Assembly (NCBI GenBank): GCA_001898385.1
Contig: MKTT01000050.1
Coordinates: 62,001-126,000, forward strand
Origin: Planctomycetales bacterium 71-10
Lineage (GTDB): Bacteria > Planctomycetota > Planctomycetia > Isosphaerales > Isosphaeraceae
DNA length: 64,000 bases
Direction of reading: 5' to 3'
Shown here: in pieces, positions 1 to 64,000 of the stretch
Position numbering within the stretch: the stretch's first letter is position 1
Layout of the letters: every line of letters starts with the position of its first letter
The notes under the pieces: model-generated
What the model was told of the DNA's origin: nothing
The model's input: only the letters and a program-made list of their open reading frames with translations
Databases searched by the model: none
Made by a program: the position numbers and the translations under genes

Positions 1-2
1 TC

Positions 3-1469
3 AACGGCTGGACCGCCTCGCGCGCGGGGGACCTGCCCCTCTCGTCGCCCACCAAGCGCGCGACCCTCAGCATCACCGTCTCCGAGCGCGGGACCGTCGA
101 GAGCTGCGTCACCGTCGACGGCATCTGCGAATTGGACGGCGCCCAGAACAAGATCAGCTACCTCATCCCCGAGGGGACCAAGGTCAAGAAGGGGGACGTC
201 GTCGCCAAGTTCGACGGCTCGGAGATCCAGAAGAACATCGCCCAGCAGGAGATCAAGCACAAGCAGGCCCTCACCCGGATCGAGACGACCCAGCAGGAGA
301 TGGAGATCGAGCGCAACAAGGGCGAGAGCGACCTCATCGCCGCCAAGGTCGAGCTGACCCTGGCCCGGCTCGACCTGGAGAAGTACGAGCAGGGCGACTA
401 CCCGGCCGAGATCACCAAGCAGGAGGGCGAGATGACCCTCAAGAAGACGAACATGCAGGCCGAGTCCGCCAAGCTGGAGCAGTACAAGGCCCTGATGAAG
501 AAGGGCTTCAAGACGTCGGAGGAGGTGCGGATCCAGGCGTCCAAGGTCGCCGCCGAGGAGCTGGACTACTCCAGCTCCGTGCAGCTCCTCGAGGTCAAGA
601 GGAAGTTCGAGCACCGTCGCAAGACCACCGAATATTCCTCCAAGGCCGACCAGGCCGCGAAGAAGGTGGACCAGGCCGCGGCCACCGCCAAGGCGCAGGT
701 GGCCAAGGCCGCCAGCGAGTACGAGGCCGCCAAGGCCACCTCGGGCATCGAGGAGCAGCAGCTCAAGACCTACCAGGCCCAGATGGAGAAGACCGTCATC
801 AAGGCCGAGCAGGACGGCATCGTCGCCTACAGCAACGAGCGCTACTGGGACCCCTCCAGCCAGGTCCGCGAGGGCGCGACCGTGTACTCGCGGCAGAAGA
901 TCTTCAGCCTGCCGGACATGACGCGGATGCAGGTGAAGGTCAACATCCACGAGTCGCTCATCAAGAAGATCAAGGCCGGCCAGAAGGCCGAGGTCCGCAT
1001 CGACGCCTTCCCGAACATCGTGTTCATTGGGACGGTGAAGTCGGTTTCGCAGCTCGCCGACTCCAGCTCCTCGTGGCGGACCGGCGGCGTGAAGGAGTAC
1101 ACCACGATCGTCGTCATCGACGACCTCGTCGGCCAGGACCTCAAGCCGGGCATGACGGCCGAGGCCCGCATCCTCGTCGGCGAGCTGAAGGACGTCCTCG
1201 TCGTCCCGATGCAGGCCGTCGCGGAGCACCGCGGCGACTTCTTCGCCTTCCTGATCGTCGGCGAGGACATACGCATGCAGAAGGTGAAGGTGGGCGACAA
1301 CAACGAGAAGCTCGTCCAGGTGCTCGAAGGGTTGAAGGAAGGCGACGTCGTGGCCCTCGACGCCCACGCCCGCGCCGCGGCCCACTTCAAGGCCGAGGAC
1401 GCCAAGGACGGCGGGGCGGACGAGAAGAAGCCCGAGACGACGCCGGCCCCCGAGACCAAGGGGCCGTGA
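3..1469 (+). CDS. HlyD/MacA-type efflux adaptor, 5' truncated
   Basis: This is a periplasmic adaptor subunit of a tripartite exporter and would link an inner-membrane ABC transporter to an outer-membrane channel. The reading frame is open to the left edge of the window, so the true start and any signal or membrane anchor lie outside it. The first lipoyl half-motif is visible around LIPEGTKVKKGDVVAKFD. A long Lys/Glu/Ala-rich coiled coil of roughly 200 residues follows, then the second lipoyl half (KAEQDGIVAY), a beta-barrel segment and a C-terminal membrane-proximal domain ending in a charged Asp/Lys/Glu/Pro tail. The MacB-like permease lies 260 bp downstream on the same strand, which supports a MacA role. 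An ATPase subunit is not in the window and may lie upstream. The TTG at 132 is an internal codon and not a start, because the homology continues upstream of it. Confidence 0.87.
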   Translation, partial: NGWTASRAGDLPLSSPTKRATLSITVSERGTVESCVTVDGICELDGAQNKISYLIPEGTKVKKGDVVAKFDGSEIQKNIAQQEIKHKQALTRIETTQQEMEIERNKGESDLIAAKVELTLARLDLEKYEQGDYPAEITKQEGEMTLKKTNMQAESAKLEQYKALMKKGFKTSEEVRIQASKVAAEELDYSSSVQLLEVKRKFEHRRKTTEYSSKADQAAKKVDQAAATAKAQVAKAASEYEAAKATSGIEEQQLKTYQAQMEKTVIKAEQDGIVAYSNERYWDPSSQVREGATVYSRQKIFSLPDMTRMQVKVNIHESLIKKIKAGQKAEVRIDAFPNIVFIGTVKSVSQLADSSSSWRTGGVKEYTTIVVIDDLVGQDLKPGMTAEARILVGELKDVLVVPMQAVAEHRGDFFAFLIVGEDIRMQKVKVGDNNEKLVQVLEGLKEGDVVALDAHARAAAHFKAEDAKDGGADEKKPETTPAPETKGP

Positions 1470-1505
1470 GGCGGCGTATTCAAGGGAAGGGCGTTTGCGA
1501 TCGTC

Positions 1506-1689
1506 GTCTTCCCCCCCGGCGGGGGAAGACAGACCCCGAAGGGGTCAGTTGAGGGGGACGCGAAGCACGGGTGCCGTCGGGCTCCGAAGGGCCGCCCATG
1601 CCGGCCGTCGCGAATCCCGAAGGCCGTCCGGCGCGTCGTCCCCCTCATCCGGCCCTCCGGGCCACCTTCCCCCGCCAGGGGGGAAGGAC
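1506..1689 (-). repeat. REPIN-like repeat family A, copy 1 (inverted relative to copies 2-4)
   Basis: This 184-bp element occupies most of the gap between the adaptor and the MacB-like gene. It starts and ends with CTTCCCCC/GGGGGAAG hairpins. Next to these are short hairpins, GACCCC-gaa-GGGGTC on the left and GGCCC-tcc-GGGCC on the right. The inner ends GAGGGGGA and TCCCCCTC can pair across a core of about 85 bp. Reverse complemented, it aligns along its whole length with copies at 36918, 56482 and 60918, including core words such as GTGCTTCGCG. Seen directly in the sequence; the REPIN name is by analogy with paired inverted REP elements. Confidence 0.85.
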
Positions 1690-1730
1690 GTCATGAGAGC
1701 CCCGAACCATCTTCCGGAACAGGCTCCGCG

Positions 1731-3014
1731 ATGCATCGCCTCTACAACGCGGTCAAGTCGGCCCTGCGGAACCTCACGCTGCACAAGCTGCGGGTCCTGC
1801 TGACGATCCTCGGCCTGATCTTCGGCGTCTCCTCGGTCATCGCCATGCTGGCCATCGCCGAGGGCGCCAGCGCCGAGGCCCAGCGCCAGATCGCCGAGCT
1901 GGGGGCGACCAACATCATCGCCCGCAGCTCCAAGCCGGTCGACGAGGTGAACCCCTCCAAGGCGAACGCCGAGAGCTTCATCTTCAAGTACGGGCTCACC
2001 TACCGCGACTTCGACCGGATCGTCGAGACGATCCCCACCGTGGTCGGCGCGACGGCCGTCCGCGAGTTCCCCCAGAGCCTCCGCCACTTCGACCGCGAGA
2101 TCGAGGGCCGGGTCGTCGGCGTCGGCGCCGGCTACTTCGCGCTCACGAACCAGAAGGCCGCGGAGGGCCGGTTCTTCGGCGACGCCGACCTCTTCTACAT
2201 CGCCAACGTCGTCGTCCTGGGGGCGGAGGTGGCCGAGCGCCTGTTCCCCTACGGCAACCCGGTGGGCAAGAGCATCCGGATCGGCGACCAGCACTATTAC
2301 CGCGTCGTCGGCGTGGCCGCGGACAAGTCCCCGGCCGCCGGCGCGGGGGGGACCGGCTCCGCGGGGCCCGAGTTCAACAAGTGCGTGTACATCCCCCTGA
2401 CCACCGACCGCGCCCGCTTCGGCGAGATCCTCATGAACGAGAAGCAGGGGAACTTCAGCGCCGAACGCCTGGAGCTGTCGCAGATCACGCTCACCGTCGG
2501 CTCGATGGACCAGGTGAAGGCGACGGCCGACGCCCTGTCGAGCATGCTGACGCAGTTCCACCCCAAGAAGGACTTCACGATCACCGTCCCGCTGGAGCTG
2601 CTGGAGAAGGCCCAGGCTACCAAGCGGATCTTCAACCTGGTGCTGGGGTCGATCGCCAGCATCTCGCTGCTCGTCGGCGGGATCGGGATCATGAACATCA
2701 TGCTGGCGACGGTGTCGGAGCGCACGCGCGAGATCGGCATCCGCCGCGCCCTGGGGGCCAAGCGCCGGGACATCATCGAGCAGTTCCTCATCGAGACGAC
2801 CGTGATGTCGGGCTCGGGGGGGCTGATCGGCGTCGCGCTGGGGCTGGCGGCCCCGCCGCTGGTGGCCCGGTTCTCGGGGATCCCGGTGGTCGTGAACCCG
2901 TGGTCGCCGATCGTCGCGTTCCTGATCGCCGTCCTCACCGGCGTCGTCTTCGGCGTCTATCCCGCCCGCCGCGCCGCCCGGCTCGACCCGGTCGAGGCCC
3001 TCCGCGCCGAGTGA
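1731..3014 (+). CDS. MacB-like ABC transporter permease (FtsX domain)
   Basis: Inner-membrane permease of a MacB-type ABC exporter, 427 residues. One transmembrane helix lies near residues 18-42. A large periplasmic MacB_PCD-like domain follows (about 45-290), then three C-terminal helices. The segment between the second and third helices carries the FtsX-family signature EIGIRRALGAKRRDI, and the protein ends with the typical YPARRAARLDPVEALRAE. There is no Walker A motif, so the ATPase is a separate protein, unlike fused E. coli MacB. The adaptor gene upstream completes part of the system. A family A repeat in the gap could affect read-through between the two genes. The ATG at 1731 lacks a strong Shine-Dalgarno sequence, but it sits directly before the conserved N-terminal helix. 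Confidence 0.92.
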   Translation: MHRLYNAVKSALRNLTLHKLRVLLTILGLIFGVSSVIAMLAIAEGASAEAQRQIAELGATNIIARSSKPVDEVNPSKANAESFIFKYGLTYRDFDRIVETIPTVVGATAVREFPQSLRHFDREIEGRVVGVGAGYFALTNQKAAEGRFFGDADLFYIANVVVLGAEVAERLFPYGNPVGKSIRIGDQHYYRVVGVAADKSPAAGAGGTGSAGPEFNKCVYIPLTTDRARFGEILMNEKQGNFSAERLELSQITLTVGSMDQVKATADALSSMLTQFHPKKDFTITVPLELLEKAQATKRIFNLVLGSIASISLLVGGIGIMNIMLATVSERTREIGIRRALGAKRRDIIEQFLIETTVMSGSGGLIGVALGLAAPPLVARFSGIPVVVNPWSPIVAFLIAVLTGVVFGVYPARRAARLDPVEALRAE

Positions 3015-3361
3015 CGGCCGACGTTCGCACGGCTGAGCAATCCGCTTCGCGGTCCCCGGGCCGCGATCGGCCCGCCGGGGCCGGACCGTCGGCCCCCGGC
3101 GGCTTCCCCCCGCCCGCCGGGCCCGGGGCGATCGAGGTCCCGGCCAGGGCCGGCCTTACGTCGCACGGTGGGCGAAGTCCGGCGACTTCCCGGGGCCTCC
3201 CCGGGCGAATGGCATGTCGATTGCGTTTTCATCCTCCCAACAGCCGGGACGGCCCGGGCCGCTTGGAGAAGCCGGCCGGACGCCTGGCCTTGAACGCGGG
3301 AATCGCGAGATCCGGGCCCCCCGCATCGAGGGCCGGGCCCATCAACCCGAGGGGATGAATC
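3015..3361. other. Intergenic region, 347 bp
   Basis: This stretch separates the MacB-like gene from the CsbD-like gene. It is very GC-rich. It holds a perfect 7-bp inverted repeat, CCCGGGG-cct-CCCCGGG, at 3189-3205, which could be a weak terminator stem for the transporter operon although no T-run follows. The 3' end supplies the GAGGGG ribosome binding site for the gene at 3362. I see no open frame with coding character. Confidence 0.5.
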
Positions 3362-3844
3362 ATGGCCGTCAACCTCCAGAACCTCCAGGGGCAGTGGAAT
3401 CAGCTCAAGGGCGAAGTCAAGAAGAAGTGGTCGCAGCTCACCGACGACGACCTCCGCTGGACGAACGGCAACGTCGATCAGCTCGTCGGCCGCATCCAGG
3501 AGCGCACCGGCGAGAAGCGCGAGCAGATCGAGAAGTACTTCGACTCGCTGCTGTCCGAGGGCTCGTCGGCCCTCTCGAACGCCGTCGAGACCGTCGGCCA
3601 CGCCGCCACCCAGGCGACGAACCGGCTCCGCGAGAGCTACGGCAAGCTCAGCGACCAGGCCGGCGAGAAGCTCGGGGCCGTGAGCGACATGGCCAGCGAG
3701 CAGTACGGCCACGCCCGCGAGATGGTCGTCCGCAACCCGGTCCAGTGGGTCGCCGCCGCGTTCGGCATCGGCTTCCTGGCCGGGATGATCGCCGGCTACA
3801 CCAGCAGCGCGGCGTCGCAGCAGCAGTCGCGTCGCTTCTTCTGA
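3362..3844 (+). CDS. CsbD-like / DUF883-like stress protein
   Basis: A 160-residue protein in two parts. Residues 1-60 match the CsbD pattern: a short helix with GQWNQLKGEVKKKW, then DDDLRWTNGNVDQLVGRIQERTG. Residues 65-140 are an Ala/Ser/Glu-rich amphipathic helix of the kind seen in DUF883/YqjD proteins. It ends in RNPVQW followed by a glycine-rich membrane helix (about 135-153) that would anchor the protein at the inner membrane. CsbD and YqjD-type proteins are associated with general stress and stationary phase; the exact role is unknown. The gene is preceded by a GAGGGG site and is followed 86 bp later by another small stress-type membrane protein, so the two are probably cotranscribed. 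Confidence 0.85.
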   Translation: MAVNLQNLQGQWNQLKGEVKKKWSQLTDDDLRWTNGNVDQLVGRIQERTGEKREQIEKYFDSLLSEGSSALSNAVETVGHAATQATNRLRESYGKLSDQAGEKLGAVSDMASEQYGHAREMVVRNPVQWVAAAFGIGFLAGMIAGYTSSAASQQQSRRFF

Positions 3845-3930
3845 TCGTGATCGGCCCGCCGACCGTCGTCGTCCGTGGCCCAGCGGGCCGCGGCGACGGG
3901 TCGTCGACCCCCATCCACGGAGACACCACG

Positions 3931-4107
3931 ATGTTGCGCCTGGCGATCCTGTTCGCGATCGTCTCGATGCTGGCCGCGGCGTTCGGCTTCTACGGCGTGA
4001 GCGACGCTTCCGCCGGGATCGCCAAGTTCTTCGCCCTGGTCTTCGCCGTCCTGTTCCTCGTCGTCCTGTTCCTCGGCCTGGCCGGGGCCCGCAAGGTGAC
4101 GACCTAG
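3931..4107 (+). CDS. DUF1328 small membrane protein
   Basis: A 58-residue hydrophobic protein with two predicted membrane helices (about residues 3-22 and 30-53) and a short basic tail ending GARKVTT. The pattern of an Ala/Phe-rich first helix, a SAGIAKFF turn and a Val/Leu-rich second helix is that of the DUF1328/YtjA family, which is often found near CsbD and other stress genes in GC-rich bacteria. No enzymatic role is known. The ATG at 3931 follows the purine-rich GGAGAC at 3919-3924. The gene ends 33 bp before a terminator, which closes a likely two-gene stress operon. Confidence 0.82.
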   Translation: MLRLAILFAIVSMLAAAFGFYGVSDASAGIAKFFALVFAVLFLVVLFLGLAGARKVTT

Positions 4108-4140
4108 ACGGCCCCGAGCGATCGCACGCGACCCATCGGG

Positions 4141-4176
4141 AAGGACGGCCCTGCTTGCAGGCGCCGTCCTTTTCGT
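4141..4176 (+). terminator. Rho-independent terminator after the stress operon
   Basis: The stem AAGGACGGC (4141-4149) pairs perfectly with GCCGTCCTT (4163-4171). The loop contains a smaller CTGC-tt-GCAG stem, and the sequence continues as TTTTCGTTTG. It sits between the convergent DUF1328 and trmB-like genes and is best oriented for the + strand. The AAGG on its far side gives a shorter T-run in the minus direction. Confidence 0.8.
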
Positions 4177-4201
4177 TTGCGCCCGGATCGATGAGCCCGG
4201 G

Positions 4202-4969
4202 TCAGTTCCCCTCGCGCTCCAGCCGATCCAGGTCGCACCACGGGCCTCGGCTGCGGAACGTCGGCTGCGGGAGGGTCTGGGCCAGTTCGAGGGCCGAGGC
4301 GGGGTCGATCTCGTCGCGACGCCGCGCGAGCCCGCGGAAGATCCGCAGGCCGCGTTGCAGCGCGATGATCTCGCGCCGGGAGCGGCCGGCGGGGCTGTCC
4401 GGCCAGGGCTCCGGGTGCTCCTCCAGCTTGAAGAAGTGGGGGAGGAGCTTCGTCATGTAGGCCCAGTAATCCGGGTTGTCGGTCTGGACGACGAACAGGC
4501 CGCCGGGGGCGAGGATGCGGTGGACGTCGGCCGCGAACCGGGGCGTGACCAGGCGCCGGCCCGCCTGGCGATGGTCGTGGTACGGCTGCGGGTGGTACAG
4601 GTGGACCTCGGCCGCCGCGCCGTCGGCGACGTACCGCGACGCGAACGTCTGCGCATCCTTGACCGCGAACCGCACGTTCGAAAGCCCGCGCTGATTCCCC
4701 CGGCGCGTGGCGTAGCGTATCACGACCGGTAGGACGTCGATCGCGAAGTGGTCGACCTCGGGCCTGGCGAGGGCGCTGAGGAGGGTGGATCGCCCGTTTC
4801 CGCAGCCCAAGTCCAGGACCAGCGGGGCCGACCGCCCGAAGATCGCGGCGAAGTCGAGCGGGCCCTCGTCCGGCAGCCGCTTCACCGCCGTCCGGACCCA
4901 TTGGTCCTCCGGGAGGATCCGGCCGGGGATCGGCACCCCGAATTCATATTCCACGTCGTCCGTCGGCAT
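4202..4969 (-). CDS. trmB: TrmB-like tRNA (guanine-N7)-methyltransferase, divergent
   Basis: A 255-residue class I SAM-dependent methyltransferase most like TrmB, which makes m7G46 in tRNA. The SAM loop LDLGCGNGR is at residues 52-60. The TrmB signature region around residue 126 reads HPQPYHDHRQAGRR where TrmB normally has PDPW followed by a His/Lys/Arg-rich stretch, so the conserved Asp and His are replaced here. The downstream TD (QTDNPDYW, about 162-169) and a C-terminal TFRSRG corresponding to the TKFEQRG region are recognisable. The gene is isolated and divergent from the secreted protein at 5203. It may be a lineage-specific TrmB or a paralogue with another RNA substrate. Confidence 0.72.
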   Translation of the reverse strand: MPTDDVEYEFGVPIPGRILPEDQWVRTAVKRLPDEGPLDFAAIFGRSAPLVLDLGCGNGRSTLLSALARPEVDHFAIDVLPVVIRYATRRGNQRGLSNVRFAVKDAQTFASRYVADGAAAEVHLYHPQPYHDHRQAGRRLVTPRFAADVHRILAPGGLFVVQTDNPDYWAYMTKLLPHFFKLEEHPEPWPDSPAGRSRREIIALQRGLRIFRGLARRRDEIDPASALELAQTLPQPTFRSRGPWCDLDRLEREGN

Positions 4970-5182
4970 GCATCACCCCTCTGCGGCGGCCCCAGGCCGC
5001 CGTGATCGGGCTATTCTACCGCGTCCGCGCGCCGGACGCCCGCCTCGCGGCGTCGACCCCGATCGATCCGACCCTGGCGCGGCGAGCCCGGGCGACGAAG
5101 CCGCGCGCGGTCGGGGCGATCGGGTGGACTTGAGGACAAACGTCACCTAGGCTTGAATGTCCGTCGGATCCACAAGCTTTCT

Positions 5183-5195
5183 CCTCATTATGAGG
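5183..5195 (+). promoter_or_regulatory. Palindrome covering the ribosome binding site of the 5203 gene
   Basis: CCTCAT-T-ATGAGG is a perfect 6-bp inverted repeat. Its right arm contains the GAGG that serves as the Shine-Dalgarno sequence, 7 nt before the ATG at 5203. If it forms in mRNA it would sequester the ribosome binding site; as DNA it could be an operator. Confidence 0.45.
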
Positions 5196-5202
5196 CTTCT
5201 AT

Positions 5203-6033
5203 ATGCGAAACCCGCGAGTCCTCAAATCCCGCCCGGCCGTCGAGGGCCTGGAAGGCCGCGCGCTCATGGCCGGCTTCGACCTTTCGCTGATCCGGGCGTT
5301 CGCCCGCCCGGCCCTGATCCGGAACGTCATCCCGGTCGGCGTGACGACCGACCCGTCGGCCGTCTCCGCGATCACGAGCGCCCTCGGCGGCGGCGTGGGG
5401 AGCGAGTGGGCGACGCTGATCCGCCGCCAGGTCCGCAACCCGCAATCGATCGTCGCGAGGTTCGCGACCGGGCAGACCTCGGCGTACTCCGCGACCGGGA
5501 TCACGTTCCGGACGCCGCACGAGCAATCCCAGTTCGTCGGCCGGCCTTACGACCAGCTCCTGCCGCTGGCGGCGGGCGGGGCCGTCTTCCGCGGCAACAT
5601 CGTCGAGTTCGCGACGATCCTCCGCGGCGAGTTCCGCAACCCGGACACGTCCTACTACGTCTTCGCCGTCGACCGCGGCGCGGGGGGCTCGCTGGGGCCG
5701 GTCTACGCCGCGCGGCCGGGGATCACGCCCGATGCGCTCGTGACCATCACCGTCGGCCCTTATGGATCGTCGGCCTCGGGCGAGGTCCGCGACCTGACGA
5801 ACGGGACGAGCCAGGCGATCGACGCCTCGAACATCATGATCCGCGGCGCGACGCTCCGCGTGTTCCTGAGCACGTCGCAACTGCCGTCGCGCGGGGCGGC
5901 GCTGAACCGCTACCGGTTCGCCCTGTGGACGCAGACCGCGCCGGGGACGGACGTCGCGAACGTCGCCAGCTTCGCGCCCGAAGCCTCCATGATCCCGCTG
6001 GCCGTGCTCAGGAACATCAACGTCCGCCGCTGA
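5203..6033 (+). CDS. Secreted planctomycete protein with VEGLEGR N-terminus
   Basis: A 276-residue protein of unknown function. Its N-terminus, residues 10-22 (RPAVEGLEGRALM), fits the pattern R-P-x-VE-x-LE-x-R-x-L that precedes many exported proteins of planctomycetes. I know this motif from the phylum and did not search for it here. No classical Sec signal, lipobox or Tat motif is visible. The rest is rich in Ser, Thr, Gly and Arg, with beta-type patterning and no catalytic motif that I recognise, so a surface or matrix protein is plausible. The start is set by GAGG at 5192-5195, which lies inside a palindrome. The gene stops 9 bp before the end of the convergent phosphatase-like gene. Confidence 0.7.
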   Translation: MRNPRVLKSRPAVEGLEGRALMAGFDLSLIRAFARPALIRNVIPVGVTTDPSAVSAITSALGGGVGSEWATLIRRQVRNPQSIVARFATGQTSAYSATGITFRTPHEQSQFVGRPYDQLLPLAAGGAVFRGNIVEFATILRGEFRNPDTSYYVFAVDRGAGGSLGPVYAARPGITPDALVTITVGPYGSSASGEVRDLTNGTSQAIDASNIMIRGATLRVFLSTSQLPSRGAALNRYRFALWTQTAPGTDVANVASFAPEASMIPLAVLRNINVRR

Positions 6034-6042
6034 CCGGCCGAT

Positions 6043-7509
6043 TCAGCCGATGTAGCCGAGGCCCCGGAGCCGGTCGCGGAGGAGTTCGTCGTCGTCCAGG
6101 TCGGTCGGGCCGGCCGCGGGGTCGGTCGGCTCGCGGCCTTCCAGGAAGTTCCGGCCGACGGCGTCGGGCAGGGGGGGGAGGCCGGCCAGTTCGAGGAGCG
6201 TCGGCGCGACGTCGAGCACGCGGACGCCCTCGATCTCGCCGAAGGCGGGGAGTTGCGAACTGGCCAGGATGAAGACGCCGTCCGGCGCGGGGTTGCAGTC
6301 GTCGGGCCCGACCTCGTCCGCGCCCAGGAACGGCGACGGATATCCGACGCCGCCGATCGCCCGCAGCGCCATCGCCCCGAAGTCGACGATCAGGTCGGGG
6401 GCCACGCCGCGGGCCTCGCGGTAGGCGTCCTCGGGCTTGATCGCCCGCACGCCCAGCGGCTCGCCGTCGGGGCCCGCGACGGCTTCGAGTCGGGCCTTCA
6501 GGTCGTCGCGGGCGGCCTCGTAGTCGGCCGGATCGATCATGCCTTCGGGCTCGCGGCCCTTCACGTTCAGGTAGACGCGGGCGGAATAGCCCCCCTCGGC
6601 CCAGGCCGTGGCGGCGGGCCAGTCGACGTCCAGCCTGGCGACCGTCGCGACGTGTTCGGGCCGCGACTTCAGCTTGAGGAAGCCCTCGCGCGCCAGCCAT
6701 TCGTTGATCGCGAAGCCCCCTTCGCACCGCCGGGCGCCATGGACGGAGGCGATCAGGACGATCGCGTCGTCGCCGGCGAGTTCGAGCGTCTTCGCGATCT
6801 CCCCGTCGAGTTGGAGGTAGTAGTCGCGGACGACGTCGGCGTGGGGGCCGTCGGGCTCGTGGCGAGGGTCGTCGGGGTCGAGGTGCCGCCAGTAGGCGTG
6901 CTGGATCCGGTCCAGGCCGACTTCCACGAACTGGGCGTAGTCCCAGGTCTCCTCGGCCATCAGCCGGCGGAGCGTTTCGAACTGCTTCCGGCTCATGTCC
7001 AGGATGCGATCGCGGAGGGCGGCGCGGTCGGCGGTGCGGTAGTCGGCCACGTCGGTCGGGTAGGGGCCCACAATCGCCTCGATCCGCGCCGCCAACTCGG
7101 GCGGGTGCGTGTAGGGGCCGAGGTCGTTCCCGGGCGTTAGGGGGCATCCGACGGACAACCCCTCGATCGGCCGCGGCGGGTAGCCGGGCGGCACGCCGAT
7201 CAGGATCGACCGCCCGTTCGCCTCGGCCACCCGGTCCCACATCGCCGGTGCCTGGATCGTCCGGGAGTCGACGCTCGCGAGGTTCGTATACGAGCGGTCG
7301 GCGCGGTTCCGGAGCCCGTACACGCCCAGCAGGCCGGGATCCTGACCGGTCGCCAGGCACATCCAGGAGGGGACGGGGCTCGGCGGAATTACTCCTTCCA
7401 GAAGGCCGTAGCAACCGACGTCCATCAGGCTGCGGAGGGTCGTCAGCCGCTCGTCCTGGAAGACGATCTCGGGGGCTGCGCCTTCCAGGCCGATCACCAG
7501 GATCTTCAT
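6043..7509 (-). CDS. Alkaline-phosphatase-superfamily protein with degenerate active site
   Basis: A 488-residue member of the type I phosphodiesterase/nucleotide pyrophosphatase group (PF01663-like), recognised by KILVIGLEG at the N-terminus, PSWMCLATGQDPG near residue 47 and DRIQHAYW near 200-207. Compared with the upstream paralogue at 7506-9368, several metal-site residues have changed: Asp to Glu9, the threonine nucleophile region to PVPSW, SDHGF to SVHGA (Asp to Val256) and GDHC to DDC near the C-terminus. The second-metal Asp200 and His204 are kept. It may be a low-activity enzyme or a pseudo-enzyme. The ATG at 7509 overlaps the paralogue's stop as ATGA, so the two are translationally coupled. 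A longer frame exists upstream but encodes unlikely Arg/Pro-rich sequence. Confidence 0.82.
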   Translation of the reverse strand: MKILVIGLEGAAPEIVFQDERLTTLRSLMDVGCYGLLEGVIPPSPVPSWMCLATGQDPGLLGVYGLRNRADRSYTNLASVDSRTIQAPAMWDRVAEANGRSILIGVPPGYPPRPIEGLSVGCPLTPGNDLGPYTHPPELAARIEAIVGPYPTDVADYRTADRAALRDRILDMSRKQFETLRRLMAEETWDYAQFVEVGLDRIQHAYWRHLDPDDPRHEPDGPHADVVRDYYLQLDGEIAKTLELAGDDAIVLIASVHGARRCEGGFAINEWLAREGFLKLKSRPEHVATVARLDVDWPAATAWAEGGYSARVYLNVKGREPEGMIDPADYEAARDDLKARLEAVAGPDGEPLGVRAIKPEDAYREARGVAPDLIVDFGAMALRAIGGVGYPSPFLGADEVGPDDCNPAPDGVFILASSQLPAFGEIEGVRVLDVAPTLLELAGLPPLPDAVGRNFLEGREPTDPAAGPTDLDDDELLRDRLRGLGYIG

Positions 7510-9368
7510 CGGAGCGGGCTCCCTTCCATCTGCGGGCCCTTCTCGACCCCCAGGGCGTTCAGGATCGTCGGCGCCAGGTCGAGCAGCCTCGCCCCGTCGC
7601 GGCGGAACGGGCGGTTCATGAACAGGACGCCGGGGGCGGCGGACGGGTCGATGCAATGGTCGCCGGACCACTTCTTCACGTTGTCCTCGTGGAGGGGGCC
7701 GTCGGCCACGCCCCCCATCGAGGACGACCACGACACGCGATGCCCCGGCGCGTAGTCCACGACCACGTCCGGCGCCTCCTCGACGTAGGGCCCGGAATAC
7801 ACCTCGTCGCGCGGCCGGGCCGAGCGGACGGCGACCCGCCCGCGTTCGTCGTCGCGGGCTCCCGAGAGCCTATCGGCGATCGCCCTCCGGAGCGCGCCGG
7901 CGTCTCCGGGCCGGACGATCCCGCGGCCCTCGCGGCCTTGCAGGTTGAGGAACAGGCCGCCGAGGCCCATCGCGTAGGCTTGCGTCCGGTCCCAGTCGAT
8001 CCCCTGGAGGAATTCCCCCGCGCCGTGGCCGGGGGACAGTCCGTCCTTGAGGGCGAGCAGGCCCTCGCGGTGCAGCCAGGAATTCAGGTGGAACTGGCGC
8101 TGGAAGCTGCTGAAGCCGTGGTCGCTCAGGACGATCAGCAGCGTCCGGTCGTCGACGTGGTCGAGGACCTGGCCGACGACCTCGTCGCCGCGGCGGTACT
8201 GGTCCTCGATCGCCGCGGCGAGCGCCGGGTTCGAGTCGCGCCCGCGGTTGGCCGGATGCTCGGGCTCGCGGGACCGCCAGAGCATGTGCTGGACGCGGTC
8301 GGGCGTGTCGAACAGGCAGTAGAACAGGCCGGAATCGAGCCTCGCCAGCTCGCGTTCCATCATCGCCCGGCGCTCGCGCCAGGCGTCGTCGCACTGGGCG
8401 AGGAACTGCTCCTCGGAGATGCGTTCGTTGATGAGTCCGTTGTGGTCCTCGACGAACCCCGCGGTGTGGAAGCGGCCGACGTCGTCGGCGAGCTTCTTCG
8501 CGAAATCGGGGGGCGAGCTGATGGGGAACAGCGGCGAGGCCGGGTCGAAGTTGACGGGCGAGGCGTACAGGACGATCGTCGGGTCGCGGCGGATCAGCAG
8601 GAACCGGACGATGCCGTGGGTCGCCTGGAGCGGGCCGATCTTGAACTTCACCTTGAGCCAGCCGCTCCATTCGCCCTCGCGGACGTGCAGCTCGCGGGGC
8701 TCGCCGGCCGACCGGATCGTCAGGACGCCGGGCTCGGCCGCGCGGGCGAGCTGGATGTCGAACCGGAGGCCGTCGCGCGCCTTCGGGTTCCGAGGTCCGA
8801 GAAGATAAGTGTCGATCGGCGAGCGGCCGTCGTCGGCCAGGGCGACGACGTTCTCGGCCTCGCGGGGGGAGGCGTCGGGCTCGGCGGTGTAGTAGCTCGA
8901 CGTCCCGAAGCCGCCGCGGAGGTCGGGCACGCCCATCCCGGCGAGGAGCGAGCCGCGCAACCGATCGGGCGGGTAAGTGCAGGGGCAGCGCAGGACGGTG
9001 GAGGGGACGCCGGCCGCGGAGAGGCGGTCCCAGATCGTCTCGCCCTTGCGCTGGTTGACGGCCTTCGGCGGCAGGAGGGCGGACTTCTGCTCGTAGTGGT
9101 TCAGGCCGCTGTCGATGCGGTAGGATTTCGGGTCGCGGCGGAGGAAGTCGAAGACGCCGTGGCCGCCGGGGTTGACGCCGGTGGCGAAGCTCGACCAGGC
9201 GACGGGGGTCTGGGCGGGGGCCGTGGTGGCGACCCGCGCCGCGCCGGCGTCGCCGGACAGTCGCGCGAGGTTCGGCAGGTCGCCGCGGGCGAGCATCGGG
9301 TCGACGATCGACGGCTCCAGGCCGTCGAGGCCGATCACCACGACCTTGCGTATCGGTTGGCTGCTCAA
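7506..9368 (-). CDS. Alkaline phosphatase family protein (type I phosphodiesterase-like)
   Basis: A 620-residue metal-dependent phosphohydrolase of the alkaline phosphatase superfamily. Catalytic landmarks are intact: VVVIGLDG with metal-ligand Asp15, QTPVAWSSFATG with the probable Thr nucleophile, PDRVQH for the second metal, VLSDHGF for Asp-His, and GDHC near the C-terminus. Proteins of this type in planctomycetes are usually annotated only by family; the substrate is unknown. No signal peptide is visible. I chose TTG at 9368, just before QPIRKVVVIGLDG; a second in-frame TTG at 9470 would add an Arg/Pro-rich leader with no ribosome site. The gene follows the RND pump by 144 bp on the same strand and is coupled by ATGA to its degenerate paralogue. 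Confidence 0.85.
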   Translation of the reverse strand: MSSQPIRKVVVIGLDGLEPSIVDPMLARGDLPNLARLSGDAGAARVATTAPAQTPVAWSSFATGVNPGGHGVFDFLRRDPKSYRIDSGLNHYEQKSALLPPKAVNQRKGETIWDRLSAAGVPSTVLRCPCTYPPDRLRGSLLAGMGVPDLRGGFGTSSYYTAEPDASPREAENVVALADDGRSPIDTYLLGPRNPKARDGLRFDIQLARAAEPGVLTIRSAGEPRELHVREGEWSGWLKVKFKIGPLQATHGIVRFLLIRRDPTIVLYASPVNFDPASPLFPISSPPDFAKKLADDVGRFHTAGFVEDHNGLINERISEEQFLAQCDDAWRERRAMMERELARLDSGLFYCLFDTPDRVQHMLWRSREPEHPANRGRDSNPALAAAIEDQYRRGDEVVGQVLDHVDDRTLLIVLSDHGFSSFQRQFHLNSWLHREGLLALKDGLSPGHGAGEFLQGIDWDRTQAYAMGLGGLFLNLQGREGRGIVRPGDAGALRRAIADRLSGARDDERGRVAVRSARPRDEVYSGPYVEEAPDVVVDYAPGHRVSWSSSMGGVADGPLHEDNVKKWSGDHCIDPSAAPGVLFMNRPFRRDGARLLDLAPTILNALGVEKGPQMEGSPLR

Positions 9369-9512
9369 GGCTCCGTCCCACTCCCTTGCCGGCCGGGCGC
9401 GGGGAATCCCTCGGGCGCGCGGACGCCCCCCCGCGGGGTCGAGACTACCAGGGGGGGGACCCTCGGGCAAGCTCGGTTCGCGGGGGGGGGCGGGGCGAAG
9501 CCTGCGGGCTCG

Positions 9513-12500
9513 TCAGTCCTTGTGGCCGTGGACGGCCGCCTCGGGGCCGTGGAAGTGGACCATGCCGTTGCCGGCGGAGCCGATGAGGGCCGGCTGCATC
9601 TCCTCCCGGACGCGGCCCCCCTCGTCCTCGTTCAGGTGGTCGTCCTCCCCCTCGTCGCCGTGGCGGAGATGCTTGAGGTAGTCGCTCAGGCGCTCGCCCA
9701 GGACGTAGTAGATCGGGATGACGAACCGGCCGAGGACCGTGGAGATGGCGATCCCCGCCGCGATGACCACGCCCAGCGAGTTCCGGCTGGCGGAGCCGGC
9801 CCCGGTCGCCCGGGCCATCGGCAAGACGCCCATGACGAACGCGAACGACGTCATGAGGATCGGCCGCAGCCGCTCGCGGGACGCGATCATGGCCGACTCG
9901 ATGATGCTCTTGCCGTGCTTCTCGCGCTGCTCGACCGCGAACTCGACCAGCAGGATCGCGTTCTTGGTCTCCAGGCCGATGAGCATGACCAGGCCGATCT
10001 GGCCGAAGACGTCCAGCGGCATGTCATACCACCAGAGGCCCACGATGGCGCCGAACATGGCCAGGGGGACCGTCAGGATGATGACCGTCGGCCGGATCCA
10101 GCTCTCGTACAGCGCGGCCATGAACAGGAACACGCAGATCACCGAGAGGGAGAAGATGTAGATGGCCTGGCTGCCGGTCTTCACCTCCTGGAGCGTGGAG
10201 CCGGTCCACTCGTAGCCGAAGCCCTCGGGGAGGACCGAGTCCGCCAGCTCCTGCAGCGCGGTGAGCGCCTGGCCGGAGCTGAACCCCGGGGCCGGGTTGC
10301 CGGTGATCTTGGCGGAGGTGTAGAGGTTGTAGTGGGGGACGTCGATGGGGCCGAGGCTGTAGTGGACCTCGCCGAGCGAGGAGAGCGGCACGCGCTCGCC
10401 CTTGCGGTTCAGGACGTAGAGGTTGGCGATGTCCTCGGGCTTCCTGCGGACCTCCCCCTCGGCCTGCATGAGCACGCGCCAGACCTTGCCGTAGAGGTCG
10501 AAGTCGTTGATGTAGTAGGCGCCCAGGTTGACCTGGAGCGTGGCGAAGACGTCGGCGATCGGGACGTCGAGCCGGCGGGCCTTGACGCGGTCCAGCTCGA
10601 ACCGGAGCTGCGGGACCCGCGTGGTGTAGGTGGTGAAGACGCTGGCCAGCTCGGGCCGCTTCCTGGCCGCGTCCTGGAACTGGTCGACGACGCGCTGGAG
10701 GGCGTCGACCCCCTTGGCGGCCCGGTCCTCGATGACGATCTCGTGGCCGCCGGTCTGGCTCAGGCCGCGGACCGGCGGCGGCTGGAGGACCAGGGGGAGG
10801 GCGTCGTGGATGTTCGCGAACAGCATCCCCTGGAGCTTCTGGGACAGGGCGGCGGCCCGCAGCTCGGGCTTGCGCCGCTGCGACCAGGGCTGGAGCGGGG
10901 TGAAGACGATGCCCGAGTTGCTCTGGGTCGTCGAGTTCATGATGTTCAGGCCGTCGAGCGCGACGACGTGCTTGATCCCCTCCAGGCCCATCGCGATCTC
11001 GGCCACCTGGTGGACGACCTTGGACGTCGCCTCGCGGCTCGTGCCGTCGGGCGTGTTGATGACGACCATCAGGTAGCCCAGGTCCTCGGTCGGGACGAAC
11101 GCCTTGGGCCGGGACATGACCATGGAGACCGTCAGCGCCAGCAGCGCGACCGACGGCACGACGATGGTCCACCAGTGCCTCGCCGTGAAGATCAGGACCG
11201 AGTCGTAGGAGTCCTCGATCCACTTCATGCCGGCGTTGAACCAGCGGAAGAGGAAGAACCGCGCCTCGCCGTGCTTGGGCTTGAGGAACAGCCGGGCCAT
11301 GGCCGGGCTGAGGGTCAGCGAGTTGATCGCCGAGAAGATGAACGAGAAGACGATCGTCATCGCGAACTGGTTGTACAGCTTCCCCGTCATGCCGGGCATG
11401 AACGCGATCGGCACGAACACGGCGGCGAGGACCAGCGTGATCGTGACGATCGGCGTGGTGATCTCGGCCATCGCGGCGCGGGTGGCCTCCAGCGGCCGGT
11501 AGCCGCGGTGGAGGAACTTCTCGACGTTCTCCACGACGATGATCGCGTCGTCGACCACCAGGCCGATCGCCAGGACCAGCCCGCAGAGCGTCAGCGTGTT
11601 GATCGAGAAGCCGAAGACGGCCATCGCGGCGAAGGTCGCGATCAGCGACACCGGGATCGCGATCATCGGGATGATCGTGGCGCGGACCCCCTGGAGGAAC
11701 ACGAACACCACGATCATGACCAGCCCGAACGCCTCCAGCAGCGTGTGCTGGACCTCCTCGATGTTCTCCTCGACGTACTTCGTCGTGTCGTAGGCCATCG
11801 CGTAGTCGAGGCCCTCGGGGAAGTCCTTCTTCAGCCGCTCCATCTCGTGGCGGACGGCCTCCACGATGTTCAGCGCGTTGGCGTCGGCGTACTGGAAGAT
11901 CGGCAGCGAGCCGGCCGGCTTGCCGTCGAGGAAGCCGGCGGTCTCGAAGTTCTCCGAGGACAGCTCGACCCGCGCCACGTCCTTCAGCCGCACCATCGAG
12001 CCGTCGTCGTTGCGGCGGACGATGATCTCCTCGAACTCGGCCGCCTTGGTCAGCCGGCCCTTCACCGTGATCGGGAACTCGCGGACCTGCCCCTCGGGGA
12101 CCGGCGCCCCGCCGATCTTGCCGGCCGCGGCCTGGAGGTTCTCCGACCTCACCGCCGCCATGATCTCGTCGGGCCCGATCCGCATGTTCGCCAGGCGGTC
12201 GGGGTCGAGCCAGATCCGCATGGCGTACTTGCGCCCGAACGACATGACGTCGCTCACGCCCGGGATCCGCTTCATGACGTCGGAGACGTAGATCTGGCCG
12301 TAGTTGTCCAGGAAGTTGGCGTCGTAGCGGCCGTCGGGCGAGATCAGGTTCACGACGCAGACCATGTCGGTCGACGTCTTCTTGATCGTCACGCCGTACT
12401 GCTTGACCTCCGGCGGGAGCTGGGCGTTGGCCGTCTGCACCTTGTTCTGGATGTCGACCGCCGCGATGTCCTGGCTGTATCCCACCTCGAACGTCGCCAT

Positions 12501-12770
12501 GATGTTCGAGATGCCGTTGGTCGTGCTGTCCGAGCTGAAGTACAGCAGCCCCTTGGTGCCGTTGACCTGCTGCTCGATCGGCGTGGTCACCGTCCGGGCC
12601 ACGCTCAGCGCGTCGGCCCCGGTGTAGGTCGTCGTGATCTGGACCTGCGGGGGCGCGATCGGCGGGTACTGCGCGATCGGCAGCAGGAAGGCGCAGATGC
12701 CGCCGATGAGCACCATCAGCACCGCCAGCACCGTGGCGAAGATCGGCCGGCCTATGAAGAAATTCACCAT
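9513..12770 (-). CDS. RND efflux pump, HAE1 family (AcrB/MexB-like)
   Basis: A 1085-residue inner-membrane proton-driven multidrug exporter. It starts with the classic MVNFFIGRPIFATVLAV and has two repeats of six transmembrane helices, each with a large periplasmic loop. The proton-relay residues are visible: the paired Asp in LVVDDAIIVVEN (TM4) and the Lys in LETKNAILLVEFA (TM10). The length fits the family (about 1030-1050) plus a charged C-terminal tail rich in Glu, Asp and His. It is the third gene in the order tetR, adaptor, pump, with a 69-bp gap to the adaptor. No outer-membrane TolC-type channel is in the window. Substrate class cannot be read from sequence, but HAE1 members export hydrophobic and amphiphilic drugs. 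Confidence 0.95.
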   Translation of the reverse strand: MVNFFIGRPIFATVLAVLMVLIGGICAFLLPIAQYPPIAPPQVQITTTYTGADALSVARTVTTPIEQQVNGTKGLLYFSSDSTTNGISNIMATFEVGYSQDIAAVDIQNKVQTANAQLPPEVKQYGVTIKKTSTDMVCVVNLISPDGRYDANFLDNYGQIYVSDVMKRIPGVSDVMSFGRKYAMRIWLDPDRLANMRIGPDEIMAAVRSENLQAAAGKIGGAPVPEGQVREFPITVKGRLTKAAEFEEIIVRRNDDGSMVRLKDVARVELSSENFETAGFLDGKPAGSLPIFQYADANALNIVEAVRHEMERLKKDFPEGLDYAMAYDTTKYVEENIEEVQHTLLEAFGLVMIVVFVFLQGVRATIIPMIAIPVSLIATFAAMAVFGFSINTLTLCGLVLAIGLVVDDAIIVVENVEKFLHRGYRPLEATRAAMAEITTPIVTITLVLAAVFVPIAFMPGMTGKLYNQFAMTIVFSFIFSAINSLTLSPAMARLFLKPKHGEARFFLFRWFNAGMKWIEDSYDSVLIFTARHWWTIVVPSVALLALTVSMVMSRPKAFVPTEDLGYLMVVINTPDGTSREATSKVVHQVAEIAMGLEGIKHVVALDGLNIMNSTTQSNSGIVFTPLQPWSQRRKPELRAAALSQKLQGMLFANIHDALPLVLQPPPVRGLSQTGGHEIVIEDRAAKGVDALQRVVDQFQDAARKRPELASVFTTYTTRVPQLRFELDRVKARRLDVPIADVFATLQVNLGAYYINDFDLYGKVWRVLMQAEGEVRRKPEDIANLYVLNRKGERVPLSSLGEVHYSLGPIDVPHYNLYTSAKITGNPAPGFSSGQALTALQELADSVLPEGFGYEWTGSTLQEVKTGSQAIYIFSLSVICVFLFMAALYESWIRPTVIILTVPLAMFGAIVGLWWYDMPLDVFGQIGLVMLIGLETKNAILLVEFAVEQREKHGKSIIESAMIASRERLRPILMTSFAFVMGVLPMARATGAGSASRNSLGVVIAAGIAISTVLGRFVIPIYYVLGERLSDYLKHLRHGDEGEDDHLNEDEGGRVREEMQPALIGSAGNGMVHFHGPEAAVHGHKD

Positions 12771-12839
12771 GATGGATCAGTCGCTCGCGGGGTTGGGGGC
12801 CGCCCGGGGGGCGGGTGGATTCCGGACCGACGCTCGGGG

Positions 12840-14222
12840 TCAGTGATCGGCCTTCTTCTCGGGGGCCGGCTCGGGCTCCTTCTCGGCGGCCGGCTCGGCC
12901 TTGGTGGGCTCCTCGACGGGGCGGGCGAGCGTGGCGGGCGCGACCTTCACCGGCATGCCGGGGCGGATCATCTGGAGCCCTTCCACGATGACCGGGACGC
13001 CGGCCTCCAGGCCGCCGAACAGGACCCGCATCCCCCGGTAGGTGGTCAGGCCGGCCTTCACGGACTGGATCGCGACCTTGCCGTCCTTGTCGGTGATGTA
13101 GACGACCGGCCCCGACTCCGTCTCCATCACCGCCTGCGCCGGGACCACCACGACGTCCTTGAGCTGCTCGATCTCCATCCTCAGCTTGACGTACTCGCCG
13201 GGCAGCAGCGTCGAGTGCGGGTTCGGCATGCGGGCCTTCGACATGAACGTCGAGGTCGTCTCGTCGATGAAGTTGTCGATGAAGTAGAGCTGGCCGTTGT
13301 ACGGGTGCTGCTCCTCCCCCTCGACGCCCGGCCGCGTCAGCTCGACGGGCGTCTGCTTCTGGACGAGCTGCGTGGCCCGTTCGAGGTAGCGGGAGCTGAC
13401 CCGGATGTCCACCGCGATCGGGTCGAGCTGCTGGATGGTGGCCAGCTCCGTGAACGAGCCCCCCTCCTGGCCCGGCCCGACGAGGTTCCCCACCTTGACC
13501 CGCGCCACGCCGATCCGGCCGTCGATGGGCGACGTCATGCGGCAGTAGCCCAGGTCCAGGTCGGCGTCGCGGACGCCGGCCTTGGCCGCCTCGAGCTGGG
13601 CCTTGGCCGCGAGGATGCCGATCTCGTAATCGGCCTGGGCCTGGTCGTAGGCCGCCTGGTCCGCCTCCACCTGGGCCTCGTACTGCTTCCGGTCGGCCTC
13701 GGCCCGGTCCAGGTCCTCCTGGCTCCCCGCGTTGCGGGTCAGCAGCACCCGCGCCCGCCGCTCCTCGATCCGCTTGAGGTTCAGCTGGGCCAGGTCCAGG
13801 GCCACTTTCGCCGCCGCGGTCTCGCGGCCCTTGGACTGCTCGGCCTTGCGGACGGCGGCCTCCGCCTCCGACTGCCTGGCCCGGGCCGAGTCCAGCGCCA
13901 CGCGATACGGCTCCTCGTCGATCACGAAGAGGAGCTCGCCCTTCTTGACGAAGGCCCCCTCTTCGAAGTGGCGTTCCGTGATGAACCCGCGGACCCGGGC
14001 CCGCAGCGTGACCTCCTCCAGGGCGACCACGGTGCCGTTGGGGTTGTCGACCACCGGCACGTCCATCCGCCTCGACTCCACCACGCCCACCAGGGGCGGC
14101 GGCGGCGCCTTCTGTTCGGCATGCTTGCCGGAGCAGCCGGACAGGGCGGCCCCCGCCATCGCGACGGCCGGGAGGATCAGGCATCGCGCGTTCTTCGACG
14201 ACAAAATACGTTCGGTACGCAT
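12840..14222 (-). CDS. RND efflux periplasmic adaptor lipoprotein (AcrA-like)
   Basis: A 460-residue membrane-fusion protein. It starts at ATG 14222 behind GGGAGAAC. The signal peptide ends in the lipobox LSGC with Cys30 as the predicted lipidated residue. The first lipoyl half (RARVRGFITERHF, FVKKGELLFVID) is followed by a long alpha-helical hairpin (about residues 115-225), the second lipoyl half (MTSPIDGRIGVARVKVGNLV), a beta barrel and a membrane-proximal domain. The tail is rich in Glu, Pro and Lys. It would bridge the RND pump encoded downstream to an outer-membrane channel. The tetR-like gene lies 107 bp upstream on the same strand, so all three are probably one regulated unit. Confidence 0.93.
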   Translation of the reverse strand: MRTERILSSKNARCLILPAVAMAGAALSGCSGKHAEQKAPPPPLVGVVESRRMDVPVVDNPNGTVVALEEVTLRARVRGFITERHFEEGAFVKKGELLFVIDEEPYRVALDSARARQSEAEAAVRKAEQSKGRETAAAKVALDLAQLNLKRIEERRARVLLTRNAGSQEDLDRAEADRKQYEAQVEADQAAYDQAQADYEIGILAAKAQLEAAKAGVRDADLDLGYCRMTSPIDGRIGVARVKVGNLVGPGQEGGSFTELATIQQLDPIAVDIRVSSRYLERATQLVQKQTPVELTRPGVEGEEQHPYNGQLYFIDNFIDETTSTFMSKARMPNPHSTLLPGEYVKLRMEIEQLKDVVVVPAQAVMETESGPVVYITDKDGKVAIQSVKAGLTTYRGMRVLFGGLEAGVPVIVEGLQMIRPGMPVKVAPATLARPVEEPTKAEPAAEKEPEPAPEKKADH

Positions 14223-14329
14223 GTTCTCCCTTCCCCGGATCGGGGCGTCCGTAGCTGGACGATGTGCGGCGAGGGCCGGCCGCGGGGCTCGATTCTGGGT
14301 CGTGGGGCGATGGGGCCGGCCGAGGGGGG

Positions 14330-15070
14330 TCAGGCCGCCTCGTCGTTGATGCGTCGCCATTCCTCCGGGAAGATGGCCTCCATCACCCGGATGCGGGTCG
14401 CGTCGAAGTCCCACTCCGTGAAGAGGGGGCGCCAGCCGAAGCCGTCGAGCATCATGTTGATGCTCTCCCGCTTCAGGCAGCAGGGATGCAGCGATTGGCA
14501 CTCGCTGAAGAGCGGCTCGCAGTGCATCAGGCCGAGGTGCGTCCCCACGGCGATCGCGAAGATCGCCGACGCGATCCCCTCCGGCGTCCACGGCTCGCGC
14601 AGCTTCAGGTCGCCGTCGGCCACCGCGGCCTCGACGATCTCCCGGACCCACGCCGCGCACTCGCGGTCCCGCTCCTGGAGCAGCTTCCGCCTCTGGACGT
14701 CCGCCCGGTCCTGGAGGTTCGCGAGGCGGATGACCATCTCCGCCTTGTAATACTGCGGGTGCAGCCGGCCGAACACCTCGTCCGCCACCCCGATCGCGAA
14801 CATCCGCTCCCGAGGCCGCCCCTCGAACCCGCGCGCCCGCTCGAACAGCTCCCGACGGTTCTCGATGCTCTGCACGGCCAGGGCCGCCACCAGGTCTTCC
14901 TTGGTCGAGAAGTGCTGGTAGATCGTCCCCTTGGAATACTCCGTCGCCTCGGCCAGCCGATCCATGCTCAGGCCGGCGAAACCCTGCTCCATCAACATCT
15001 TGCGGGCGACGTCGAGGAGGTACGCCTCGCGCTGGCGGATCTCCCTCTGCTTCCTCGTGGTCGTGCTCAT
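14330..15070 (-). CDS. TetR-family transcriptional regulator
   Basis: A 246-residue repressor with a standard TetR DNA-binding domain: a helix-turn-helix at about residues 30-60 with GFAGLSMDRLAEATEYSKGTIYQHFSTKEDL. The ligand-binding C-terminal domain is large and contains a Cys-rich segment (MHCEPLFSECQSLHPCC) that could sense a metal, a thiol or an electrophile, although this is only an inference. Its position immediately upstream of the RND adaptor and pump, on the same strand, suggests control of the whole tripartite operon and autoregulation. A good promoter with overlapping inverted repeats abuts the start codon, leaving essentially no 5' leader. Confidence 0.92.
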   Translation of the reverse strand: MSTTTRKQREIRQREAYLLDVARKMLMEQGFAGLSMDRLAEATEYSKGTIYQHFSTKEDLVAALAVQSIENRRELFERARGFEGRPRERMFAIGVADEVFGRLHPQYYKAEMVIRLANLQDRADVQRRKLLQERDRECAAWVREIVEAAVADGDLKLREPWTPEGIASAIFAIAVGTHLGLMHCEPLFSECQSLHPCCLKRESINMMLDGFGWRPLFTEWDFDATRIRVMEAIFPEEWRRINDEAA

Positions 15071-15105
15071 GCGGTGATTATTGACGGACCGTCGAAAAAC
15101 GTCAA
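15071..15105 (-). promoter_or_regulatory. tetR promoter with overlapping operator-like inverted repeats
   Basis: Read on the minus strand, TTGACG (15105-15100) and AATAAT (15082-15077) are separated by exactly 17 bp. The -10 box ends 6 bp before the tetR ATG at 15070, so the start of transcription should fall on or next to the start codon. Three inverted repeats overlap it: TTGACG/CGTCAA (15081-15086 and 15100-15105), GACGG-a-CCGTC (15083-15093) and GACCG/CGGTC (15087-15091 and 15107-15111). They are candidates for the repressor's own binding site. Confidence 0.65.
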
Positions 15106-15422
15106 GCGGTCGATTTGTGCCATTCCTTCGATTTAAGCTCGACCGTACACGGGGCGGCCGACCCCGCCCCGCGGTCCCGCCTCGCCGAGCGGAACGATCA
15201 GGCTCGCGGGGGGCCGTTCGACGTCATGTGCGGGCGCGGCGTTGCGCTCGCCCTGGATTTGGACCGCGGCCCAACTTCTTGGGAACGTTGGAGATGCGCC
15301 GAGATCTCGGGCGATGTGGGCGGCTGTCGTGTGGCGCGATCAGCGTCGAGCCACTGGGCCCTCGGCGATGGTGAGCCCGCGAGAGCCTTGAAAGGGCGTC
15401 TCGCAAGTCGTTTCGAGGTCAG
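15106..15422. other. Intergenic region between tetR promoter and tRNA-Ala
   Basis: No convincing gene. It holds a hairpin GGGGCGG/CCGCCCC at 15151-15170 without a T-run. The segment from about 15230 to 15422 has no features that I can name. Short open frames here lack ribosome sites and look like GC-rich chance frames. Confidence 0.4.
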
Positions 15423-15495
15423 TGGAGACGAAGGGGATCGAACCCTCAACCCCCTGCTTGCAAAGCAGGTGCTCTCCCAATTGAGCTACGTCCCC
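15423..15495 (-). tRNA. tRNA-Ala (anticodon UGC)
   Basis: On the minus strand the sequence folds as a complete 73-nt tRNA. The acceptor stem pairs GGGGACG with CGTCTCC (one G-U pair) and is followed by discriminator A. The D arm is GCTC/GAGC, the anticodon stem CCTGC/GCAGG with loop TTTGCAA gives anticodon TGC, and the T arm holds the conserved TTCGATC. The 3' CCA is not encoded (the next bases are CT). This alanine isoacceptor is often found inside rRNA operons; here it stands alone with no rRNA nearby. Confidence 0.95.
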
Positions 15496-15590
15496 GGAGG
15501 GCCGCGGGGCGTCGAGGGACGCCCGCGGGTCGGGAATCATTGTAACGTCGGCCGGGCCGTTGGGAAGCGGGAGGGGCCGGCGGGCGAGGA

Positions 15591-16760
15591 TCAGGGGGAG
15601 GGGGGCGGGCCCGCGGGGCCGAGGAGGGCGGCGATCACCTGGGCGTAGACGCGATGGCCGAAGTCGTTCGGGTGGTTCACGCCGTTGCCCGTCTGGTCCC
15701 AGTCGTGCTTCAGGGCCAGGAAGCGCGACCAGATCGACGTGACGTCGGCGAGCGCCACGCCGGGGGCTTGCAGGCCGGCCAGTTCGTCGCGATACGCGGG
15801 GAATAGGTCCTGGCGGAGGGCGACCCAGTCGGGGTTGCCGACCATCGTCGCCACCAGGATGAACTCCGCATCCGGGCGGCGCTCGCGCACGCCCGCCACG
15901 ACCTTGGCGATGTTGGCCCCGAACTCCGCGGCCGGGCGGCCCCCGGAGTCGTTCATCCCGAACGCCACGATCACCAGGTCGGGGGCCGGCTCCGCGACCT
16001 TATCGAGCATCGTCAGCGCCCAATCGGTCGCCATCCCGCCGACCGACAGGTTCGTCAGCCGCACGTCCGACCCGAATCGCTCCTTGACGTCCAGGCTCAG
16101 CAGTTCGGGGTAGGTCGGCTGGAAGGGGGCCCCGTCCGCCCACCCGGAGGCGTTGCAGCCGGTCGAGATGCTGTCGCCCAGCACCACGATCGAGAGGGGC
16201 TCGTGGCGTTCGAGCTTCTTCACCGTCCGGGGCAGGGCGGCGGGGTCGAAGGTCGGCCTCGGGCCCGTCCAGGCGTCGGCGTCGTGCTCGTAGGTGATGC
16301 TCGTCTGGAGCGCATGGTATTCGAGCTTGCCGCCGAACAGGATCTCGTCGCCGCCGTCGCGGTGGGTGAGCCGGAACATCTGGGACTTCGGCGGGCGTCG
16401 CAAATCCTGCGGGCGCGAGGCGACGATCCGCGAGCCCGCCGGCAGCACGATCTCGCGCGAGCCGAGCTCCCAGGTGAAGTCGCGGCCTTCCTCATACGTC
16501 ACGTCGCCGGCGGCGCTGCGGACCGCCATGATCTTTCGGATGGGGAGCAGGACGGAGGCCCTCGCTGTCTCGGCCCCCGCGTCCTTGATGAACAGGACCG
16601 ATTCCCCCTCCATCACCTCGCCCAGCCAGAAGGGCCGCATCGCCTCGGCCCGGTAGGCCCATTTCGGCCCGTCGGCCGCGGCGTGCGGGGCGAGGGCGAC
16701 CAGGAATGCGAGGCCGGCGAGCCGTCGCGCGAGCGGGCGGGGGAGCGGAGATCGTGGCAT
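15591..16760 (-). CDS. Secreted SGNH/GDSL hydrolase
   Basis: A 389-residue exported esterase/lipase-type hydrolase. The N-terminal signal peptide ends near APHAAA (about residue 29). Residues 30-180 form a beta-rich domain that is not part of the catalytic fold. The SGNH domain follows, with GDSIS (nucleophile Ser197), GGMATDW as the Gly block, FGMNDSGG as the Asn block, and NHPNDFGH carrying the catalytic Asp/His near the C-terminus. Similar two-domain proteins in planctomycetes are thought to remove acyl groups from polysaccharides, but the substrate here is unknown. It is followed on the same strand by nothing, and preceded by a Gfo/Idh/MocA oxidoreductase 40 bp upstream, so the two may be cotranscribed. 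Confidence 0.88.
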   Translation of the reverse strand: MPRSPLPRPLARRLAGLAFLVALAPHAAADGPKWAYRAEAMRPFWLGEVMEGESVLFIKDAGAETARASVLLPIRKIMAVRSAAGDVTYEEGRDFTWELGSREIVLPAGSRIVASRPQDLRRPPKSQMFRLTHRDGGDEILFGGKLEYHALQTSITYEHDADAWTGPRPTFDPAALPRTVKKLERHEPLSIVVLGDSISTGCNASGWADGAPFQPTYPELLSLDVKERFGSDVRLTNLSVGGMATDWALTMLDKVAEPAPDLVIVAFGMNDSGGRPAAEFGANIAKVVAGVRERRPDAEFILVATMVGNPDWVALRQDLFPAYRDELAGLQAPGVALADVTSIWSRFLALKHDWDQTGNGVNHPNDFGHRVYAQVIAALLGPAGPPPSP

Positions 16761-16800
16761 GGCTAGGGTCTCGGGAGGGCAGGGGGGGGAAGGCTCGGCC

Positions 16801-17880
16801 TCAGTCGAGGGGCATGTCCGAGGCCCGGAGGACCGCGGCCTGGACGGCGAGGTCGTGCGCGGGGAGGAAGTCCGGGGCCTTCTCGCCCCGGATGACGCGC
16901 GCCATGTCGGCGGCGTCGTCGACGTATCGGGTGTATCGGGGCATCGTCAGGTCTTGATAGCCCTGGCGGTACGATCCGCGGGGCTTCGAGAAGGCCACGC
17001 GCACCGACGGGGCGTCGAGCGGCTGGATGTGGAAGGTCCCCTCGGAGCCGCAGACGGTCAGGTGGCGGCGATCGAAGCCCTCGACCTCCAGCGCGCTCGA
17101 CCGGACGGTGGCGGTCGCGCGGGGGTATTCGAACACGGCCAGCGCGTTGTCGACCAGCCCGTCGTCGTCCCGCGAGGAGTGGCGGGGGTAGGGCGTCACC
17201 CGATCCGGCGCGCCGAGCAGGCCGACGATCAGGTCGATGACGTGGCAGCCCAGCTCGAACATGATCCCGCCCCGGAACTCGGCGAACCGGGCCCGGTCGT
17301 CGGGCGGGACGACCTTGCTCATCACGGCGTGGACCTCGAAGACCTCGCCCAGCCATCCCTTCGCGATCACGTCCCGGAGCAGCGCGACGGCGGGGTTGTA
17401 TCGGAACATGTACCCCATCTGGACCCACAGGCCCTTCCGCGACGCGGCGTCCAGGATCCGCGCGTACTGCGGCAGCGACGCCCCGGCCGGCTTGTCCAGG
17501 TGGACGTGGAGCCCGCGTTCGACGCTCGCCTCGGCGGCGTCGAGCAGGTCGCGGACGTGGGTCTCGACCAGCACCGCCTGCAGGCCGGGCGTGGCGAACA
17601 GCTCGTCGCGGGTCATCCAGGGGAGTCCGCGATACGCCTCCTGGCCGGCGGCCTTCTCGCGGAGTTTCGCGTCCGGCTCGACGATCCCGACGACCTCGTA
17701 ATCCGCCGATTGACGATAGACGCCCAGCTTGCTCGCGTGCGCATGCCCGACGCCGATCTGCCCGATCTTGATCCGCGATCGTCCCTCCGCTCGCGCGGCC
17801 CCGCCGACGAGGGCCGAGGCCGCCGCCGCGGTTCCGGCTCCCTGGAGGAATCGGCGTCGGCCCAGTGGTGGTATGGTCAT
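16801..17880 (-). CDS. Gfo/Idh/MocA family oxidoreductase, Tat-exported
   Basis: A 359-residue NAD(P)-dependent sugar or cyclitol dehydrogenase homologue. Residues 6-30 carry a Tat-type leader (GRRRFLQG, then a hydrophobic Ala/Gly stretch). The Rossmann fold begins at KIGQIGVGHAHASK, and the family's GLHVHLDKP motif, with the conserved Lys-Pro, is present. The C-terminal domain includes ELGCHVIDL with the conserved His. Planctomycetes have many Tat-dependent members of this family that probably act on carbohydrates outside the cytoplasm. I chose ATG 17880; the longer frame upstream runs through a repeat element and would encode artefactual sequence. It lies 40 bp upstream of the GDSL hydrolase gene. 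Confidence 0.9.
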   Translation of the reverse strand: MTIPPLGRRRFLQGAGTAAAASALVGGAARAEGRSRIKIGQIGVGHAHASKLGVYRQSADYEVVGIVEPDAKLREKAAGQEAYRGLPWMTRDELFATPGLQAVLVETHVRDLLDAAEASVERGLHVHLDKPAGASLPQYARILDAASRKGLWVQMGYMFRYNPAVALLRDVIAKGWLGEVFEVHAVMSKVVPPDDRARFAEFRGGIMFELGCHVIDLIVGLLGAPDRVTPYPRHSSRDDDGLVDNALAVFEYPRATATVRSSALEVEGFDRRHLTVCGSEGTFHIQPLDAPSVRVAFSKPRGSYRQGYQDLTMPRYTRYVDDAADMARVIRGEKAPDFLPAHDLAVQAAVLRASDMPLD

Positions 17881-18179
17881 GGCGTCTTCTCCATCGAGAT
17901 CCGCGGCGACGAACTTCGGGCGTCCGTCGCGGCTGCATTGTGTCGCGACGGAGCCGCGCGGGAAAGACGTCGGTCCCGCGTCGCACGCATCCGGCCGGAA
18001 GAAATTCCGGAATCCTGGAATCCCGACGCCCGGGATGCGGATCGTATCGGGCGAGAGCGTCCGTCGTTCCTTGACAACTTGCGGGGATTGAAGACGACCG
18101 AGAAGGGCCGTCATGGTGAAGGGCCCGCCGGCATCGGTAGGGCCGATCGGCACGCGGGGTTCATGAGGGCCTGCGTGAA

Positions 18180-18343
18180 GTCCCCTCTCCCGCCGGGAGA
18201 GGGTGGACCGGAGGGCCGGGTGAGGGTCGTCGGACCTGTAGGCATAGCTCAGGCCCGGCGTCGGCGAGCCCGACATGCCCTCCGCGCTCCGGCGACCCTC
18301 ACCCGCCGCTGCGCGGCCGCCCTCTCCCGGCGGGAGAGGGGAC
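18180..18343 (+). repeat. REPIN-like repeat family B, copy 1
   Basis: A 164-bp element bounded by CCCTCTCCCG/CGGGAGAGGG hairpins. Short internal hairpins differ by arm: GGACCGGAGGGCC on the left and GCCG-ctg-CGGC on the right. The inner sequences GGTGAGGGTCGTCGG and CCGGCGACCCTCACC can pair. The second copy at 56023-56186 has exactly the same length and the same order of parts. It does not share sequence with family A but has the same architecture. Confidence 0.85.
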
Positions 18344-18380
18344 GTCGGATGGCGTGCGTGGTGATCGGAATCTCATTCGA

Positions 18381-18413
18381 TTTCGACGAACGGACCCAAT
18401 TTGGGCGTCGAAA
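18381..18413. repeat. Nested inverted repeat
   Basis: TTTCGACG (18381-18388) pairs perfectly with CGTCGAAA (18406-18413), and inside it CCCAA-t-TTGGG (18395-18405) forms a second stem. It lies downstream of the ceramidase-like gene on the minus strand, but no T-run follows in either direction, so a terminator role is unproven. Confidence 0.45.
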
Positions 18414-18523
18414 ATTGAGTCGTAAATGATTATTGAAAAGCGACTTACGTCGTTCGATATGCTTGCGACGCCGGGGCGACCGAAGCCAAACGAACCGCCC
18501 CGGCCGACGCGGCTTCGTCGGGC

Positions 18524-19837
18524 TCACCGAGACTTCACGGCCTCCTCGACGAGCTTCAGCGACTCGGAGATGAGGATCTCGCCGGTCTCCTCGCCGAGCG
18601 AGGTCCGGGAGATGTAGTCGTAGCGGGGGAAGCTGTGGAAGTCGACGCGGGTGAGGATGTAGCCGAAGGCGTCGTTGGTCAGGCCGAAGAGGAAGTTGGG
18701 GCCCGCGCCCATCTTCCGCTTGAGGTAGAAGCCGATGTTGGGGAGGGCCTCGCCGGGGATCGTCAGGATCCGGGCGTCGCCCAGCTCGACCAGGTTGATC
18801 CGGGTGGAGACCGTCCGGTCCTCGCCGCGAGGATACTTCAGCGGCGAGTGGACCACGACGGCCCACATCAGGTCGGACTCGACCGGCAGCTTGACGACCT
18901 TCGCGCGGCAGGCCAGTTTGGGGTCGTCCTGGAGCGGGGCGTCGGCGACGATCCGCAGGGCCTCGCCGGCCATGAGGCGGCCGATGCGCAGGCACTCGTC
19001 CCAGGTGCGGGCGTCCTTCCAGTAGCCGCGGACGGGGTCGCCCGGCTCGTCGAGGAGGCGGTTGTCGGCCGTGACCATGCCCCCCTGGGCGCCGTTCATA
19101 AACAGGGCGACCCCGCCGGCCTTCGCCTCCAGCTCGTCGCAGAGGGGGCCGACCAAGTCGGGGCCGAGGATCCCGACCTCGTTCCCCAGGACTTCGGGGT
19201 GGACGGCGTAGTTGACCAGCGTCGCGATCGCCTCGCCGTCGCCTCGGACGGCCTGGATCACGCCCATGCGGCGGTCGTACAGGTCGGGCGCATAATAGTT
19301 GTAGGCGATCCGCCCCTTCGCCTCGTCCGTCGCCACCCGGATCCGCGCCGGTTCGAGGCGGTCGATCGCCTCGTTCAGGGCCTCGGCGGCCCGGCGGCAG
19401 ACGAGGTCCATGTAGGCCAGGTCGCCGGAGTGCCCCCCCTTGCCGTCGGGCAGGGCGTAGCAATCGGGCGCGCTGTGCGTGTGCGTCGATCCGATCAGGA
19501 TGTTATCGGCGGCGATGCGCGGGACCAGGGCCCGGACGCGATCGGCCAGGACCGAGGGGAAGCCCAGGAGGTCCAGGGCGACGACGCCGACCGTCACGTC
19601 CCCCTTGCGGATCACCAGGGCGCGGGCCGTCAGCTCGCCCCGCTTCTCCTTCGCGGGACGGGTCGGGCCCATGCCGCCGGAAATCGGCAGGAGCGGATCG
19701 GGCGTGATGATTCGGACGGAGGCCCCTGCTAGAATCTCGGCCCGTGCCGTCGCGGCGGTCGACGCGAGCAGCAGGGCCAGGCCGAGGGCCGGGGCGGCGA
19801 GGCGGAAGGCCCGGGCGCGATTGCGGTCGGCGATCAT
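18524..19837 (-). CDS. Secreted neutral/alkaline ceramidase N-domain-like protein
   Basis: A 437-residue exported hydrolase-like protein. The signal peptide is residues 1-33 (hydrophobic LALLLAS, then ATARA). The body matches the neutral/alkaline non-lysosomal ceramidase N-terminal domain (PF04734-like), with GASVRIITP near the start, the metal-binding THTHSAPD motif, VNYAVHPEVLG and NGAQGG. It lacks the C-terminal domain of full ceramidases, which are about 650-750 residues. In planctomycetes such short members are common and their substrate is not established. Start ATG 19837 has GGAGG eight bases upstream. It is divergent from the epimerase at 19941. Confidence 0.85.
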   Translation of the reverse strand: MIADRNRARAFRLAAPALGLALLLASTAATARAEILAGASVRIITPDPLLPISGGMGPTRPAKEKRGELTARALVIRKGDVTVGVVALDLLGFPSVLADRVRALVPRIAADNILIGSTHTHSAPDCYALPDGKGGHSGDLAYMDLVCRRAAEALNEAIDRLEPARIRVATDEAKGRIAYNYYAPDLYDRRMGVIQAVRGDGEAIATLVNYAVHPEVLGNEVGILGPDLVGPLCDELEAKAGGVALFMNGAQGGMVTADNRLLDEPGDPVRGYWKDARTWDECLRIGRLMAGEALRIVADAPLQDDPKLACRAKVVKLPVESDLMWAVVVHSPLKYPRGEDRTVSTRINLVELGDARILTIPGEALPNIGFYLKRKMGAGPNFLFGLTNDAFGYILTRVDFHSFPRYDYISRTSLGEETGEILISESLKLVEEAVKSR

Positions 19838-19940
19838 CGAGGCGGCCTCCGGGGGCGAAGTTCCGGGGCGCCGTCGATCTCGCCGGCACCCGACGCGCCT
19901 TATGCTACAGGCCGGGCGATCGCGACGAAACGGGGGGGCG

Positions 19941-20945
19941 ATGAGCGGGCTGACGACCGTCACCGGGGGCGCGGGATTCATCGGCGGCCACCTCGTGGAA
20001 CTGCTGGCCTCGCGCGGCGAGGCCGTCCGCGTCGTCGAGCGGCCCGGGGCCGACACGTCCCACCTCCCGCCCGGCGTCGAGGTGGTCTTCGCCGACGTCC
20101 GGCGTCGCGAGGGCCTGGACGACGCCCTCCGCGGCAGCCGCTTCGTCTACCATCTCGCCGCCAACCCCAACCTCTGGGCGCCCGACCGGGCCGAGTTCGA
20201 CGCGGTCAACCACCGGGGGACCGTGCACGTCCTCGACGCCGCGCTCGCGGCCGGGGCGGAGCGGATCCTGCACACGAGCACCGAGAGCATCCTGACCAAG
20301 GCCGTCGCGAGCGGCCCCATCGACGAGGACGTCCGCATCGAGGAGTCCGACGCCGTGGGGCCCTACTGCCTCTCGAAGCTCCGGGCCGAGAACTACGCGA
20401 TGAAGCTCGCCCGCGAGGGGAAGCCGGTCGTGGTCGCCAACCCGACCATGCCGGTCGGCCCCGGGGACCGCGGCGGCTCGCCCCCGACCCGACTCATCCG
20501 CGACTTCTGCCGCGGGGCGCTGCCGGCCGTCCTCGACTGCACCCTGAACCTCATCGACGTCCGCGACGTCGCCCTCGGCCTGACGCGGGTGATGGAGGTC
20601 GGCCGCGCCGGGAAACGCTACCTGCTGGGCGGGGAGAACCTCTCCCTCGTGGAGCTGTTCGGCCTCCTCTCCGAGGCGACCGGACGCCCCGCCCCGCGAT
20701 GGCGGGTCCCCTACGCGCTCGGCCTGGGGTTCGCCCACCTCAGCGAATTCTGGGCGGACCACGTCTCGGGCCGGCCCCCCCAGGCGAGCGTCACCGGGCT
20801 GAGGTTGGCCCGGCGCCTCATGCACTTCGACGCCTCGCGAAGCCTCCGCGAGCTGGGGCTGGAGCCGAGGCCGATCCGGGAATCCGTCGAGGAAGCCGTC
20901 GCTTGGCTGCAACTTCCGGGGGCCGGGGGGACGATAAGGGGGTGA
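19941..20945 (+). CDS. NAD-dependent epimerase/dehydratase (extended SDR)
   Basis: A 334-residue extended short-chain dehydrogenase. Visible motifs are the Rossmann loop TGGAGFIGGHL at residues 8-18, the conserved VYHLAAN segment, and the active-site Tyr and Lys in YCLSKLRAEN. The LWAPDRAEFDAVNHRGT region resembles hopanoid-associated sugar epimerases (HpnA group), and members of this bacterial family make hopanoids, so that assignment is possible but not proven. It could equally be a nucleotide-sugar epimerase. The ATG at 19941 sits 7 nt after a run of seven G. It is a single gene with a long noncoding region behind it. Confidence 0.85.
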   Translation: MSGLTTVTGGAGFIGGHLVELLASRGEAVRVVERPGADTSHLPPGVEVVFADVRRREGLDDALRGSRFVYHLAANPNLWAPDRAEFDAVNHRGTVHVLDAALAAGAERILHTSTESILTKAVASGPIDEDVRIEESDAVGPYCLSKLRAENYAMKLAREGKPVVVANPTMPVGPGDRGGSPPTRLIRDFCRGALPAVLDCTLNLIDVRDVALGLTRVMEVGRAGKRYLLGGENLSLVELFGLLSEATGRPAPRWRVPYALGLGFAHLSEFWADHVSGRPPQASVTGLRLARRLMHFDASRSLRELGLEPRPIRESVEEAVAWLQLPGAGGTIRG

Positions 20946-21384
20946 AGGGACGGGGCCCGAGGAGGCCCGGGATTGGGATTGGTTGGAATGGTTCGATTCG
21001 GTGATTTGATGCTGTTATGATCGATCGGCCGGCCGCCCGTGGGCCGGCCCCACGAATGCCGGGGCGGGGGCCCCCGAGCGGGGACGGCCCGCGAAAGGAG
21101 GGGCCTCGGCGCAAGATCGACGGCTCGAAGGATTTAGATGTCTGGCGAACGAAACGGATCGGGGTCGTGGAAATTTCGAAGAATTTCGTGTCGCGTAGCC
21201 GGCGATTCGCCGGTTCCTAACTCTTGAGGTTGTAGGTGCGGGCCCCGGCGAGCCCCGTCCCGGGCCGGCGCATCGGTTTTTGACGTAGCCGTGCGGGATC
21301 GAGTTCGATTATAGTAGGTTTCCTGTCCTTCCGCGGCGGAGCCTGCCTCCGACCGTCGGCGGCGTCGTTCGAGGATCAAGTCCC
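20946..21384. other. Intergenic region, 439 bp, upstream of the FHA pair
   Basis: No gene is supported. It holds two strong inverted repeats. GGCCGGCC occurs twice, at 21027-21034 and 21042-21049, around a 7-nt loop. CCGGCGA-t-TCGCCGG lies at 21199-21213. Between about 21290 and 21330 the sequence turns AT-richer, with a TATAGT box at 21313-21318 that could be the -10 element of the FHA genes, although a -35 box at proper spacing is not clear. Confidence 0.45.
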
Positions 21385-21957
21385 ATGAACGCCCGTCTCG
21401 TGGCCCTCGACGAAGGTCCAGACATCGATCTGGATCGCGCCATGGTCGTGGTGGGACGCCATCCCGCGTGCGACGCCCGGCTCGACTCCCTCCGCGTCTC
21501 GCGTCATCATTGCTGCATGATGCCCGACAACGGCGAGCTGCTGGTGCGGGACCTGGGGAGCACCAACGGCATCCGGATCAACGGCCAGCGGGTGGAGATC
21601 GGCCGGCTCCGGGTGGGGGACGAGTTGTCCATCGCCCACATCCGCTACCGCCTGGACACCGGCGCGGGCCACGACCGGACGCTCGCCGATTCGTCGTCGG
21701 CGGCCGCCCTGCACGTCCCGCGGTCGCCCGACCTGTCGCCGTCCTCGCCGGCGTCGCCCCCGGCCAACGGGGTGGGGACCCACGGCCCGCCCGACGAGAA
21801 CGCCCTGGCCGCCGCGGTGCGGAAGGTCCTGCCGTCGTCGGTCGCCAACCGCTGCAAGATCGAGGTGATCGTCCGCATGGACGACGAGCCCTCCGCGCCG
21901 CCGCATGCGACGCCGGTCGGCCTCTCCAGCTCGCACGCGGACGGGGTGGCGGAATGA
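21385..21957 (+). CDS. FHA-domain protein 1
   Basis: A 190-residue cytoplasmic protein. Residues 10-90 form a forkhead-associated domain, which binds phosphothreonine peptides: VVVGRHPACDARLDS, then VSRHHCCM, then VRDLGSTNGIRING. The conserved Gly-Arg, Ser-x-x-His and Asn-Gly residues are all present. The C-terminal half is Pro/Ser/Ala-rich and has no domain that I recognise. Such proteins usually read the output of Ser/Thr kinases, and a Hanks-type kinase is encoded about 9 kb away in this window, but no direct link is shown. Its stop overlaps the start of the second FHA gene by ATGA. Confidence 0.9.
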   Translation: MNARLVALDEGPDIDLDRAMVVVGRHPACDARLDSLRVSRHHCCMMPDNGELLVRDLGSTNGIRINGQRVEIGRLRVGDELSIAHIRYRLDTGAGHDRTLADSSSAAALHVPRSPDLSPSSPASPPANGVGTHGPPDENALAAAVRKVLPSSVANRCKIEVIVRMDDEPSAPPHATPVGLSSSHADGVAE

Positions 21958-22322
21958 GCCTCAGGCTGACGCCGCTGGTGAAGGGGAGCGGCCCGACCGT
22001 CCTCCTGCAACGCCCCATCTACCTCGTCGGGCGGCACCCGGAGTGCGACCTCCAGCTCGAACTCCCCAAGGTCTCGCGCCGGCATTGCTGCTTCGCCCTG
22101 GCCTACGACCGGCTCGTGGTCCGCGACCTGGGGAGCCGCAACGGGATCCGGGTCAACGGCCGCGAGGTCGTCGAGACCCAGCTCTTCCGCGGCGACGAGG
22201 TGGCGATCGGCCCGCTGATCTATCGCGTCGAGCAGGACGCCGTCGCCGGGGGACCCGCCCCCGGACGGCCCCCCGCGGCCGAGGGGCCGGAGATCGACCT
22301 GGTCCCCCTCGACGACGTCTGA
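21954..22322 (+). CDS. FHA-domain protein 2
   Basis: A 122-residue, almost single-domain FHA protein, coupled to the upstream paralogue by an ATGA overlap. The motifs are IYLVGRHPECDLQLE, VSRRHCCFA and VRDLGSRNGIRVNG, so phosphothreonine-binding residues are intact. The shared and unusual His-Cys-Cys after the SR[H/R] motif shows that both genes come from one duplication. The C-terminus is short, Pro-rich and acidic. As a minimal reader module it might pair with the longer first protein on one phosphorylated partner. This is inference only. Confidence 0.9.
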   Translation: MSLRLTPLVKGSGPTVLLQRPIYLVGRHPECDLQLELPKVSRRHCCFALAYDRLVVRDLGSRNGIRVNGREVVETQLFRGDEVAIGPLIYRVEQDAVAGGPAPGRPPAAEGPEIDLVPLDDV

Positions 22323-22394
22323 TCCGCCCGGCCCCGGCGACCGCGATCCTCGGCGCATCCCGAACCGCCGCCGATCGATGCGAGGGAGGTTGCG

Positions 22395-22424
22395 TTGTAG
22401 ATTTCGGGCCGCACGGTGTTATAT
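22395..22424 (+). promoter_or_regulatory. Possible promoter of the Gly/Tyr-rich secreted protein gene
   Basis: TTGTAG (22395-22400) and TTATAT (22419-22424) are 18 bp apart in an otherwise GC-rich gap, which gives a reasonable sigma-70-type promoter. The coding start follows about 170 bp later, so the transcript would have a long leader. Confidence 0.4.
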
Positions 22425-22592
22425 TTCAAGGACGAGGCTTGATCGGGGCGTCGATGCGCGGTCGCACCCTCTATGTGCGTCGACGGCGACGCTCCGACCA
22501 TCCGGGCCGCATACACCACCCTTCACCCGCGCGTCGCGCGGGCGGGGTCGCGGGGATTGGGCAACGACGACACCCGATGAGGTAGAACCATC

Positions 22593-23723
22593 ATGCGGAA
22601 ACGAATGATCCCCGCCGCCCTGGGGCTGGCGGTCGCCCTGACCTTCCCCGCGGGCCAGTGCCGGGCCCAGTGGGGCTATGGCATGTACGGCGGCTACGGC
22701 GGCTACGGCTGGGGCGGCTGGGGGGCCGGCTCGACGGTCCAGGGGAGCGTCGCCCAGGGGCTGGGCATGTTCGCCATGGGCGCCGGCGTCTACAACGAGA
22801 AGACGGCCGTCGCCAACTCGATCAACACCGACACCGTCATGCGGTGGAACCAGTACGTCTACGAGTCCCAGAAGGAGGCCACCCGGCAATACTACGGGCG
22901 GCGGGACGCGAACATCGCGAAGAACAAGGAAGCGTTCAACTCCAACATGGACCGCATCCTGAACAACCCGTCGCTGCGGGACATTCAGCAGGGCGACGCC
23001 CTGAACGCGATCCTCGACCAGCTCTCCGACCCGCGGATCCCGGTCTCGGCCCTGCGGACCATCGACGCCCCCGTCGACGCCGCGCTGGTCCAGCAGATCC
23101 CCTTCGTCAACGCCTCCGAGGCGATCTCGATCAGCCTCGCCGGCCTCCGCGACGCCGCCAAGTGGCCCGCCCGGCTCCGCGACCCTCGGCTCGAAGGCGA
23201 GCAGAAGGACTTCGACAAGCTCGTCGTCCAGGCCCGCAAGGAGGCCGAGACGGGCGGCGAGATCGCGCCCGAGACCCTCGACCAGCTCCGCGGCGTCGCC
23301 AAGCGAATCAAGGACAAGCTGACCGAGATGCCCCTCACCAACGAGGCCGAGGATCGGAACGCCCTGAACTTCGCCCGCACCCTGGTCGCCATGACCCGCA
23401 TGCTGGAGAAGCCGAACGTCGAGGCGGTGCTCGGCGAGCTGCGGCGGATCGAGAAGACGGACGTGAACCACCTCCTGGGGTTCATGCACACCTTCAACCT
23501 GCGGTTCGGCCCCGCCACCACCCCCGAGCAGCGGACGGCCTACTCGCAGCTCTTCCCGACGATGGACGGCGTCCGCGACAAGCTCCTCGCCGAGCTGAAG
23601 CTGCCCGAAGCCTCGCCGACCTACAAGGCCCAGCCCCACGACTTCTTCTCGGCCATGGGCGACGAGCAGCTCCACGGCAAGAAGCCCGAAGCGACCCCGG
23701 CCCCGCCGGCGCCGCAGCCCTGA
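22593..23723 (+). CDS. Secreted protein with Gly/Tyr/Trp-rich N-terminus, unknown function
   Basis: A 376-residue exported protein. A signal peptide spans about residues 1-26 and ends near CRAQ. A short low-complexity segment of repeated YGGYG and WGGWG units follows, and then a mainly alpha-helical body with many Asn, Gln, Arg and Glu. The C-terminus is rich in Pro, Ala and Lys. I recognise no catalytic motif. Proteins with this layout occur in planctomycetes as family-specific unknowns; the Gly/Tyr segment suggests interaction with a surface or matrix. The gene stands alone behind a possible promoter and ends in a strong terminator shared with the convergent DUF885 gene. Confidence 0.75.
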   Translation: MRKRMIPAALGLAVALTFPAGQCRAQWGYGMYGGYGGYGWGGWGAGSTVQGSVAQGLGMFAMGAGVYNEKTAVANSINTDTVMRWNQYVYESQKEATRQYYGRRDANIAKNKEAFNSNMDRILNNPSLRDIQQGDALNAILDQLSDPRIPVSALRTIDAPVDAALVQQIPFVNASEAISISLAGLRDAAKWPARLRDPRLEGEQKDFDKLVVQARKEAETGGEIAPETLDQLRGVAKRIKDKLTEMPLTNEAEDRNALNFARTLVAMTRMLEKPNVEAVLGELRRIEKTDVNHLLGFMHTFNLRFGPATTPEQRTAYSQLFPTMDGVRDKLLAELKLPEASPTYKAQPHDFFSAMGDEQLHGKKPEATPAPPAPQP

Positions 23724-23761
23724 CCAGGGCCGCATCGACCTTCCAAGACCGGCCCGATCTC

Positions 23762-23797
23762 GGCCCCGCCGCGAGCCCATCGCGGCGGGGCCTCGTC
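23762..23797. terminator. Strong hairpin between convergent genes
   Basis: GGCCCCGCCGCGA (23762-23774) pairs perfectly over 13 bp with TCGCGGCGGGGCC (23780-23792) around a 5-nt loop. It lies 39 bp after the stop of the + strand gene and 19 bp from the stop of the minus-strand gene. The T-rich tail is weak (tcgtcgtctt), but position and stability suit a bidirectional terminator. Confidence 0.7.
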
Positions 23798-23810
23798 GTC
23801 TTCGGGCCGC

Positions 23811-25586
23811 TCACTCCGCCCCGACTCCCAGCCTCGCCCGCACGAGCCGGGGCAGGTGCTTCACGGGGATCGTCCCCTCGCCCAATACGGCCTCGTGATA
23901 CCGGGCCAGGTCGAACCCCTCCCCCATCTCGCGCTGGATCGACCGGCGCAGGCGCACGAACGCCGTGCGGCCGACGAAGTAGGTCGAGAGCTGGCACGAC
24001 GACTGCTTGGCCCGGATGATCTTCCCGGTCGCCTCGCCGTCGGTCTGGAACGCCCGGCCCACGAGCAGTTCGCGGGCCTCGTCGTCGGTCATGCCGTCGC
24101 AGTGCATCTTGCGGTCCAGGATCGCGTTGACGACGGCCCGCAGGTAGAACTTGAGCTGCTGGAGCCGCAACGGCAGGTCCCCCTCGCCGAAGCCCTGGTC
24201 GAGCATCATCTGCTCGGTGTAGACGGCCCAGCCCTCGGCGAACGTCCCGGACGACAGCACCTTGCGGATCGGGCTCGGGCAGCGGTTGCTGTATTCGAGC
24301 TGGACGTAGTGGCCGGGGTACGCCTCGTGGATCGTGAGGATCTGGAGCATCGCCCGGTTGTACTCGCGCAGGAGGCTCTCGGCGCGTTCGGGGGTCCAGT
24401 CGGCCGGGGGCGGGCTGATGGCGTACTCGCTGCCGCCGCGGGCGTCGAGCGGGGGCGCGGGGTTCAGGTAGGCCACCGAGTTGCCCCGCATGAACTCCGG
24501 CATCTCGATGATCCGGCACTGGTCGGGCTCGGGGAGGGCCAGGATCTTGCGGTCGCGGATGAAGTCCTTGATCCGGGCGACGGTCGCGCGGGCATCGTCG
24601 ACCAGGGTCTCGGCCGTGCCGTGGTCGTCGCCGATCCTCGCCAGGACGCGGCGGGTCATCTCGCGACGGCCGGCCTCGTCGTCGGGCGGCACGACCTCGC
24701 CGGGGAAGTAGCCGGCCCACAGGTGGCGGGCGAAGGCGGCCATCTCGGCCTCGACCCGCCTCGCCTCGGCCTCGGCCTCGGCGAGCACCTCGTCGGCCGT
24801 GATCCCGGCGTCCAGCTCGTAGTCGAGCTTCTTCACGAACTTCTCGCGGCCGATCCGCCACTCCTCGGTGCTGCGGGGGAGGACGTCCGACCTGAGGAAC
24901 TCGACGTAGGACTCCAGGTCGCCGGCCAGCTTCGCGGCGGCCTCGGCCAGGTCGCCCTCGCCGGGCTTGTCGCCGGCCAGGAGGAACAGGTCGTTCTTGT
25001 AGAAGGCGACGGCCCCCTCGGCCTGCCGGATCGCCGTCTCCACCTTCACGCGAGGGGCCCGGCCGATCGTCCGCCGCGCGACTTCCAGGATCCGCGGGGC
25101 TTCCTGGATGCGCCTGAGGGCGTTCCGCCGGTTGATCTCCTTCGGGAGCGTCGACTGGGTGAGCAGCAGGTAGACGCTGTTCGTGACGTAGTCGCCGTAG
25201 ACCCGCGGGTCCTCGCGGAAGGGGTCGAAGGTCTCGCGGAGCCAGATCGAGGCTTCGAGGCTCCGCCGGAAGATGTCCAGGTCCACGCGGCCGGCCGGGG
25301 TCAGCTTCGCGGGGTCGATCTCGCGGCCGAGGCGGTCGAGCGTCGCCTTCTGGAAATCGAGGTTCGACCGCCGGGCCTCGGGCGAGACGTCGTCCAGCCG
25401 GTCGTCGTGCGAGTGGTCGCCGAGGGCGGTGGCCGTGGCGGGCTCGCGGCGGAACAGCTCCTTCAGGTAGGCGTCGAAGGCGGCGTCCAGGCGGGCGTCC
25501 TCGGCACCGTCGTCGGCGAGCGTCGGCGCGGACGCGAGGAGGCAAGCGGCGAGGGCGGCGGCCTTCGCGAAAGGTCGGCGATTCAT
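23811..25586 (-). CDS. DUF885 family secreted metallopeptidase-like protein
   Basis: A 591-residue exported protein with a signal peptide ending at about residue 24 (SAPTLA). The body is helical and fits DUF885, a family related to zinc carboxypeptidases. The zinc-binding HEAYPGHY and the downstream EGWAVYTE, with its metal-ligand Glu, are both present in the last third. The length is normal for the family. It probably trims peptides in the periplasm; the substrate is unknown. It is a single gene that converges on the Gly/Tyr-rich protein gene and diverges from the histidine-phosphatase-like gene. Confidence 0.88.
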   Translation of the reverse strand: MNRRPFAKAAALAACLLASAPTLADDGAEDARLDAAFDAYLKELFRREPATATALGDHSHDDRLDDVSPEARRSNLDFQKATLDRLGREIDPAKLTPAGRVDLDIFRRSLEASIWLRETFDPFREDPRVYGDYVTNSVYLLLTQSTLPKEINRRNALRRIQEAPRILEVARRTIGRAPRVKVETAIRQAEGAVAFYKNDLFLLAGDKPGEGDLAEAAAKLAGDLESYVEFLRSDVLPRSTEEWRIGREKFVKKLDYELDAGITADEVLAEAEAEARRVEAEMAAFARHLWAGYFPGEVVPPDDEAGRREMTRRVLARIGDDHGTAETLVDDARATVARIKDFIRDRKILALPEPDQCRIIEMPEFMRGNSVAYLNPAPPLDARGGSEYAISPPPADWTPERAESLLREYNRAMLQILTIHEAYPGHYVQLEYSNRCPSPIRKVLSSGTFAEGWAVYTEQMMLDQGFGEGDLPLRLQQLKFYLRAVVNAILDRKMHCDGMTDDEARELLVGRAFQTDGEATGKIIRAKQSSCQLSTYFVGRTAFVRLRRSIQREMGEGFDLARYHEAVLGEGTIPVKHLPRLVRARLGVGAE

Positions 25587-25830
25587 GGGGTGGTTCCAGG
25601 GCGTGGCCGGCGACGCGGCCCGCGGGTCGGAATCTTGTCAAACGAGGGGCGGGATGGTAGAACGAGACGATACGACGGGAGGGGTTCACCCGTCAACCAA
25701 GGGGAGGTCCCGCGGTCGACTCGGTCCGGCTCCGGCCCGGATGCTCGCGAACCCGACCCCTCGGCCCGACCGGCCCGCCCCCCCGCCGGGACGACGACCG
25801 CGTCGCCCCCGCCGACCCCGACGAGAAACG

Positions 25831-26442
25831 ATGGCCGCGTCGATGTCATCGCAGGTCCTACTCATCCGCCCCGGGGCGACGCTCTACGACGAGCAGAACC
25901 GGGTCCAGGGCGTCCTCGACATCCCCCTGAGCGATCAGGGGCGGGTCGACGTCGACCGGCTGGCGGAACGGCTCGTCGCGCGCGAGCCCCACGCCCCCCT
26001 CTCGGCCCTCTACTGCGGGCCGGGCGAGAGCGTCGTCCGCACGGCCGAGGTCGTCGGCAAGGCCCTGGGCCTGCGGCCCAAGCGGATCGACGACTTCCGG
26101 AACCTCGACCAGGGCCTCTGGCAGGGGCTCCAGATCGAGGAGATCCGTCGCCGCAACACCCGCCTCTTCCGTCAGTGGATCGACGACCCTCGGACCATCC
26201 GGCCCCCCCAGGGCGAGACCATCGAGGAGGCCATGGACCGCATCCGCGCCGCGTTCCGGCCCCTCATCCGCCGCCACCAGGACGAGGCGTTCGGGCTGAT
26301 CGCCGGCGAGCCCATCGGCCGGCTCATCGCCGGCTACCTCAAGCGCGTCCCCCGGCTCCAGCTCGATGAATTCCTCCCGTGCTGCGGCTACGAGCAGATC
26401 GAGGTCCAGGCCGACCTGATCAACGGCCACGGCTCCCCTTGA
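25831..26442 (+). CDS. Histidine-phosphatase-fold protein lacking catalytic residues
   Basis: A 203-residue protein with the phosphoglycerate-mutase/histidine phosphatase fold, recognised by the run RVQGVLDIPLSDQGR and by LWQGLQIEEI. The hallmark RHG is RPG here (residues 13-15), so the phospho-accepting His14 is Pro. The SPLxR-like segment reads CGPGESVVRTAE, and the second catalytic His region reads LIAGEPIG (156-163) without His. All known family phosphatases need these residues, so this is probably a non-enzymatic binding protein. It lies 91 bp upstream of accD on the same strand and may be cotranscribed with it. ATG 25843 is an alternative start four codons later. Confidence 0.8.
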   Translation: MAASMSSQVLLIRPGATLYDEQNRVQGVLDIPLSDQGRVDVDRLAERLVAREPHAPLSALYCGPGESVVRTAEVVGKALGLRPKRIDDFRNLDQGLWQGLQIEEIRRRNTRLFRQWIDDPRTIRPPQGETIEEAMDRIRAAFRPLIRRHQDEAFGLIAGEPIGRLIAGYLKRVPRLQLDEFLPCCGYEQIEVQADLINGHGSP

Positions 26443-26533
26443 CAAGATCGCCGCGCCCGGGAACCCTTGAAACGCACCGGTTCGCGCCCGCCCCCCGCGC
26501 CCATCCCCGCTCGCCACAGGAGTACGATCGCCC

Positions 26534-27379
26534 ATGGCCGCCAAAGGAGGACCCCTGCACGCCTGGCATGGGCATTTCGAAGCGAAGCGCGTCCCCGAAG
26601 GGGTCTGGATGCGCTGCGACGGCTGCGGGGCGACCCTCTTCCGCAAGCAGGTGGAGCAGAACCTCAGCGTCTGCCCCGAGTGCAACCACCACATGCCCCT
26701 GACCGCCCAGGAGCGGATCCGACAGCTCCTGGACACCGACACGTTCGAAGACTGGTTCCCCGACCTCCGCCCCGCCGACCCCCTGGAGTTCGACGACCGC
26801 CGGCCCTACCCCGAGCGCGTCCGCGCCGAGCAGGCCCGCACCGGCCTGAACGAGGCCGCCCTGGTGGGCCAGGGGTTCATCAAGGGCCGCCGCATCGTCT
26901 TCGGCATCACCGACAGCGGCTTCATCATGGGGAGCATGGGCTCCGTCGTCGGCGAGAAGCTGACCCGGGCCGTCGAGGAGGCCACCCGCCAGAAGCTGCC
27001 GCTGGTCATCGTCTCCGGCTCCGGCGGCGGGGCCCGGATGCACGAGGGGATCTTCTCCCTGATGCAGATGGCCAAGGTCTCCACCGCCCTGAAGCGCTAT
27101 CGCGACGCCGGGGGCCTGTTCATCAGCGTGCTGACCCACCCGACGATGGGGGGCGTGGCCGCCAGCTTCGCCTCGCTCGGCGACGTCATCATCGCCGAGC
27201 CCAAGGCCCTGATCGGCTTCGCCGGCCCCCGCGTCATCGAGCAGACCGTCCGCGTCCAGCTCCCCGAGGGGTTCCAGACCAGCGAGTTCCACCTCCAGCA
27301 CGGCTTCGTGGACCGCATCGTCCACCGCCGCGACCTCAAGAGCCTCATCGCCCAGCTGATCGATTACACCACCCCCTGA
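26534..27379 (+). CDS. accD: Acetyl-CoA carboxylase carboxyltransferase subunit beta
   Basis: A 281-residue cytoplasmic subunit that, with AccA, transfers CO2 from carboxybiotin to acetyl-CoA to make malonyl-CoA for fatty acid synthesis. The N-terminal zinc ribbon is complete, with Cys28, Cys31, Cys47 and Cys50. The crotonase-fold domain carries the family's [11 protein letters not shown] oxyanion-hole loop and [11 protein letters not shown]. The length is typical. The closest upstream gene is the degenerate histidine phosphatase, which is not a usual partner. The convergent PIG-L gene begins only 11 bp after the stop. No accA, fabD or folC lies in the window. Confidence 0.96.
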
Positions 27380-27390
27380 ATCCTCGCGGT

Positions 27391-28176
27391 TCATGAGGCC
27401 GTCGTCCGTTTCCCCTTCCCGTCCTGGCCGACCAGTTCGAGCAGCAGGTCGTCGTGCGGGTAGGGGTGGCCGAGGTACTGGCGGAAGCCCTCGGCCTTCG
27501 CCACGCCGATCTCCCGGCCGCGGACCTCGCCCCACCGCGCCTGGCTCTCCAGGTACTCGTCGATCCCGTGCTGGCGCAGCAGCCAATTCCGCTGGCTGGC
27601 GTGGCACGCGAGCATCGCCCGCTTGGTCTCGAACACGTCCGTCACGTTGACGTGGAAGGCCACCGGCTGGGGACGGCCGTCGCGGTCGTTCCCCTCCAGG
27701 GAGTCGACGAAATACAGGTGCGGGATGGAATCCAGCGCCTTCGCGGGCTCCCACTGGCGGGTGGCGTAGTTCGGGCAACCGGCGGCGAAGCAGGCGTCGC
27801 GGACGAGCAGGCTGGTCATCTCGTGGTCGCAGATGTAGTCGACCGGCGGGGCCGTCAGGATGATATCGGGGCGGACGCGCCGGAGGGCCTCCGTGACCCG
27901 GCGGCGGGATTCGTCGTCGTTGAAGACGGCCAGGTCCCGGAACTCCAGGCAGAGGTAGTCGGCCCCGATCAGGTCGGCCGCCGCCTTGGCCTCCGCCCGG
28001 CGGATGGCGGCGATGGCCTCGGCGTCGTGCTCGGCGCTGCCGCAGTCGCCCGGGGTCATCGTCGCGATGGTGACGTGGTGTCCCGCGGCCCGCAGCAGGG
28101 CGAGCGTCCCCGCGCACTGGAACTCGACGTCGTCGGGGTGGGCGTGGATCGCGAGGATGCGCTTTTGCGTGTGCAT
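27391..28176 (-). CDS. PIG-L family deacetylase
   Basis: A 261-residue metal-dependent N-deacetylase of the PIG-L/LmbE family. The zinc motif AHPDD is at residues 12-16, and a second metal His lies in the VDYICDHEMTS segment. Members remove acetyl from GlcNAc-containing compounds, such as BshB in bacillithiol synthesis or glycolipid intermediates. BshB is possible, but nothing in the context fixes the substrate. I chose ATG 28176 because it starts directly before the conserved KRILAIHAHPDD. ATG 28224 would add 16 residues without homology or ribosome site. The gene converges on accD and diverges from lexA. Confidence 0.87.
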   Translation of the reverse strand: MHTQKRILAIHAHPDDVEFQCAGTLALLRAAGHHVTIATMTPGDCGSAEHDAEAIAAIRRAEAKAAADLIGADYLCLEFRDLAVFNDDESRRRVTEALRRVRPDIILTAPPVDYICDHEMTSLLVRDACFAAGCPNYATRQWEPAKALDSIPHLYFVDSLEGNDRDGRPQPVAFHVNVTDVFETKRAMLACHASQRNWLLRQHGIDEYLESQARWGEVRGREIGVAKAEGFRQYLGHPYPHDDLLLELVGQDGKGKRTTAS

Positions 28177-28311
28177 CGTTGATGGGTCCGAATCCGTCGA
28201 GGGCGTCCAGGAACCTACGGCCATGCTAGCCCCGGCGTGGGTTGTAAGTCAATGACGTTGTGAGACTTGGGGTTTGGTCGCGGGTCGGGTCGCGCGGGAA
28301 CTGAAAAATGT

Positions 28312-28327
28312 TCTGGCGTGCGCTAGA
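28312..28327 (+). promoter_or_regulatory. Dyad upstream of lexA, candidate LexA box
   Basis: TCTGGCG-tg-CGCTAGA pairs at six of seven positions and is followed by CTGTACATTAG, whose TACATT (28336-28341) could be a -10 box. It lies about 125 bp before the lexA start in the only upstream region. LexA commonly represses its own gene through such a dyad; that this is the operator is inference. Confidence 0.4.
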
Positions 28328-28451
28328 CGACCACTGTACATTAGCCACAAAGGGCCACCATACTGATCGTCCGTGTGCTGCGAGCCTCTTCATGCGACGT
28401 GGCATGCGGGCCGCCCGGTCCGATCCGAACCCGACACGAATGGAGCCTGAA

Positions 28452-29060
28452 ATGGCCGACCTCGACTCGCTCACCTCGCGGCAGCGCGAGATCTACAGCT
28501 TCATCCGCAGCAAGATCCAGGGACGGGGATACGGGCCCACGGTGCGGGAGATCGGGCTGCACTTCGAGATCAAGAGCCCCAACGGGGTCATGTGCCACCT
28601 GAAGGCGCTCCAGAAGAAGGGGCTGATCCACCGCGAGCCGAACATGTCGCGCGCGATCCAGTTGCTGGACGACCCGGCGACGGCGCCGCCGCTGGGCGGC
28701 CTGAAGCTGGTGGGGCGGATCGCCGCCGGCCAGCCGATCGAGGCGATCGAGCAGGACGAGGAGCTGACGTTCTCCGACTGGGTGGAGGACGGCGGCAAGT
28801 TCGCCCTCCGCGTCACCGGCGAGTCGATGATCGAGGAGCACATCGCCGACGGCGACTACGTCGTCATCAAGCAGCAGGACCAGGCCCGCGACGGCCAGAT
28901 CGTCGCCGTGCGCGACGAGGACGGCGAGGCCACCCTCAAGAAGATCTACCGCGATCGCGGCCGCGTCCGCCTCGAGCCGGCCAACAAGGCCATGAAGCCC
29001 ATCTTCCGCGACAAGGTCGACATCCTGGGCATCCTCGTCGGCGTCGTCCGGAAATACTGA
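28452..29060 (+). CDS. lexA: LexA repressor, SOS response
   Basis: A 202-residue SOS repressor that represses DNA-repair genes until RecA filaments trigger self-cleavage. The winged helix-turn-helix is at residues 1-65 (GPTVREIGLHFEIKSPNGV). The cleavage site is Ala92-Gly93 in GRIAAGQP. The catalytic dyad is Ser125 in TGESMIEEH and Lys163 in ATLKK. ATG 28452 has GGAG six bases upstream; an earlier ATG at 28440 overlaps that site. rnhA follows 133 bp later on the same strand. No recA or error-prone polymerase is in the window. Confidence 0.95.
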   Translation: MADLDSLTSRQREIYSFIRSKIQGRGYGPTVREIGLHFEIKSPNGVMCHLKALQKKGLIHREPNMSRAIQLLDDPATAPPLGGLKLVGRIAAGQPIEAIEQDEELTFSDWVEDGGKFALRVTGESMIEEHIADGDYVVIKQQDQARDGQIVAVRDEDGEATLKKIYRDRGRVRLEPANKAMKPIFRDKVDILGILVGVVRKY

Positions 29061-29193
29061 GCGGCGGGCGGGCTTGACGGCGCCCGGCCTCGTCCCGATC
29101 ATCGAAGCCCGGCCGGGGGGACGTCCCCCGCGCCGGCCTCTTCGACGACGCGACCGCCCCGCGCGGCGGCCACGGAAGGATCGGATCGCGAAC

Positions 29194-29682
29194 ATGGAAC
29201 CGGACGCCTCGGCCCCGGCCGACCTGGTCAAGCTCTTCACCGACGGCGCCTGCTCCGGCAACCCCGGGCCCGGCGGCTGGGCGTACATCCTCCAGCACCC
29301 CGCCAGCGGCCAGGAGCGCAGCGAGTCGGGCGCGGAGTGGGAGACGACCAACAACCGGATGGAGCTGACCGGCCCCATCGAGGGCCTCGCCTCGCTGAAG
29401 CGGCGCTGCACGGTCGAGCTGGTGACCGACAGCCAGTACGTCGCCAAGGGCATCAAGGAGTGGATGCCCAACTGGAAGAAGCGGGGATGGCAGCGCAAGG
29501 ACGGCAACGTCCTCAAGCCGGTGATGAACGTCGACCTGTGGAAGCGGCTCGACGAGCTATTGGCCGGGCACGACGTCCGCGTGACCCACGTCCTGGGCCA
29601 TCGCGGGCACCCCGAGAACGAGGCCTGCGACCGCATGGCGGTCGCCGCCTACAAGGAGCTGAAGCGCAACGGGTCGGCCTGA
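29194..29682 (+). CDS. rnhA: Ribonuclease HI
   Basis: A 162-residue endonuclease that cuts the RNA strand of RNA-DNA hybrids and so removes R-loops and primers. The four metal-binding acidic residues are present: Asp17 (LFTDGACSGNPG), Glu57 (NNRMELTG), Asp79 (VTDSQYV) and Asp146. The loop His is in LGHRGHPENE. The basic protrusion of E. coli-type enzymes is recognisable around WMPNWKKRGWQRKDG. The length is normal. It follows lexA and converges on hemQ, 47 bp apart. Confidence 0.95.
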   Translation: MEPDASAPADLVKLFTDGACSGNPGPGGWAYILQHPASGQERSESGAEWETTNNRMELTGPIEGLASLKRRCTVELVTDSQYVAKGIKEWMPNWKKRGWQRKDGNVLKPVMNVDLWKRLDELLAGHDVRVTHVLGHRGHPENEACDRMAVAAYKELKRNGSA

Positions 29683-29729
29683 CGACGGGGCGGCCGGGAT
29701 GGCGGCCCCATCGAGCGTCGGCCGTCGGG

Positions 29730-30629
29730 TTAGATCTTCAGCGCGTCGGCGAGTTCCGCGGGGCGCAGGAAGTATCCGAAGTAGAAATCGCCGAAGAGGG
29801 CGTACTTCGCCGAGGACTCGTCGAACCGCATGGTGTAGACGATGTCCTTGAGGAACAGGGGGTTGCGGGCCCAGAGGGTGACGCCCCACTCCCAGTCGTC
29901 CAGGCCGGTCGACGCGGTGATGACCTGGCTGACCTTCCCCGCGAAGGCCATCCCGGACCGGCCGTGCTGGGACATCAACTCGGACCGCTCCTCGAACGGC
30001 AGCAGGTACCAGTTCTGATCCCCCTGGCGCATCTTGCTCATGGGGTAGAAGCAGAAGCAGGGCCAGTCGGGGAACTCGGGGTAGAGCCGATGCTGGTTCA
30101 TCGGCCCCAGCCGCTCGGCGTACGAGGAGACCTTGGCCCGGAACATCGGGCTTTCGGGGTCGAGCTTCTCGCGATCGCGGAGGATGGCCGCGTACTGCTC
30201 GGCGTCCGGGACGTATTCCGAGACCTCGGTGATCGAATAGAACGAGTAGCTCGCCTCGAACGCGGCCCCCAGCGGCGACGCCGCGAGCGCGTTCTGGACG
30301 CCGTGGATGGCCTTGATGTCCGGCCCGGCCAGCATCAGGCCGAAGTCCGCCTTGTGCCCCGGGACCGCGAACGCCTGGAACTGCGCGACCCCCTCGGGCT
30401 TGGTGCCGAGGATCTGCTCGAACGCCTCGCGGCCGAGGCGCTTCTCGTCCGGGCCCAGGCGGCGGAGGGCGTCGCGGTCGACCTTGTAGAAGAGGTGGAG
30501 GAAGTGCCAGCCGGTCTCGGGGACGAGCGAGGCGGGGACTTCCGGGCGCGTCGGCCTCCGCGCGGGCCTCTCGCCGGGGGCGCCCTCGGGCCGGGGATGC
30601 TGGGTGGCGGCGGACGTCTCCTGGCTCAT
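29730..30629 (-). CDS. hemQ: Coproheme decarboxylase (HemQ/ChdC, chlorite dismutase family)
   Basis: A 299-residue haem-dependent enzyme that oxidatively decarboxylates coproheme to protoheme in the coproporphyrin-dependent haem pathway. The family pattern is clear in the C-terminal half: FYPMSKMR, NWYLLPFEERSELM, GLDDWEWGV and VYTMRFDESSAKYALFG. It has Gln where chlorite dismutases have their catalytic Arg, inferred only from the HemQ-like spacing, so the exact residue should be checked. The first 35 residues are a Pro/Arg-rich extension of unknown role. Presence of HemQ implies the coproporphyrin route as known for planctomycetes and Gram-positives. Confidence 0.88.
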   Translation of the reverse strand: MSQETSAATQHPRPEGAPGERPARRPTRPEVPASLVPETGWHFLHLFYKVDRDALRRLGPDEKRLGREAFEQILGTKPEGVAQFQAFAVPGHKADFGLMLAGPDIKAIHGVQNALAASPLGAAFEASYSFYSITEVSEYVPDAEQYAAILRDREKLDPESPMFRAKVSSYAERLGPMNQHRLYPEFPDWPCFCFYPMSKMRQGDQNWYLLPFEERSELMSQHGRSGMAFAGKVSQVITASTGLDDWEWGVTLWARNPLFLKDIVYTMRFDESSAKYALFGDFYFGYFLRPAELADALKI

Positions 30630-30729
30630 CTACGGTCCCCCTCGTCGGGCCTCGTCGCGGCGTCTCTCACGACGCCGATTGTAGGCCGGAGCCTCGCGGG
30701 GGGGCAAGGCGATGACGCAGGGCCGCGGG

Positions 30730-32268
30730 TCAGGGACTCGCGGGGGTCTTTCTCAGATAGTCCTTATCCTGATTAGCCAGGCAGTAGTCGCAGATCTTGT
30801 ATCCCGCCCGGATCGCCTCGTCGGCGTCGTCGAATTCGACCCGGTTCTTGGCGCTGATCCGTTCGTCGTAGCCGCAGTTGGTCGTGTGGAAACATTTGGC
30901 CTCGTGGCTGGCGACGATCCTGGGGAGAGCATGGCGGCCGGCCTTGCCCGTGGCCTTGACGGGGGGCGAGCCCTCGCGGCGCTGGCCGATCGTGGTCGAG
31001 CCCGACGGACCTCGGGCGACATGCGGCCCGGCGGAAGGCGCCTCGTCCGGGGTCGGGGCGATGAGCCCTTGAGGGGTCGCCGGCGCGGGGCTTGGGGCCC
31101 CGAGGTGGGTCGCGGCCAGGTAGCCGAGGGCGAGCCCGGCGCTCAAGAGGACGGCCCAGAAGGCCAGGGCCGCGGCCGACGGCCCCCGGCGTCGCTTCGC
31201 GACGGCCTTCGAAGGCCGGTCGAGCCAGGCGTGGAGGTCGGCGGCGAGGGCCCGGGCGCTGGGATAGCGGTCCTGGGGGCGTTCGGACGTGGCCCTCTGG
31301 CAGATCCGGACCAGTTCGGCCGGGATGGACGGGTCGACGCCGGCCCACTCCTCGGCCGAAGGGGCGGCATGGCCGGCCGGGGAGGTGGCCGGCGATCGGA
31401 CGGTGGAGATCGAGTTCGGGCCGCGGCCGGCCAGCATCTCGAACAGGACGACGCCCAGGCTGAAGACGTCGCTGCGCTCGTCGGCCTGTCGGCTGTGGCC
31501 CTGGGCCTGCTCGGGGCTCATGTAGGCGGGGGTCCCGACGATCGCCCCGTCGTGGGTCAGGTCGGAATCCAGGTCGGCGCGGCGGGCCAGGCCGAAGTCG
31601 ATCAGCCGCGGCCGTCCCTGCTCGTCGATGATGATGTTGGCCGGCTTGATGTCGCGGTGGACGACGCCGTTCTCGTGGGCGTAGCCGATGGCCTCGGCCA
31701 GGTCGCGGATCATCCGGGCGGCGACCGCCGGCTCGATGGCGTGGTGGTCCAGGTGCCACCAGAGCGGCTTGCCCACGACGCGCTGGTAGGCGACCCAACA
31801 CCGGCCGCGGTCGAACCCCGAGTCGTACACGGTCACGATGCTCGGGTGGTCGAGCCGCGCCGCGGCGCGGGCCTCGCGGAAGAATCGCTCCAGGACGCGG
31901 TCGTTGGGGCAGGGCTGGCGGAGCACCTTCAGGGCCACGTCGCGGTCGAGGCGGGGGTCGTAGGCCAGGAAGACCTGGCCGAACCCGCCGTCGCCCAGGC
32001 GATCGCGCAGGTGGAACCTCCCCAGGACGCCGAGCGAGCCCCGCGACCAGGTCGCGGTCCACTCGGTGGCGCCATCCCCGGGCCCCTTCGCCGCGACCGA
32101 TTCCATCGTGGAGGAGCCCGTGGGGTCGGTGTGGACGCCCGAGCCCGCCCGGCTGTCGAGGGGCTGGCCGCAGAAGGGGCAGGCGCCCGAGGCGACCTCG
32201 GCGTCGGCGGCTTCCAGTTCGACGCTCCGCAAGCAACCCCGGCAGACCACGCGGACCGGAGCGTTCAT
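30730..32268 (-). CDS. Membrane Ser/Thr kinase with zinc ribbon and Ada-like C-terminus
   Basis: A 512-residue Hanks-type kinase. Residues 9-33 hold a zinc-ribbon-like pair (CRGC at 9-12 and CPFC at 30-33). The kinase domain is about 83-350, with glycine loop GDGGFGQ, ATP-binding Lys114, catalytic HRDIKPAN (204-211), DFG (224-226) and an APE-like SPEQ. One transmembrane helix is at about 364-386, then a Pro-rich linker. The C-terminal 60 residues have Cys459, Cys465, Cys493 and Cys496 with intervening SAKNRVEF and AIRAGYKICDYC. This resembles the metal-binding module of Ada and of some secreted nucleases, here outside the membrane. I chose ATG 32268, which has GGAG upstream; the frame continues 59 codons further but without conserved sequence. 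Confidence 0.88.
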   Translation of the reverse strand: MNAPVRVVCRGCLRSVELEAADAEVASGACPFCGQPLDSRAGSGVHTDPTGSSTMESVAAKGPGDGATEWTATWSRGSLGVLGRFHLRDRLGDGGFGQVFLAYDPRLDRDVALKVLRQPCPNDRVLERFFREARAAARLDHPSIVTVYDSGFDRGRCWVAYQRVVGKPLWWHLDHHAIEPAVAARMIRDLAEAIGYAHENGVVHRDIKPANIIIDEQGRPRLIDFGLARRADLDSDLTHDGAIVGTPAYMSPEQAQGHSRQADERSDVFSLGVVLFEMLAGRGPNSISTVRSPATSPAGHAAPSAEEWAGVDPSIPAELVRICQRATSERPQDRYPSARALAADLHAWLDRPSKAVAKRRRGPSAAALAFWAVLLSAGLALGYLAATHLGAPSPAPATPQGLIAPTPDEAPSAGPHVARGPSGSTTIGQRREGSPPVKATGKAGRHALPRIVASHEAKCFHTTNCGYDERISAKNRVEFDDADEAIRAGYKICDYCLANQDKDYLRKTPASP

Positions 32269-32709
32269 CTTCCCGCACTCCTTCAACCTCGGTTCGGGGC
32301 CGCCCCGCGGCCTGCGCGAGCGGGCCGACGCCTCATATCCGTCGTCCGACGGCGTCGGCATCCACCCCTCCGCGATAGAACCTACGTCGTCCCTGCGCGA
32401 AGGCCAACTCACCCTGGGGTTTCCCTGCCGCTGGTGAGTGCTCATGGTGTCGCTCCGAGGGCGCGCCCGAAGCCCCGCGACGGCGGGGCCTCGGGACCGA
32501 GGAGACTTGGTCCGGCATGCTCGTGTTGCATACGGGCGACCACCTCGTCGCCGAGGGGCCGCATGATCTAGATTCGTAGCACCCAGGCATCATGTGACGC
32601 ACTGAGACTAAAAATGTCGACCGAGGACTCCGCCATGATGCAAAAAGCCGACGCCCCGCCATAGATGGGGGGCGTCGGCTTGATTGGATCGGGAGGGGCC
32701 GAATCGAGG
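32269..32709. other. Intergenic region, 441 bp, upstream of the kinase
   Basis: This region holds the kinase leader with AAGGAG, a stretch with in-frame but unconserved codons, and a strong minus-strand terminator at 32641-32681 that ends the Cys-rich lipoprotein gene. No other gene is supported. Confidence 0.5.
32641..32681 (-). terminator. Rho-independent terminator of the Cys-rich lipoprotein gene
   Basis: On the minus strand a perfect 13-bp stem, AAGCCGACGCCCC/GGGGCGTCGGCTT, is followed by a run of five T (GGCTTTTTG). The arms are 32645-32657 and 32669-32681. It lies 29 bp after the stop of the gene at 32710. Confidence 0.85.
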
Positions 32710-33366
32710 TCAGTGGGTCATGGTGGCGCCGGTGGCCGGGTTCACCGGCAGCGGGGCCGGCGGCGCGTCGATGGCCGGGGGGCCGGCGCAACGGCGGAGG
32801 TGGTCCTTGTCGATGTAGACGACCTCGACCTTGTGATCGACGTGGTTGAACGGGATCGGGTAGTCGGCCCAGTACAGCTCGTCGTAGTACACCGTGCACT
32901 TGTAGTGGCAGTGGACGAGCTGGCAGGGGCCGGCCAGGGGATAGACCTTGCAGGGGTCGACCTTCTCGCCGATCTTCTCGATCAGGAAGCGGACGTTGTT
33001 CCGCTGGGTCTCGTAGAAGACGGGCGAGCCGTTCTTGAACTTGGGGACCTTCTCCCAGACCTCTTCCTCGCTCGGGGGGTCGAGGCAGGCGGCGGGGGCG
33101 AAGTCGCCGGGGATGGGGTCGAGGATCGGCACGCGGCCGTCGTGCTCCTCGCGCTCCATGTCCTCTTCGAGCCGCTGCGACTGCGAGGCGAAGATCGGCC
33201 AGGCGAACGACCAGCCGGTGGGCCGCAGGGGAGAGATGTTGCGGAAGACGTACGAGAGGCCGCAGCCGACGTTCGTCGTGCAGAGCGCGGCCGTCAGGGC
33301 ACCCATGGCAAGGCCGCGAACCCAGCGCGGGGTCTTATGGCTCAGGTGCCGCGCGGATCGGAACAT
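32710..33366 (-). CDS. Cys-rich predicted lipoprotein, unknown function
   Basis: A 218-residue exported protein. It starts at ATG 33366 behind GAGGGG. The N-terminus is basic, then a hydrophobic stretch ends in a lipobox-like NVGC with Cys35. Mature parts include an aromatic segment (GWSFAWPIFASQ), an acidic region and a cluster of cysteines and histidines (DPCKVYPLAGPCQLVHCHY KC, residues about 150-170), which could bind metal or form disulfides. The tail is Pro/Ala-rich. I recognise no family. It is monocistronic, with its own terminator. Confidence 0.7.
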   Translation of the reverse strand: MFRSARHLSHKTPRWVRGLAMGALTAALCTTNVGCGLSYVFRNISPLRPTGWSFAWPIFASQSQRLEEDMEREEHDGRVPILDPIPGDFAPAACLDPPSEEEVWEKVPKFKNGSPVFYETQRNNVRFLIEKIGEKVDPCKVYPLAGPCQLVHCHYKCTVYYDELYWADYPIPFNHVDHKVEVVYIDKDHLRRCAGPPAIDAPPAPLPVNPATGATMTH

Positions 33367-34225
33367 GGTCTTATCCCCTCCTTGGGAACTGCGCGAACAC
33401 GCCGACGGGCGTTCCAGCCTCGCCGACCTACCGGCGCCGGGATCGCTATCCTGATATCGAGCGGAGCCGACCGATCGTTCCGGCGACTTCCTCATCGCGA
33501 CCGGTCCATCTGGTCTTGTTATCGATCGCGGCCCGCGTCGCCTGTGAGGAATTTCCGGATTCCCCCGAGATTCCCTTGACGACCGCAAATCCCGACCGAC
33601 CCCCGACTCACGCCTTTCGTCCCGCATCATCGGCAAGTCCGGCCCCGCGACTTGGGCGGAAGTGGAACGCCGTCGTCGGCGACTATCGATCGAGATCGGC
33701 GGGTCGGCCCGGCCTTCCGCTCAAGGGGATCGTCATCCGATCGATCCCGGGGGGCGACGCCCGGCGAATCTCGCTTCCCGCTCGGGATATTCCGGGCGTC
33801 ATGCGGCCGATCGTGCGATGAATGCTGGCGCCTCGGAGGGAAATGAAAGGAATTTTGAACATCGACGTTAATGGAATTGACAAGTGGGAGAGTTTGCTTT
33901 ACTTTCTGTCGCGGGATTGATTCGAAGAAGATCTCTCCCGATACAAGGAGGCCCAGACGTCCCGATTCGGGCTTCGACCTCGCACGAAACGCGTCGAATC
34001 AAGGAATGATCGGTTTCGGTCGACCGGCCCACGTCCGGCACCTTGATCGTCCAAGAAGTCGGGAGCCCGGGGGGGCCTGTGTGGCACCCCTTTCCAGGGC
34101 GATCCGTCCCCGTATCCCGTCCCATTCCCAAGTTCGGCGACGAGCCTGTTGCGGGGCTGCTCGCAAGGAGTGGCGCCGCGCCCCCAGCGGACATCGGCCG
34201 GAATCCTGACAAGAGGAGTTCCACC
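33367..34225. other. Long divergent intergenic region, 859 bp
   Basis: This is one of the longest gaps in the window, between the minus-strand lipoprotein gene and the + strand PEP-CTERM gene. The part from about 33820 to 34020 is clearly AT-richer than the surroundings. It contains a promoter with a perfect TTGACA box at 33877. Short open frames exist but have no ribosome sites and no conserved character, so I do not call a gene. The region could host an unrecognised small RNA or a long leader. Confidence 0.5.
33877..33905 (+). promoter_or_regulatory. Promoter upstream of the PEP-CTERM gene
   Basis: TTGACA (33877-33882) is a perfect -35 box, 17 bp before TACTTT (33900-33905). The direction is towards the PEP-CTERM gene. 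The first base of the transcript would be about 33912, giving a leader of about 310 nt. Confidence 0.55.
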
Positions 34226-34717
34226 ATGAGTCGCGCCCGTCTCCTGCTCGCGGGTCTCCTGCTCTGTAGCCTCACCAACGCCGCGGACGCCGCGAGCATC
34301 CTCATCTCCAGGGCGGAGCCCGGATCGACCCCCATCACCGACCTCTCGCCGTTCACGAGGGTCGGCAACTTCACCGAGACGTTCGAGAACCTGCTGGGGG
34401 TCACGATGACCGACCTCCACCTCACGTTCTTCTACGCGACCGGCCAGCCCGACACCGACGGCGACGGGATCTTCGACAACAGCAAGACGACGTTCGAGCG
34501 TTCCGGCTCGAGCCTCCAGTTCCTCACCGTGAACTTCCAGGGTGGGCCGGGCGTCCCCCCCGGCGGATTCTTCACCATCCAGACCACCGGGTTCGATCCC
34601 GACCTCGTCTTCACGATCACGCCGACGGTCCCGGAGCCTGGCAGCCTCGTCCTCTCCGCGTCCGGGCTCGCGGGGGCGGCCCTGCTCGGCCTGTCGAGGC
34701 GGCGGGCGCGGGCCTGA
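34226..34717 (+). CDS. PEP-CTERM sorted extracellular protein
   Basis: A 163-residue exported protein. The signal peptide is residues 1-22 (LLLAGLLLCS, then NAADA). The C-terminus shows the full PEP-CTERM layout: VPEPGSLVLS, a hydrophobic helix GLAGAALLGL, and the basic end SRRRARA. Such tails are processed by exosortase and sort the protein to the surface or extracellular matrix. The middle has a DTDGDGIFD segment that could bind calcium. GAGGAG lies 7 bp upstream of ATG 34226. No exosortase gene is in the window, so it must be encoded elsewhere. Confidence 0.85.
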   Translation: MSRARLLLAGLLLCSLTNAADAASILISRAEPGSTPITDLSPFTRVGNFTETFENLLGVTMTDLHLTFFYATGQPDTDGDGIFDNSKTTFERSGSSLQFLTVNFQGGPGVPPGGFFTIQTTGFDPDLVFTITPTVPEPGSLVLSASGLAGAALLGLSRRRARA

Positions 34718-34789
34718 ATCGCGAGGGGACCGGCACGCGATCCCCGCGGGTCGCGTCGACTGACCCCCGGTGAACTGGGCCCGGGGGGG

Positions 34790-34819
34790 GGGCGGGCGGC
34801 GGATCTCAACCGCCCGCCC
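34790..34819. terminator. Hairpin overlapping the end of the dehydratase gene
   Basis: GGGCGGGCGG (34790-34799) pairs with CCGCCCGCCC (34810-34819) around a 10-nt loop that contains the stop codon of the minus-strand dehydratase. It sits between convergent genes. No T-run follows, so termination is plausible but not certain. Confidence 0.4.
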
Positions 34820-36797
34820 GTCCCATCGCCGCCAGGATCGCCTCCACGTCATAGACGCAGCCGCCCCAGACGCCGCCGGATGCCTCCTGCAGCGCGGCCC
34901 AGAGCCGGACGTCGTCGGGGAGGTCGGGATCCGGGGAGAGCCGGGGGTGGGGCGACCGTTCGGCCAGGAGTCGGGCGCCTCCCTCCGGGCCGACGTCGAC
35001 GCCCTCGGGCCCGACCATGTCGATCGAGCCTTCGAGGCGGACGCGGTCGACGACGATGCGGATCAGGTCGCCGTCGCGGACCTTGCCGAGCGGGCCGCCG
35101 GCCAGGGCCTCCGGGCTGACGTGGCCGACGCACGCCCCGGTCGAGACGCCGGAGAACCGGGCGTCGGTCAGGACGGCGACCTCCTTGCCGAACGGCAGGA
35201 ATTTCAGGGCCGACGTGACCTGGTAGATCTCCTCCATCCCGGCCCCCAGCGGGCCGCGGCCGATCAGGACCACGACGTCGCCGGCCTTCACCGGGACCTC
35301 GGCCTGGCCCTTGATGGCCGCGACGGCGTCGTGCTCGCGCGTGAACACCCGCGCCGGGCCGAGCTTCCGATACACGCCGTCGGCGTCGACGACCGTCGGG
35401 TCGATGGCCGTGCTCTTGATGACCGAGCCGTGCGGCGCGAGGTTGCCCCGCGGGAACGTCACCGTGCTGGTCAGGCCCCGCTCGCGGGCCCGCGCGGGGC
35501 TCATGATCACGTCGTCCGGGTCGACGCCGTCTTCCTTATAGAGGCGGTCGCGCGACCGCCTCCGGCGCTCGCTCGTCTCCCACCAGTCGAGCAGGCGGCC
35601 GAGCGTGGTCCCGGAGGCCGTGAGGGCGGATTCGTCGAGCAGGCCCAGGCCCCGCAGGTGCAGCATCGCCTCCGGCACGCCCCCGGCGAGGAAGACGCGG
35701 ACGGTGGGGTGCGGCACGGGGCCGTTGGGGAGGACGCTCACCAGCCGCGGGACCTTGATATTGATCTCGTGCCAGTCGACGACGTCCGGCCGCCGCAGCC
35801 CGGCGGCGTGGGCGATCGCCGGGATGTGGAGCAGCAGGTTCGTCGAGCCGCCGAACGCCGCGTGGACGATCATCGCGTTCCGGATCGCGGCGTCCGTCAG
35901 GACCTTGTTCGAGGTCGCGCCGCGGCGGGCCAACTCGACGAGCGCCCGCGCCGAGCGCCGGGCCATGTCCAGCCACACCGGCTGTCCCGAAGGGGCGAGG
36001 GCCGAGTGGGGGAGCGACATGCCCAGGGCCTCGGCGACCACCTGGGCCGTCGCGGCCGTGCCGAGGAACTGGCAGCCGCCGCCGGGCGTGGCGCAGGCGC
36101 GGCAGCCGTAGTCGGCGGCCGTCTCGACGTCGATCTCGCCGTGGGCGTAGCGGGCCCCGATGGTCTGGATCTTCCCCGCGTCCTCGCCGGAGCGCGGCGG
36201 CAAGGTCACCCCCCCCGGCACGAGGACCGACGGCAGCCGCGGCGAGCCCGCCAGGGCCAGCATCATCGCCGGCAAACCTTTGTCGCAGGTGGCCACGCCG
36301 AGCACCCCCTTGCGGAGCGGCAGCGAGCGGATCAGGCGGCGGAAGACGACGGCCGCGTCGTTGCGGTAGGGGAGGCTGTCCATCATCCCCGTCGTCCCCT
36401 GCGAACGACCGTCGCAGGGGTCGGAGACCATCGCGGCGAACGGGACGGCCCCCCGCCGCTTGAACTCCTCGGCCGCCGCCTTCACCAGCAGGCCGATCTC
36501 CCAGTGGCCCGTGTGATACCCCAGCGCGATCGGCGAGCCGTCCTCGGCGCGCAGGCCCCCCTGCGTGCTGAGGATCAGGAACGGATCGCGGGCGACGTCG
36601 GAGGGCTTCCAGCCCATCCCCGCGTTCTGAGACAGCCCGAACAGGTCGCCCGAGGGCCAGATGCGGAGCATCTCGTCCGTCAGCGGCAGCTCGCCCTCGG
36701 GGCCCTCGGCGCTCGTGGCGACGGCGTCCCAGTCGACGTCGGGGGAATCGACGAGGCTTCGCCAATCGGGGACTTCGGGCGGTTCGGAGATGGGCAT
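34806..36797 (-). CDS. IlvD/Edd-family dehydratase, YjhG/YagF-like (D-xylonate dehydratase)
   Basis: A 663-residue Fe-S dehydratase. The full-length pattern, including the N-terminal [17 protein letters not shown] and [16 protein letters not shown], is close to the YjhG/YagF type that dehydrates D-xylonate to 2-dehydro-3-deoxy-D-xylonate. Three cysteines typical of the cluster are in [19 protein letters not shown] and ATPGGGC. The length fits YjhG/YagF (about 655) and is longer than IlvD or Edd. No xylonate dehydrogenase or aldolase gene is adjacent, so the pathway is inferred. I chose ATG 36797; the upstream frame has no conserved sequence. A family A repeat lies upstream. Confidence 0.87.
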
Positions 36798-36917
36798 CGA
36801 TGGGCTCGATTCGGGGTGGTGTCGCGGGCGGTTCCGGAACGGTATCGATACCGCGTCCGCGCGCCGTCGGCAAGCCTCCGCCCGCGGCGGGGCGCCTTCG
36901 GGATTCGGCATCATAAC

Positions 36918-37097
36918 GACCTTCCCCCCTGGCGGGGGAAGGTGGCCCGAAGGGCCGGATGAGGGGGAAGACGAGCCAGACGGCCGTCGGGATCCCGAGC
37001 CGGTCGGGCGGGCCCTCGAATCCCGACGGCTCCCGTGCTTCGCGTCCCCCTCATCTGACGCCTTCGGCGTCCGTCTTCCCCCGCGAGGGGGGAAGAC
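36918..37097 (+). repeat. REPIN-like repeat family A, copy 2
   Basis: A 180-bp element with the order CTTCCCCC hairpin, GGCCC-gaa-GGGCC hairpin, GATGAGGGGGA, variable core, TCCCCCTCATC, GACGCC-ttc-GGCGTC hairpin and CTTCCCCC hairpin. The two GATGAGGGGGA/TCCCCCTCATC arms can pair over 11 bp and close the whole structure. It occupies the gap between the divergent starts and ends around 36.9 kb, where no gene is present (36798-37136). Confidence 0.88.
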
Positions 37098-37136
37098 GTC
37101 CCTGCCTAAATCCCGAACGTATTCCGCCCGCGGCCT

Positions 37137-37424
37137 TCACGGCCCGACGGGCGGCCGGGGGACGACGCGCAGCCCGGCCTTGTCCAGCCGGCTGAGCAGG
37201 ACGGGCCAGTGGCGGGCGAAGCTGCGGGCGTCCATCGTGTGCGAGCATTCGATGGTCGCGCGGTCGAACCGGCCCGTCACCCGGGCCCCTCCCGGGGCGC
37301 GGAAGAGGGCCCGGCGCACGGCCGAGACGCTGGGCGCGGCGACGTAGAATCGCATCCGCGCCGCGGCGTCCTCCGCGATCGCCCCTTCGTCCGTCGCGCG
37401 CGAGTTGTTACCCTGGATGTCCAT
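37137..37424 (-). CDS. Small hypothetical protein
   Basis: A 95-residue frame from ATG 37424, or 72 residues from an internal ATG at MRFYVAAP. The sequence has mixed character, with a VSAVRRALFRAPGGARVTGRF stretch split by beta-type residues and SFARHWPVLLSRLDKAGL near the end, which looks more like a real small protein than like a shadow frame. I recognise no family. It is divergent from the DUF971 gene with only 58 bp between the two starts and ends 39 bp from the family A repeat. Confidence 0.5.
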   Translation of the reverse strand: MDIQGNNSRATDEGAIAEDAAARMRFYVAAPSVSAVRRALFRAPGGARVTGRFDRATIECSHTMDARSFARHWPVLLSRLDKAGLRVVPRPPVGP

Positions 37425-37482
37425 GATCGCGGCCCCGCCGGCGTGCCGGCGTCGGAGTTTGGTCCCGGAAGACGACGGTATC

Positions 37483-37794
37483 ATGATCGACCCTCCCAGC
37501 AACATCAGGGCCCACCAGGCCGAGCAGGTCCTCGAAATCACCTGGCCCGACGGCGCCGCCGACCGGCTCCCGTACCGCGCCCTCCGCGCCGAGTGCCCCT
37601 GCGCGAGCTGCCAGGACGAGTGGACCGGCGAGCGGATCATCCAGGTGGAGCACGTCCGCGAGGATATCAAGCTGGAGGGCCTGGAGATGGTCGGCACCTA
37701 CGCGATCCAGCCCACCTGGAGCGACGGCCACTCCACCGGCATCTACACCTGGGAACTGCTCCGCAAGGCCGCCGCCGATCTCCCGAAGCCGTGA
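37483..37794 (+). CDS. DUF971 protein
   Basis: A 103-residue single-domain protein of the DUF971 family (gamma-butyrobetaine hydroxylase N-terminal-like). It has LEITWPDG near the start, the conserved LRAECPCASCQDE with its Cys-x-Cys-x-x-Cys cluster, and the family C-terminus TWSDGHSTGIYTWELLR. Members are proposed to bind metal and are found near Fe-S or Mrp/ApbC genes in many bacteria, but no such partner is here. The stop overlaps the start of the glycosyltransferase gene as GTGA, which suggests translational coupling. The longer frame upstream is not conserved. Confidence 0.88.
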   Translation: MIDPPSNIRAHQAEQVLEITWPDGAADRLPYRALRAECPCASCQDEWTGERIIQVEHVREDIKLEGLEMVGTYAIQPTWSDGHSTGIYTWELLRKAAADLPKP

Positions 37795-38750
37795 CCGCGC
37801 CCGTCCTCACCGTCGCGATCCCCACCTTCAACGGCGCGGCCCACCTGGCCGAGGCGCTGGGGGGGATCCTCGCCCAGCGAGCCGCCGCGTTCGACCTCCT
37901 GGTCTGCGACGACCGTTCGGACGACGCGACGGTCGCGATGGTTCGCGATCGGGCCGGGGATCGGGCCCGGATCGAGGTGAATCCGGAGCGCCTCGGCCTG
38001 GCCGGCAACTGGAACCGCTGCGTCGCGCTCGCCCGGACGCCCTGGGTCGCCGTCTTCCACCAGGACGACGTGATGCGCCCCGGCGACCTGGCCCGGCGCC
38101 TGGACGCCCTCGCCCGGCCGGGCGGCGACGGCCTCGGGCTGCTCGCCGGGCCGGCCGACGTCGTCGACGGTTCGGGCCGGGTTGTGCCGCCGACGATCAT
38201 CGAGTACGGGGGGATCGCCGACGAGGGCCCGGCCGGCGTCGTCGACTTCGCCCCCGGCGCGTTTTCGGGACGGCTGGCGGCGTCGAACGTCCTGCGCTGC
38301 TCGGCCGTGACGACGAGCCGGCGGGCCCACGAGATCCTCGGCGGGTTCGACCCGGCCTGGCGCTACGTCGTCGACTGGGAGTTCTGGCTCCGCGCGGCCG
38401 ACCGCTTCGGTGTGCGCTGGATCGTCGGCGAGCCGCTCGTCTCCGTGCGATGGCACGCGGGGAGCGAGACCCACCGCTTCAAGCACGGCCTGGACGACCT
38501 TGAGGAGAGTGCGCGGCTGCTGGCCCGTCGCGGGGTTCGGCCCGGCCGCCGGCTCGCCCGCGCGTACCTCAATCGGGCCCACGAGGCCCTGAACGCCGGC
38601 CGCGTCGACCTGGCCCGCGCGGCGCTGGCGCGGGCCTGGCGCACGTCACCCGCGGCGACGGCCTCGGCCCTGGCCGACCCCCGGCTCGGGCTCCCGATGG
38701 GGCTGCTCGCCCTCGCCCCCCGCCTCGCCCGACGCCGCTGGGGCCGCTGA
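37791..38750 (+). CDS. Glycosyltransferase family 2
   Basis: A 319-residue GT-A fold glycosyltransferase. [13 protein letters not shown] opens the nucleotide-binding half, LVCDDRSDD holds the first Asp pair, and VFHQDDVM corresponds to the metal-binding DxD. The [14 protein letters not shown] segment is the usual acceptor-side motif. No membrane helix is visible, so it acts in the cytoplasm or at the membrane surface. The GTG start at 37791 overlaps the DUF971 stop (GTGA). The 3' end overlaps the convergent Rrf2 gene by 105 bp. Sugar and acceptor are unknown. Confidence 0.88.
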
Positions 38751-39173
38751 CGCGGCCAGGTCGCAGAGCGGGATGATCGGGCTGGTCGACTCCAGCAGGT
38801 CCTTCAAGCTCACGCGGCGGAAGGCTTCCTGCATCGTCTCGTACGCCCGGTCCAGCTCGCGATGCAGCGGGCAGAGCGACGTGTGCGACGGCAGGCCGAG
38901 CGGGCAATGCTCGATCCGCTCGATCGGCGCGACGGCGTTCACCACGTCCAGGATCGTCACCTCGCCGGCCGGGCGGGCCAGCTCGTGGCCGCCGCCGGGG
39001 CCCGGCTTCGACGTCAGCAGACCGGCCGTCGCCAGGTCGCGCAGCACCCGGTTCAGGTACGACCGCGGCACCTTCGTCCGCTCCGCCAGCAGGTCGGCCG
39101 ACGCCGGGGACCCCGCCGTCCCCGCCAGGCAGACCGCCGCTCGCAGTGCATACTCCGCCGTCTTCGGGATCAT
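38646..39173 (-). CDS. Rrf2-family regulator, probably NO-responsive (NsrR-like)
   Basis: A 175-residue Rrf2 protein with an N-terminal winged helix ([17 protein letters not shown], then [19 protein letters not shown] and the wing [13 protein letters not shown]). Cys90, Cys101 and possibly Cys137 could ligate a cluster, as in Fe-S sensors of this family. It is divergent from hmp with a 91-bp shared control region, which is the classic NsrR arrangement, so nitric-oxide sensing is likely but inferred from context. The C-terminal 35 codons, low in complexity (Gly/Glu/Arg), overlap the end of the glycosyltransferase gene on the opposite strand. Confidence 0.82.
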
Positions 39174-39192
39174 CGAGCCACCGTTCCGATTC

Positions 39193-39243
39193 CTGTACCT
39201 TGACGTCCAGGATTCATTCTGTACATTGAGATGTGGATTTCAA
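39193..39243. promoter_or_regulatory. hmp/rrf2 control region: promoter, direct repeats and inverted repeat
   Basis: For hmp, TTGACG (39200-39205) and TACATT (39222-39227) form a promoter with 16-bp spacing. The 11-bp word CTGTAC[C/A]TTGA occurs twice as a direct repeat, at 39193-39203 and 39219-39229, 26 bp apart, and the two copies overlap the -35 and -10 boxes. An 18-bp inverted repeat TTGAGAT-gtgg-ATTTCAA (39226-39243, six of seven positions paired) follows. These are good candidates for the Rrf2 protein's binding sites. Confidence 0.6.
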
Positions 39244-39264
39244 GCCTTCCCCGGAGGACCCGCG

Positions 39265-40503
39265 ATGCTCCGCCCCGAGACGATCGAGATCATCAAGAGC
39301 CTGACGCCGGTCGTGGCCGCGAACGCCGAGGCGATCACGAGCAAATTCTACCCCCGGATGTTCGCCGGCGACCCGGCGGTGAAGGCGTATTTCAACCAGG
39401 CGCACCAGTTCTCCGGGGGGCAGCAGAGGGCGCTGGCGGGTGCCATTTGCGCGTATTTCGCCCACATCGACAACCCCGCGGTCCTGGCGCCGGCGATCGA
39501 GCTGATCGCGCAGAAGCACTGCTCGCTGGGGATCCTGCCGGAGCATTATCCCATCGTCGGCAAGCACTTGCTGGCGGCGATCAAGGACGTGATGGGCGAC
39601 GCGGCGACCGACGAGATCCTGGGGGCGATCGGGGAGGCGTACGGCTTCCTGGCCGACGTCTGCATCGCCCGCGAGGCCGACATCTATCGCGAGCAGCGCG
39701 AGGCCTTGGGGGGCTGGAACGGGTATCGCAAGTTCGTGGTCGACCGGAAGGTCCCGGAGAGCGACGTGGTGACGTCCCTCTACCTGGTCCCGGCCGACGG
39801 CGGCCCGCTGCCGGGCTATCGCGCGGGGCAGTACGTCACGGTCCGCGTCGACCTGCCGGAGACGCCGACCTCGCCGCGGAACTACAGCCTCTCCGACCGG
39901 CCGGGCCTCGACTACTACCGCATCAGCGTGAAGCGCGAGCCGGCGCTCGCGGCGGGGGCGCCCGGCGGGCTGATCTCGAACCACCTCCACGACGTCGTCC
40001 TCGCGGGCGAGGAGCTGGAGGTCGGCCCGCCGTGCGGCGAGTTCTTCATCGCCCCCGAGGCCGGCGACGGGCCGGTCGTCCTGCTGGCCGGCGGGATCGG
40101 CGTGACGCCGCTGCTGGCCATGGCCAAGGATCTCGCCCACCGCGACCCGGGCCGCGAGGTGTTCTTCCTGCACGCCGCGCGGAACAGCCTCATCCAGCCG
40201 TTCGCCGACGAACTCCGCGCCCTGGCGGCGGGCTCCAATGGCGACGTCCACGTCCGGTTCGACCAGCCGCTCGCCGACGACTTCGAGGCGGCCCGTTGCC
40301 ATTCCGTGGGCCTGATCGACGCCGACTTCCTCCGCTCCTGGGCCCCCTGCGACCGTGCCTCGTTCTACTTCTGCGGCCCCAAGCCGTTCATGCAGTCGGC
40401 CTACTCGGCCCTCAAGGACCTGGACGTCGACGACGCCCGGATCCGCTTCGAGTTCTTCGGGCCGAGGCAGGAGATCCTGGCCGCCACGCCGGCGTCGGCC
40501 TGA
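39265..40503 (+). CDS. hmp: Flavohaemoglobin, nitric oxide dioxygenase
   Basis: A 412-residue cytoplasmic enzyme that detoxifies NO to nitrate using O2 and NAD(P)H. The globin domain is residues 1-140, with proximal His85 and conserved Tyr29 and Gln53. The FAD domain follows, with RNYSLSD. The NAD domain has [15 protein letters not shown] and ends with YFCGPKPFM and FEFFGP. The length is typical (about 396-410). GGAGG lies upstream of ATG 39265. It is divergent from the Rrf2 regulator, which supports induction by nitric oxide. The tsaE stop lies 15 bp after the end of hmp on the other strand. Confidence 0.96.
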
Positions 40504-40518
40504 CGCCGATCGTGGTGC

Positions 40519-41001
40519 TCAGCGCCCGATCGCCCGCGCGAGGCGGTCGAGCGCGCCGCCGGGGGCCTCGATCCGCATCGAGCGGCGCGAGGCCCCGCGG
40601 GGATCGATGCGGATCCACCAGGCGTCCGGCGGCAGGGAATCGGGGACCAGGTCGGCCCACTCGACGAGGCAGACGCCGCCGGCCGACCAGTAGTCGGCCG
40701 GCCCCAGGTCTTCGAAGGCCGCGGGGGAGGGGAGCCGGTAGGCGTCGAAGTGGAAGACGGGGACCTCTCCCTCGTATTCGTGGATGAGGACGAAGGTCGG
40801 GCTGGCGATGGCGGCCGGGTCGACGCCCAGCGACTCGGCGATCGCCCGCGACAGCCGCGTCTTCCCCGCGCCCAGCGGGCCGACCAGGCCGACGACCGTG
40901 TCGGGGGCGACCGCCTCGGCGATCGCGCGGCCCAGGGCTTCGGTCTCGGCCTCGCCGTCGACTTCGACGGTCAGCGCGGCGGCCTCGCGGCGGACGTTCA
41001 T
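40519..41001 (-). CDS. tsaE: tRNA threonylcarbamoyladenosine biosynthesis ATPase TsaE
   Basis: A 160-residue P-loop ATPase needed with TsaB and TsaD for t6A37 in ANN-decoding tRNAs. Walker A is GPLGAGKT at residues 41-48. SPTFVLIHEYEG and VFHFDAYRL are family motifs, and VCLVEWAD resembles Walker B. The ATG overlaps the thiL stop as ATGA, so it is the last gene of a three-gene operon. TsaB and TsaD are not in the window. Confidence 0.94.
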   Translation of the reverse strand: MNVRREAAALTVEVDGEAETEALGRAIAEAVAPDTVVGLVGPLGAGKTRLSRAIAESLGVDPAAIASPTFVLIHEYEGEVPVFHFDAYRLPSPAAFEDLGPADYWSAGGVCLVEWADLVPDSLPPDAWWIRIDPRGASRRSMRIEAPGGALDRLARAIGR

Positions 41002-41948
41002 GATTTCGCACGCTCCCGGAAATGGTCGAAGCCCCGGCGCTCGACGGGCGTCAGGCGGCCGTCGCCCCCGCGGAGGCGGATCCCCGGCCCGGCGACGACC
41101 TCGCCGATCCGATGGAGCGTCACGCCCTCCGGGAGCCTCGTCGCCTCCTCGGGCCGGACGGTGAAACACAGCTCGAAGTCCTCGCCGTCGTCCAGGGCGT
41201 GGAGGATGGCGGGGACGCCGTCTTCCGTCGACTGGTCGATCGCATCGGCGTGGATCGGGACGGCGGCCTCGTCGAGGACGGCGCCCAGGCCGCCGCTCTC
41301 GTCGAGGATGTGGCCGAGGTCGGAGGAGAGGCCGTCGGACAGGTCGATCATGGCCGTCGGGTTCATGACCGGCCGGATCGCCTGCGCCTCGCGGATCCGG
41401 GGGTTGGGACGGAGGTGACGCCCGCGGGACAGGCTGCCGCCGAGCGGGCCGGTGACGAAGATCGCGTCGCCGACCTTCGCGCCGGAGCGGCTCGGCGAGC
41501 CGAGCGGGTGGGGCTCGCCCATCAGCGTGACGGAGACGACGAGCGGCCCGTCCCAGGCGTTCGTGTCGCCGCCGACGATGTGGACGCCGAAGCGATCGGC
41601 CATGCGCCGCAGCCCGGCGTCGAGGCCCTGCCCGACGGCGACGGCGTCCCGGCGGGGCAGGGCGACGGCCACCGTGGCGAAGCGAGGGACGCCGCACATC
41701 GCGGCGACGTCGGATAGGTTCACGCCCATCGCCTTGAAACCCGCCGCCTCCGGGCCGTCCCGATCCAGGATGAAGTGGCGGCCGTCCATCAACATGTCGG
41801 TGGTGACGATCATGGAGGGGGAGCGGAAGCGCACCGTCGCGCAGTCGTCGCCGACGTCCCCCTCGACGCCCTGGTCCGGCCCCAGCCTCGGCCGTCGCGA
41901 GCGGATCCACTCGATCAGGCCGAACTCGCCCGTCGATCGCTCACTCAT
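40998..41948 (-). CDS. thiL: Thiamine-monophosphate kinase
   Basis: A 316-residue enzyme that phosphorylates thiamine monophosphate to the active cofactor thiamine diphosphate. It has the N-terminal EFGLIEWI, the Asp-rich metal loop GDVGDDCATVRF, TTDMLMDGRHF, GVNLSDVAAMCG, and MIDLSDGLSSDLGHI, all typical of ThiL. It is the middle gene of the glycerate kinase-thiL-tsaE set and overlaps both neighbours by ATGA. No TPP riboswitch or other thiamine gene is adjacent. Confidence 0.95.
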   Translation of the reverse strand: MSERSTGEFGLIEWIRSRRPRLGPDQGVEGDVGDDCATVRFRSPSMIVTTDMLMDGRHFILDRDGPEAAGFKAMGVNLSDVAAMCGVPRFATVAVALPRRDAVAVGQGLDAGLRRMADRFGVHIVGGDTNAWDGPLVVSVTLMGEPHPLGSPSRSGAKVGDAIFVTGPLGGSLSRGRHLRPNPRIREAQAIRPVMNPTAMIDLSDGLSSDLGHILDESGGLGAVLDEAAVPIHADAIDQSTEDGVPAILHALDDGEDFELCFTVRPEEATRLPEGVTLHRIGEVVAGPGIRLRGGDGRLTPVERRGFDHFRERAKS

Positions 41949-43096
41949 CGTCCCGATCCCCGCGACTTCGCCCCGGCCAGGAAGCCGCGCATCGCCTGCT
42001 CGGCGGCGGCGGCGAGGAAGTCGGACGCGCGGGCCATGGCCTCGTCGAGCGTGGTCGGGCCGGGGCAGATCGGGAAATAGGCGTCCAGCCCCTCGTTCAG
42101 GCACGCCTCGGCCCCGTCGCCGATCGAGCCGACGAGGGCGAACGTGGGGACTCCCAGCGAGCAGGCCAGCCGCGCGACGCCGACGGCCGTCTTGCCGTAG
42201 GCGCTCTGGGCGTCGAGGGAGCCCTCGCCGGTGATGCAGAGGTCGGCCCCGTCGAGTTTGTCGCGGAGCTTGACGGCGTGGATCACCAGGTCGATCCCGG
42301 GCTTCAGCCGGCCGCCGGCGAACGCCATGAGGCCGCCGCCGAGCCCCCCCGCCGCCCCCGCGCCGGGGACGTCGGCGATCTCGGCGTGCAGGTCGCGCGC
42401 GACCACGTCCGCGAGCCTTCGCAGGGCGCGGTCCAGCCGGCCGACCATCTCCGGCGTCGCCCCCTTCTGGGGGCCGTAGACGGCCGAGGCACCCGTCGGG
42501 CCGCAGAGGGGGTTCGTCACGTCGCAGGCCACGGAGACCTGGACCCCGCGGAGCGCATCCGGGCCGCCGGCCGGCTCGATGCGGTCCAGGGCTTCCAGGC
42601 CGAATCCGCCCGGCTCGACGTCGCGGCCTTCGGCGTCGAGGAGCCGATAGCCGAGGGCCTGGGCCATCCCCGCGCCGCCGTCGTTCGTGGCGCTGCCGCC
42701 GATGCCGAGGATGATGCGGCGCGCGCCGGCCTCGACGATCGCGCGGAGCAATTCGCCCACGCCGCGGGTCGTCGCCTTGCCCGGATCGCGTCGATCTTTC
42801 GGCACGAGGACCAGCCCCGCCGCCGAGGCCATCTCGGCCGCGGCCGTGCCGTCTCCGAAAAGGGCGAAACGCGCATCGACGGGATCGCCGAGCGGCCCCG
42901 TCACGCGGGCCCGCCGGATTTCGCCGCCGCCGGCCGCCGCGAGGGCGTCGACGAGGCCCTCGCCGCCGTCGGCCATGGGGACGCCGACGATTTCCGTCGA
43001 TGGCTCCGCGGCGCGGACGCCTCGCGCCACGGCCTCGACGACCTGGGGGGCCGAGAGGCTCCCCTTGAACTTGTCCGGGGCGATCACGACTCGCAT
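41945..43096 (-). CDS. Glycerate kinase (GlxK/GarK type)
   Basis: A 383-residue kinase converting glycerate to a phosphoglycerate, used in glyoxylate and sugar-acid use. It has MRVVIAPDKFKGSLSA at the start, VPMADGGEGLVDAL, GIGGSATNDGGAGMA and ITGEGSLDAQSAYGK, all typical of the GarK/GlxK family. I chose ATG 43096, directly at the conserved N-terminus; ATG 43108 would add four residues. It is the first gene of the operon with thiL and tsaE and shares an ATGA overlap with thiL. Confidence 0.92.
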   Translation of the reverse strand: MRVVIAPDKFKGSLSAPQVVEAVARGVRAAEPSTEIVGVPMADGGEGLVDALAAAGGGEIRRARVTGPLGDPVDARFALFGDGTAAAEMASAAGLVLVPKDRRDPGKATTRGVGELLRAIVEAGARRIILGIGGSATNDGGAGMAQALGYRLLDAEGRDVEPGGFGLEALDRIEPAGGPDALRGVQVSVACDVTNPLCGPTGASAVYGPQKGATPEMVGRLDRALRRLADVVARDLHAEIADVPGAGAAGGLGGGLMAFAGGRLKPGIDLVIHAVKLRDKLDGADLCITGEGSLDAQSAYGKTAVGVARLACSLGVPTFALVGSIGDGAEACLNEGLDAYFPICPGPTTLDEAMARASDFLAAAAEQAMRGFLAGAKSRGSGR

Positions 43097-43183
43097 TGAC
43101 GATCCCATCCGGGCGCGGGACGCGGCGCCGGAAGGTCGACGCGCGTCATCCCCGACGATTTGGCCGCGCCCGGAGGCCGTTCG

Positions 43184-43384
43184 TCAAGCGCCGACCGCCT
43201 GCATGAGCCGCTCGGCCTCGCGCTCGCTCGGCAGCTCGAAGCAGATCTCCTGCCGCTTGATCGAGACGCTCATGGGGGCCTCGATGCCGATGCGGACCTG
43301 ATGGCCTTCGATCTTCGAGACCACGATCCGGATGTTCTCGCCGACCTGGATCGCCTCGCCCGCCTTCCTGCTCAGGACCAGCAT
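43184..43384 (-). CDS. csrA: Carbon storage regulator CsrA
   Basis: A 66-residue post-transcriptional regulator that binds GGA in mRNA leaders and blocks or stabilises translation. The first residues MLVLSRKAGEAIQVGENI are the family's classic start, and VRIGIEAP and VSIKRQEI follow. GGAGG lies 7 bp upstream of ATG 43384. It is separate from the glycerate kinase operon (88 bp) and divergent from the YfhO-like gene. No fliW or flagellar genes are in the window. Confidence 0.96.
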   Translation of the reverse strand: MLVLSRKAGEAIQVGENIRIVVSKIEGHQVRIGIEAPMSVSIKRQEICFELPSEREAERLMQAVGA

Positions 43385-43664
43385 GGTATATCCTCCGTGT
43401 TCGGTTTCGAGTTCGATCGCATTCGGTGGATGGGAAGGCCGGCGACTCTCCGTCCGCCTCGCCTTCGATGCCCTGATGTAAGAGCACTCCCCATGCCAAC
43501 ACGTCGCCGGCGATCGGTTGGTTCGAACCTTGAGTCGAAATCGGCGAGATTTCGGCGACCGGGCCGCCCGAAAGGCTGCGGGGCCCGTGACGGTCAAGCC
43601 GGATTTCTGTAAGATCGCCCGGGGATTTGCAAAAGTTACCTGGATCTCGGGGGCTGGGACCGGC

Positions 43665-46211
43665 GTGCGGGAAGCGAAGGGTGCGAACGAGGGGAGAGAC
43701 GCTGCGCAGCCGACCGCGCCCCGGCCGATCGGGGCGGCCGTGATGGTCCTCGGGCTTCTCGTTTGGCTCGCCCCCTTCAGTTTGGGAAGGGCGATGCCCG
43801 TCGGCGGCGACGTCACCCAGTTCTTCCTGGGGCTGATGGGCGTGCTGTCGCGATCGCTGGGCCTGCGATCCGTCCCCGTCTGGAACGACCTCTGGGGCTA
43901 CGGCTTCCCGGGCGTCGGCGAGAGCCAGATGGGGGTCTTCTATCCGCCCCATCTGATCCTCTACGGCCTAATGACCGTGGAGCGGGCCTACGTCCTGAGC
44001 CTGGTCCTTCACACCCTCTGGGGCGGGCTGGGAGGATACTGGGCGGCGCGTCGCTTCGGTGCGGCGCAGCTCGGGGCGGGGCTGGCGGGGTTCGCGTTCG
44101 CGGCGTCGGGGTTCTTCGTGATCCACATGCCGCACCCCTGGGGCTACACGACGGGATCGTGGCTGCCCTGGGCCTGGGGGCTGGCCTGGTCGATCCTCAA
44201 CCAGCCGGGCCCCGGCACGGCCAGGAGGCTGTTCCTCCTGTCGGTCGCGCTGACGATGCAGGTGCTGCCGGGGCACTTCCAGATCGCGTTCATGACGCAG
44301 GCGACCGTCGGGATCATGGCGGCCTGGTCGATCCTGGAACGCCGGCCGATGGCGCGGGCCGGGCTGACGATGCTGGGCGTCGCGGTCGCGTTGCCCCTCG
44401 CAGCGGCGCAGGTCTGGCCGACGGCCCGGCTGGCGGGGCTGGCGGCCGACCGTCGCGACTACGAATACCTCTCGGGGTTCGCCGCGACGCCGTTCCACCT
44501 GGTCGGCCTGGTCGCCCCTCGGCTGTTCCACGGCTCGCCCCTCTGGCGTCCGCTGGCGTGGGATCCGTTCCACACGTCGCCGGAGGAGTTGCTGGCCTAC
44601 GTCGGGATCGCGCCGCTGATTCTGGCCCTGATGACGCTCGGGCGCGAGGGCCGGCGCGACGCGGCGGTGCGGACGCTGGGCGTGCTGGCGGCGTCTTGCC
44701 TGATCCTGAGTCTCGGGCCGTACGTCCCGGGGTTCCGGTGGCTGATCCGTCTCCCCGGCTTCTCGTTCTTCCGGGCTCCCGCGCGCTGGACGCTGCCGAT
44801 GTCCATGGCCCTGGCGATGCTCGCGGGCCTGGGCGTCGACCGCTGGGGGTCGTGGGAACGGCCCGGCCGGGGCGTGCTGCGGCTGGGCCTGGCCGCGGTC
44901 GCCTGGATCGGGGTCGTGCTCGGCCTCGTCGAGATGGCGGCCTGGTCGTCGTCGCCCTCGGGGAGCCGGGTCGTCGAGGATCTCTATCAAAAGGCGTTCG
45001 CCCTCCTACCGTGGCAGGGGGACCCGGACTTCCGGTCGGTCGCGAGCCTGGCGCGCCGTCCCGCCGTCGACCCGGTCATCCCGCCGGCGCTGGAGCGGGC
45101 CGGCGTCCGTCGGTCCGTCGAGCCGCGCGACATGCGCTCGTTCGAACAACGGCGGTTCACGATCTATGGCGAGGAACTGGCCGGATCGCTCCTGATCCTG
45201 GCGGCCGTCGTCGTGACTGCGGCCGTTCCGAAGCTGCGCCAGCGGGCCCCCGTCCTCCTCGTCGGCCTGACGTTCCTGGATCACACCTGGCTGGCGAGCC
45301 ATCGGTACGTCCAGGTCGGCCGGCTCCGGTCGCTGGCCGAGCAGAGCCCGGTGCTGGCCCGGCTCGCACAGGAGCCGCCGGGTAGCCGGACGATCGACCC
45401 CATGCAGAACCTGGCGATGGCCGCCGGGCTCGCCCCGGTGCAGGCGTATCGGACGCTCGACCTGCCGGCGATGGGAGGGCTGTCGGCGATGGCGAGGGGG
45501 CCGCTCGACCCCGGCCCGAACCTCGACGCGACGCTCCGCGCGATGCGCGCCGTCGGGGCGGGGCTTCGCGTGCTCGACCCGATCGAGGTCGCGGCGATGA
45601 AGCTCCGAGGTACGACGCCGCCCGGCGAGGTCGAGACGATCCGCGACCCCGAACTCGCCCGATGGCTGTTCGGGCCGGATTGGAACGCCGGCGAGTTCTA
45701 TCCCGTCCTGGGCCTCGCGGACGGGCGGACGGACGTCGCTCCTGTCGACTTCCAGGTCATCCGCACGGCCGACGCCCCCCGCGCCTGGCTGGTTTCCGGC
45801 CGCGTCCCGGAGGCTTTCGACGGCGACCCCCGGCGCGTGCTGGCGACGCTCGACGCCGCACGCCCGCTGCCGGCCGCGGCGACATCGACGACGGGCTGGC
45901 TCGTGCCGCTCGACGGGACGGGCGGGACCGTGATGATGTCGGTGCTGTACGACCCCCAATGGCGTGCGGCCGTCGTCGGGCCGGACGGTCGCGAATCCGT
46001 CGCGAACATCAGGCCGGCGTTCCGGGTCGGGGAAGGAGGCGGGGCGTGGATGGCGATCGACGTCGGCGCGGGGACCGATCCGAAGTCCGCCTTGCGGTTC
46101 GCCTACGACGCGGCCGACGTGCGCCAGGGCTTGTGGGCCTCGGCGGCTTGCTGGGGGGCGTGGGTCGCGGTGATAATCGTGGCGTGGCGTCGGGAGCGTG
46201 AGGCGGCCTGA
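43665..46211 (+). CDS. YfhO-like multi-spanning membrane protein
   Basis: An 848-residue inner-membrane protein with about 11-13 helices and large extracytoplasmic parts. The N-terminal region has [23 protein letters not shown] and [11 protein letters not shown], patterns of the YfhO/GT-C-type family involved in lipid-linked sugar transfer to wall polymers. Function here is inferred from family only. The start is uncertain: I use GTG 43665, after a G-rich site and just upstream of the first hydrophobic segment. A frame extension to 43518 is not conserved; ATG 43743 is a later option. argC begins 20 bp after its stop. Confidence 0.78.
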
Positions 46212-46231
46212 GTGCGGAAGGACTTCGAGAC

Positions 46232-47251
46232 GTGGCGGAACCTGTCGGCGTGGCGGTGGTGGGGGCGTCGGGATACGCGGCCCGCGAGCTGATCCAGATC
46301 CTCCTGCGGCATCCCGGCGTGAAGATCGCCATGGCGACGTCGCGCCAGGACGAGCGGCTGGACGCCCTGCATCCCAGCCTGGCGAGCCGGATCGACCTGG
46401 CCTGCGAGCCGTTCGACGCCGACCGCATGGCCGAGCGCTGCAAGTTCGCGTTCCTCGGCCTGCCTCACACGGCCAGCATGGCGATCGTCCCCTCGCTCCG
46501 CGAGCGCGGGGTGAAGGTCATCGACCTCAGCGCCGACTACCGCCTGGCCGACGCCCAGGTCTACGAGGATTGGTACGGCCACGCCCACACCGACGCCGCC
46601 GGGCTGGGCGAGGCCGTCTACGGCCTCCCCGAATTGTTCCGCGACGCCATCCCGCCAGCCGGCCTGATCGCCAACCCCGGCTGCTACACCTCGACGAGCA
46701 TCCTGGCGCTGGCCCCGCTGGTCGCGGAGGACCTGATCGATCGGAAGTCGATCGTGATCGACGCCAAGAGCGGCGTCTCGGGCGCGGGGCGGTCCCCCAA
46801 GCTGACCACGCATTTCCCCGAGTGCAACGAGAGCCTGTCCGCCTACAACGTCGGCCGCCACCGCCACACGCCGGAGATCGACCAGGTGCTGACGACGGTC
46901 GCCCGCGACGGCGACCCGGTGGAGGTGATCTTCACGCCCCACCTGATCCCGATGGACCGCGGCATCTTCGCCACCATCTACGCCAGCCCGAAGGGGCCGG
47001 CCGTGGAGCACGACCTGATCGAGCTGTACCGCTCGTTCTACGCCGACAGCCCGTTCGTCCGGGTCGTCACCCACCTGCCCGGGACCAAGGACTCCGCCTA
47101 CACCAACTTCTGCGACATCACGGTCCGCGTGGTCCGCGGCCGGATCCTCGTCCTCGCCTGCCTCGACAACCTCATCAAGGGGGCGTCGGGCGTGGCCGTC
47201 CAGAACCTGAACCTGATGCTGGGCGTCCCGGAGACCACGGCGCTGCTCTGA
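46232..47251 (+). CDS. argC: N-acetyl-gamma-glutamyl-phosphate reductase
   Basis: A 339-residue NADPH-dependent enzyme of arginine synthesis that reduces N-acetylglutamyl phosphate to the semialdehyde. [15 protein letters not shown] is the nucleotide-binding loop, and the catalytic Cys151 lies in [31 protein letters not shown] and [19 protein letters not shown] are family motifs. It starts with GTG at 46232 with a GGAAGGA site upstream. Unlike in many bacteria it is not next to the other arg genes, which lie about 4-8 kb further on in the opposite direction. It may be cotranscribed with the YfhO-like gene. Confidence 0.95.
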
Positions 47252-47259
47252 TCGTCGGG

Positions 47260-48189
47260 TCAGAACGTCAGCATCGGCTTGAACGTCCGCCCCGGCTCGT
47301 CGAACGCCGCCAGCGCCGCGCGCCAGTCGGCGAGCGGGAAGCGGCGGACGTCCGGGAGTTCGACGCCCCGGAGCCGCGGCCAGAGGCCATCGAACCAGCC
47401 TCGCCATGACGCGGGCGAGACGCCTTCGAGGCGGTCGCGCAGGTGGAAGCGGTGGAGCGCAGGGCCGCCCGCGACGGGCCGGTACGGGAGCCCCGAGAGC
47501 AGGCCGTAGGAGACGAAGTCGGCCGATCGGGGCAGGGCGGCGAGGATCGCGTCGGCGAGCGGCCCGCCGACGGCGTCGAAGGCGAGGTCGCACCCGGCGG
47601 CGCGACGGGCCAGGGCCGGGTCGTCCTGGCCGATCGCTCCCATCCCCATCGCGGCCAGCGACGGACCGTGGACGGCCGAGCGGTGGACGGCGACGACTTC
47701 GCGCGCGCCCTCGGCCAGCGCCCACGCCCCGAGCATCCGGGCGCACGCGGAGCCGGCGGCCGTCAGCAGGACGCGACGGCCCGAGGGAGGATGCGCCTCC
47801 AGCATGAGCCGCGCGGCCAGGGGGTTGATGTAGGCCCGCGCCGCCAGGTCGTCCGGGACGTCGTCCGGGACGGGCACGAGGAGGTCGGGGACGGCGTCGA
47901 CGTACGTCTGCCACGTCCCGTCGCCGCGCAGCGGGAGGACGCGTCGGCCGATCCACGCCGGGTCGTCGACCTCGACGACCACGCCGCAGCCCTCGTAGCC
48001 CGCGACCCTCGGCGGGGAGACGCGATGGCGGTAGGCCCCGGTGATCGGGATCAGGTCCGACGGGTTGACCGGCGCGGCCGTCATCCGGACCCGTACGCGG
48101 CCCGACGGCCGCGGCGACGGCGGCGTCGATTCCAGCGACAGCACCTCGGCGGGCGGCCCGAACCGGCGGAACCAGAGGGCTTGGTGCAT
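47260..48189 (-). CDS. MDR-family zinc-free alcohol dehydrogenase/enoyl reductase-like protein
   Basis: A 309-residue medium-chain dehydrogenase/reductase. It has VRMTAAPVNPSDL, AGYEGCGVVVEV and a degraded Rossmann loop (LTAAGSACARML). The catalytic and structural zinc Cys patterns are absent, so it is nearer the quinone oxidoreductase or trans-2-enoyl-CoA reductase branch. The substrate is unknown. It converges on argC (8 bp apart) and is followed upstream by rdgB, 6 bp away on the same strand, so the pair probably forms one transcript. Confidence 0.85.
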   Translation of the reverse strand: MHQALWFRRFGPPAEVLSLESTPPSPRPSGRVRVRMTAAPVNPSDLIPITGAYRHRVSPPRVAGYEGCGVVVEVDDPAWIGRRVLPLRGDGTWQTYVDAVPDLLVPVPDDVPDDLAARAYINPLAARLMLEAHPPSGRRVLLTAAGSACARMLGAWALAEGAREVVAVHRSAVHGPSLAAMGMGAIGQDDPALARRAAGCDLAFDAVGGPLADAILAALPRSADFVSYGLLSGLPYRPVAGGPALHRFHLRDRLEGVSPASWRGWFDGLWPRLRGVELPDVRRFPLADWRAALAAFDEPGRTFKPMLTF

Positions 48190-48195
48190 CGCGGT

Positions 48196-48849
48196 TCAGC
48201 CGCCGGCCGTCTCGACGACCAGCCTCTCCAGCTTCGGCCGGAGGTGGGCGAAGGCCCGCGAGCGGTGGCTCAACTGGTGCTTGACCAGCGCGGACAGCTC
48301 GCCGAACGTCTTGTGATACTCGGGGATCAGGAACATCGGGTCGTAGCCGAAGCCGCCGGGGCCTCGGAGTTCCCGGATGATCCGGCCGCGGACGGAGCCT
48401 TCGGCTTCGAGGCGGATCCGGCCCTCGGGGTCGGCGAGCGCCAGGGCGCACTGGAACGCGGCGCCGAGGCGGTCGTCGGGGACGTGGGCCAGGGCCTCCA
48501 GCAGCTTGCGGCAGTTGGCCGCGTCGTCGCAGGGCTCGCCGGCGTAGCGGGCGGAGTAGACCCCGGGGGCCCCCTTCAAGAAGTCCACGGCCAGGCCGGA
48601 GTCGTCGGCCAGCACCCAGGCGCCCAGGGCCCGGGCGGACTCCGACGCCTTCTTGCGGGCGTTGCCGGCGAACGTGTCGGCGTCCTCGACGACCTCGGGG
48701 ACGTCGGGATGGGCGGCGATCGACTCGACGGCCACCCGATCCATCCACGGCCGGCGCTCCCAGGGGGGGGCGATGAGGTCGGCCATCTCGCGGCATTTCT
48801 TGACGTTCCGCGAGCCGAGGACGAGGCGGATCGGGGGGGAGTCGCTCAT
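48196..48849 (-). CDS. rdgB: XTP/dITP diphosphatase RdgB/HAM1
   Basis: A 217-residue house-cleaning nucleotidase that hydrolyses XTP, dITP and related purine nucleotides. It has VLGSRNVKKCREM at the start, FAGNARKKA, VLADDSGLAVDFLKGAPGVYSARYAG and GGFGYDPMFLIPEY, and SHRSRAF near the end, all conserved in the family. The position and spacing suggest cotranscription with the downstream MDR gene. In many bacteria rdgB follows rph; here rph lies about 1.4 kb upstream in the same direction. Confidence 0.95.
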   Translation of the reverse strand: MSDSPPIRLVLGSRNVKKCREMADLIAPPWERRPWMDRVAVESIAAHPDVPEVVEDADTFAGNARKKASESARALGAWVLADDSGLAVDFLKGAPGVYSARYAGEPCDDAANCRKLLEALAHVPDDRLGAAFQCALALADPEGRIRLEAEGSVRGRIIRELRGPGGFGYDPMFLIPEYHKTFGELSALVKHQLSHRSRAFAHLRPKLERLVVETAGG

Positions 48850-48968
48850 GATGGGTCGTCGTCCGAAGGTCGGGGAAATGCGAGGTCGCCGCCCCTCGCG
48901 AGGAGGGGAGGCGACCCATTGTCTTCGACGGTTCCGGGGCGAGGAAGGGGGCCGAGGGCCCCCGTCGC

Positions 48969-50021
48969 TCACTTCTGGAAGTTCTGCTTGATGGGCGCGA
49001 GATCGGTCAGCGCCCCGGCGGGGACGATCATGGTGTCGAGCGTCTTCGATCGCGAATTGGGGTCGATCAACGGGACGGCCAGCTTCAGGAGGGACTCGCG
49101 CGTGGCCAGGGCCCGGGGGTCGTCGGCCGAGGCGAACGAGCCGACGAAGACCCGGCTGGACGTCCGGTCGTGGTAGACGTAGATCGGCTGGCCGAGCTTG
49201 GCCACGTCCTTGTCCTTGCGGAGCGTGTTCGCCATCTTCTCGGCGTCGCTCGCGGCGGTGCGCAGCGGGCTCTTCATCAGGTTCCAGTGGCCCTGGAACA
49301 CGGGATCCTTGTCGTTGAAGCTAGAGCGGCCGGTGAACTCGGCCACCTGGAGGCTGAACTGGCCGGGGCACTGGGCGATGTTCCCCTCGCCGGAGTTCAT
49401 AGAGACGACCAGGCGGTCGGCCTTGTGGGGGTAGAGGTTCTGGGCGGCGACGTAGGGGTTCGTCGTCCGGATGGCCTTGCTCAGCCCCTCCCGCCAGGGG
49501 AAGAACGACGAGACCGTGTCCAGGCACTTCGGCTTGATCTTCTTGACCTCGTGGAGGAGCTTGGCCGCCCCGTCCTGGGTCTTCTCCTCGCCGACGAGGA
49601 CCGCGGCCTCGTCGTAGGTCCGGTACTTCTCGGGCACGTTCACGGACGCCTGCGCGACCTGGGTGTCGGCCTGCGGCGGGATCTTGCGGATGTTGCTCCG
49701 GCCCGGCCAGTCCTTGCTGCGGAGGATGTAGGCGGGGTAGCCGTGGACCTCGCGCAGCTCCTTCGCCAGGGCGAGGGCCAGCTTCTGGGAGTCGGGCCCG
49801 CGGAAGGTCTTGGCCAGGACCATGAACGGGCCGTTGTCCTTGGTCAGCAGGTAGGGCTCGATCGGGTCGTCCGGCAGCGCGGCCGAGGGGTCCTTGAACT
49901 GGTCCGGGTCCGTCAGGTCGGGGACGACCTCGACGGGCTTGTCCGGGATGACGGTCTGCCCCCGGGCGGGCCCGCCCGCCAGGGCTGCGAGGAGTGCCAG
50001 CGCGGTGAGAGGCTTCTTCAT
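48969..50021 (-). CDS. Secreted protein of unknown function with SPOR-like segments
   Basis: A 350-residue exported protein. ATG 50021 has GGAAGGGG seven bases upstream, and residues 1-21 form a signal peptide (LALLAALAGGPARG). Two segments, near residues 55-100 and 260-325, have the alternating pattern of SPOR-type repeats (for example VLAKTFRGPDSQKLALALA and VFVGSFASADDPRALA), which bind peptidoglycan; this match is weak. The rest is charged with several Lys/Asp clusters. I recognise no enzyme motif. It lies between rph and rdgB on the same strand. Confidence 0.7.
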   Translation of the reverse strand: MKKPLTALALLAALAGGPARGQTVIPDKPVEVVPDLTDPDQFKDPSAALPDDPIEPYLLTKDNGPFMVLAKTFRGPDSQKLALALAKELREVHGYPAYILRSKDWPGRSNIRKIPPQADTQVAQASVNVPEKYRTYDEAAVLVGEEKTQDGAAKLLHEVKKIKPKCLDTVSSFFPWREGLSKAIRTTNPYVAAQNLYPHKADRLVVSMNSGEGNIAQCPGQFSLQVAEFTGRSSFNDKDPVFQGHWNLMKSPLRTAASDAEKMANTLRKDKDVAKLGQPIYVYHDRTSSRVFVGSFASADDPRALATRESLLKLAVPLIDPNSRSKTLDTMIVPAGALTDLAPIKQNFQK

Positions 50022-50214
50022 GGACGATCCCCTTCCTTGTCGGATCATCGGCGGCCGGGACGGGGCGCGGACCCTCGGCCCTCGTCCCGAGTGAATGACG
50101 GGATTTGCGGAGTCACCGCGCGGGCGATGGCCCGTCCTCGTGACGGCCCCCCGGCGGGATACGCGCGGGACTTTAGCAGAAACCGCCGGGCCCGCCCAGA
50201 GCGATCGGCCGCGA

Positions 50215-50919
<705 letters not shown>

Positions 50920-50930
50920 GGGGGGCTCCT

Positions 50931-51956
50931 TCAGAACCGCAGGCGGTCCTCGGCCGATCGGTCCTGGACGAGCGATTCGAGCAGGGCCATCTGGAAGTAC
51001 ATGCGGTTGGCGGCCTGCCGGAAGACCCGGCTGCGGGGGCCGTCGAGGACGCCGGAGGCCACCTCCTCGCCGCGGTGGGCGGGGAGGCAGTGGAGGAAGA
51101 CGGCGTCCGGCCGGGCCGCGTCCATCAGCTCCTCGTCGACCTGGAACGGGGCGAAGATCTCGCGGCGGCTGTCGGCCTCGTGCTCCTGGCCCATGCTGGC
51201 CCAGACGTCGGTGTAGACGGCGTCGGCCCCGTCGGCGGCGGCGCGGGGGTCGTGGGCGACGGCCAGCTCGACCCCGGGGAAGCGGGCGGCGAACGCCCGC
51301 GCGAAGGGCTCGGGGTATTCGTAGCCCTCGGGGCAGGCCAGGACGAACTCGACGCCGAGCAGGGCGGCGGCCTCGGCCAGCGACATCGCCACGTTGTTGC
51401 CGTCGCCGATGAAGGCCAGCTTCAGGCCGGCGAGGTCGGGCTTCAATTCGGCCAGGGTGAGCATGTCGGCCATGGCCTGGCAGGGGTGGGCGTCGTCGGA
51501 CAGGGCGTTGATGATCGGGATCGAGGCGTACTCGACCAGCTCCTCCAGCAGCGAGTGGGCGAAGGTGCGGACGGCCAGGGCGTCCACGTACTGGCTGACG
51601 ACGCGGGCGAAGTCGGCCACGCTCTCGCGGACGCCGATCCCGGCGTCCTTGCCCCGGATGAAGATGGAGCTCCCCCCCAGCCGCGCGCAGGCCGCTTCGA
51701 AGCTGACGCGGGTGCGGAGCGAGGGCTTCTCGAAGACCAGGCCCAGCGTCCTGCCCGCGAGCGGCGGGGGGACGCTGCGGCCCCCCTCCGCCTTCAGCGC
51801 CGAGGCGCGGTCGAGCAGCGACCGCGCCGACTCGGGCGTCAGGCCGCGGAGGTCGAGGAAATGGCGGGGGGCGGGGCAGCCGTCGACGGCCGCCGGGCCG
51901 TTGCGGTCGGCGACGGCGGCGGGGGCCTTCGGCCCGCGGTTCTTGGAGCTTTTCAG
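50931..51956 (-). CDS. argF: Ornithine carbamoyltransferase, probable CTG start
   Basis: A 341-residue enzyme making citrulline from ornithine and carbamoyl phosphate. It has [12 protein letters not shown] (carbamoyl-phosphate loop), [11 protein letters not shown], and [10 protein letters not shown]. The conserved start [11 protein letters not shown] lies about 35 residues in. Between the argD stop and that point no ATG, GTG or TTG is in frame. CTG at 51956 overlaps the argD stop as CTGA and has GGGAGG exactly 7 nt upstream, so I take it as the start. A start inside argD, or a sequencing error, are the alternatives. Confidence 0.9.
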
Positions 51957-53167
51957 GGCTGGGCCTCCCGCAAGACGTCGGCCAGGATCGCGCAGCCCTG
52001 GTCGATCTGCTCGTCGCTGATGGTCAACGCCGGCAAGAGCCGGACGACGTGGCCGTGGGTCGCGTTGATGAGGAGCCGGCGCGACAGGCACTGGGAGACG
52101 ACGTCCGTGGCGTCGAACGTCAGGTCCAGGCCGATCATCGTCCCGAGGATCCGGATCTCCCGGACCTTCGCCGGCATCTCCTCGCGGATCGCCTCGAACT
52201 GGGACCGGAACCGCTCGCCGATCTCCGCGCCCCGGGGGAGGAGCCGCTGGTCCTCGATGGTCTCCACCGTCGCCAGGCCGGCCCGGCAGGCGATCGGGTT
52301 GCCGCCGAAGGTCGAGGCGTGCATCCCCGGCTTGAGCGCGGCGGCGACCTCGGGCCGGGCCATCATCACGCCCGCGGCGATCCCGCCGGCCAGCGCCTTG
52401 GCGCAGGTCAGGACGTCGGGCGTGATGTTGGCGTGCTGGTAGGCGAACCACCTGCCGGTCCGGCCCATGCCCGTCTGGACCTCGTCCAGGATCAGCAGGG
52501 TCCCGGTGCGGTCGCACAGCTCGCGGAGGCGGGGCAGGTAGTCGGGCGAGGGGACCTTGACGCCCCCCTCGCCCTGGACCGGCTCCAGCATGACGGCGGC
52601 CGTCTGGTCGTCGATCGCCGCGGCGACGGCGTCGACGTCGTCGTACTTGACGTAGGTGAAGCCGGGGAGCATCGGCCCCAGGTGCTCGTGATACTTCGGC
52701 TGGGCGGTGGCCGTGAGGGCGGCGTAGGTCCGGCCGTGGAAGCCGCCTTCCATCGTGACGACCTTGAACTTCCCCTTCGCCGCGCCGTGGGCGCGGGCGA
52801 CCTTGATGGCGGCCTCGTTGGCCTCGGCCCCGCTGTTGCAGAAGAAGCACTGGCCGCCGAACGACCGCTCGGAGAGGGCGCGGGCGAAGTCGCCCTGGGC
52901 CTCCATGTACCAGGTGTTCGGGACGTGGATCAGCCGGCCGACCTGGTCGCGCACGGCCTCGACGACCCGCGGCGGGCAGTGGCCGATGAGGTTACAGCCC
53001 CAGCCGGGGAAGAAGTCCAGGTAGCGCCTCCCCTCGGCGTCCCAGATCCAGGAGTTCTCGCCGCGGACGAGCGAGACCGGGTAGCGCCGGTAGTTCGGCA
53101 CGACGTAGCGTTCGAACTCGGCGATGGTCTCCTGCGAGGACGCGTGGGAGGTGGGCGCGTGTGCCAA
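51953..53167 (-). CDS. argD: Acetylornithine aminotransferase
   Basis: A 404-residue PLP enzyme that makes N-acetylornithine from the semialdehyde and glutamate. It has [43 protein letters not shown] and the PLP-lysine in [10 protein letters not shown], as in the class III aminotransferase family. I chose TTG 53167 with GGAG nine bases upstream; an in-frame TTG 15 bp earlier is also possible. The stop overlaps the argF start by CTGA. It is the middle gene of argB-argD-argF. Confidence 0.93.
51964..51969 (-). promoter_or_regulatory. Ribosome binding site deciding the argF start
   Basis: GGGAGG on the minus strand, 7 nt upstream of CTG 51956. It lies inside the last codons of argD. The spacing is optimal, which supports the non-standard start codon. 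Confidence 0.6.
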
Positions 53168-53286
53168 GGGGGATGGCTCCAAGGACGGGGGGCGACGGCG
53201 AGGCCGCCTCGCCCCCGCATCGGCGGCGGATGGGGAGTTGGAGGATGGGGCCGGGGGCCGCGGACGTCGCGGCCCCCGAGGGCGGA

Positions 53287-54225
53287 TCAGCGGACGAGGA
53301 CCGGCCGCCTGCCGCCGGGGGAGGCGCGGTCGGCGTGCTCGTCGCGGGCGATCTCGGTGCCGACGCCGCTCTCGGTGAAGATCTCCAGGAGCAGCGAGTG
53401 CCGCAGCCGGCCGTCGATGATGTGCGTCTTCCGCACGCCGGCCTCCAGGCTCGTCAGGCACGCCTCGACCTTGGGGATCATCCCCCTGTCGATGACCCCC
53501 TCGCGGATCAGTTCGCGGCATTCGTCGGGGGTCAGGCCCGGGATCAGGCTGGAGGGCTGGCGGCGGTCGCGGAGGATGCCGGGGGTGTCGGTCAGGAAGA
53601 CGAGCTTGTCGGCCCGGAGCGCCTGGGCGACGGCCGCGGCGGCGGTGTCGGCGTTGACGTTCAGGAGCTTCCCCTCCTCGTCCTCGTCCTCGGCCAGCGA
53701 GGGGAGGACGGGGACGACGCCGGCGAGGCAGAGGTTCTCGATCGGCGGCACGTCGACCTCGGTCACCTCGCCCACCCGGCCCAGGTCGAGGGGCTCGCCG
53801 TCGTCGCCGGGCATGGCGAGCCGGCGGCCGTAGAGGCACTGGTGGGTCTTGTGGTGCAGGCCCGACGCCCGGCCGCCGAACTTGTTGATGTGCCGCTCGA
53901 TGTCGGCGTTGATCTCCTCGGCCAGCACCCGGGCGACGATCTCCAGCGTGGCGTCGTCGGTGTAGCGGCGGCCCTTGACCCAGCGCGGGGTGAGCCCGGC
54001 CTTCTCCATCGCGATCGTGATCGCCTTGCCGCCGCCGTGGACCACCACCGGCCGCATGCCGACGGTCTGCATGAAGACGACGTCCACCAGCAGCGCCCGG
54101 AGCGACTCGGGGTCTTCCATCACCGACCCGCCGACCTTGATGACGGTGAACCGGCCGTGGAACTTGCGCATGTAGCCGAGGGCCGCGATCAGGACGTCGG
54201 CCTTCTGGATCGCCTCTTCGTACAC
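53287..54225 (-). CDS. argB: Acetylglutamate kinase
   Basis: A 312-residue kinase phosphorylating N-acetylglutamate. It has FTVIKVGGSVMED, PVVVHGGGKAI, NKFGGRASGL, LNVNADTAAAAVA and VFLTDTPGIL, all family hallmarks. I use GTG 54225, with GAGGGG seven bases upstream and the usual N-terminus (EEAIQKADVLIAALGYM) right behind it; ATG 54246 would add seven residues. A relaxed insert between about residues 130 and 170 is longer than in E. coli. It is the first gene of the arg transcript and is divergent from gltA. Confidence 0.92.
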   Translation of the reverse strand: MYEEAIQKADVLIAALGYMRKFHGRFTVIKVGGSVMEDPESLRALLVDVVFMQTVGMRPVVVHGGGKAITIAMEKAGLTPRWVKGRRYTDDATLEIVARVLAEEINADIERHINKFGGRASGLHHKTHQCLYGRRLAMPGDDGEPLDLGRVGEVTEVDVPPIENLCLAGVVPVLPSLAEDEDEEGKLLNVNADTAAAAVAQALRADKLVFLTDTPGILRDRRQPSSLIPGLTPDECRELIREGVIDRGMIPKVEACLTSLEAGVRKTHIIDGRLRHSLLLEIFTESGVGTEIARDEHADRASPGGRRPVLVR

Positions 54226-54491
54226 GGGTCGGCCCCTCACCCCCATGAGAATGCGCTCGCCTGGAGCAAACCGCCATTGTGCCGGCCGGGCGCGTGCTTG
54301 TAAAGACCGCTCGCCATCGTCGACCCCCCGCGTCGCGGGATTCGGTCGCGACGGACCGTTCGAACATTCCGGAGGGGGCGGACGATTCCCACGGTCGAAA
54401 CCGCGTGTAGAATGGGGTATTCAGACGACTGGTTTCGACGGCGGATTTCTTGGCGGCCGGCGCCGCGGGCGAGGCCGCGTGGAGAGAGGCG

Positions 54492-55784
<1,293 letters not shown>

Positions 55785-56022
55785 GCCGAGGCGTCCGAAG
55801 GGCGCGGGTCCGTTCGTCCATCGCCGGGCCCGGTTGCCGCGTCGTAAAACCTGGTCTTGAGTGTGATTGCGTCGGAATCGTCTTGGCTTCGATCGTCGAT
55901 TTCGAAGTGGTTTTCTGCAAGAGTACCGTGGCGGTCGACCTCGGAGACGATCTGCCCCGGCTCGCATCGATAGGGCGTATCTTTTCGACCCGTGATTGAG
56001 TCGGGATGGGAAGATGAACGGC

Positions 56023-56186
56023 GTCCCCTCTCCCGCCGGGGAAGGGCCGCCCGGAGGGCTGGGTGAGGGTCGTCGGACCTGTAGAGACAGCCCCGGTTGA
56101 TGGCCGGCGCGCCCGGTATGCCTTCCGCGCTCCGACGACCCTCACCCGCCGCTGCGCGGCTACCCTCTCCCGGCGGGAGAGGGGAC
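56023..56186 (+). repeat. REPIN-like repeat family B, copy 2
   Basis: Exactly 164 bp, like copy 1 at 18180. The right arm is nearly identical to copy 1 (CCCTCACCCGCCGCTGCGCG), while the left outer hairpin is partly decayed (CCCTCTCCCGCCGGGGAAGGG). The GTGAGGGTCGTCGGA inner arm can pair with TCCGACGACCCTCAC; the A/T change against copy 1 keeps the pair. Confidence 0.85.
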
Positions 56187-56481
56187 GATATGAACGACTT
56201 GGAACTCGCCTTTTCCCATAAGCTTCCGGGCCGCCAGGATATAGCCGTATCGATGACCGCCCAGAGTGCGGGCCCGCCGACGGCTGGGCCGGCGGGTCCT
56301 CTCGATCCTGCCGGGTTTTCAAGGAGCGCTGGCATCCTCGTCGTGGGGATGATCCGCGGAGATTGCCCCGAGATTTCAGGAATTCCGCGGCCGGCGCGAA
56401 TAATTGGGTAGAAGGCTCATGACGAGCATCCTTCCACCTCATGGCGCTTCGTCGAAGAGATTCGGGATGCGAGCGATGAAC

Positions 56482-56664
56482 GTCCTTCCCCCCTCGCGGG
56501 GGAAGGTGGCCCGAAGGGCCGGATGAGGGGGACGACGCGCCAGACGGCCGTCGGGCGCTAGGGCGGCCCCATCGGGCGGGCCTTCGAATTGCGGCGGCGC
56601 CCGCGCTTCGCGTCCCCCTCATCTGACGCCTTCGGCGTCTGTCTTCCCCCGCAAGGGGGGAAGA
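56482..56664 (+). repeat. REPIN-like repeat family A, copy 3
   Basis: A 183-bp element with the same parts in the same order as copy 2: CTTCCCCC hairpins at both ends, GGCCC-gaa-GGGCC, GATGAGGGGGA paired with TCCCCCTCATC, and GACGCC-ttc-GGCGTC. The core differs from copy 2 by substitutions and small indels but keeps GACGGCCGTCGGG and the GCTTCGCG end. It lies 171 bp before mscL. Confidence 0.88.
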
Positions 56665-56835
56665 TCGTCTTCGATCCGCATCGACACGTTTTCGACTCAG
56701 TTCCACGAGGGGAGGGATGTCGTCCGAGGGCTCTGAAGGACGGATGCAACTCGGAGGGAAGCTGCTGTAGGGGGGCTGCGGCATGCCGTTCGCGGTCCGG
56801 TCGGGAACGAACACGACCCATCCGGAGCGGCAGCC

Positions 56836-57285
56836 ATGATGAAGGATTTCGACCCGGCTCTTCAGGCGTGGAGCCTGCTGGACCAGTTCAAGAAATTCGC
56901 CTTCAAGGGGAATGTGGTCGACCTGGCGGTCGGCGTGGTGATCGGCACGGCGTTCGGCAAGATCGTCGACTCGCTGGTCAAGAGCATCATCATGCCGCTG
57001 CTGAGCGTCGTGCTCCCCGCCCAGAGGCGGTACCAGGACTGGACCTGGACCATCCAGGGCAAGGCGATCCCCTACGGCCAGTTCCTCGCGGAGGTCGTGA
57101 ACTTCCTGATCGTCGCGGCGGCGCTCTTCTTCTTCGTGGTCAAGTTCCTCGGCTGGCTGATGCACACGCGCCAGGAGGAGGAGGCCAAGCCCGCCCCCCC
57201 GCCGACCCGGGACCAGCAGCTTTTGGAGGAGATCCGCGACCTCCTCAAGGCGCGGGGCGAGGCGTCGCCCTCGGCACGTCCTTGA
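56836..57285 (+). CDS. mscL: Large-conductance mechanosensitive channel
   Basis: A 149-residue inner-membrane channel that opens on sudden osmotic downshift. The family signature FKKFAFKGNVVDLAVGVVIGTAFGKIVDSLVKSI is clear (written here only in part as GNVVDLAVGVVIGTAFGKIV). Helix TM1 is about residues 24-50 and TM2 about 85-110, with the C-terminal amphipathic bundle at 130-140. A long, Pro-rich cytoplasmic linker precedes it. The last 41 bp overlap the end of the convergent apbE gene. Confidence 0.95.
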   Translation: MMKDFDPALQAWSLLDQFKKFAFKGNVVDLAVGVVIGTAFGKIVDSLVKSIIMPLLSVVLPAQRRYQDWTWTIQGKAIPYGQFLAEVVNFLIVAAALFFFVVKFLGWLMHTRQEEEAKPAPPPTRDQQLLEEIRDLLKARGEASPSARP

Positions 57286-58270
57286 ACCGCTTCGACTCGT
57301 ATCGTCGGACCGCCCCGCCTTCCTCGCGCGTGTAGACGGCCGCCGCGCCGGGGATCGAGTCGATCCACGCCAGGCCCTCCTCGCGGCCCATCATGTAGGC
57401 GGTCGTCTCCAGGGCGTCGGCGGTGGTCCCGTCGGGGGCGACCACCGTCACGCTGGCCCGCTCCTCGAAGGCCCGGCCGGTCTTCGGGTCGATGATGTGG
57501 GAGTAGCGGCGGCCGTCGATGATCACGAACCGCTCGGCGTCGCCCGAGGTGGACGTGGCGCAGTCCTTGAGGCTGAGGTAGATCTCGGGGGCCTGCTTCG
57601 ACGGCTCCAGCGTCGCCACGCCGATCGTCCAGCCGTCGGAGCCGGGGGGGGGGCCGGAGACCACGATGTCGCCGGCGCCGGCGACCAGGGCGCGGTCGAC
57701 GCCGTGCTCGCGGAGGACGTCGATCGCCGCCTGCGAGGCCAGGCCCTTGGCGATGCCGCCGACGTCCAGCTTCATGCCGGGGCGCGTCAGCCGGACGGTC
57801 CGGGCCGCGGGGTCGAGGATCAGCTTGTCCATGCCGACGAGCGGGAGGGCCTCGGCGAGCTTCTCCGGGTCGGGGAGCTTGCGCTCGCGGCGCGCCCGCC
57901 GCCAGAGCCGGCCGACGGGGGCGATGGTCGGGTCGAGGAGGCCGCCCGATTTCTCGTACCAGGCCCGCGACTCCTCCAGCACGCGGAACAGGTCGGGCCC
58001 CACGGCGACCGGCGGCCCCCCGGCCGAGCCGGCGAGCCGCGAGAGTTCGCTCTCCGGGTCGTAGTCGCTGAGGGCCGCATCGAGACGGGCGATGCGATCG
58101 AACGCGGCGCGGGACGCGCGTCTGGCGGCCCCTTCGTCCGCGCAGTATAAGAGAACCTTGAACGGGCTCCCCATGTGCGTCTCGACGAACTCATAGCGTT
58201 GAAGCTCGCCCGCGCCGGCCCGAGCGACCGCCGCGGCGACGAGGATCCAGGCGCCCAGGCGCACGCCCAT
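57245..58270 (-). CDS. apbE: FAD:protein FMN transferase (ApbE)
   Basis: A 341-residue exported flavin transferase that attaches FMN to Thr/Ser of target proteins such as NqrB/C and RnfG. A signal peptide covers about residues 1-21; there is no lipobox. MGSPFKVLLY, LDVGGIAKGLASQ and the SHIIDPKTGR segment with its conserved His and Asp are present, as are the C-terminal Asp/Thr-rich metal residues in TTADALETTAYMM. ATG 58270 is used; GTG 58285 with a G-rich site is a possible earlier start. No Nqr/Rnf genes are in the window. The 3' end overlaps mscL by 41 bp. Confidence 0.93.
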   Translation of the reverse strand: MGVRLGAWILVAAAVARAGAGELQRYEFVETHMGSPFKVLLYCADEGAARRASRAAFDRIARLDAALSDYDPESELSRLAGSAGGPPVAVGPDLFRVLEESRAWYEKSGGLLDPTIAPVGRLWRRARRERKLPDPEKLAEALPLVGMDKLILDPAARTVRLTRPGMKLDVGGIAKGLASQAAIDVLREHGVDRALVAGAGDIVVSGPPPGSDGWTIGVATLEPSKQAPEIYLSLKDCATSTSGDAERFVIIDGRRYSHIIDPKTGRAFEERASVTVVAPDGTTADALETTAYMMGREEGLAWIDSIPGAAAVYTREEGGAVRRYESKRFKDVPRATPRPAP

Positions 58271-58367
58271 GGGTACACGAGCCACGACATCCCCCCGCCG
58301 ATCGTCCTCCGTCTCGCCGCCCGGGGACCGCCCCCGGCCGAGCCTCGACCCGCTGGAGCATATCAAA

Positions 58368-59417
<1,050 letters not shown>

Positions 59418-59553
59418 GGGCCCCGACGATCATCGCCCCGCCGCAGCCGCACGCTCGGATGGTGTAGAGACAGTCAGTCCGGGGCGGCGACGGAGCCGGC
59501 CGCGTGAGGCCCGATCCGTCCCGCCTTCCCCTTCCCCCCGGAGTCGCCGAGTC

Positions 59554-60819
59554 ATGACCGATCCGAACCGCCGCTCGTTCCTCAAGGCTTCGTCGGCCGC
59601 CGCCGCCGGGCTCGCCTTCCTGCCCAACGCCCACGCCCGCGGCAACGACGTCATCAAGGTCGGCCTGGTCGGCTGCGGCGGCCGGGGCACCGGCGCCGTC
59701 GACAACATCTGCGAGGCCGCCGGCACCACCTACAACATCAAGATCGTCGCCATGGGCGACGTCTTCGAAGACCACCTGCGGAACTGCCGCGAGGCCACGA
59801 AGAACGGCGGGAACTCGAAGGACAAGTACGACGTCTCCGACGATCGCTGCTTCGTCGGCCTGGACGCGTACAAGAAGGTCATCGAGGCCAGCGACCTGGT
59901 CATCCTCGCCACGCCGCCGGGCTTCCGCCCGCAGCACATCGAGGCCGTGATCGAGGCCGGCAAGAACCTGTTCACCGAGAAGCCCGTCGCCGTCGACGGC
60001 ACCGGCATCCGCAAGGTGCTGGCCGCGGCCGACAAGGCCAAGGAGAAGAAGCTGGCCGTCGTCGCCGGCACCCAGCGCCGGCACCAGCCGGGCTACCTTG
60101 AGAGCCTGAAGCGGATCCACGACGGCGCCATCGGCGAGGTCAACGGCGGCCAGGTCTACTGGAACCAGGGCTCCATCTGGGCCAACAAGCGGCAGCCCGA
60201 GTGGAGCGACGTCGAGTACCAGCTCCGCAACTGGTACCACTTCCTCTGGCTGTGCGGCGACCACATCGTCGAGCAGCACGTCCACAACCTGGACGTCGCC
60301 AACTGGGCCGTCGGCGCCCACCCCGTCCGCGCCGTCGGCATGGGCGGCCGGCAGCAGGTCGCCGGGCCGGAGCTGGGCCAGAGCTACGACCACTTCGCCG
60401 TCGACTACGAGTACCCCAACGACGTCCACATCATGTCGATGTGCCGCCAGATCCCCGGCTGCGAGAACAACGTCTCCGAGACGATCGTCGGGACGAAGGG
60501 CCGGTTCCAGAGCAACGGCTACCGCTTCTCCGGCGCGAACAAGGAGCGGATCCGCGTCCACGACGGCAACGCCTACGTCCACGAGCACACCCACCTGCTG
60601 GAGAGCATCGTCTCCGGCCAGCCGCTCAACGAGCTGCGCCAGGTCGCCGAGAGCACGCTGACGGCGATCATGGGCCGGATGTCGGCCTACACCGGCAAGG
60701 CCGTGACGTGGGAGGAGGCCCTCAACTCCAAGCTCGACACCTTCCCGAAGGACCTGACCATCAAGGGGAGCCTCGCCGAGCCCGAGTTCCCCCGCCCGGG
60801 CGTCACCGAGCTGATCTGA
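59554..60819 (+). CDS. Gfo/Idh/MocA family oxidoreductase, Tat-exported
   Basis: A 421-residue dehydrogenase-like protein. Residues 5-28 show a Tat leader (NRRSFLKASS and a hydrophobic Ala stretch). The Rossmann loop VGLVGCGGRGTGAV and the family motif GKNLFTEKPVAVDG with its conserved Lys-Pro follow. The C-terminal domain has CGDHIVEQHVHNLD. This is a common type in planctomycetes, probably acting on sugars outside the cytoplasm. It ends before a strong terminator, and a family A repeat lies between it and the ThuA gene. Confidence 0.92.
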   Translation: MTDPNRRSFLKASSAAAAGLAFLPNAHARGNDVIKVGLVGCGGRGTGAVDNICEAAGTTYNIKIVAMGDVFEDHLRNCREATKNGGNSKDKYDVSDDRCFVGLDAYKKVIEASDLVILATPPGFRPQHIEAVIEAGKNLFTEKPVAVDGTGIRKVLAAADKAKEKKLAVVAGTQRRHQPGYLESLKRIHDGAIGEVNGGQVYWNQGSIWANKRQPEWSDVEYQLRNWYHFLWLCGDHIVEQHVHNLDVANWAVGAHPVRAVGMGGRQQVAGPELGQSYDHFAVDYEYPNDVHIMSMCRQIPGCENNVSETIVGTKGRFQSNGYRFSGANKERIRVHDGNAYVHEHTHLLESIVSGQPLNELRQVAESTLTAIMGRMSAYTGKAVTWEEALNSKLDTFPKDLTIKGSLAEPEFPRPGVTELI

Positions 60820-60831
60820 CCCGAGCCTGCG

Positions 60832-60880
60832 AGGGCGGGGCGTCGCGCGGGATCGCCCGCGCCGCCCCGCCCTTCCTTTT
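60832..60880 (+). terminator. Rho-independent terminator after the oxidoreductase
   Basis: AGGGCGGGGCG (60832-60842) pairs with CGCCCCGCCCT (60862-60872) and continues through CGCG/CGCG and GGG-atc-CCC inside, forming a long GC stem. It is followed by TCCTTTTCCCC. The position is 13 bp after the stop codon. Confidence 0.82.
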
Positions 60881-60917
60881 CCCCGACCGCCGCGGATTTG
60901 GGCGGCCATCGTAACGG

Positions 60918-61100
60918 CCTTCCCCCCTGGCGGGGGAAGGTGGCCCGCAGGGCCGGATGAGGGGGAAGACGAGCGAGACGGCCGTCGGGTCGCAAGGACG
61001 GCCCATCCGGGCGGGCTTGCGAAATCCAACGGTGCCTGTGCTTCGCGTCCCCCTCATCTGACGCCTTCGGCGTCTGTCTTCCCCCGCCAGGGGGGAAGAT
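60918..61100 (+). repeat. REPIN-like repeat family A, copy 4
   Basis: A 183-bp copy directly after the terminator at 60832 and 78 bp before the ThuA gene. The parts match copies 2 and 3. The left short hairpin is GGCCC-gca-GGGCC, with a loop change only. The gap 60820-61178 holds nothing else than the terminator and this repeat. Confidence 0.88.
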
Positions 61101-61178
61101 CGGTCGCGTCGAGACCCCCTCAAGATCCATAACGGCCAGTCCATCTTTCCCACGAACCAGCGCACCAGGGGACGCCCC

Positions 61179-62057
61179 ATGACCCGACACCGCACCCTCG
61201 GCCTCGCGGCCGTCCTGCTCGCGGCGGGGGCCGCGACGGCCGCCGCGGCGGAGCCGACCAAGATCGTCCTCATCGCCGGCCGGCCCAGCCACGGGCCCGG
61301 CGAGCACGAATTCAACGCCGGCTGCAAGCTGATGGCGAAGTGCCTGGCCGAGGTCCCCGGCGTCGCGCCCGTCGTCGTCGAGGGGGGCTGGCCGAAGGAC
61401 GAGGCCGTCTTCGACGGCGCGAAGGCCCTGATCTTCTTCATGGACGGCGGCGCAGGCCACCCCGCCATCCAGGGCGATCACGCGAAGACGATCCAGAAGC
61501 TCGTCGACAAGGGCGTCGGCCTGGGCTTCATGCACTACGGCGTCGAGGTCCCCAAGGGGGAGCCCGGCGACAAGTTCCTCGACTGGATCGGCGGCTACTA
61601 CGAGACCGGCTACTCCACCAACCCGCACTGGAAGGCCGCCATCGAGAGCCTGCCGGAGCACCCCATCACGCGCGGCGTGAAGCCGTTCGCCGTGACCGAC
61701 GAGTGGTACTACAGCATCCGCTTCCGCCCGGAGATGAAGGGGGTCACGCCGATCCTGGTGGCCAAGCCCGACGACGCCACCCGCGACACCTCGCACACCT
61801 CCCCGGCCGGCCCGTACAAGCACATCCAGGCGGCCAGGGGCCGGCCCGAGGTGCTGGCCTGGGCCGTCGAGCGCCCCGACGGCGGCCGAGGCTACGGCTT
61901 CACCGGCGGGCACGCGCACGCCAACTGGGGCGACCCCGACTTCCGCAAGCTCAACCTGAACGCCGTCCTCTGGACCGCCGGCCTCGACGTCCCCGCCGGC
62001 GGCGTCGAGTCGAAGGTCTCGCCCGAGGAACTCAAGCAGAACCTCGACCCCAAGTGA
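61179..62057 (+). CDS. Secreted ThuA-domain (trehalose-utilisation-like) protein
   Basis: A 292-residue exported protein with a signal peptide (about residues 1-24, ending ATAAAA). It has the ThuA fold: KIVLIAGRPSHGPGEHEF at the N-terminus, FMDGGAGHP, GVGLGFMHYGVEVP and TDEWYY, with several conserved His and Asp. ThuA members are linked to disaccharide oxidation together with Gfo/Idh/MocA dehydrogenases, and such a gene lies directly upstream, so joint carbohydrate use is plausible. The exact reaction is unknown. Confidence 0.88.
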   Translation: MTRHRTLGLAAVLLAAGAATAAAAEPTKIVLIAGRPSHGPGEHEFNAGCKLMAKCLAEVPGVAPVVVEGGWPKDEAVFDGAKALIFFMDGGAGHPAIQGDHAKTIQKLVDKGVGLGFMHYGVEVPKGEPGDKFLDWIGGYYETGYSTNPHWKAAIESLPEHPITRGVKPFAVTDEWYYSIRFRPEMKGVTPILVAKPDDATRDTSHTSPAGPYKHIQAARGRPEVLAWAVERPDGGRGYGFTGGHAHANWGDPDFRKLNLNAVLWTAGLDVPAGGVESKVSPEELKQNLDPK

Positions 62058-62120
62058 CCCCCCGGGGCGGGTCGGCTTGATTTCGGCCGACCCAACCCGC
62101 AACCTGGAAGGCTCCGGCCG

Positions 62121-62163
62121 CGCGCCCGGGCCCGGCAAGCCCGGGCGCGGGCGTTCGGCTTTT
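62121..62163 (+). terminator. Terminator-like hairpin after the ThuA gene
   Basis: CGCGCCCGGG (62121-62130) pairs perfectly with CCCGGGCGCG (62140-62149) around a 9-nt loop. The sequence continues GGCGTTCGGCTTTTCG, so the T-run is 12 bp away, which makes it a weaker terminator. It lies 63 bp after the stop codon. Confidence 0.6.
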
Positions 62164-62196
62164 CGAACCGATCCAATCAGGGAAGGACCCATCCCC

Positions 62197-64000
62197 GTGA
62201 GCTTCACGCCTGGAACACGCCTCGCCGCCGTCCTCCTCGCCGGGGGGGCGATCGCCTCCGGCCTCGCCCGCGGCGACGACCCCGCCCCGACGCGCTCGGG
62301 CGTCGACCGCTCGGGCTTCGACGCCGCCGTCCGCCCGCAGGACGACTTCTTCCGGCACGTCAACGGCGGCTGGATCAGCCGGACCGACATCCCCGCCGAC
62401 AAGGCCCGCTGGGGGACCTTCGACCGGCTGGTCGAGGAGAGCGACGCCGCCATCCGCGCGATCATCGAGGAGGCCGAGAAGGCCGACGCCCCCGCCGGCT
62501 CCGAGGCCCGCAAGGTCGGCGACCTCTACAAGAGCTTCATGGACGAGGCCCGCGCCGACGCCCTGGGGATCAAGCCCCTCGCCGACGACCTCGCCCGCGT
62601 CGACGCCCTGGCCGACAAGAAGGGCCTGGTCGCCCTCCTCGGCACGCTCCAGCGCCAGGGCGTGGGGGGCGTGTTCGGGGCCGGCGTGAGCGTCGACGCC
62701 AAGAAGTCGGACCAGTACGCCGTCTACATGGGGCAGGGGGGGATCAGCCTGCCGGACGAGTCGTACTACCGCGATCCCAAGCATCAGGACGTCCGCGACG
62801 CCTTCGTCGCGCACGTCGAGCGGCTGCTCGGCCTGGCCGGGGTCGCCGAACCGAAGGCCGCCGCGGCCAAGGTGCTGGAGATCGAGACCGCGATCGCCAA
62901 GCACCACTGGGACCGCGTCAAGCGCCGGGATCGCACGCTCAGCTATAACAAGAAGACCTTCGCCGAGCTGGAATCGCTCGCCCCGGCGATCGACTGGAAG
63001 GCGTGGTTCGAGAACCAGGGCGCCCCGAAGCTGGGCGAGGTGATCGTCGGCCAGCCCGACTTCTTCGCCGCCGCGTCGAAGCTGATCGAGGACGTGCCGC
63101 TGGACGACTGGAAGACCTGGCTGCGCTGGCGGCTGGTCCACGGCGCGGCCGAGTACCTGAGCCGGCCGTTCGTCGAGGAGGATTTCGCGTTCTACGGCCG
63201 CACCCTCTCCGGGACGCCGGAACTCCCCGCGCGCTGGAAGCGCGGGGTGGGGCTGGTCTCCGGGGCGATGGGCGAGGCCGTCGGCAAGCTCTACGTCGAG
63301 AAGCACTTCCCGCCCGCGGCCAAGGCCCGCATGCAGGAGCTGGTCGACAACCTGATCGCGGCCTATCGCGAGAGCATCTCCGGCCTCGACTGGATGAGCC
63401 CGGAGACCCGCGCCAAGGCCCTCGAAAAGATGGGCAAGTTCCACCCCAAGATCGGCTACCCGGACGTCTGGCGCGACTACTCGAAGCTGGAGATCAAGGC
63501 CGACGACCTGCTGGGGAACGTCCGGCGCTCCAACGCCTTCGAGAACGACCGCGACTTCGCCAAGCTCGGCGGGCCGATCGACCGGACCGAATGGGGGATG
63601 ACGCCGCACACGGTCAACGCCTACTACAACCCGACCCTCAACGAGATCGTCTTCCCCGCCGCCATCCTCCAGCCGCCGTTCTTCGACCTCGCGGCCGACG
63701 ACGCGGTGAACTACGGGGCCATCGGCGCGGTGATCGGCCACGAGATCGGCCACGGCTTCGACGACCAGGGCTCCAAGTCCGACGGCGACGGCAACATGGT
63801 CGATTGGTGGACCGACGCCGACCGCAAGGAGTTCGAGGCCCGCGCCAAGAAGCTGATCGAGCAGTACGACGGCTTCGAGCCGAAGCAGCTCCCCGGCCAG
63901 AAGGTCAACGGGGCGCTGACGATCGGCGAGAACATCGGCGACCTGGGCGGCCTGTCGATCGCCTACAAGGCGTACCGGAAGTCGCTCGACGGCAAGGAGG
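62197..64000 (+). CDS. M13 family metallopeptidase (neprilysin-like), 3' truncated
   Basis: An exported zinc endopeptidase, cut by the right end of the window; about 601 residues are visible. GTG 62197 has GGAAGGA nine bases upstream and a signal peptide follows (LAAVLLAGGAIASGLA). The M13_N domain has DDFFRHVNGGWI. The catalytic M13 domain shows VNAYYNP, NEIVFPAAIL, HEIGHGFDD with zinc ligands and the catalytic Glu (about residue 515), and ENIGDLGG with the third zinc ligand. Family length is about 670-690, so only the last 70-90 residues are missing. It would act in the periplasm on peptides. Confidence 0.93.
   Translation, partial: MSFTPGTRLAAVLLAGGAIASGLARGDDPAPTRSGVDRSGFDAAVRPQDDFFRHVNGGWISRTDIPADKARWGTFDRLVEESDAAIRAIIEEAEKADAPAGSEARKVGDLYKSFMDEARADALGIKPLADDLARVDALADKKGLVALLGTLQRQGVGGVFGAGVSVDAKKSDQYAVYMGQGGISLPDESYYRDPKHQDVRDAFVAHVERLLGLAGVAEPKAAAAKVLEIETAIAKHHWDRVKRRDRTLSYNKKTFAELESLAPAIDWKAWFENQGAPKLGEVIVGQPDFFAAASKLIEDVPLDDWKTWLRWRLVHGAAEYLSRPFVEEDFAFYGRTLSGTPELPARWKRGVGLVSGAMGEAVGKLYVEKHFPPAAKARMQELVDNLIAAYRESISGLDWMSPETRAKALEKMGKFHPKIGYPDVWRDYSKLEIKADDLLGNVRRSNAFENDRDFAKLGGPIDRTEWGMTPHTVNAYYNPTLNEIVFPAAILQPPFFDLAADDAVNYGAIGAVIGHEIGHGFDDQGSKSDGDGNMVDWWTDADRKEFEARAKKLIEQYDGFEPKQLPGQKVNGALTIGENIGDLGGLSIAYKAYRKSLDGKE

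Follow-up and report, generated by a model that had tools for sequence, protein, structure and literature searches.

A conserved histidine phosphatase-like pseudoenzyme encoded beside accD in Planctomycetota, a candidate binding partner of acetyl-CoA carboxylase

Introduction

The locus described here raises the question of what is done by a protein that has the fold of a histidine phosphatase, lacks the catalytic residues of such enzymes and is encoded just upstream of accD, the gene for the carboxyltransferase beta subunit of acetyl-CoA carboxylase (ACC). For most bacteria, little is known about how the step that commits acetyl-CoA to fatty acid synthesis is controlled. For Bacillus, the available part of PMC5437119 likewise describes the control of ACC as poorly known.

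The locus lies in a stretch of 64,000 nucleotides from Planctomycetales bacterium 71-10 (Isosphaeraceae), hereafter the window, and the genus, family and class referred to below are those of this bacterium. The original prediction held that the protein is under selection but not as this kind of enzyme, and that its place before accD suggests a possible regulatory or binding role near fatty acid synthesis. Searches of open-licence PubMed Central papers brought up no account of planctomycetes in which a protein resembling histidine phosphatases is encoded next to accD or rpe.

Results

The open reading frame at 25831-26442 on the forward strand was confirmed and encodes 203 aa from its first ATG; the second ATG, at 25843, coincides with the alignment start of most relatives, and this start, chosen by comparison, gives the product of 199 aa from which residues are numbered here (Table 1). 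PF00300 (His_Phos_1) was its sole Pfam match (E 2.8e-28, 99.3 bits against a cut-off of 21.7), and it reached no curated NCBIfam cut-off, with scores of 78.5 against 350 bits for PspA, 71.2 against 162.9 for CobC and 79.9 against 326 for RNase H-acid phosphatase. An AlphaFold2 model built with 40 homologues (pLDDT 94.2, pTM 0.90) found its best PDB match by Foldseek in 4ij6_B (E 1.5e-14, TM 0.85), and the closest solved structures were histidine phosphatases, e.g. 4ij6 and 1h2e. The accD gene starts 91 nt downstream, preceded by an AGGAG at 26518-26522 that we read by eye as its putative ribosome site; a scan of 25500-27500 gave no terminators and a single promoter-like match, on the minus strand. 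AccA is encoded elsewhere.

Table 1. Features of the locus, in window coordinates
Feature	Coordinates	Strand	Details
DUF885 protein, divergent, at the place of rpe in many relatives	23811..25586	-	PF05960
Pseudoenzyme, histidine-phosphatase fold	25843..26442	+	199 aa; ORF, PF00300, AF2
R9-P10-G11 replacing RHG, nucleophilic His gone	25867..25875	+	read from sequence
D16 replacing pocket Asn	25888..25890	+	D in 82/91 His-less homologues
S63 replacing phosphate-binding SPLxR Arg	26029..26031	+	Arg in 0/91 His-less homologues
N87 replacing proton-donor Glu	26101..26103	+	N in 78/91, Glu in 11/91
G155-E156-P157 at second catalytic His region	26305..26313	+	E/D156 in 78/91, P157 in 78/91
accD, acetyl-CoA carboxylase carboxyltransferase beta subunit	26534..27379	+	281 aa; PF01039, PF17848, Zn_ribbon_ACC
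PIG-L family deacetylase, convergent with accD	27391..28224	-	PF02585

According to the available part of PMC12051542, the pocket of the Aquifex phosphatase HFP comprises R8, H9, N15, R58 and H149, with E82 as the likely proton donor; that of PMC3866925 gives the His of RHG as the catalytic His of the superfamily, and Arg57, Glu82 and His153 as catalytic in Rv2135c. An alignment with solved active members placed R9, P10, D16, S63, G155 and N87 of the window protein at the corresponding HFP positions; five of these six residues are changed and the first Arg (R9) alone is retained. The three changes named in the original prediction were all found in the sequence: RHG has become RPG, with P10 where the nucleophilic His is expected, the Arg of SPLxR is replaced by Ser, and the second His region reads LIAGEPIG (26296-26319), with G155 at the position of the His. 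That list was incomplete, as it left the changes of the proton-donor Glu and of the pocket Asn unmentioned.

Residues were counted in 117 distinct homologues after identical sequences had been merged; some of these rows had also gone into the profile used to align them. The RPG-type change and the other losses are a property of the protein family, since His10, Arg63 and His155 were all gone in 90 of the 91 distinct His-less members, whereas the first Arg was kept in 83. The proton-donor Glu, missing in the window protein, is yet present in a minority of the family (11/91). The single member with His155, L127 (L127:3932-4591), keeps this second His but neither the nucleophilic one nor the Arg of SPLxR. 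Among the distinct homologues linked to accD, His10 occurred in 0/89, Arg63 in 0/89 and His155 in 1/89 (again L127), and a chance substitution in one genome or a sequencing error was rejected on these counts. The full catalytic set (His10, Arg63, His155 and Glu/Asp87) was kept in all 26 His-bearing homologues of the same phylum, 24 of which also kept the pocket Asn; these homologues are the higher-ranked matches of searches with the window protein or its profile, and one of them, L136, is a paralogue within the window's own genome.

The gene is under purifying selection in the genus: its NG86 dN/dS was 0.08-0.19 (15 pairs, six genomes), and that of accD in the same comparison was 0.035-0.10. 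YN00 gave no value for 10/15 gene pairs and 15/15 accD pairs, and its five values (0.021-0.076, at dS of 1.0-3.5) were set aside. An open frame matching at E 1.2e-40 or better was present in 37/37 genomes of the family, and the altered state was seen alike in isolates and metagenome assemblies. RHG in close relatives, a case that would speak against the original prediction, was looked for and found in 0/77 loci (some genomes counted twice, from two collections). Together with the family-wide loss of the catalytic residues, these values uphold the view of a protein selected for something other than this enzymatic activity. A decaying pseudogene, or an artefact of alignment or assembly, was rejected on the dN/dS, the open frames and the absence of RHG; no intact-site copy was found at the locus in close relatives and no neutral evolution was seen, and, having found no point in favour of this explanation, we regard its probability as negligible.

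In a wider sample of the class, 184/297 genomes had a match at E 1e-15, among them 44 genomes of the family, with one family genome (G137, 83% complete) giving none. A search for close relatives returned 22 loci, all from Planctomycetota, and a search of the phylum added, among the matches listed, members outside the class. The His-less protein lay beside accD in 14 of the 20 loci fetched after the latter search; 12 of these 14 were outside the class and spanned eight family codes (f22, f23, f37, f53, f67, f76, f105 and f113), and two further loci of this kind outside the class, in G387 and G459, were recognised by coordinates. The distribution of the protein outside the class is patchy, and 20/20 accD loci picked there for diversity were without it, although they came from genomes mostly lacking a profile match and give no frequency. 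The protein was also absent from the 1.5 kb flank of accD in 13/13 examined genomes of f3, probably Gemmataceae, and from the accD loci of G041, G067, G071 and G081, which represent four other family codes of the class. In two f3 genomes without the protein, phosphoglycerate kinase is encoded directly before accD (L158:2485-3786 and L165:2418-3626).

A tree computed without the catalytic columns split 43 His-less rows from 25 His-bearing rows by one branch, with a modest support of 86/27 and in the presence of long branches; the 43 rows include L057 and L071, labelled 'acc' there though accD is not adjacent to them. This split favours a single origin of the His-less clade, without proving it. 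Long-branch members beside accD were found both in the class (L124:3914-4774) and outside it (L123:2641-3228).

The link with accD was persistent. The original prediction would have been contradicted by orthologues scattered without accD; instead, accD was found downstream on the same strand in 89/91 distinct His-less members, within 700 nt in 88 of them and at 1.8 kb in L053. The distance from the gene to accD had a median of 110 nt and a minimum of 3 nt, and no fusion with accD occurred among the 89 linked members. Of the set of 77 loci, in which several genomes appear twice, 75 have a same-strand accD downstream, 74 of them within 630 nt. The sole linked member with a gap above 700 nt, from G020, has a 459-codon frame with no Pfam match (L149:3-1379) between the His-less protein and accD. 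Seen from accD, the gene was upstream in 28 of 30 loci with DNA (all from the class, best-scoring); the two exceptions are L152, from G067, and L150, from G045, a genome that carries its copy (L057) at another place. The 28 homologues without accD in the fetched DNA, which for the His-bearing ones covered 1.3-4.0 kb downstream, were the 26 His-bearing homologues and two His-less ones, L057 and L071, in which the protein adjoins rpe (ribulose-phosphate 3-epimerase).

As a control we compared the flanking genes. In 20 loci from other genera of the family, accD, PIG-L, LexA, RNase H and DUF885 were present in 20, 15, 14, 10 and 7, respectively. A further 20 loci, selected by the phosphatase-like protein alone, came from the family's edge and from other families of the class; there the numbers were 18, 4, 3, 3 and 0. 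At 12 loci outside the class DUF885 was found in 1 and PIG-L, LexA and RNase H in 0, but these loci had been selected for an adjacent accD and therefore lend no support to the linkage. The linkage to accD persists longer than that to the window's other flanking genes.

The original prediction was right about accD as a conserved neighbour, but it overlooked that accD is one of two recurrent neighbours. The second is rpe. Of the 83 testable members, i.e. those with at least 1.2 kb of upstream DNA (8/91 fell below this), 59 have a same-strand rpe no more than 700 nt upstream; of the 83, 81 had accD and 57 had both genes. Detection relied on one Rpe sequence (E 1e-15, ORFs of at least 80 aa), and divergent copies may escape it. 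When 20 upstream proteins were scanned (same-strand ORFs of fitting size, out of 25 loci), 18 were Ribul_P_3_epim, one, in L118, was a KDPG aldolase and one, in L111, matched no family; the L118 gene (L118:3189-3902) encodes a KDPG/KHG aldolase in the place of rpe, upstream of the His-less protein. On these counts rpe, the His-less protein and accD, in this order, form the common arrangement of the class, of which the window holds a version without rpe. No rpe was found in the fetched DNA of 26/26 His-bearing homologues. On a quick tree with long-branch warnings the rpe label (66 with, 24 without, 1 not judged) changed 7 times, and well-supported branches force 3 of these changes.

In an alternative reading the protein would partner with Rpe, or with a pentose phosphate, as a ligand-sensing or scaffolding subunit in ribulose-phosphate epimerase metabolism, and accD would be a passenger of an ancestral rpe-accD pair. 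The spacing to rpe is tighter than that to accD, being 12 nt or less in 32/59 members and negative in 13 (an approximate measure, taken to where the aligned domain begins), and L057 and L071 retain rpe without accD. Directly upstream of the gene of the His-less protein, rpe is found at L011:4174-4953, L017:4132-5010, L056:6198-7004, L061:6107-6979 and other places, at some of which it abuts the gene or overlaps it by a few bases. Moreover, at loci outside the class that lack the protein, four of the five upstream genes examined were an rpe directly before accD (L202:2093-2791, L204:2210-2971, L213:2159-2959 and L218:1364-2323), so that rpe-accD is possibly the older gene pair and the place of the protein beside accD may be inherited. 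However, 24 of 90 judged members had no rpe within 700 nt (in L111 it lies at 991 nt), and all 24 keep accD. The window's genus belongs to this group: it has no rpe at the locus, and in 6/6 genomes the single rpe detected lies away from the gene with 39-43% identity to the linked type, which is absent from the genus; in the window genome this divergent rpe is at G000:C62:44138-44776 (42% identity, away from accD). Purifying selection on the protein is nevertheless strong in the genus. Besides, the loss of the second Arg and of both His would make phosphate binding unlikely in the type found in the class. We consider Rpe or a pentose phosphate a rather unlikely partner.

The same data bear on whether the protein is physically linked to either neighbour. 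It might have an unrelated function, its arrangement with rpe and accD being inherited and suited to co-expression. Co-expression alone can preserve old gene clusters, and the protein is found both with rpe minus accD and with accD minus rpe; on the other hand, distant loci of the class mostly lose the other flanks of the window while accD stays, as the flank control showed. The probability of such an unrelated function seems to us low, though not trivial.

Scaffold residues are strictly conserved, R20, G91, G95, G124 and R133 being invariant in 91/91 His-less members. In the class new residues have become fixed in the former pocket, with D16 in 28/30 rows and N87 and P157 each in 30/30, and the acid found at position 156 in most members should repel phosphate. 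These fixed residues, which are unlike random decay, would fit an enzyme with a different chemistry whose pocket (R9, T13, D16, R20, N87, E125 and E156) was rebuilt as a new active site. Against it, the rebuilt pocket is not family-wide: in the 13 rows from outside the class Glu87 occurs in 11 and Arg155 in 7, and none has an acid at 156. Nor was a new conserved set of His or Cys seen, and we find a new chemistry decidedly improbable. A model of the sub-type from outside the class (pLDDT 92.4) had the same PDB neighbours as the window protein, and the existence of two sub-types with different former pockets makes one conserved ligand unlikely. The segment 87-126 was tried as a conserved patch specific to the family and rejected, as it had been picked post hoc and 11/189 circular shifts reached its value.

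Discussion

Our results imply that the protein is, with high probability, a maintained non-phosphatase, and that it would represent a lineage within histidine phosphatase branch 1 that is no longer catalytic, having retained the fold and lost the phosphate-handling residues. The conserved scaffold, the lost catalysis, the two pocket types and the persistent linkage to accD together point to binding as its most likely function, the protein presumably binding a protein or a ligand instead of carrying out new chemistry. We tentatively favour a pseudophosphatase that acts by binding, most likely by regulating the carboxyltransferase of ACC or helping in its assembly, and would place the chance of this reading a little below even. 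Judging from the gene neighbourhood, the carboxyltransferase would be the best single candidate partner. The protein could plausibly bind or regulate AccD, by itself or in its complex with AccA; this partner, like the direction of any control, is something we infer. Several observations count against this role at ACC, namely that L057 and L071 place the protein beside rpe and not accD, that the f3 genomes and the accD loci picked for diversity outside the class have accD without the protein, that rpe can directly precede accD there in its absence, that PIG-L and LexA are also partly kept within the family, that the two sub-types differ in their former pockets, and that AccA is encoded elsewhere.

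A broader proposal joins the two recurrent neighbours. Here rpe, the pseudophosphatase and accD would form a control module in which the pseudophosphatase, by sensing a pentose phosphate or Rpe itself, reads the status of the pentose phosphate pathway and sets the activity of the carboxyltransferase, thus coupling this pathway to the supply of malonyl-CoA in an old bacterial lineage; the clades that lost the linked rpe would have retained the ACC-facing half of the module. We regard this module, the boldest of the readings, as improbable.

Encoded beside accD, and often beside rpe, in a whole class of Planctomycetota with gaps and in scattered lineages outside it, this pseudoenzyme is a concrete candidate regulator that can be tested by genetics. 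It further offers a neat example of enzymes that lost their catalysis, possibly once, and were retained for another job. Annotating such genes as 'phosphoglycerate mutase' or 'histidine phosphatase' would be misleading.

Among known systems, the nearest solved members of histidine phosphatase branch 1 are the PspA-type phosphoserine phosphatase of Hydrogenobacter thermophilus (4ij5/4ij6) and PhoE of Bacillus stearothermophilus (1h2e/1ebb). With members of this branch the window protein shares the fold, R9, T13, R20, G91-x-W93-x-G95, G124-E125 and R133 in a near full-length alignment; unlike the enzymes, it has the nucleophile His, the second His, the second Arg, the pocket Asn and the Glu donor changed.

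As a possible partner of ACC, the window protein can be set beside proteins of other families, and the reported control of ACC by such non-catalytic partners speaks for the role proposed here. BADC, an inactive relative of BCCP, is a non-catalytic partner of the heteromeric ACC of plant plastids; both are dead relatives of an enzyme part, but they belong to different families and homology is not expected. In Synechocystis, PII (GlnB) is said to bind BCCP as a signal protein acting on ACC, which would be a similar way of working through ACC binding, although the fold of PII is different and the subunit is another one. As far as the available part of PMC5437119 goes, YqhY of Bacillus subtilis, of the Asp23 family, is not itself a subunit of ACC but is proposed to control its activity, restraining it, and genetic evidence backs this; it resembles our protein as a proposed control from outside the complex and differs in its family. 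Finally, the plant CTI proteins, as described in the available part of PMC7712654, bind the alpha-carboxyltransferase (alpha-CT) and restrain ACC; they are plastid proteins of another family, and the likeness to the window protein would be that of a non-catalytic partner of a heteromeric ACC.
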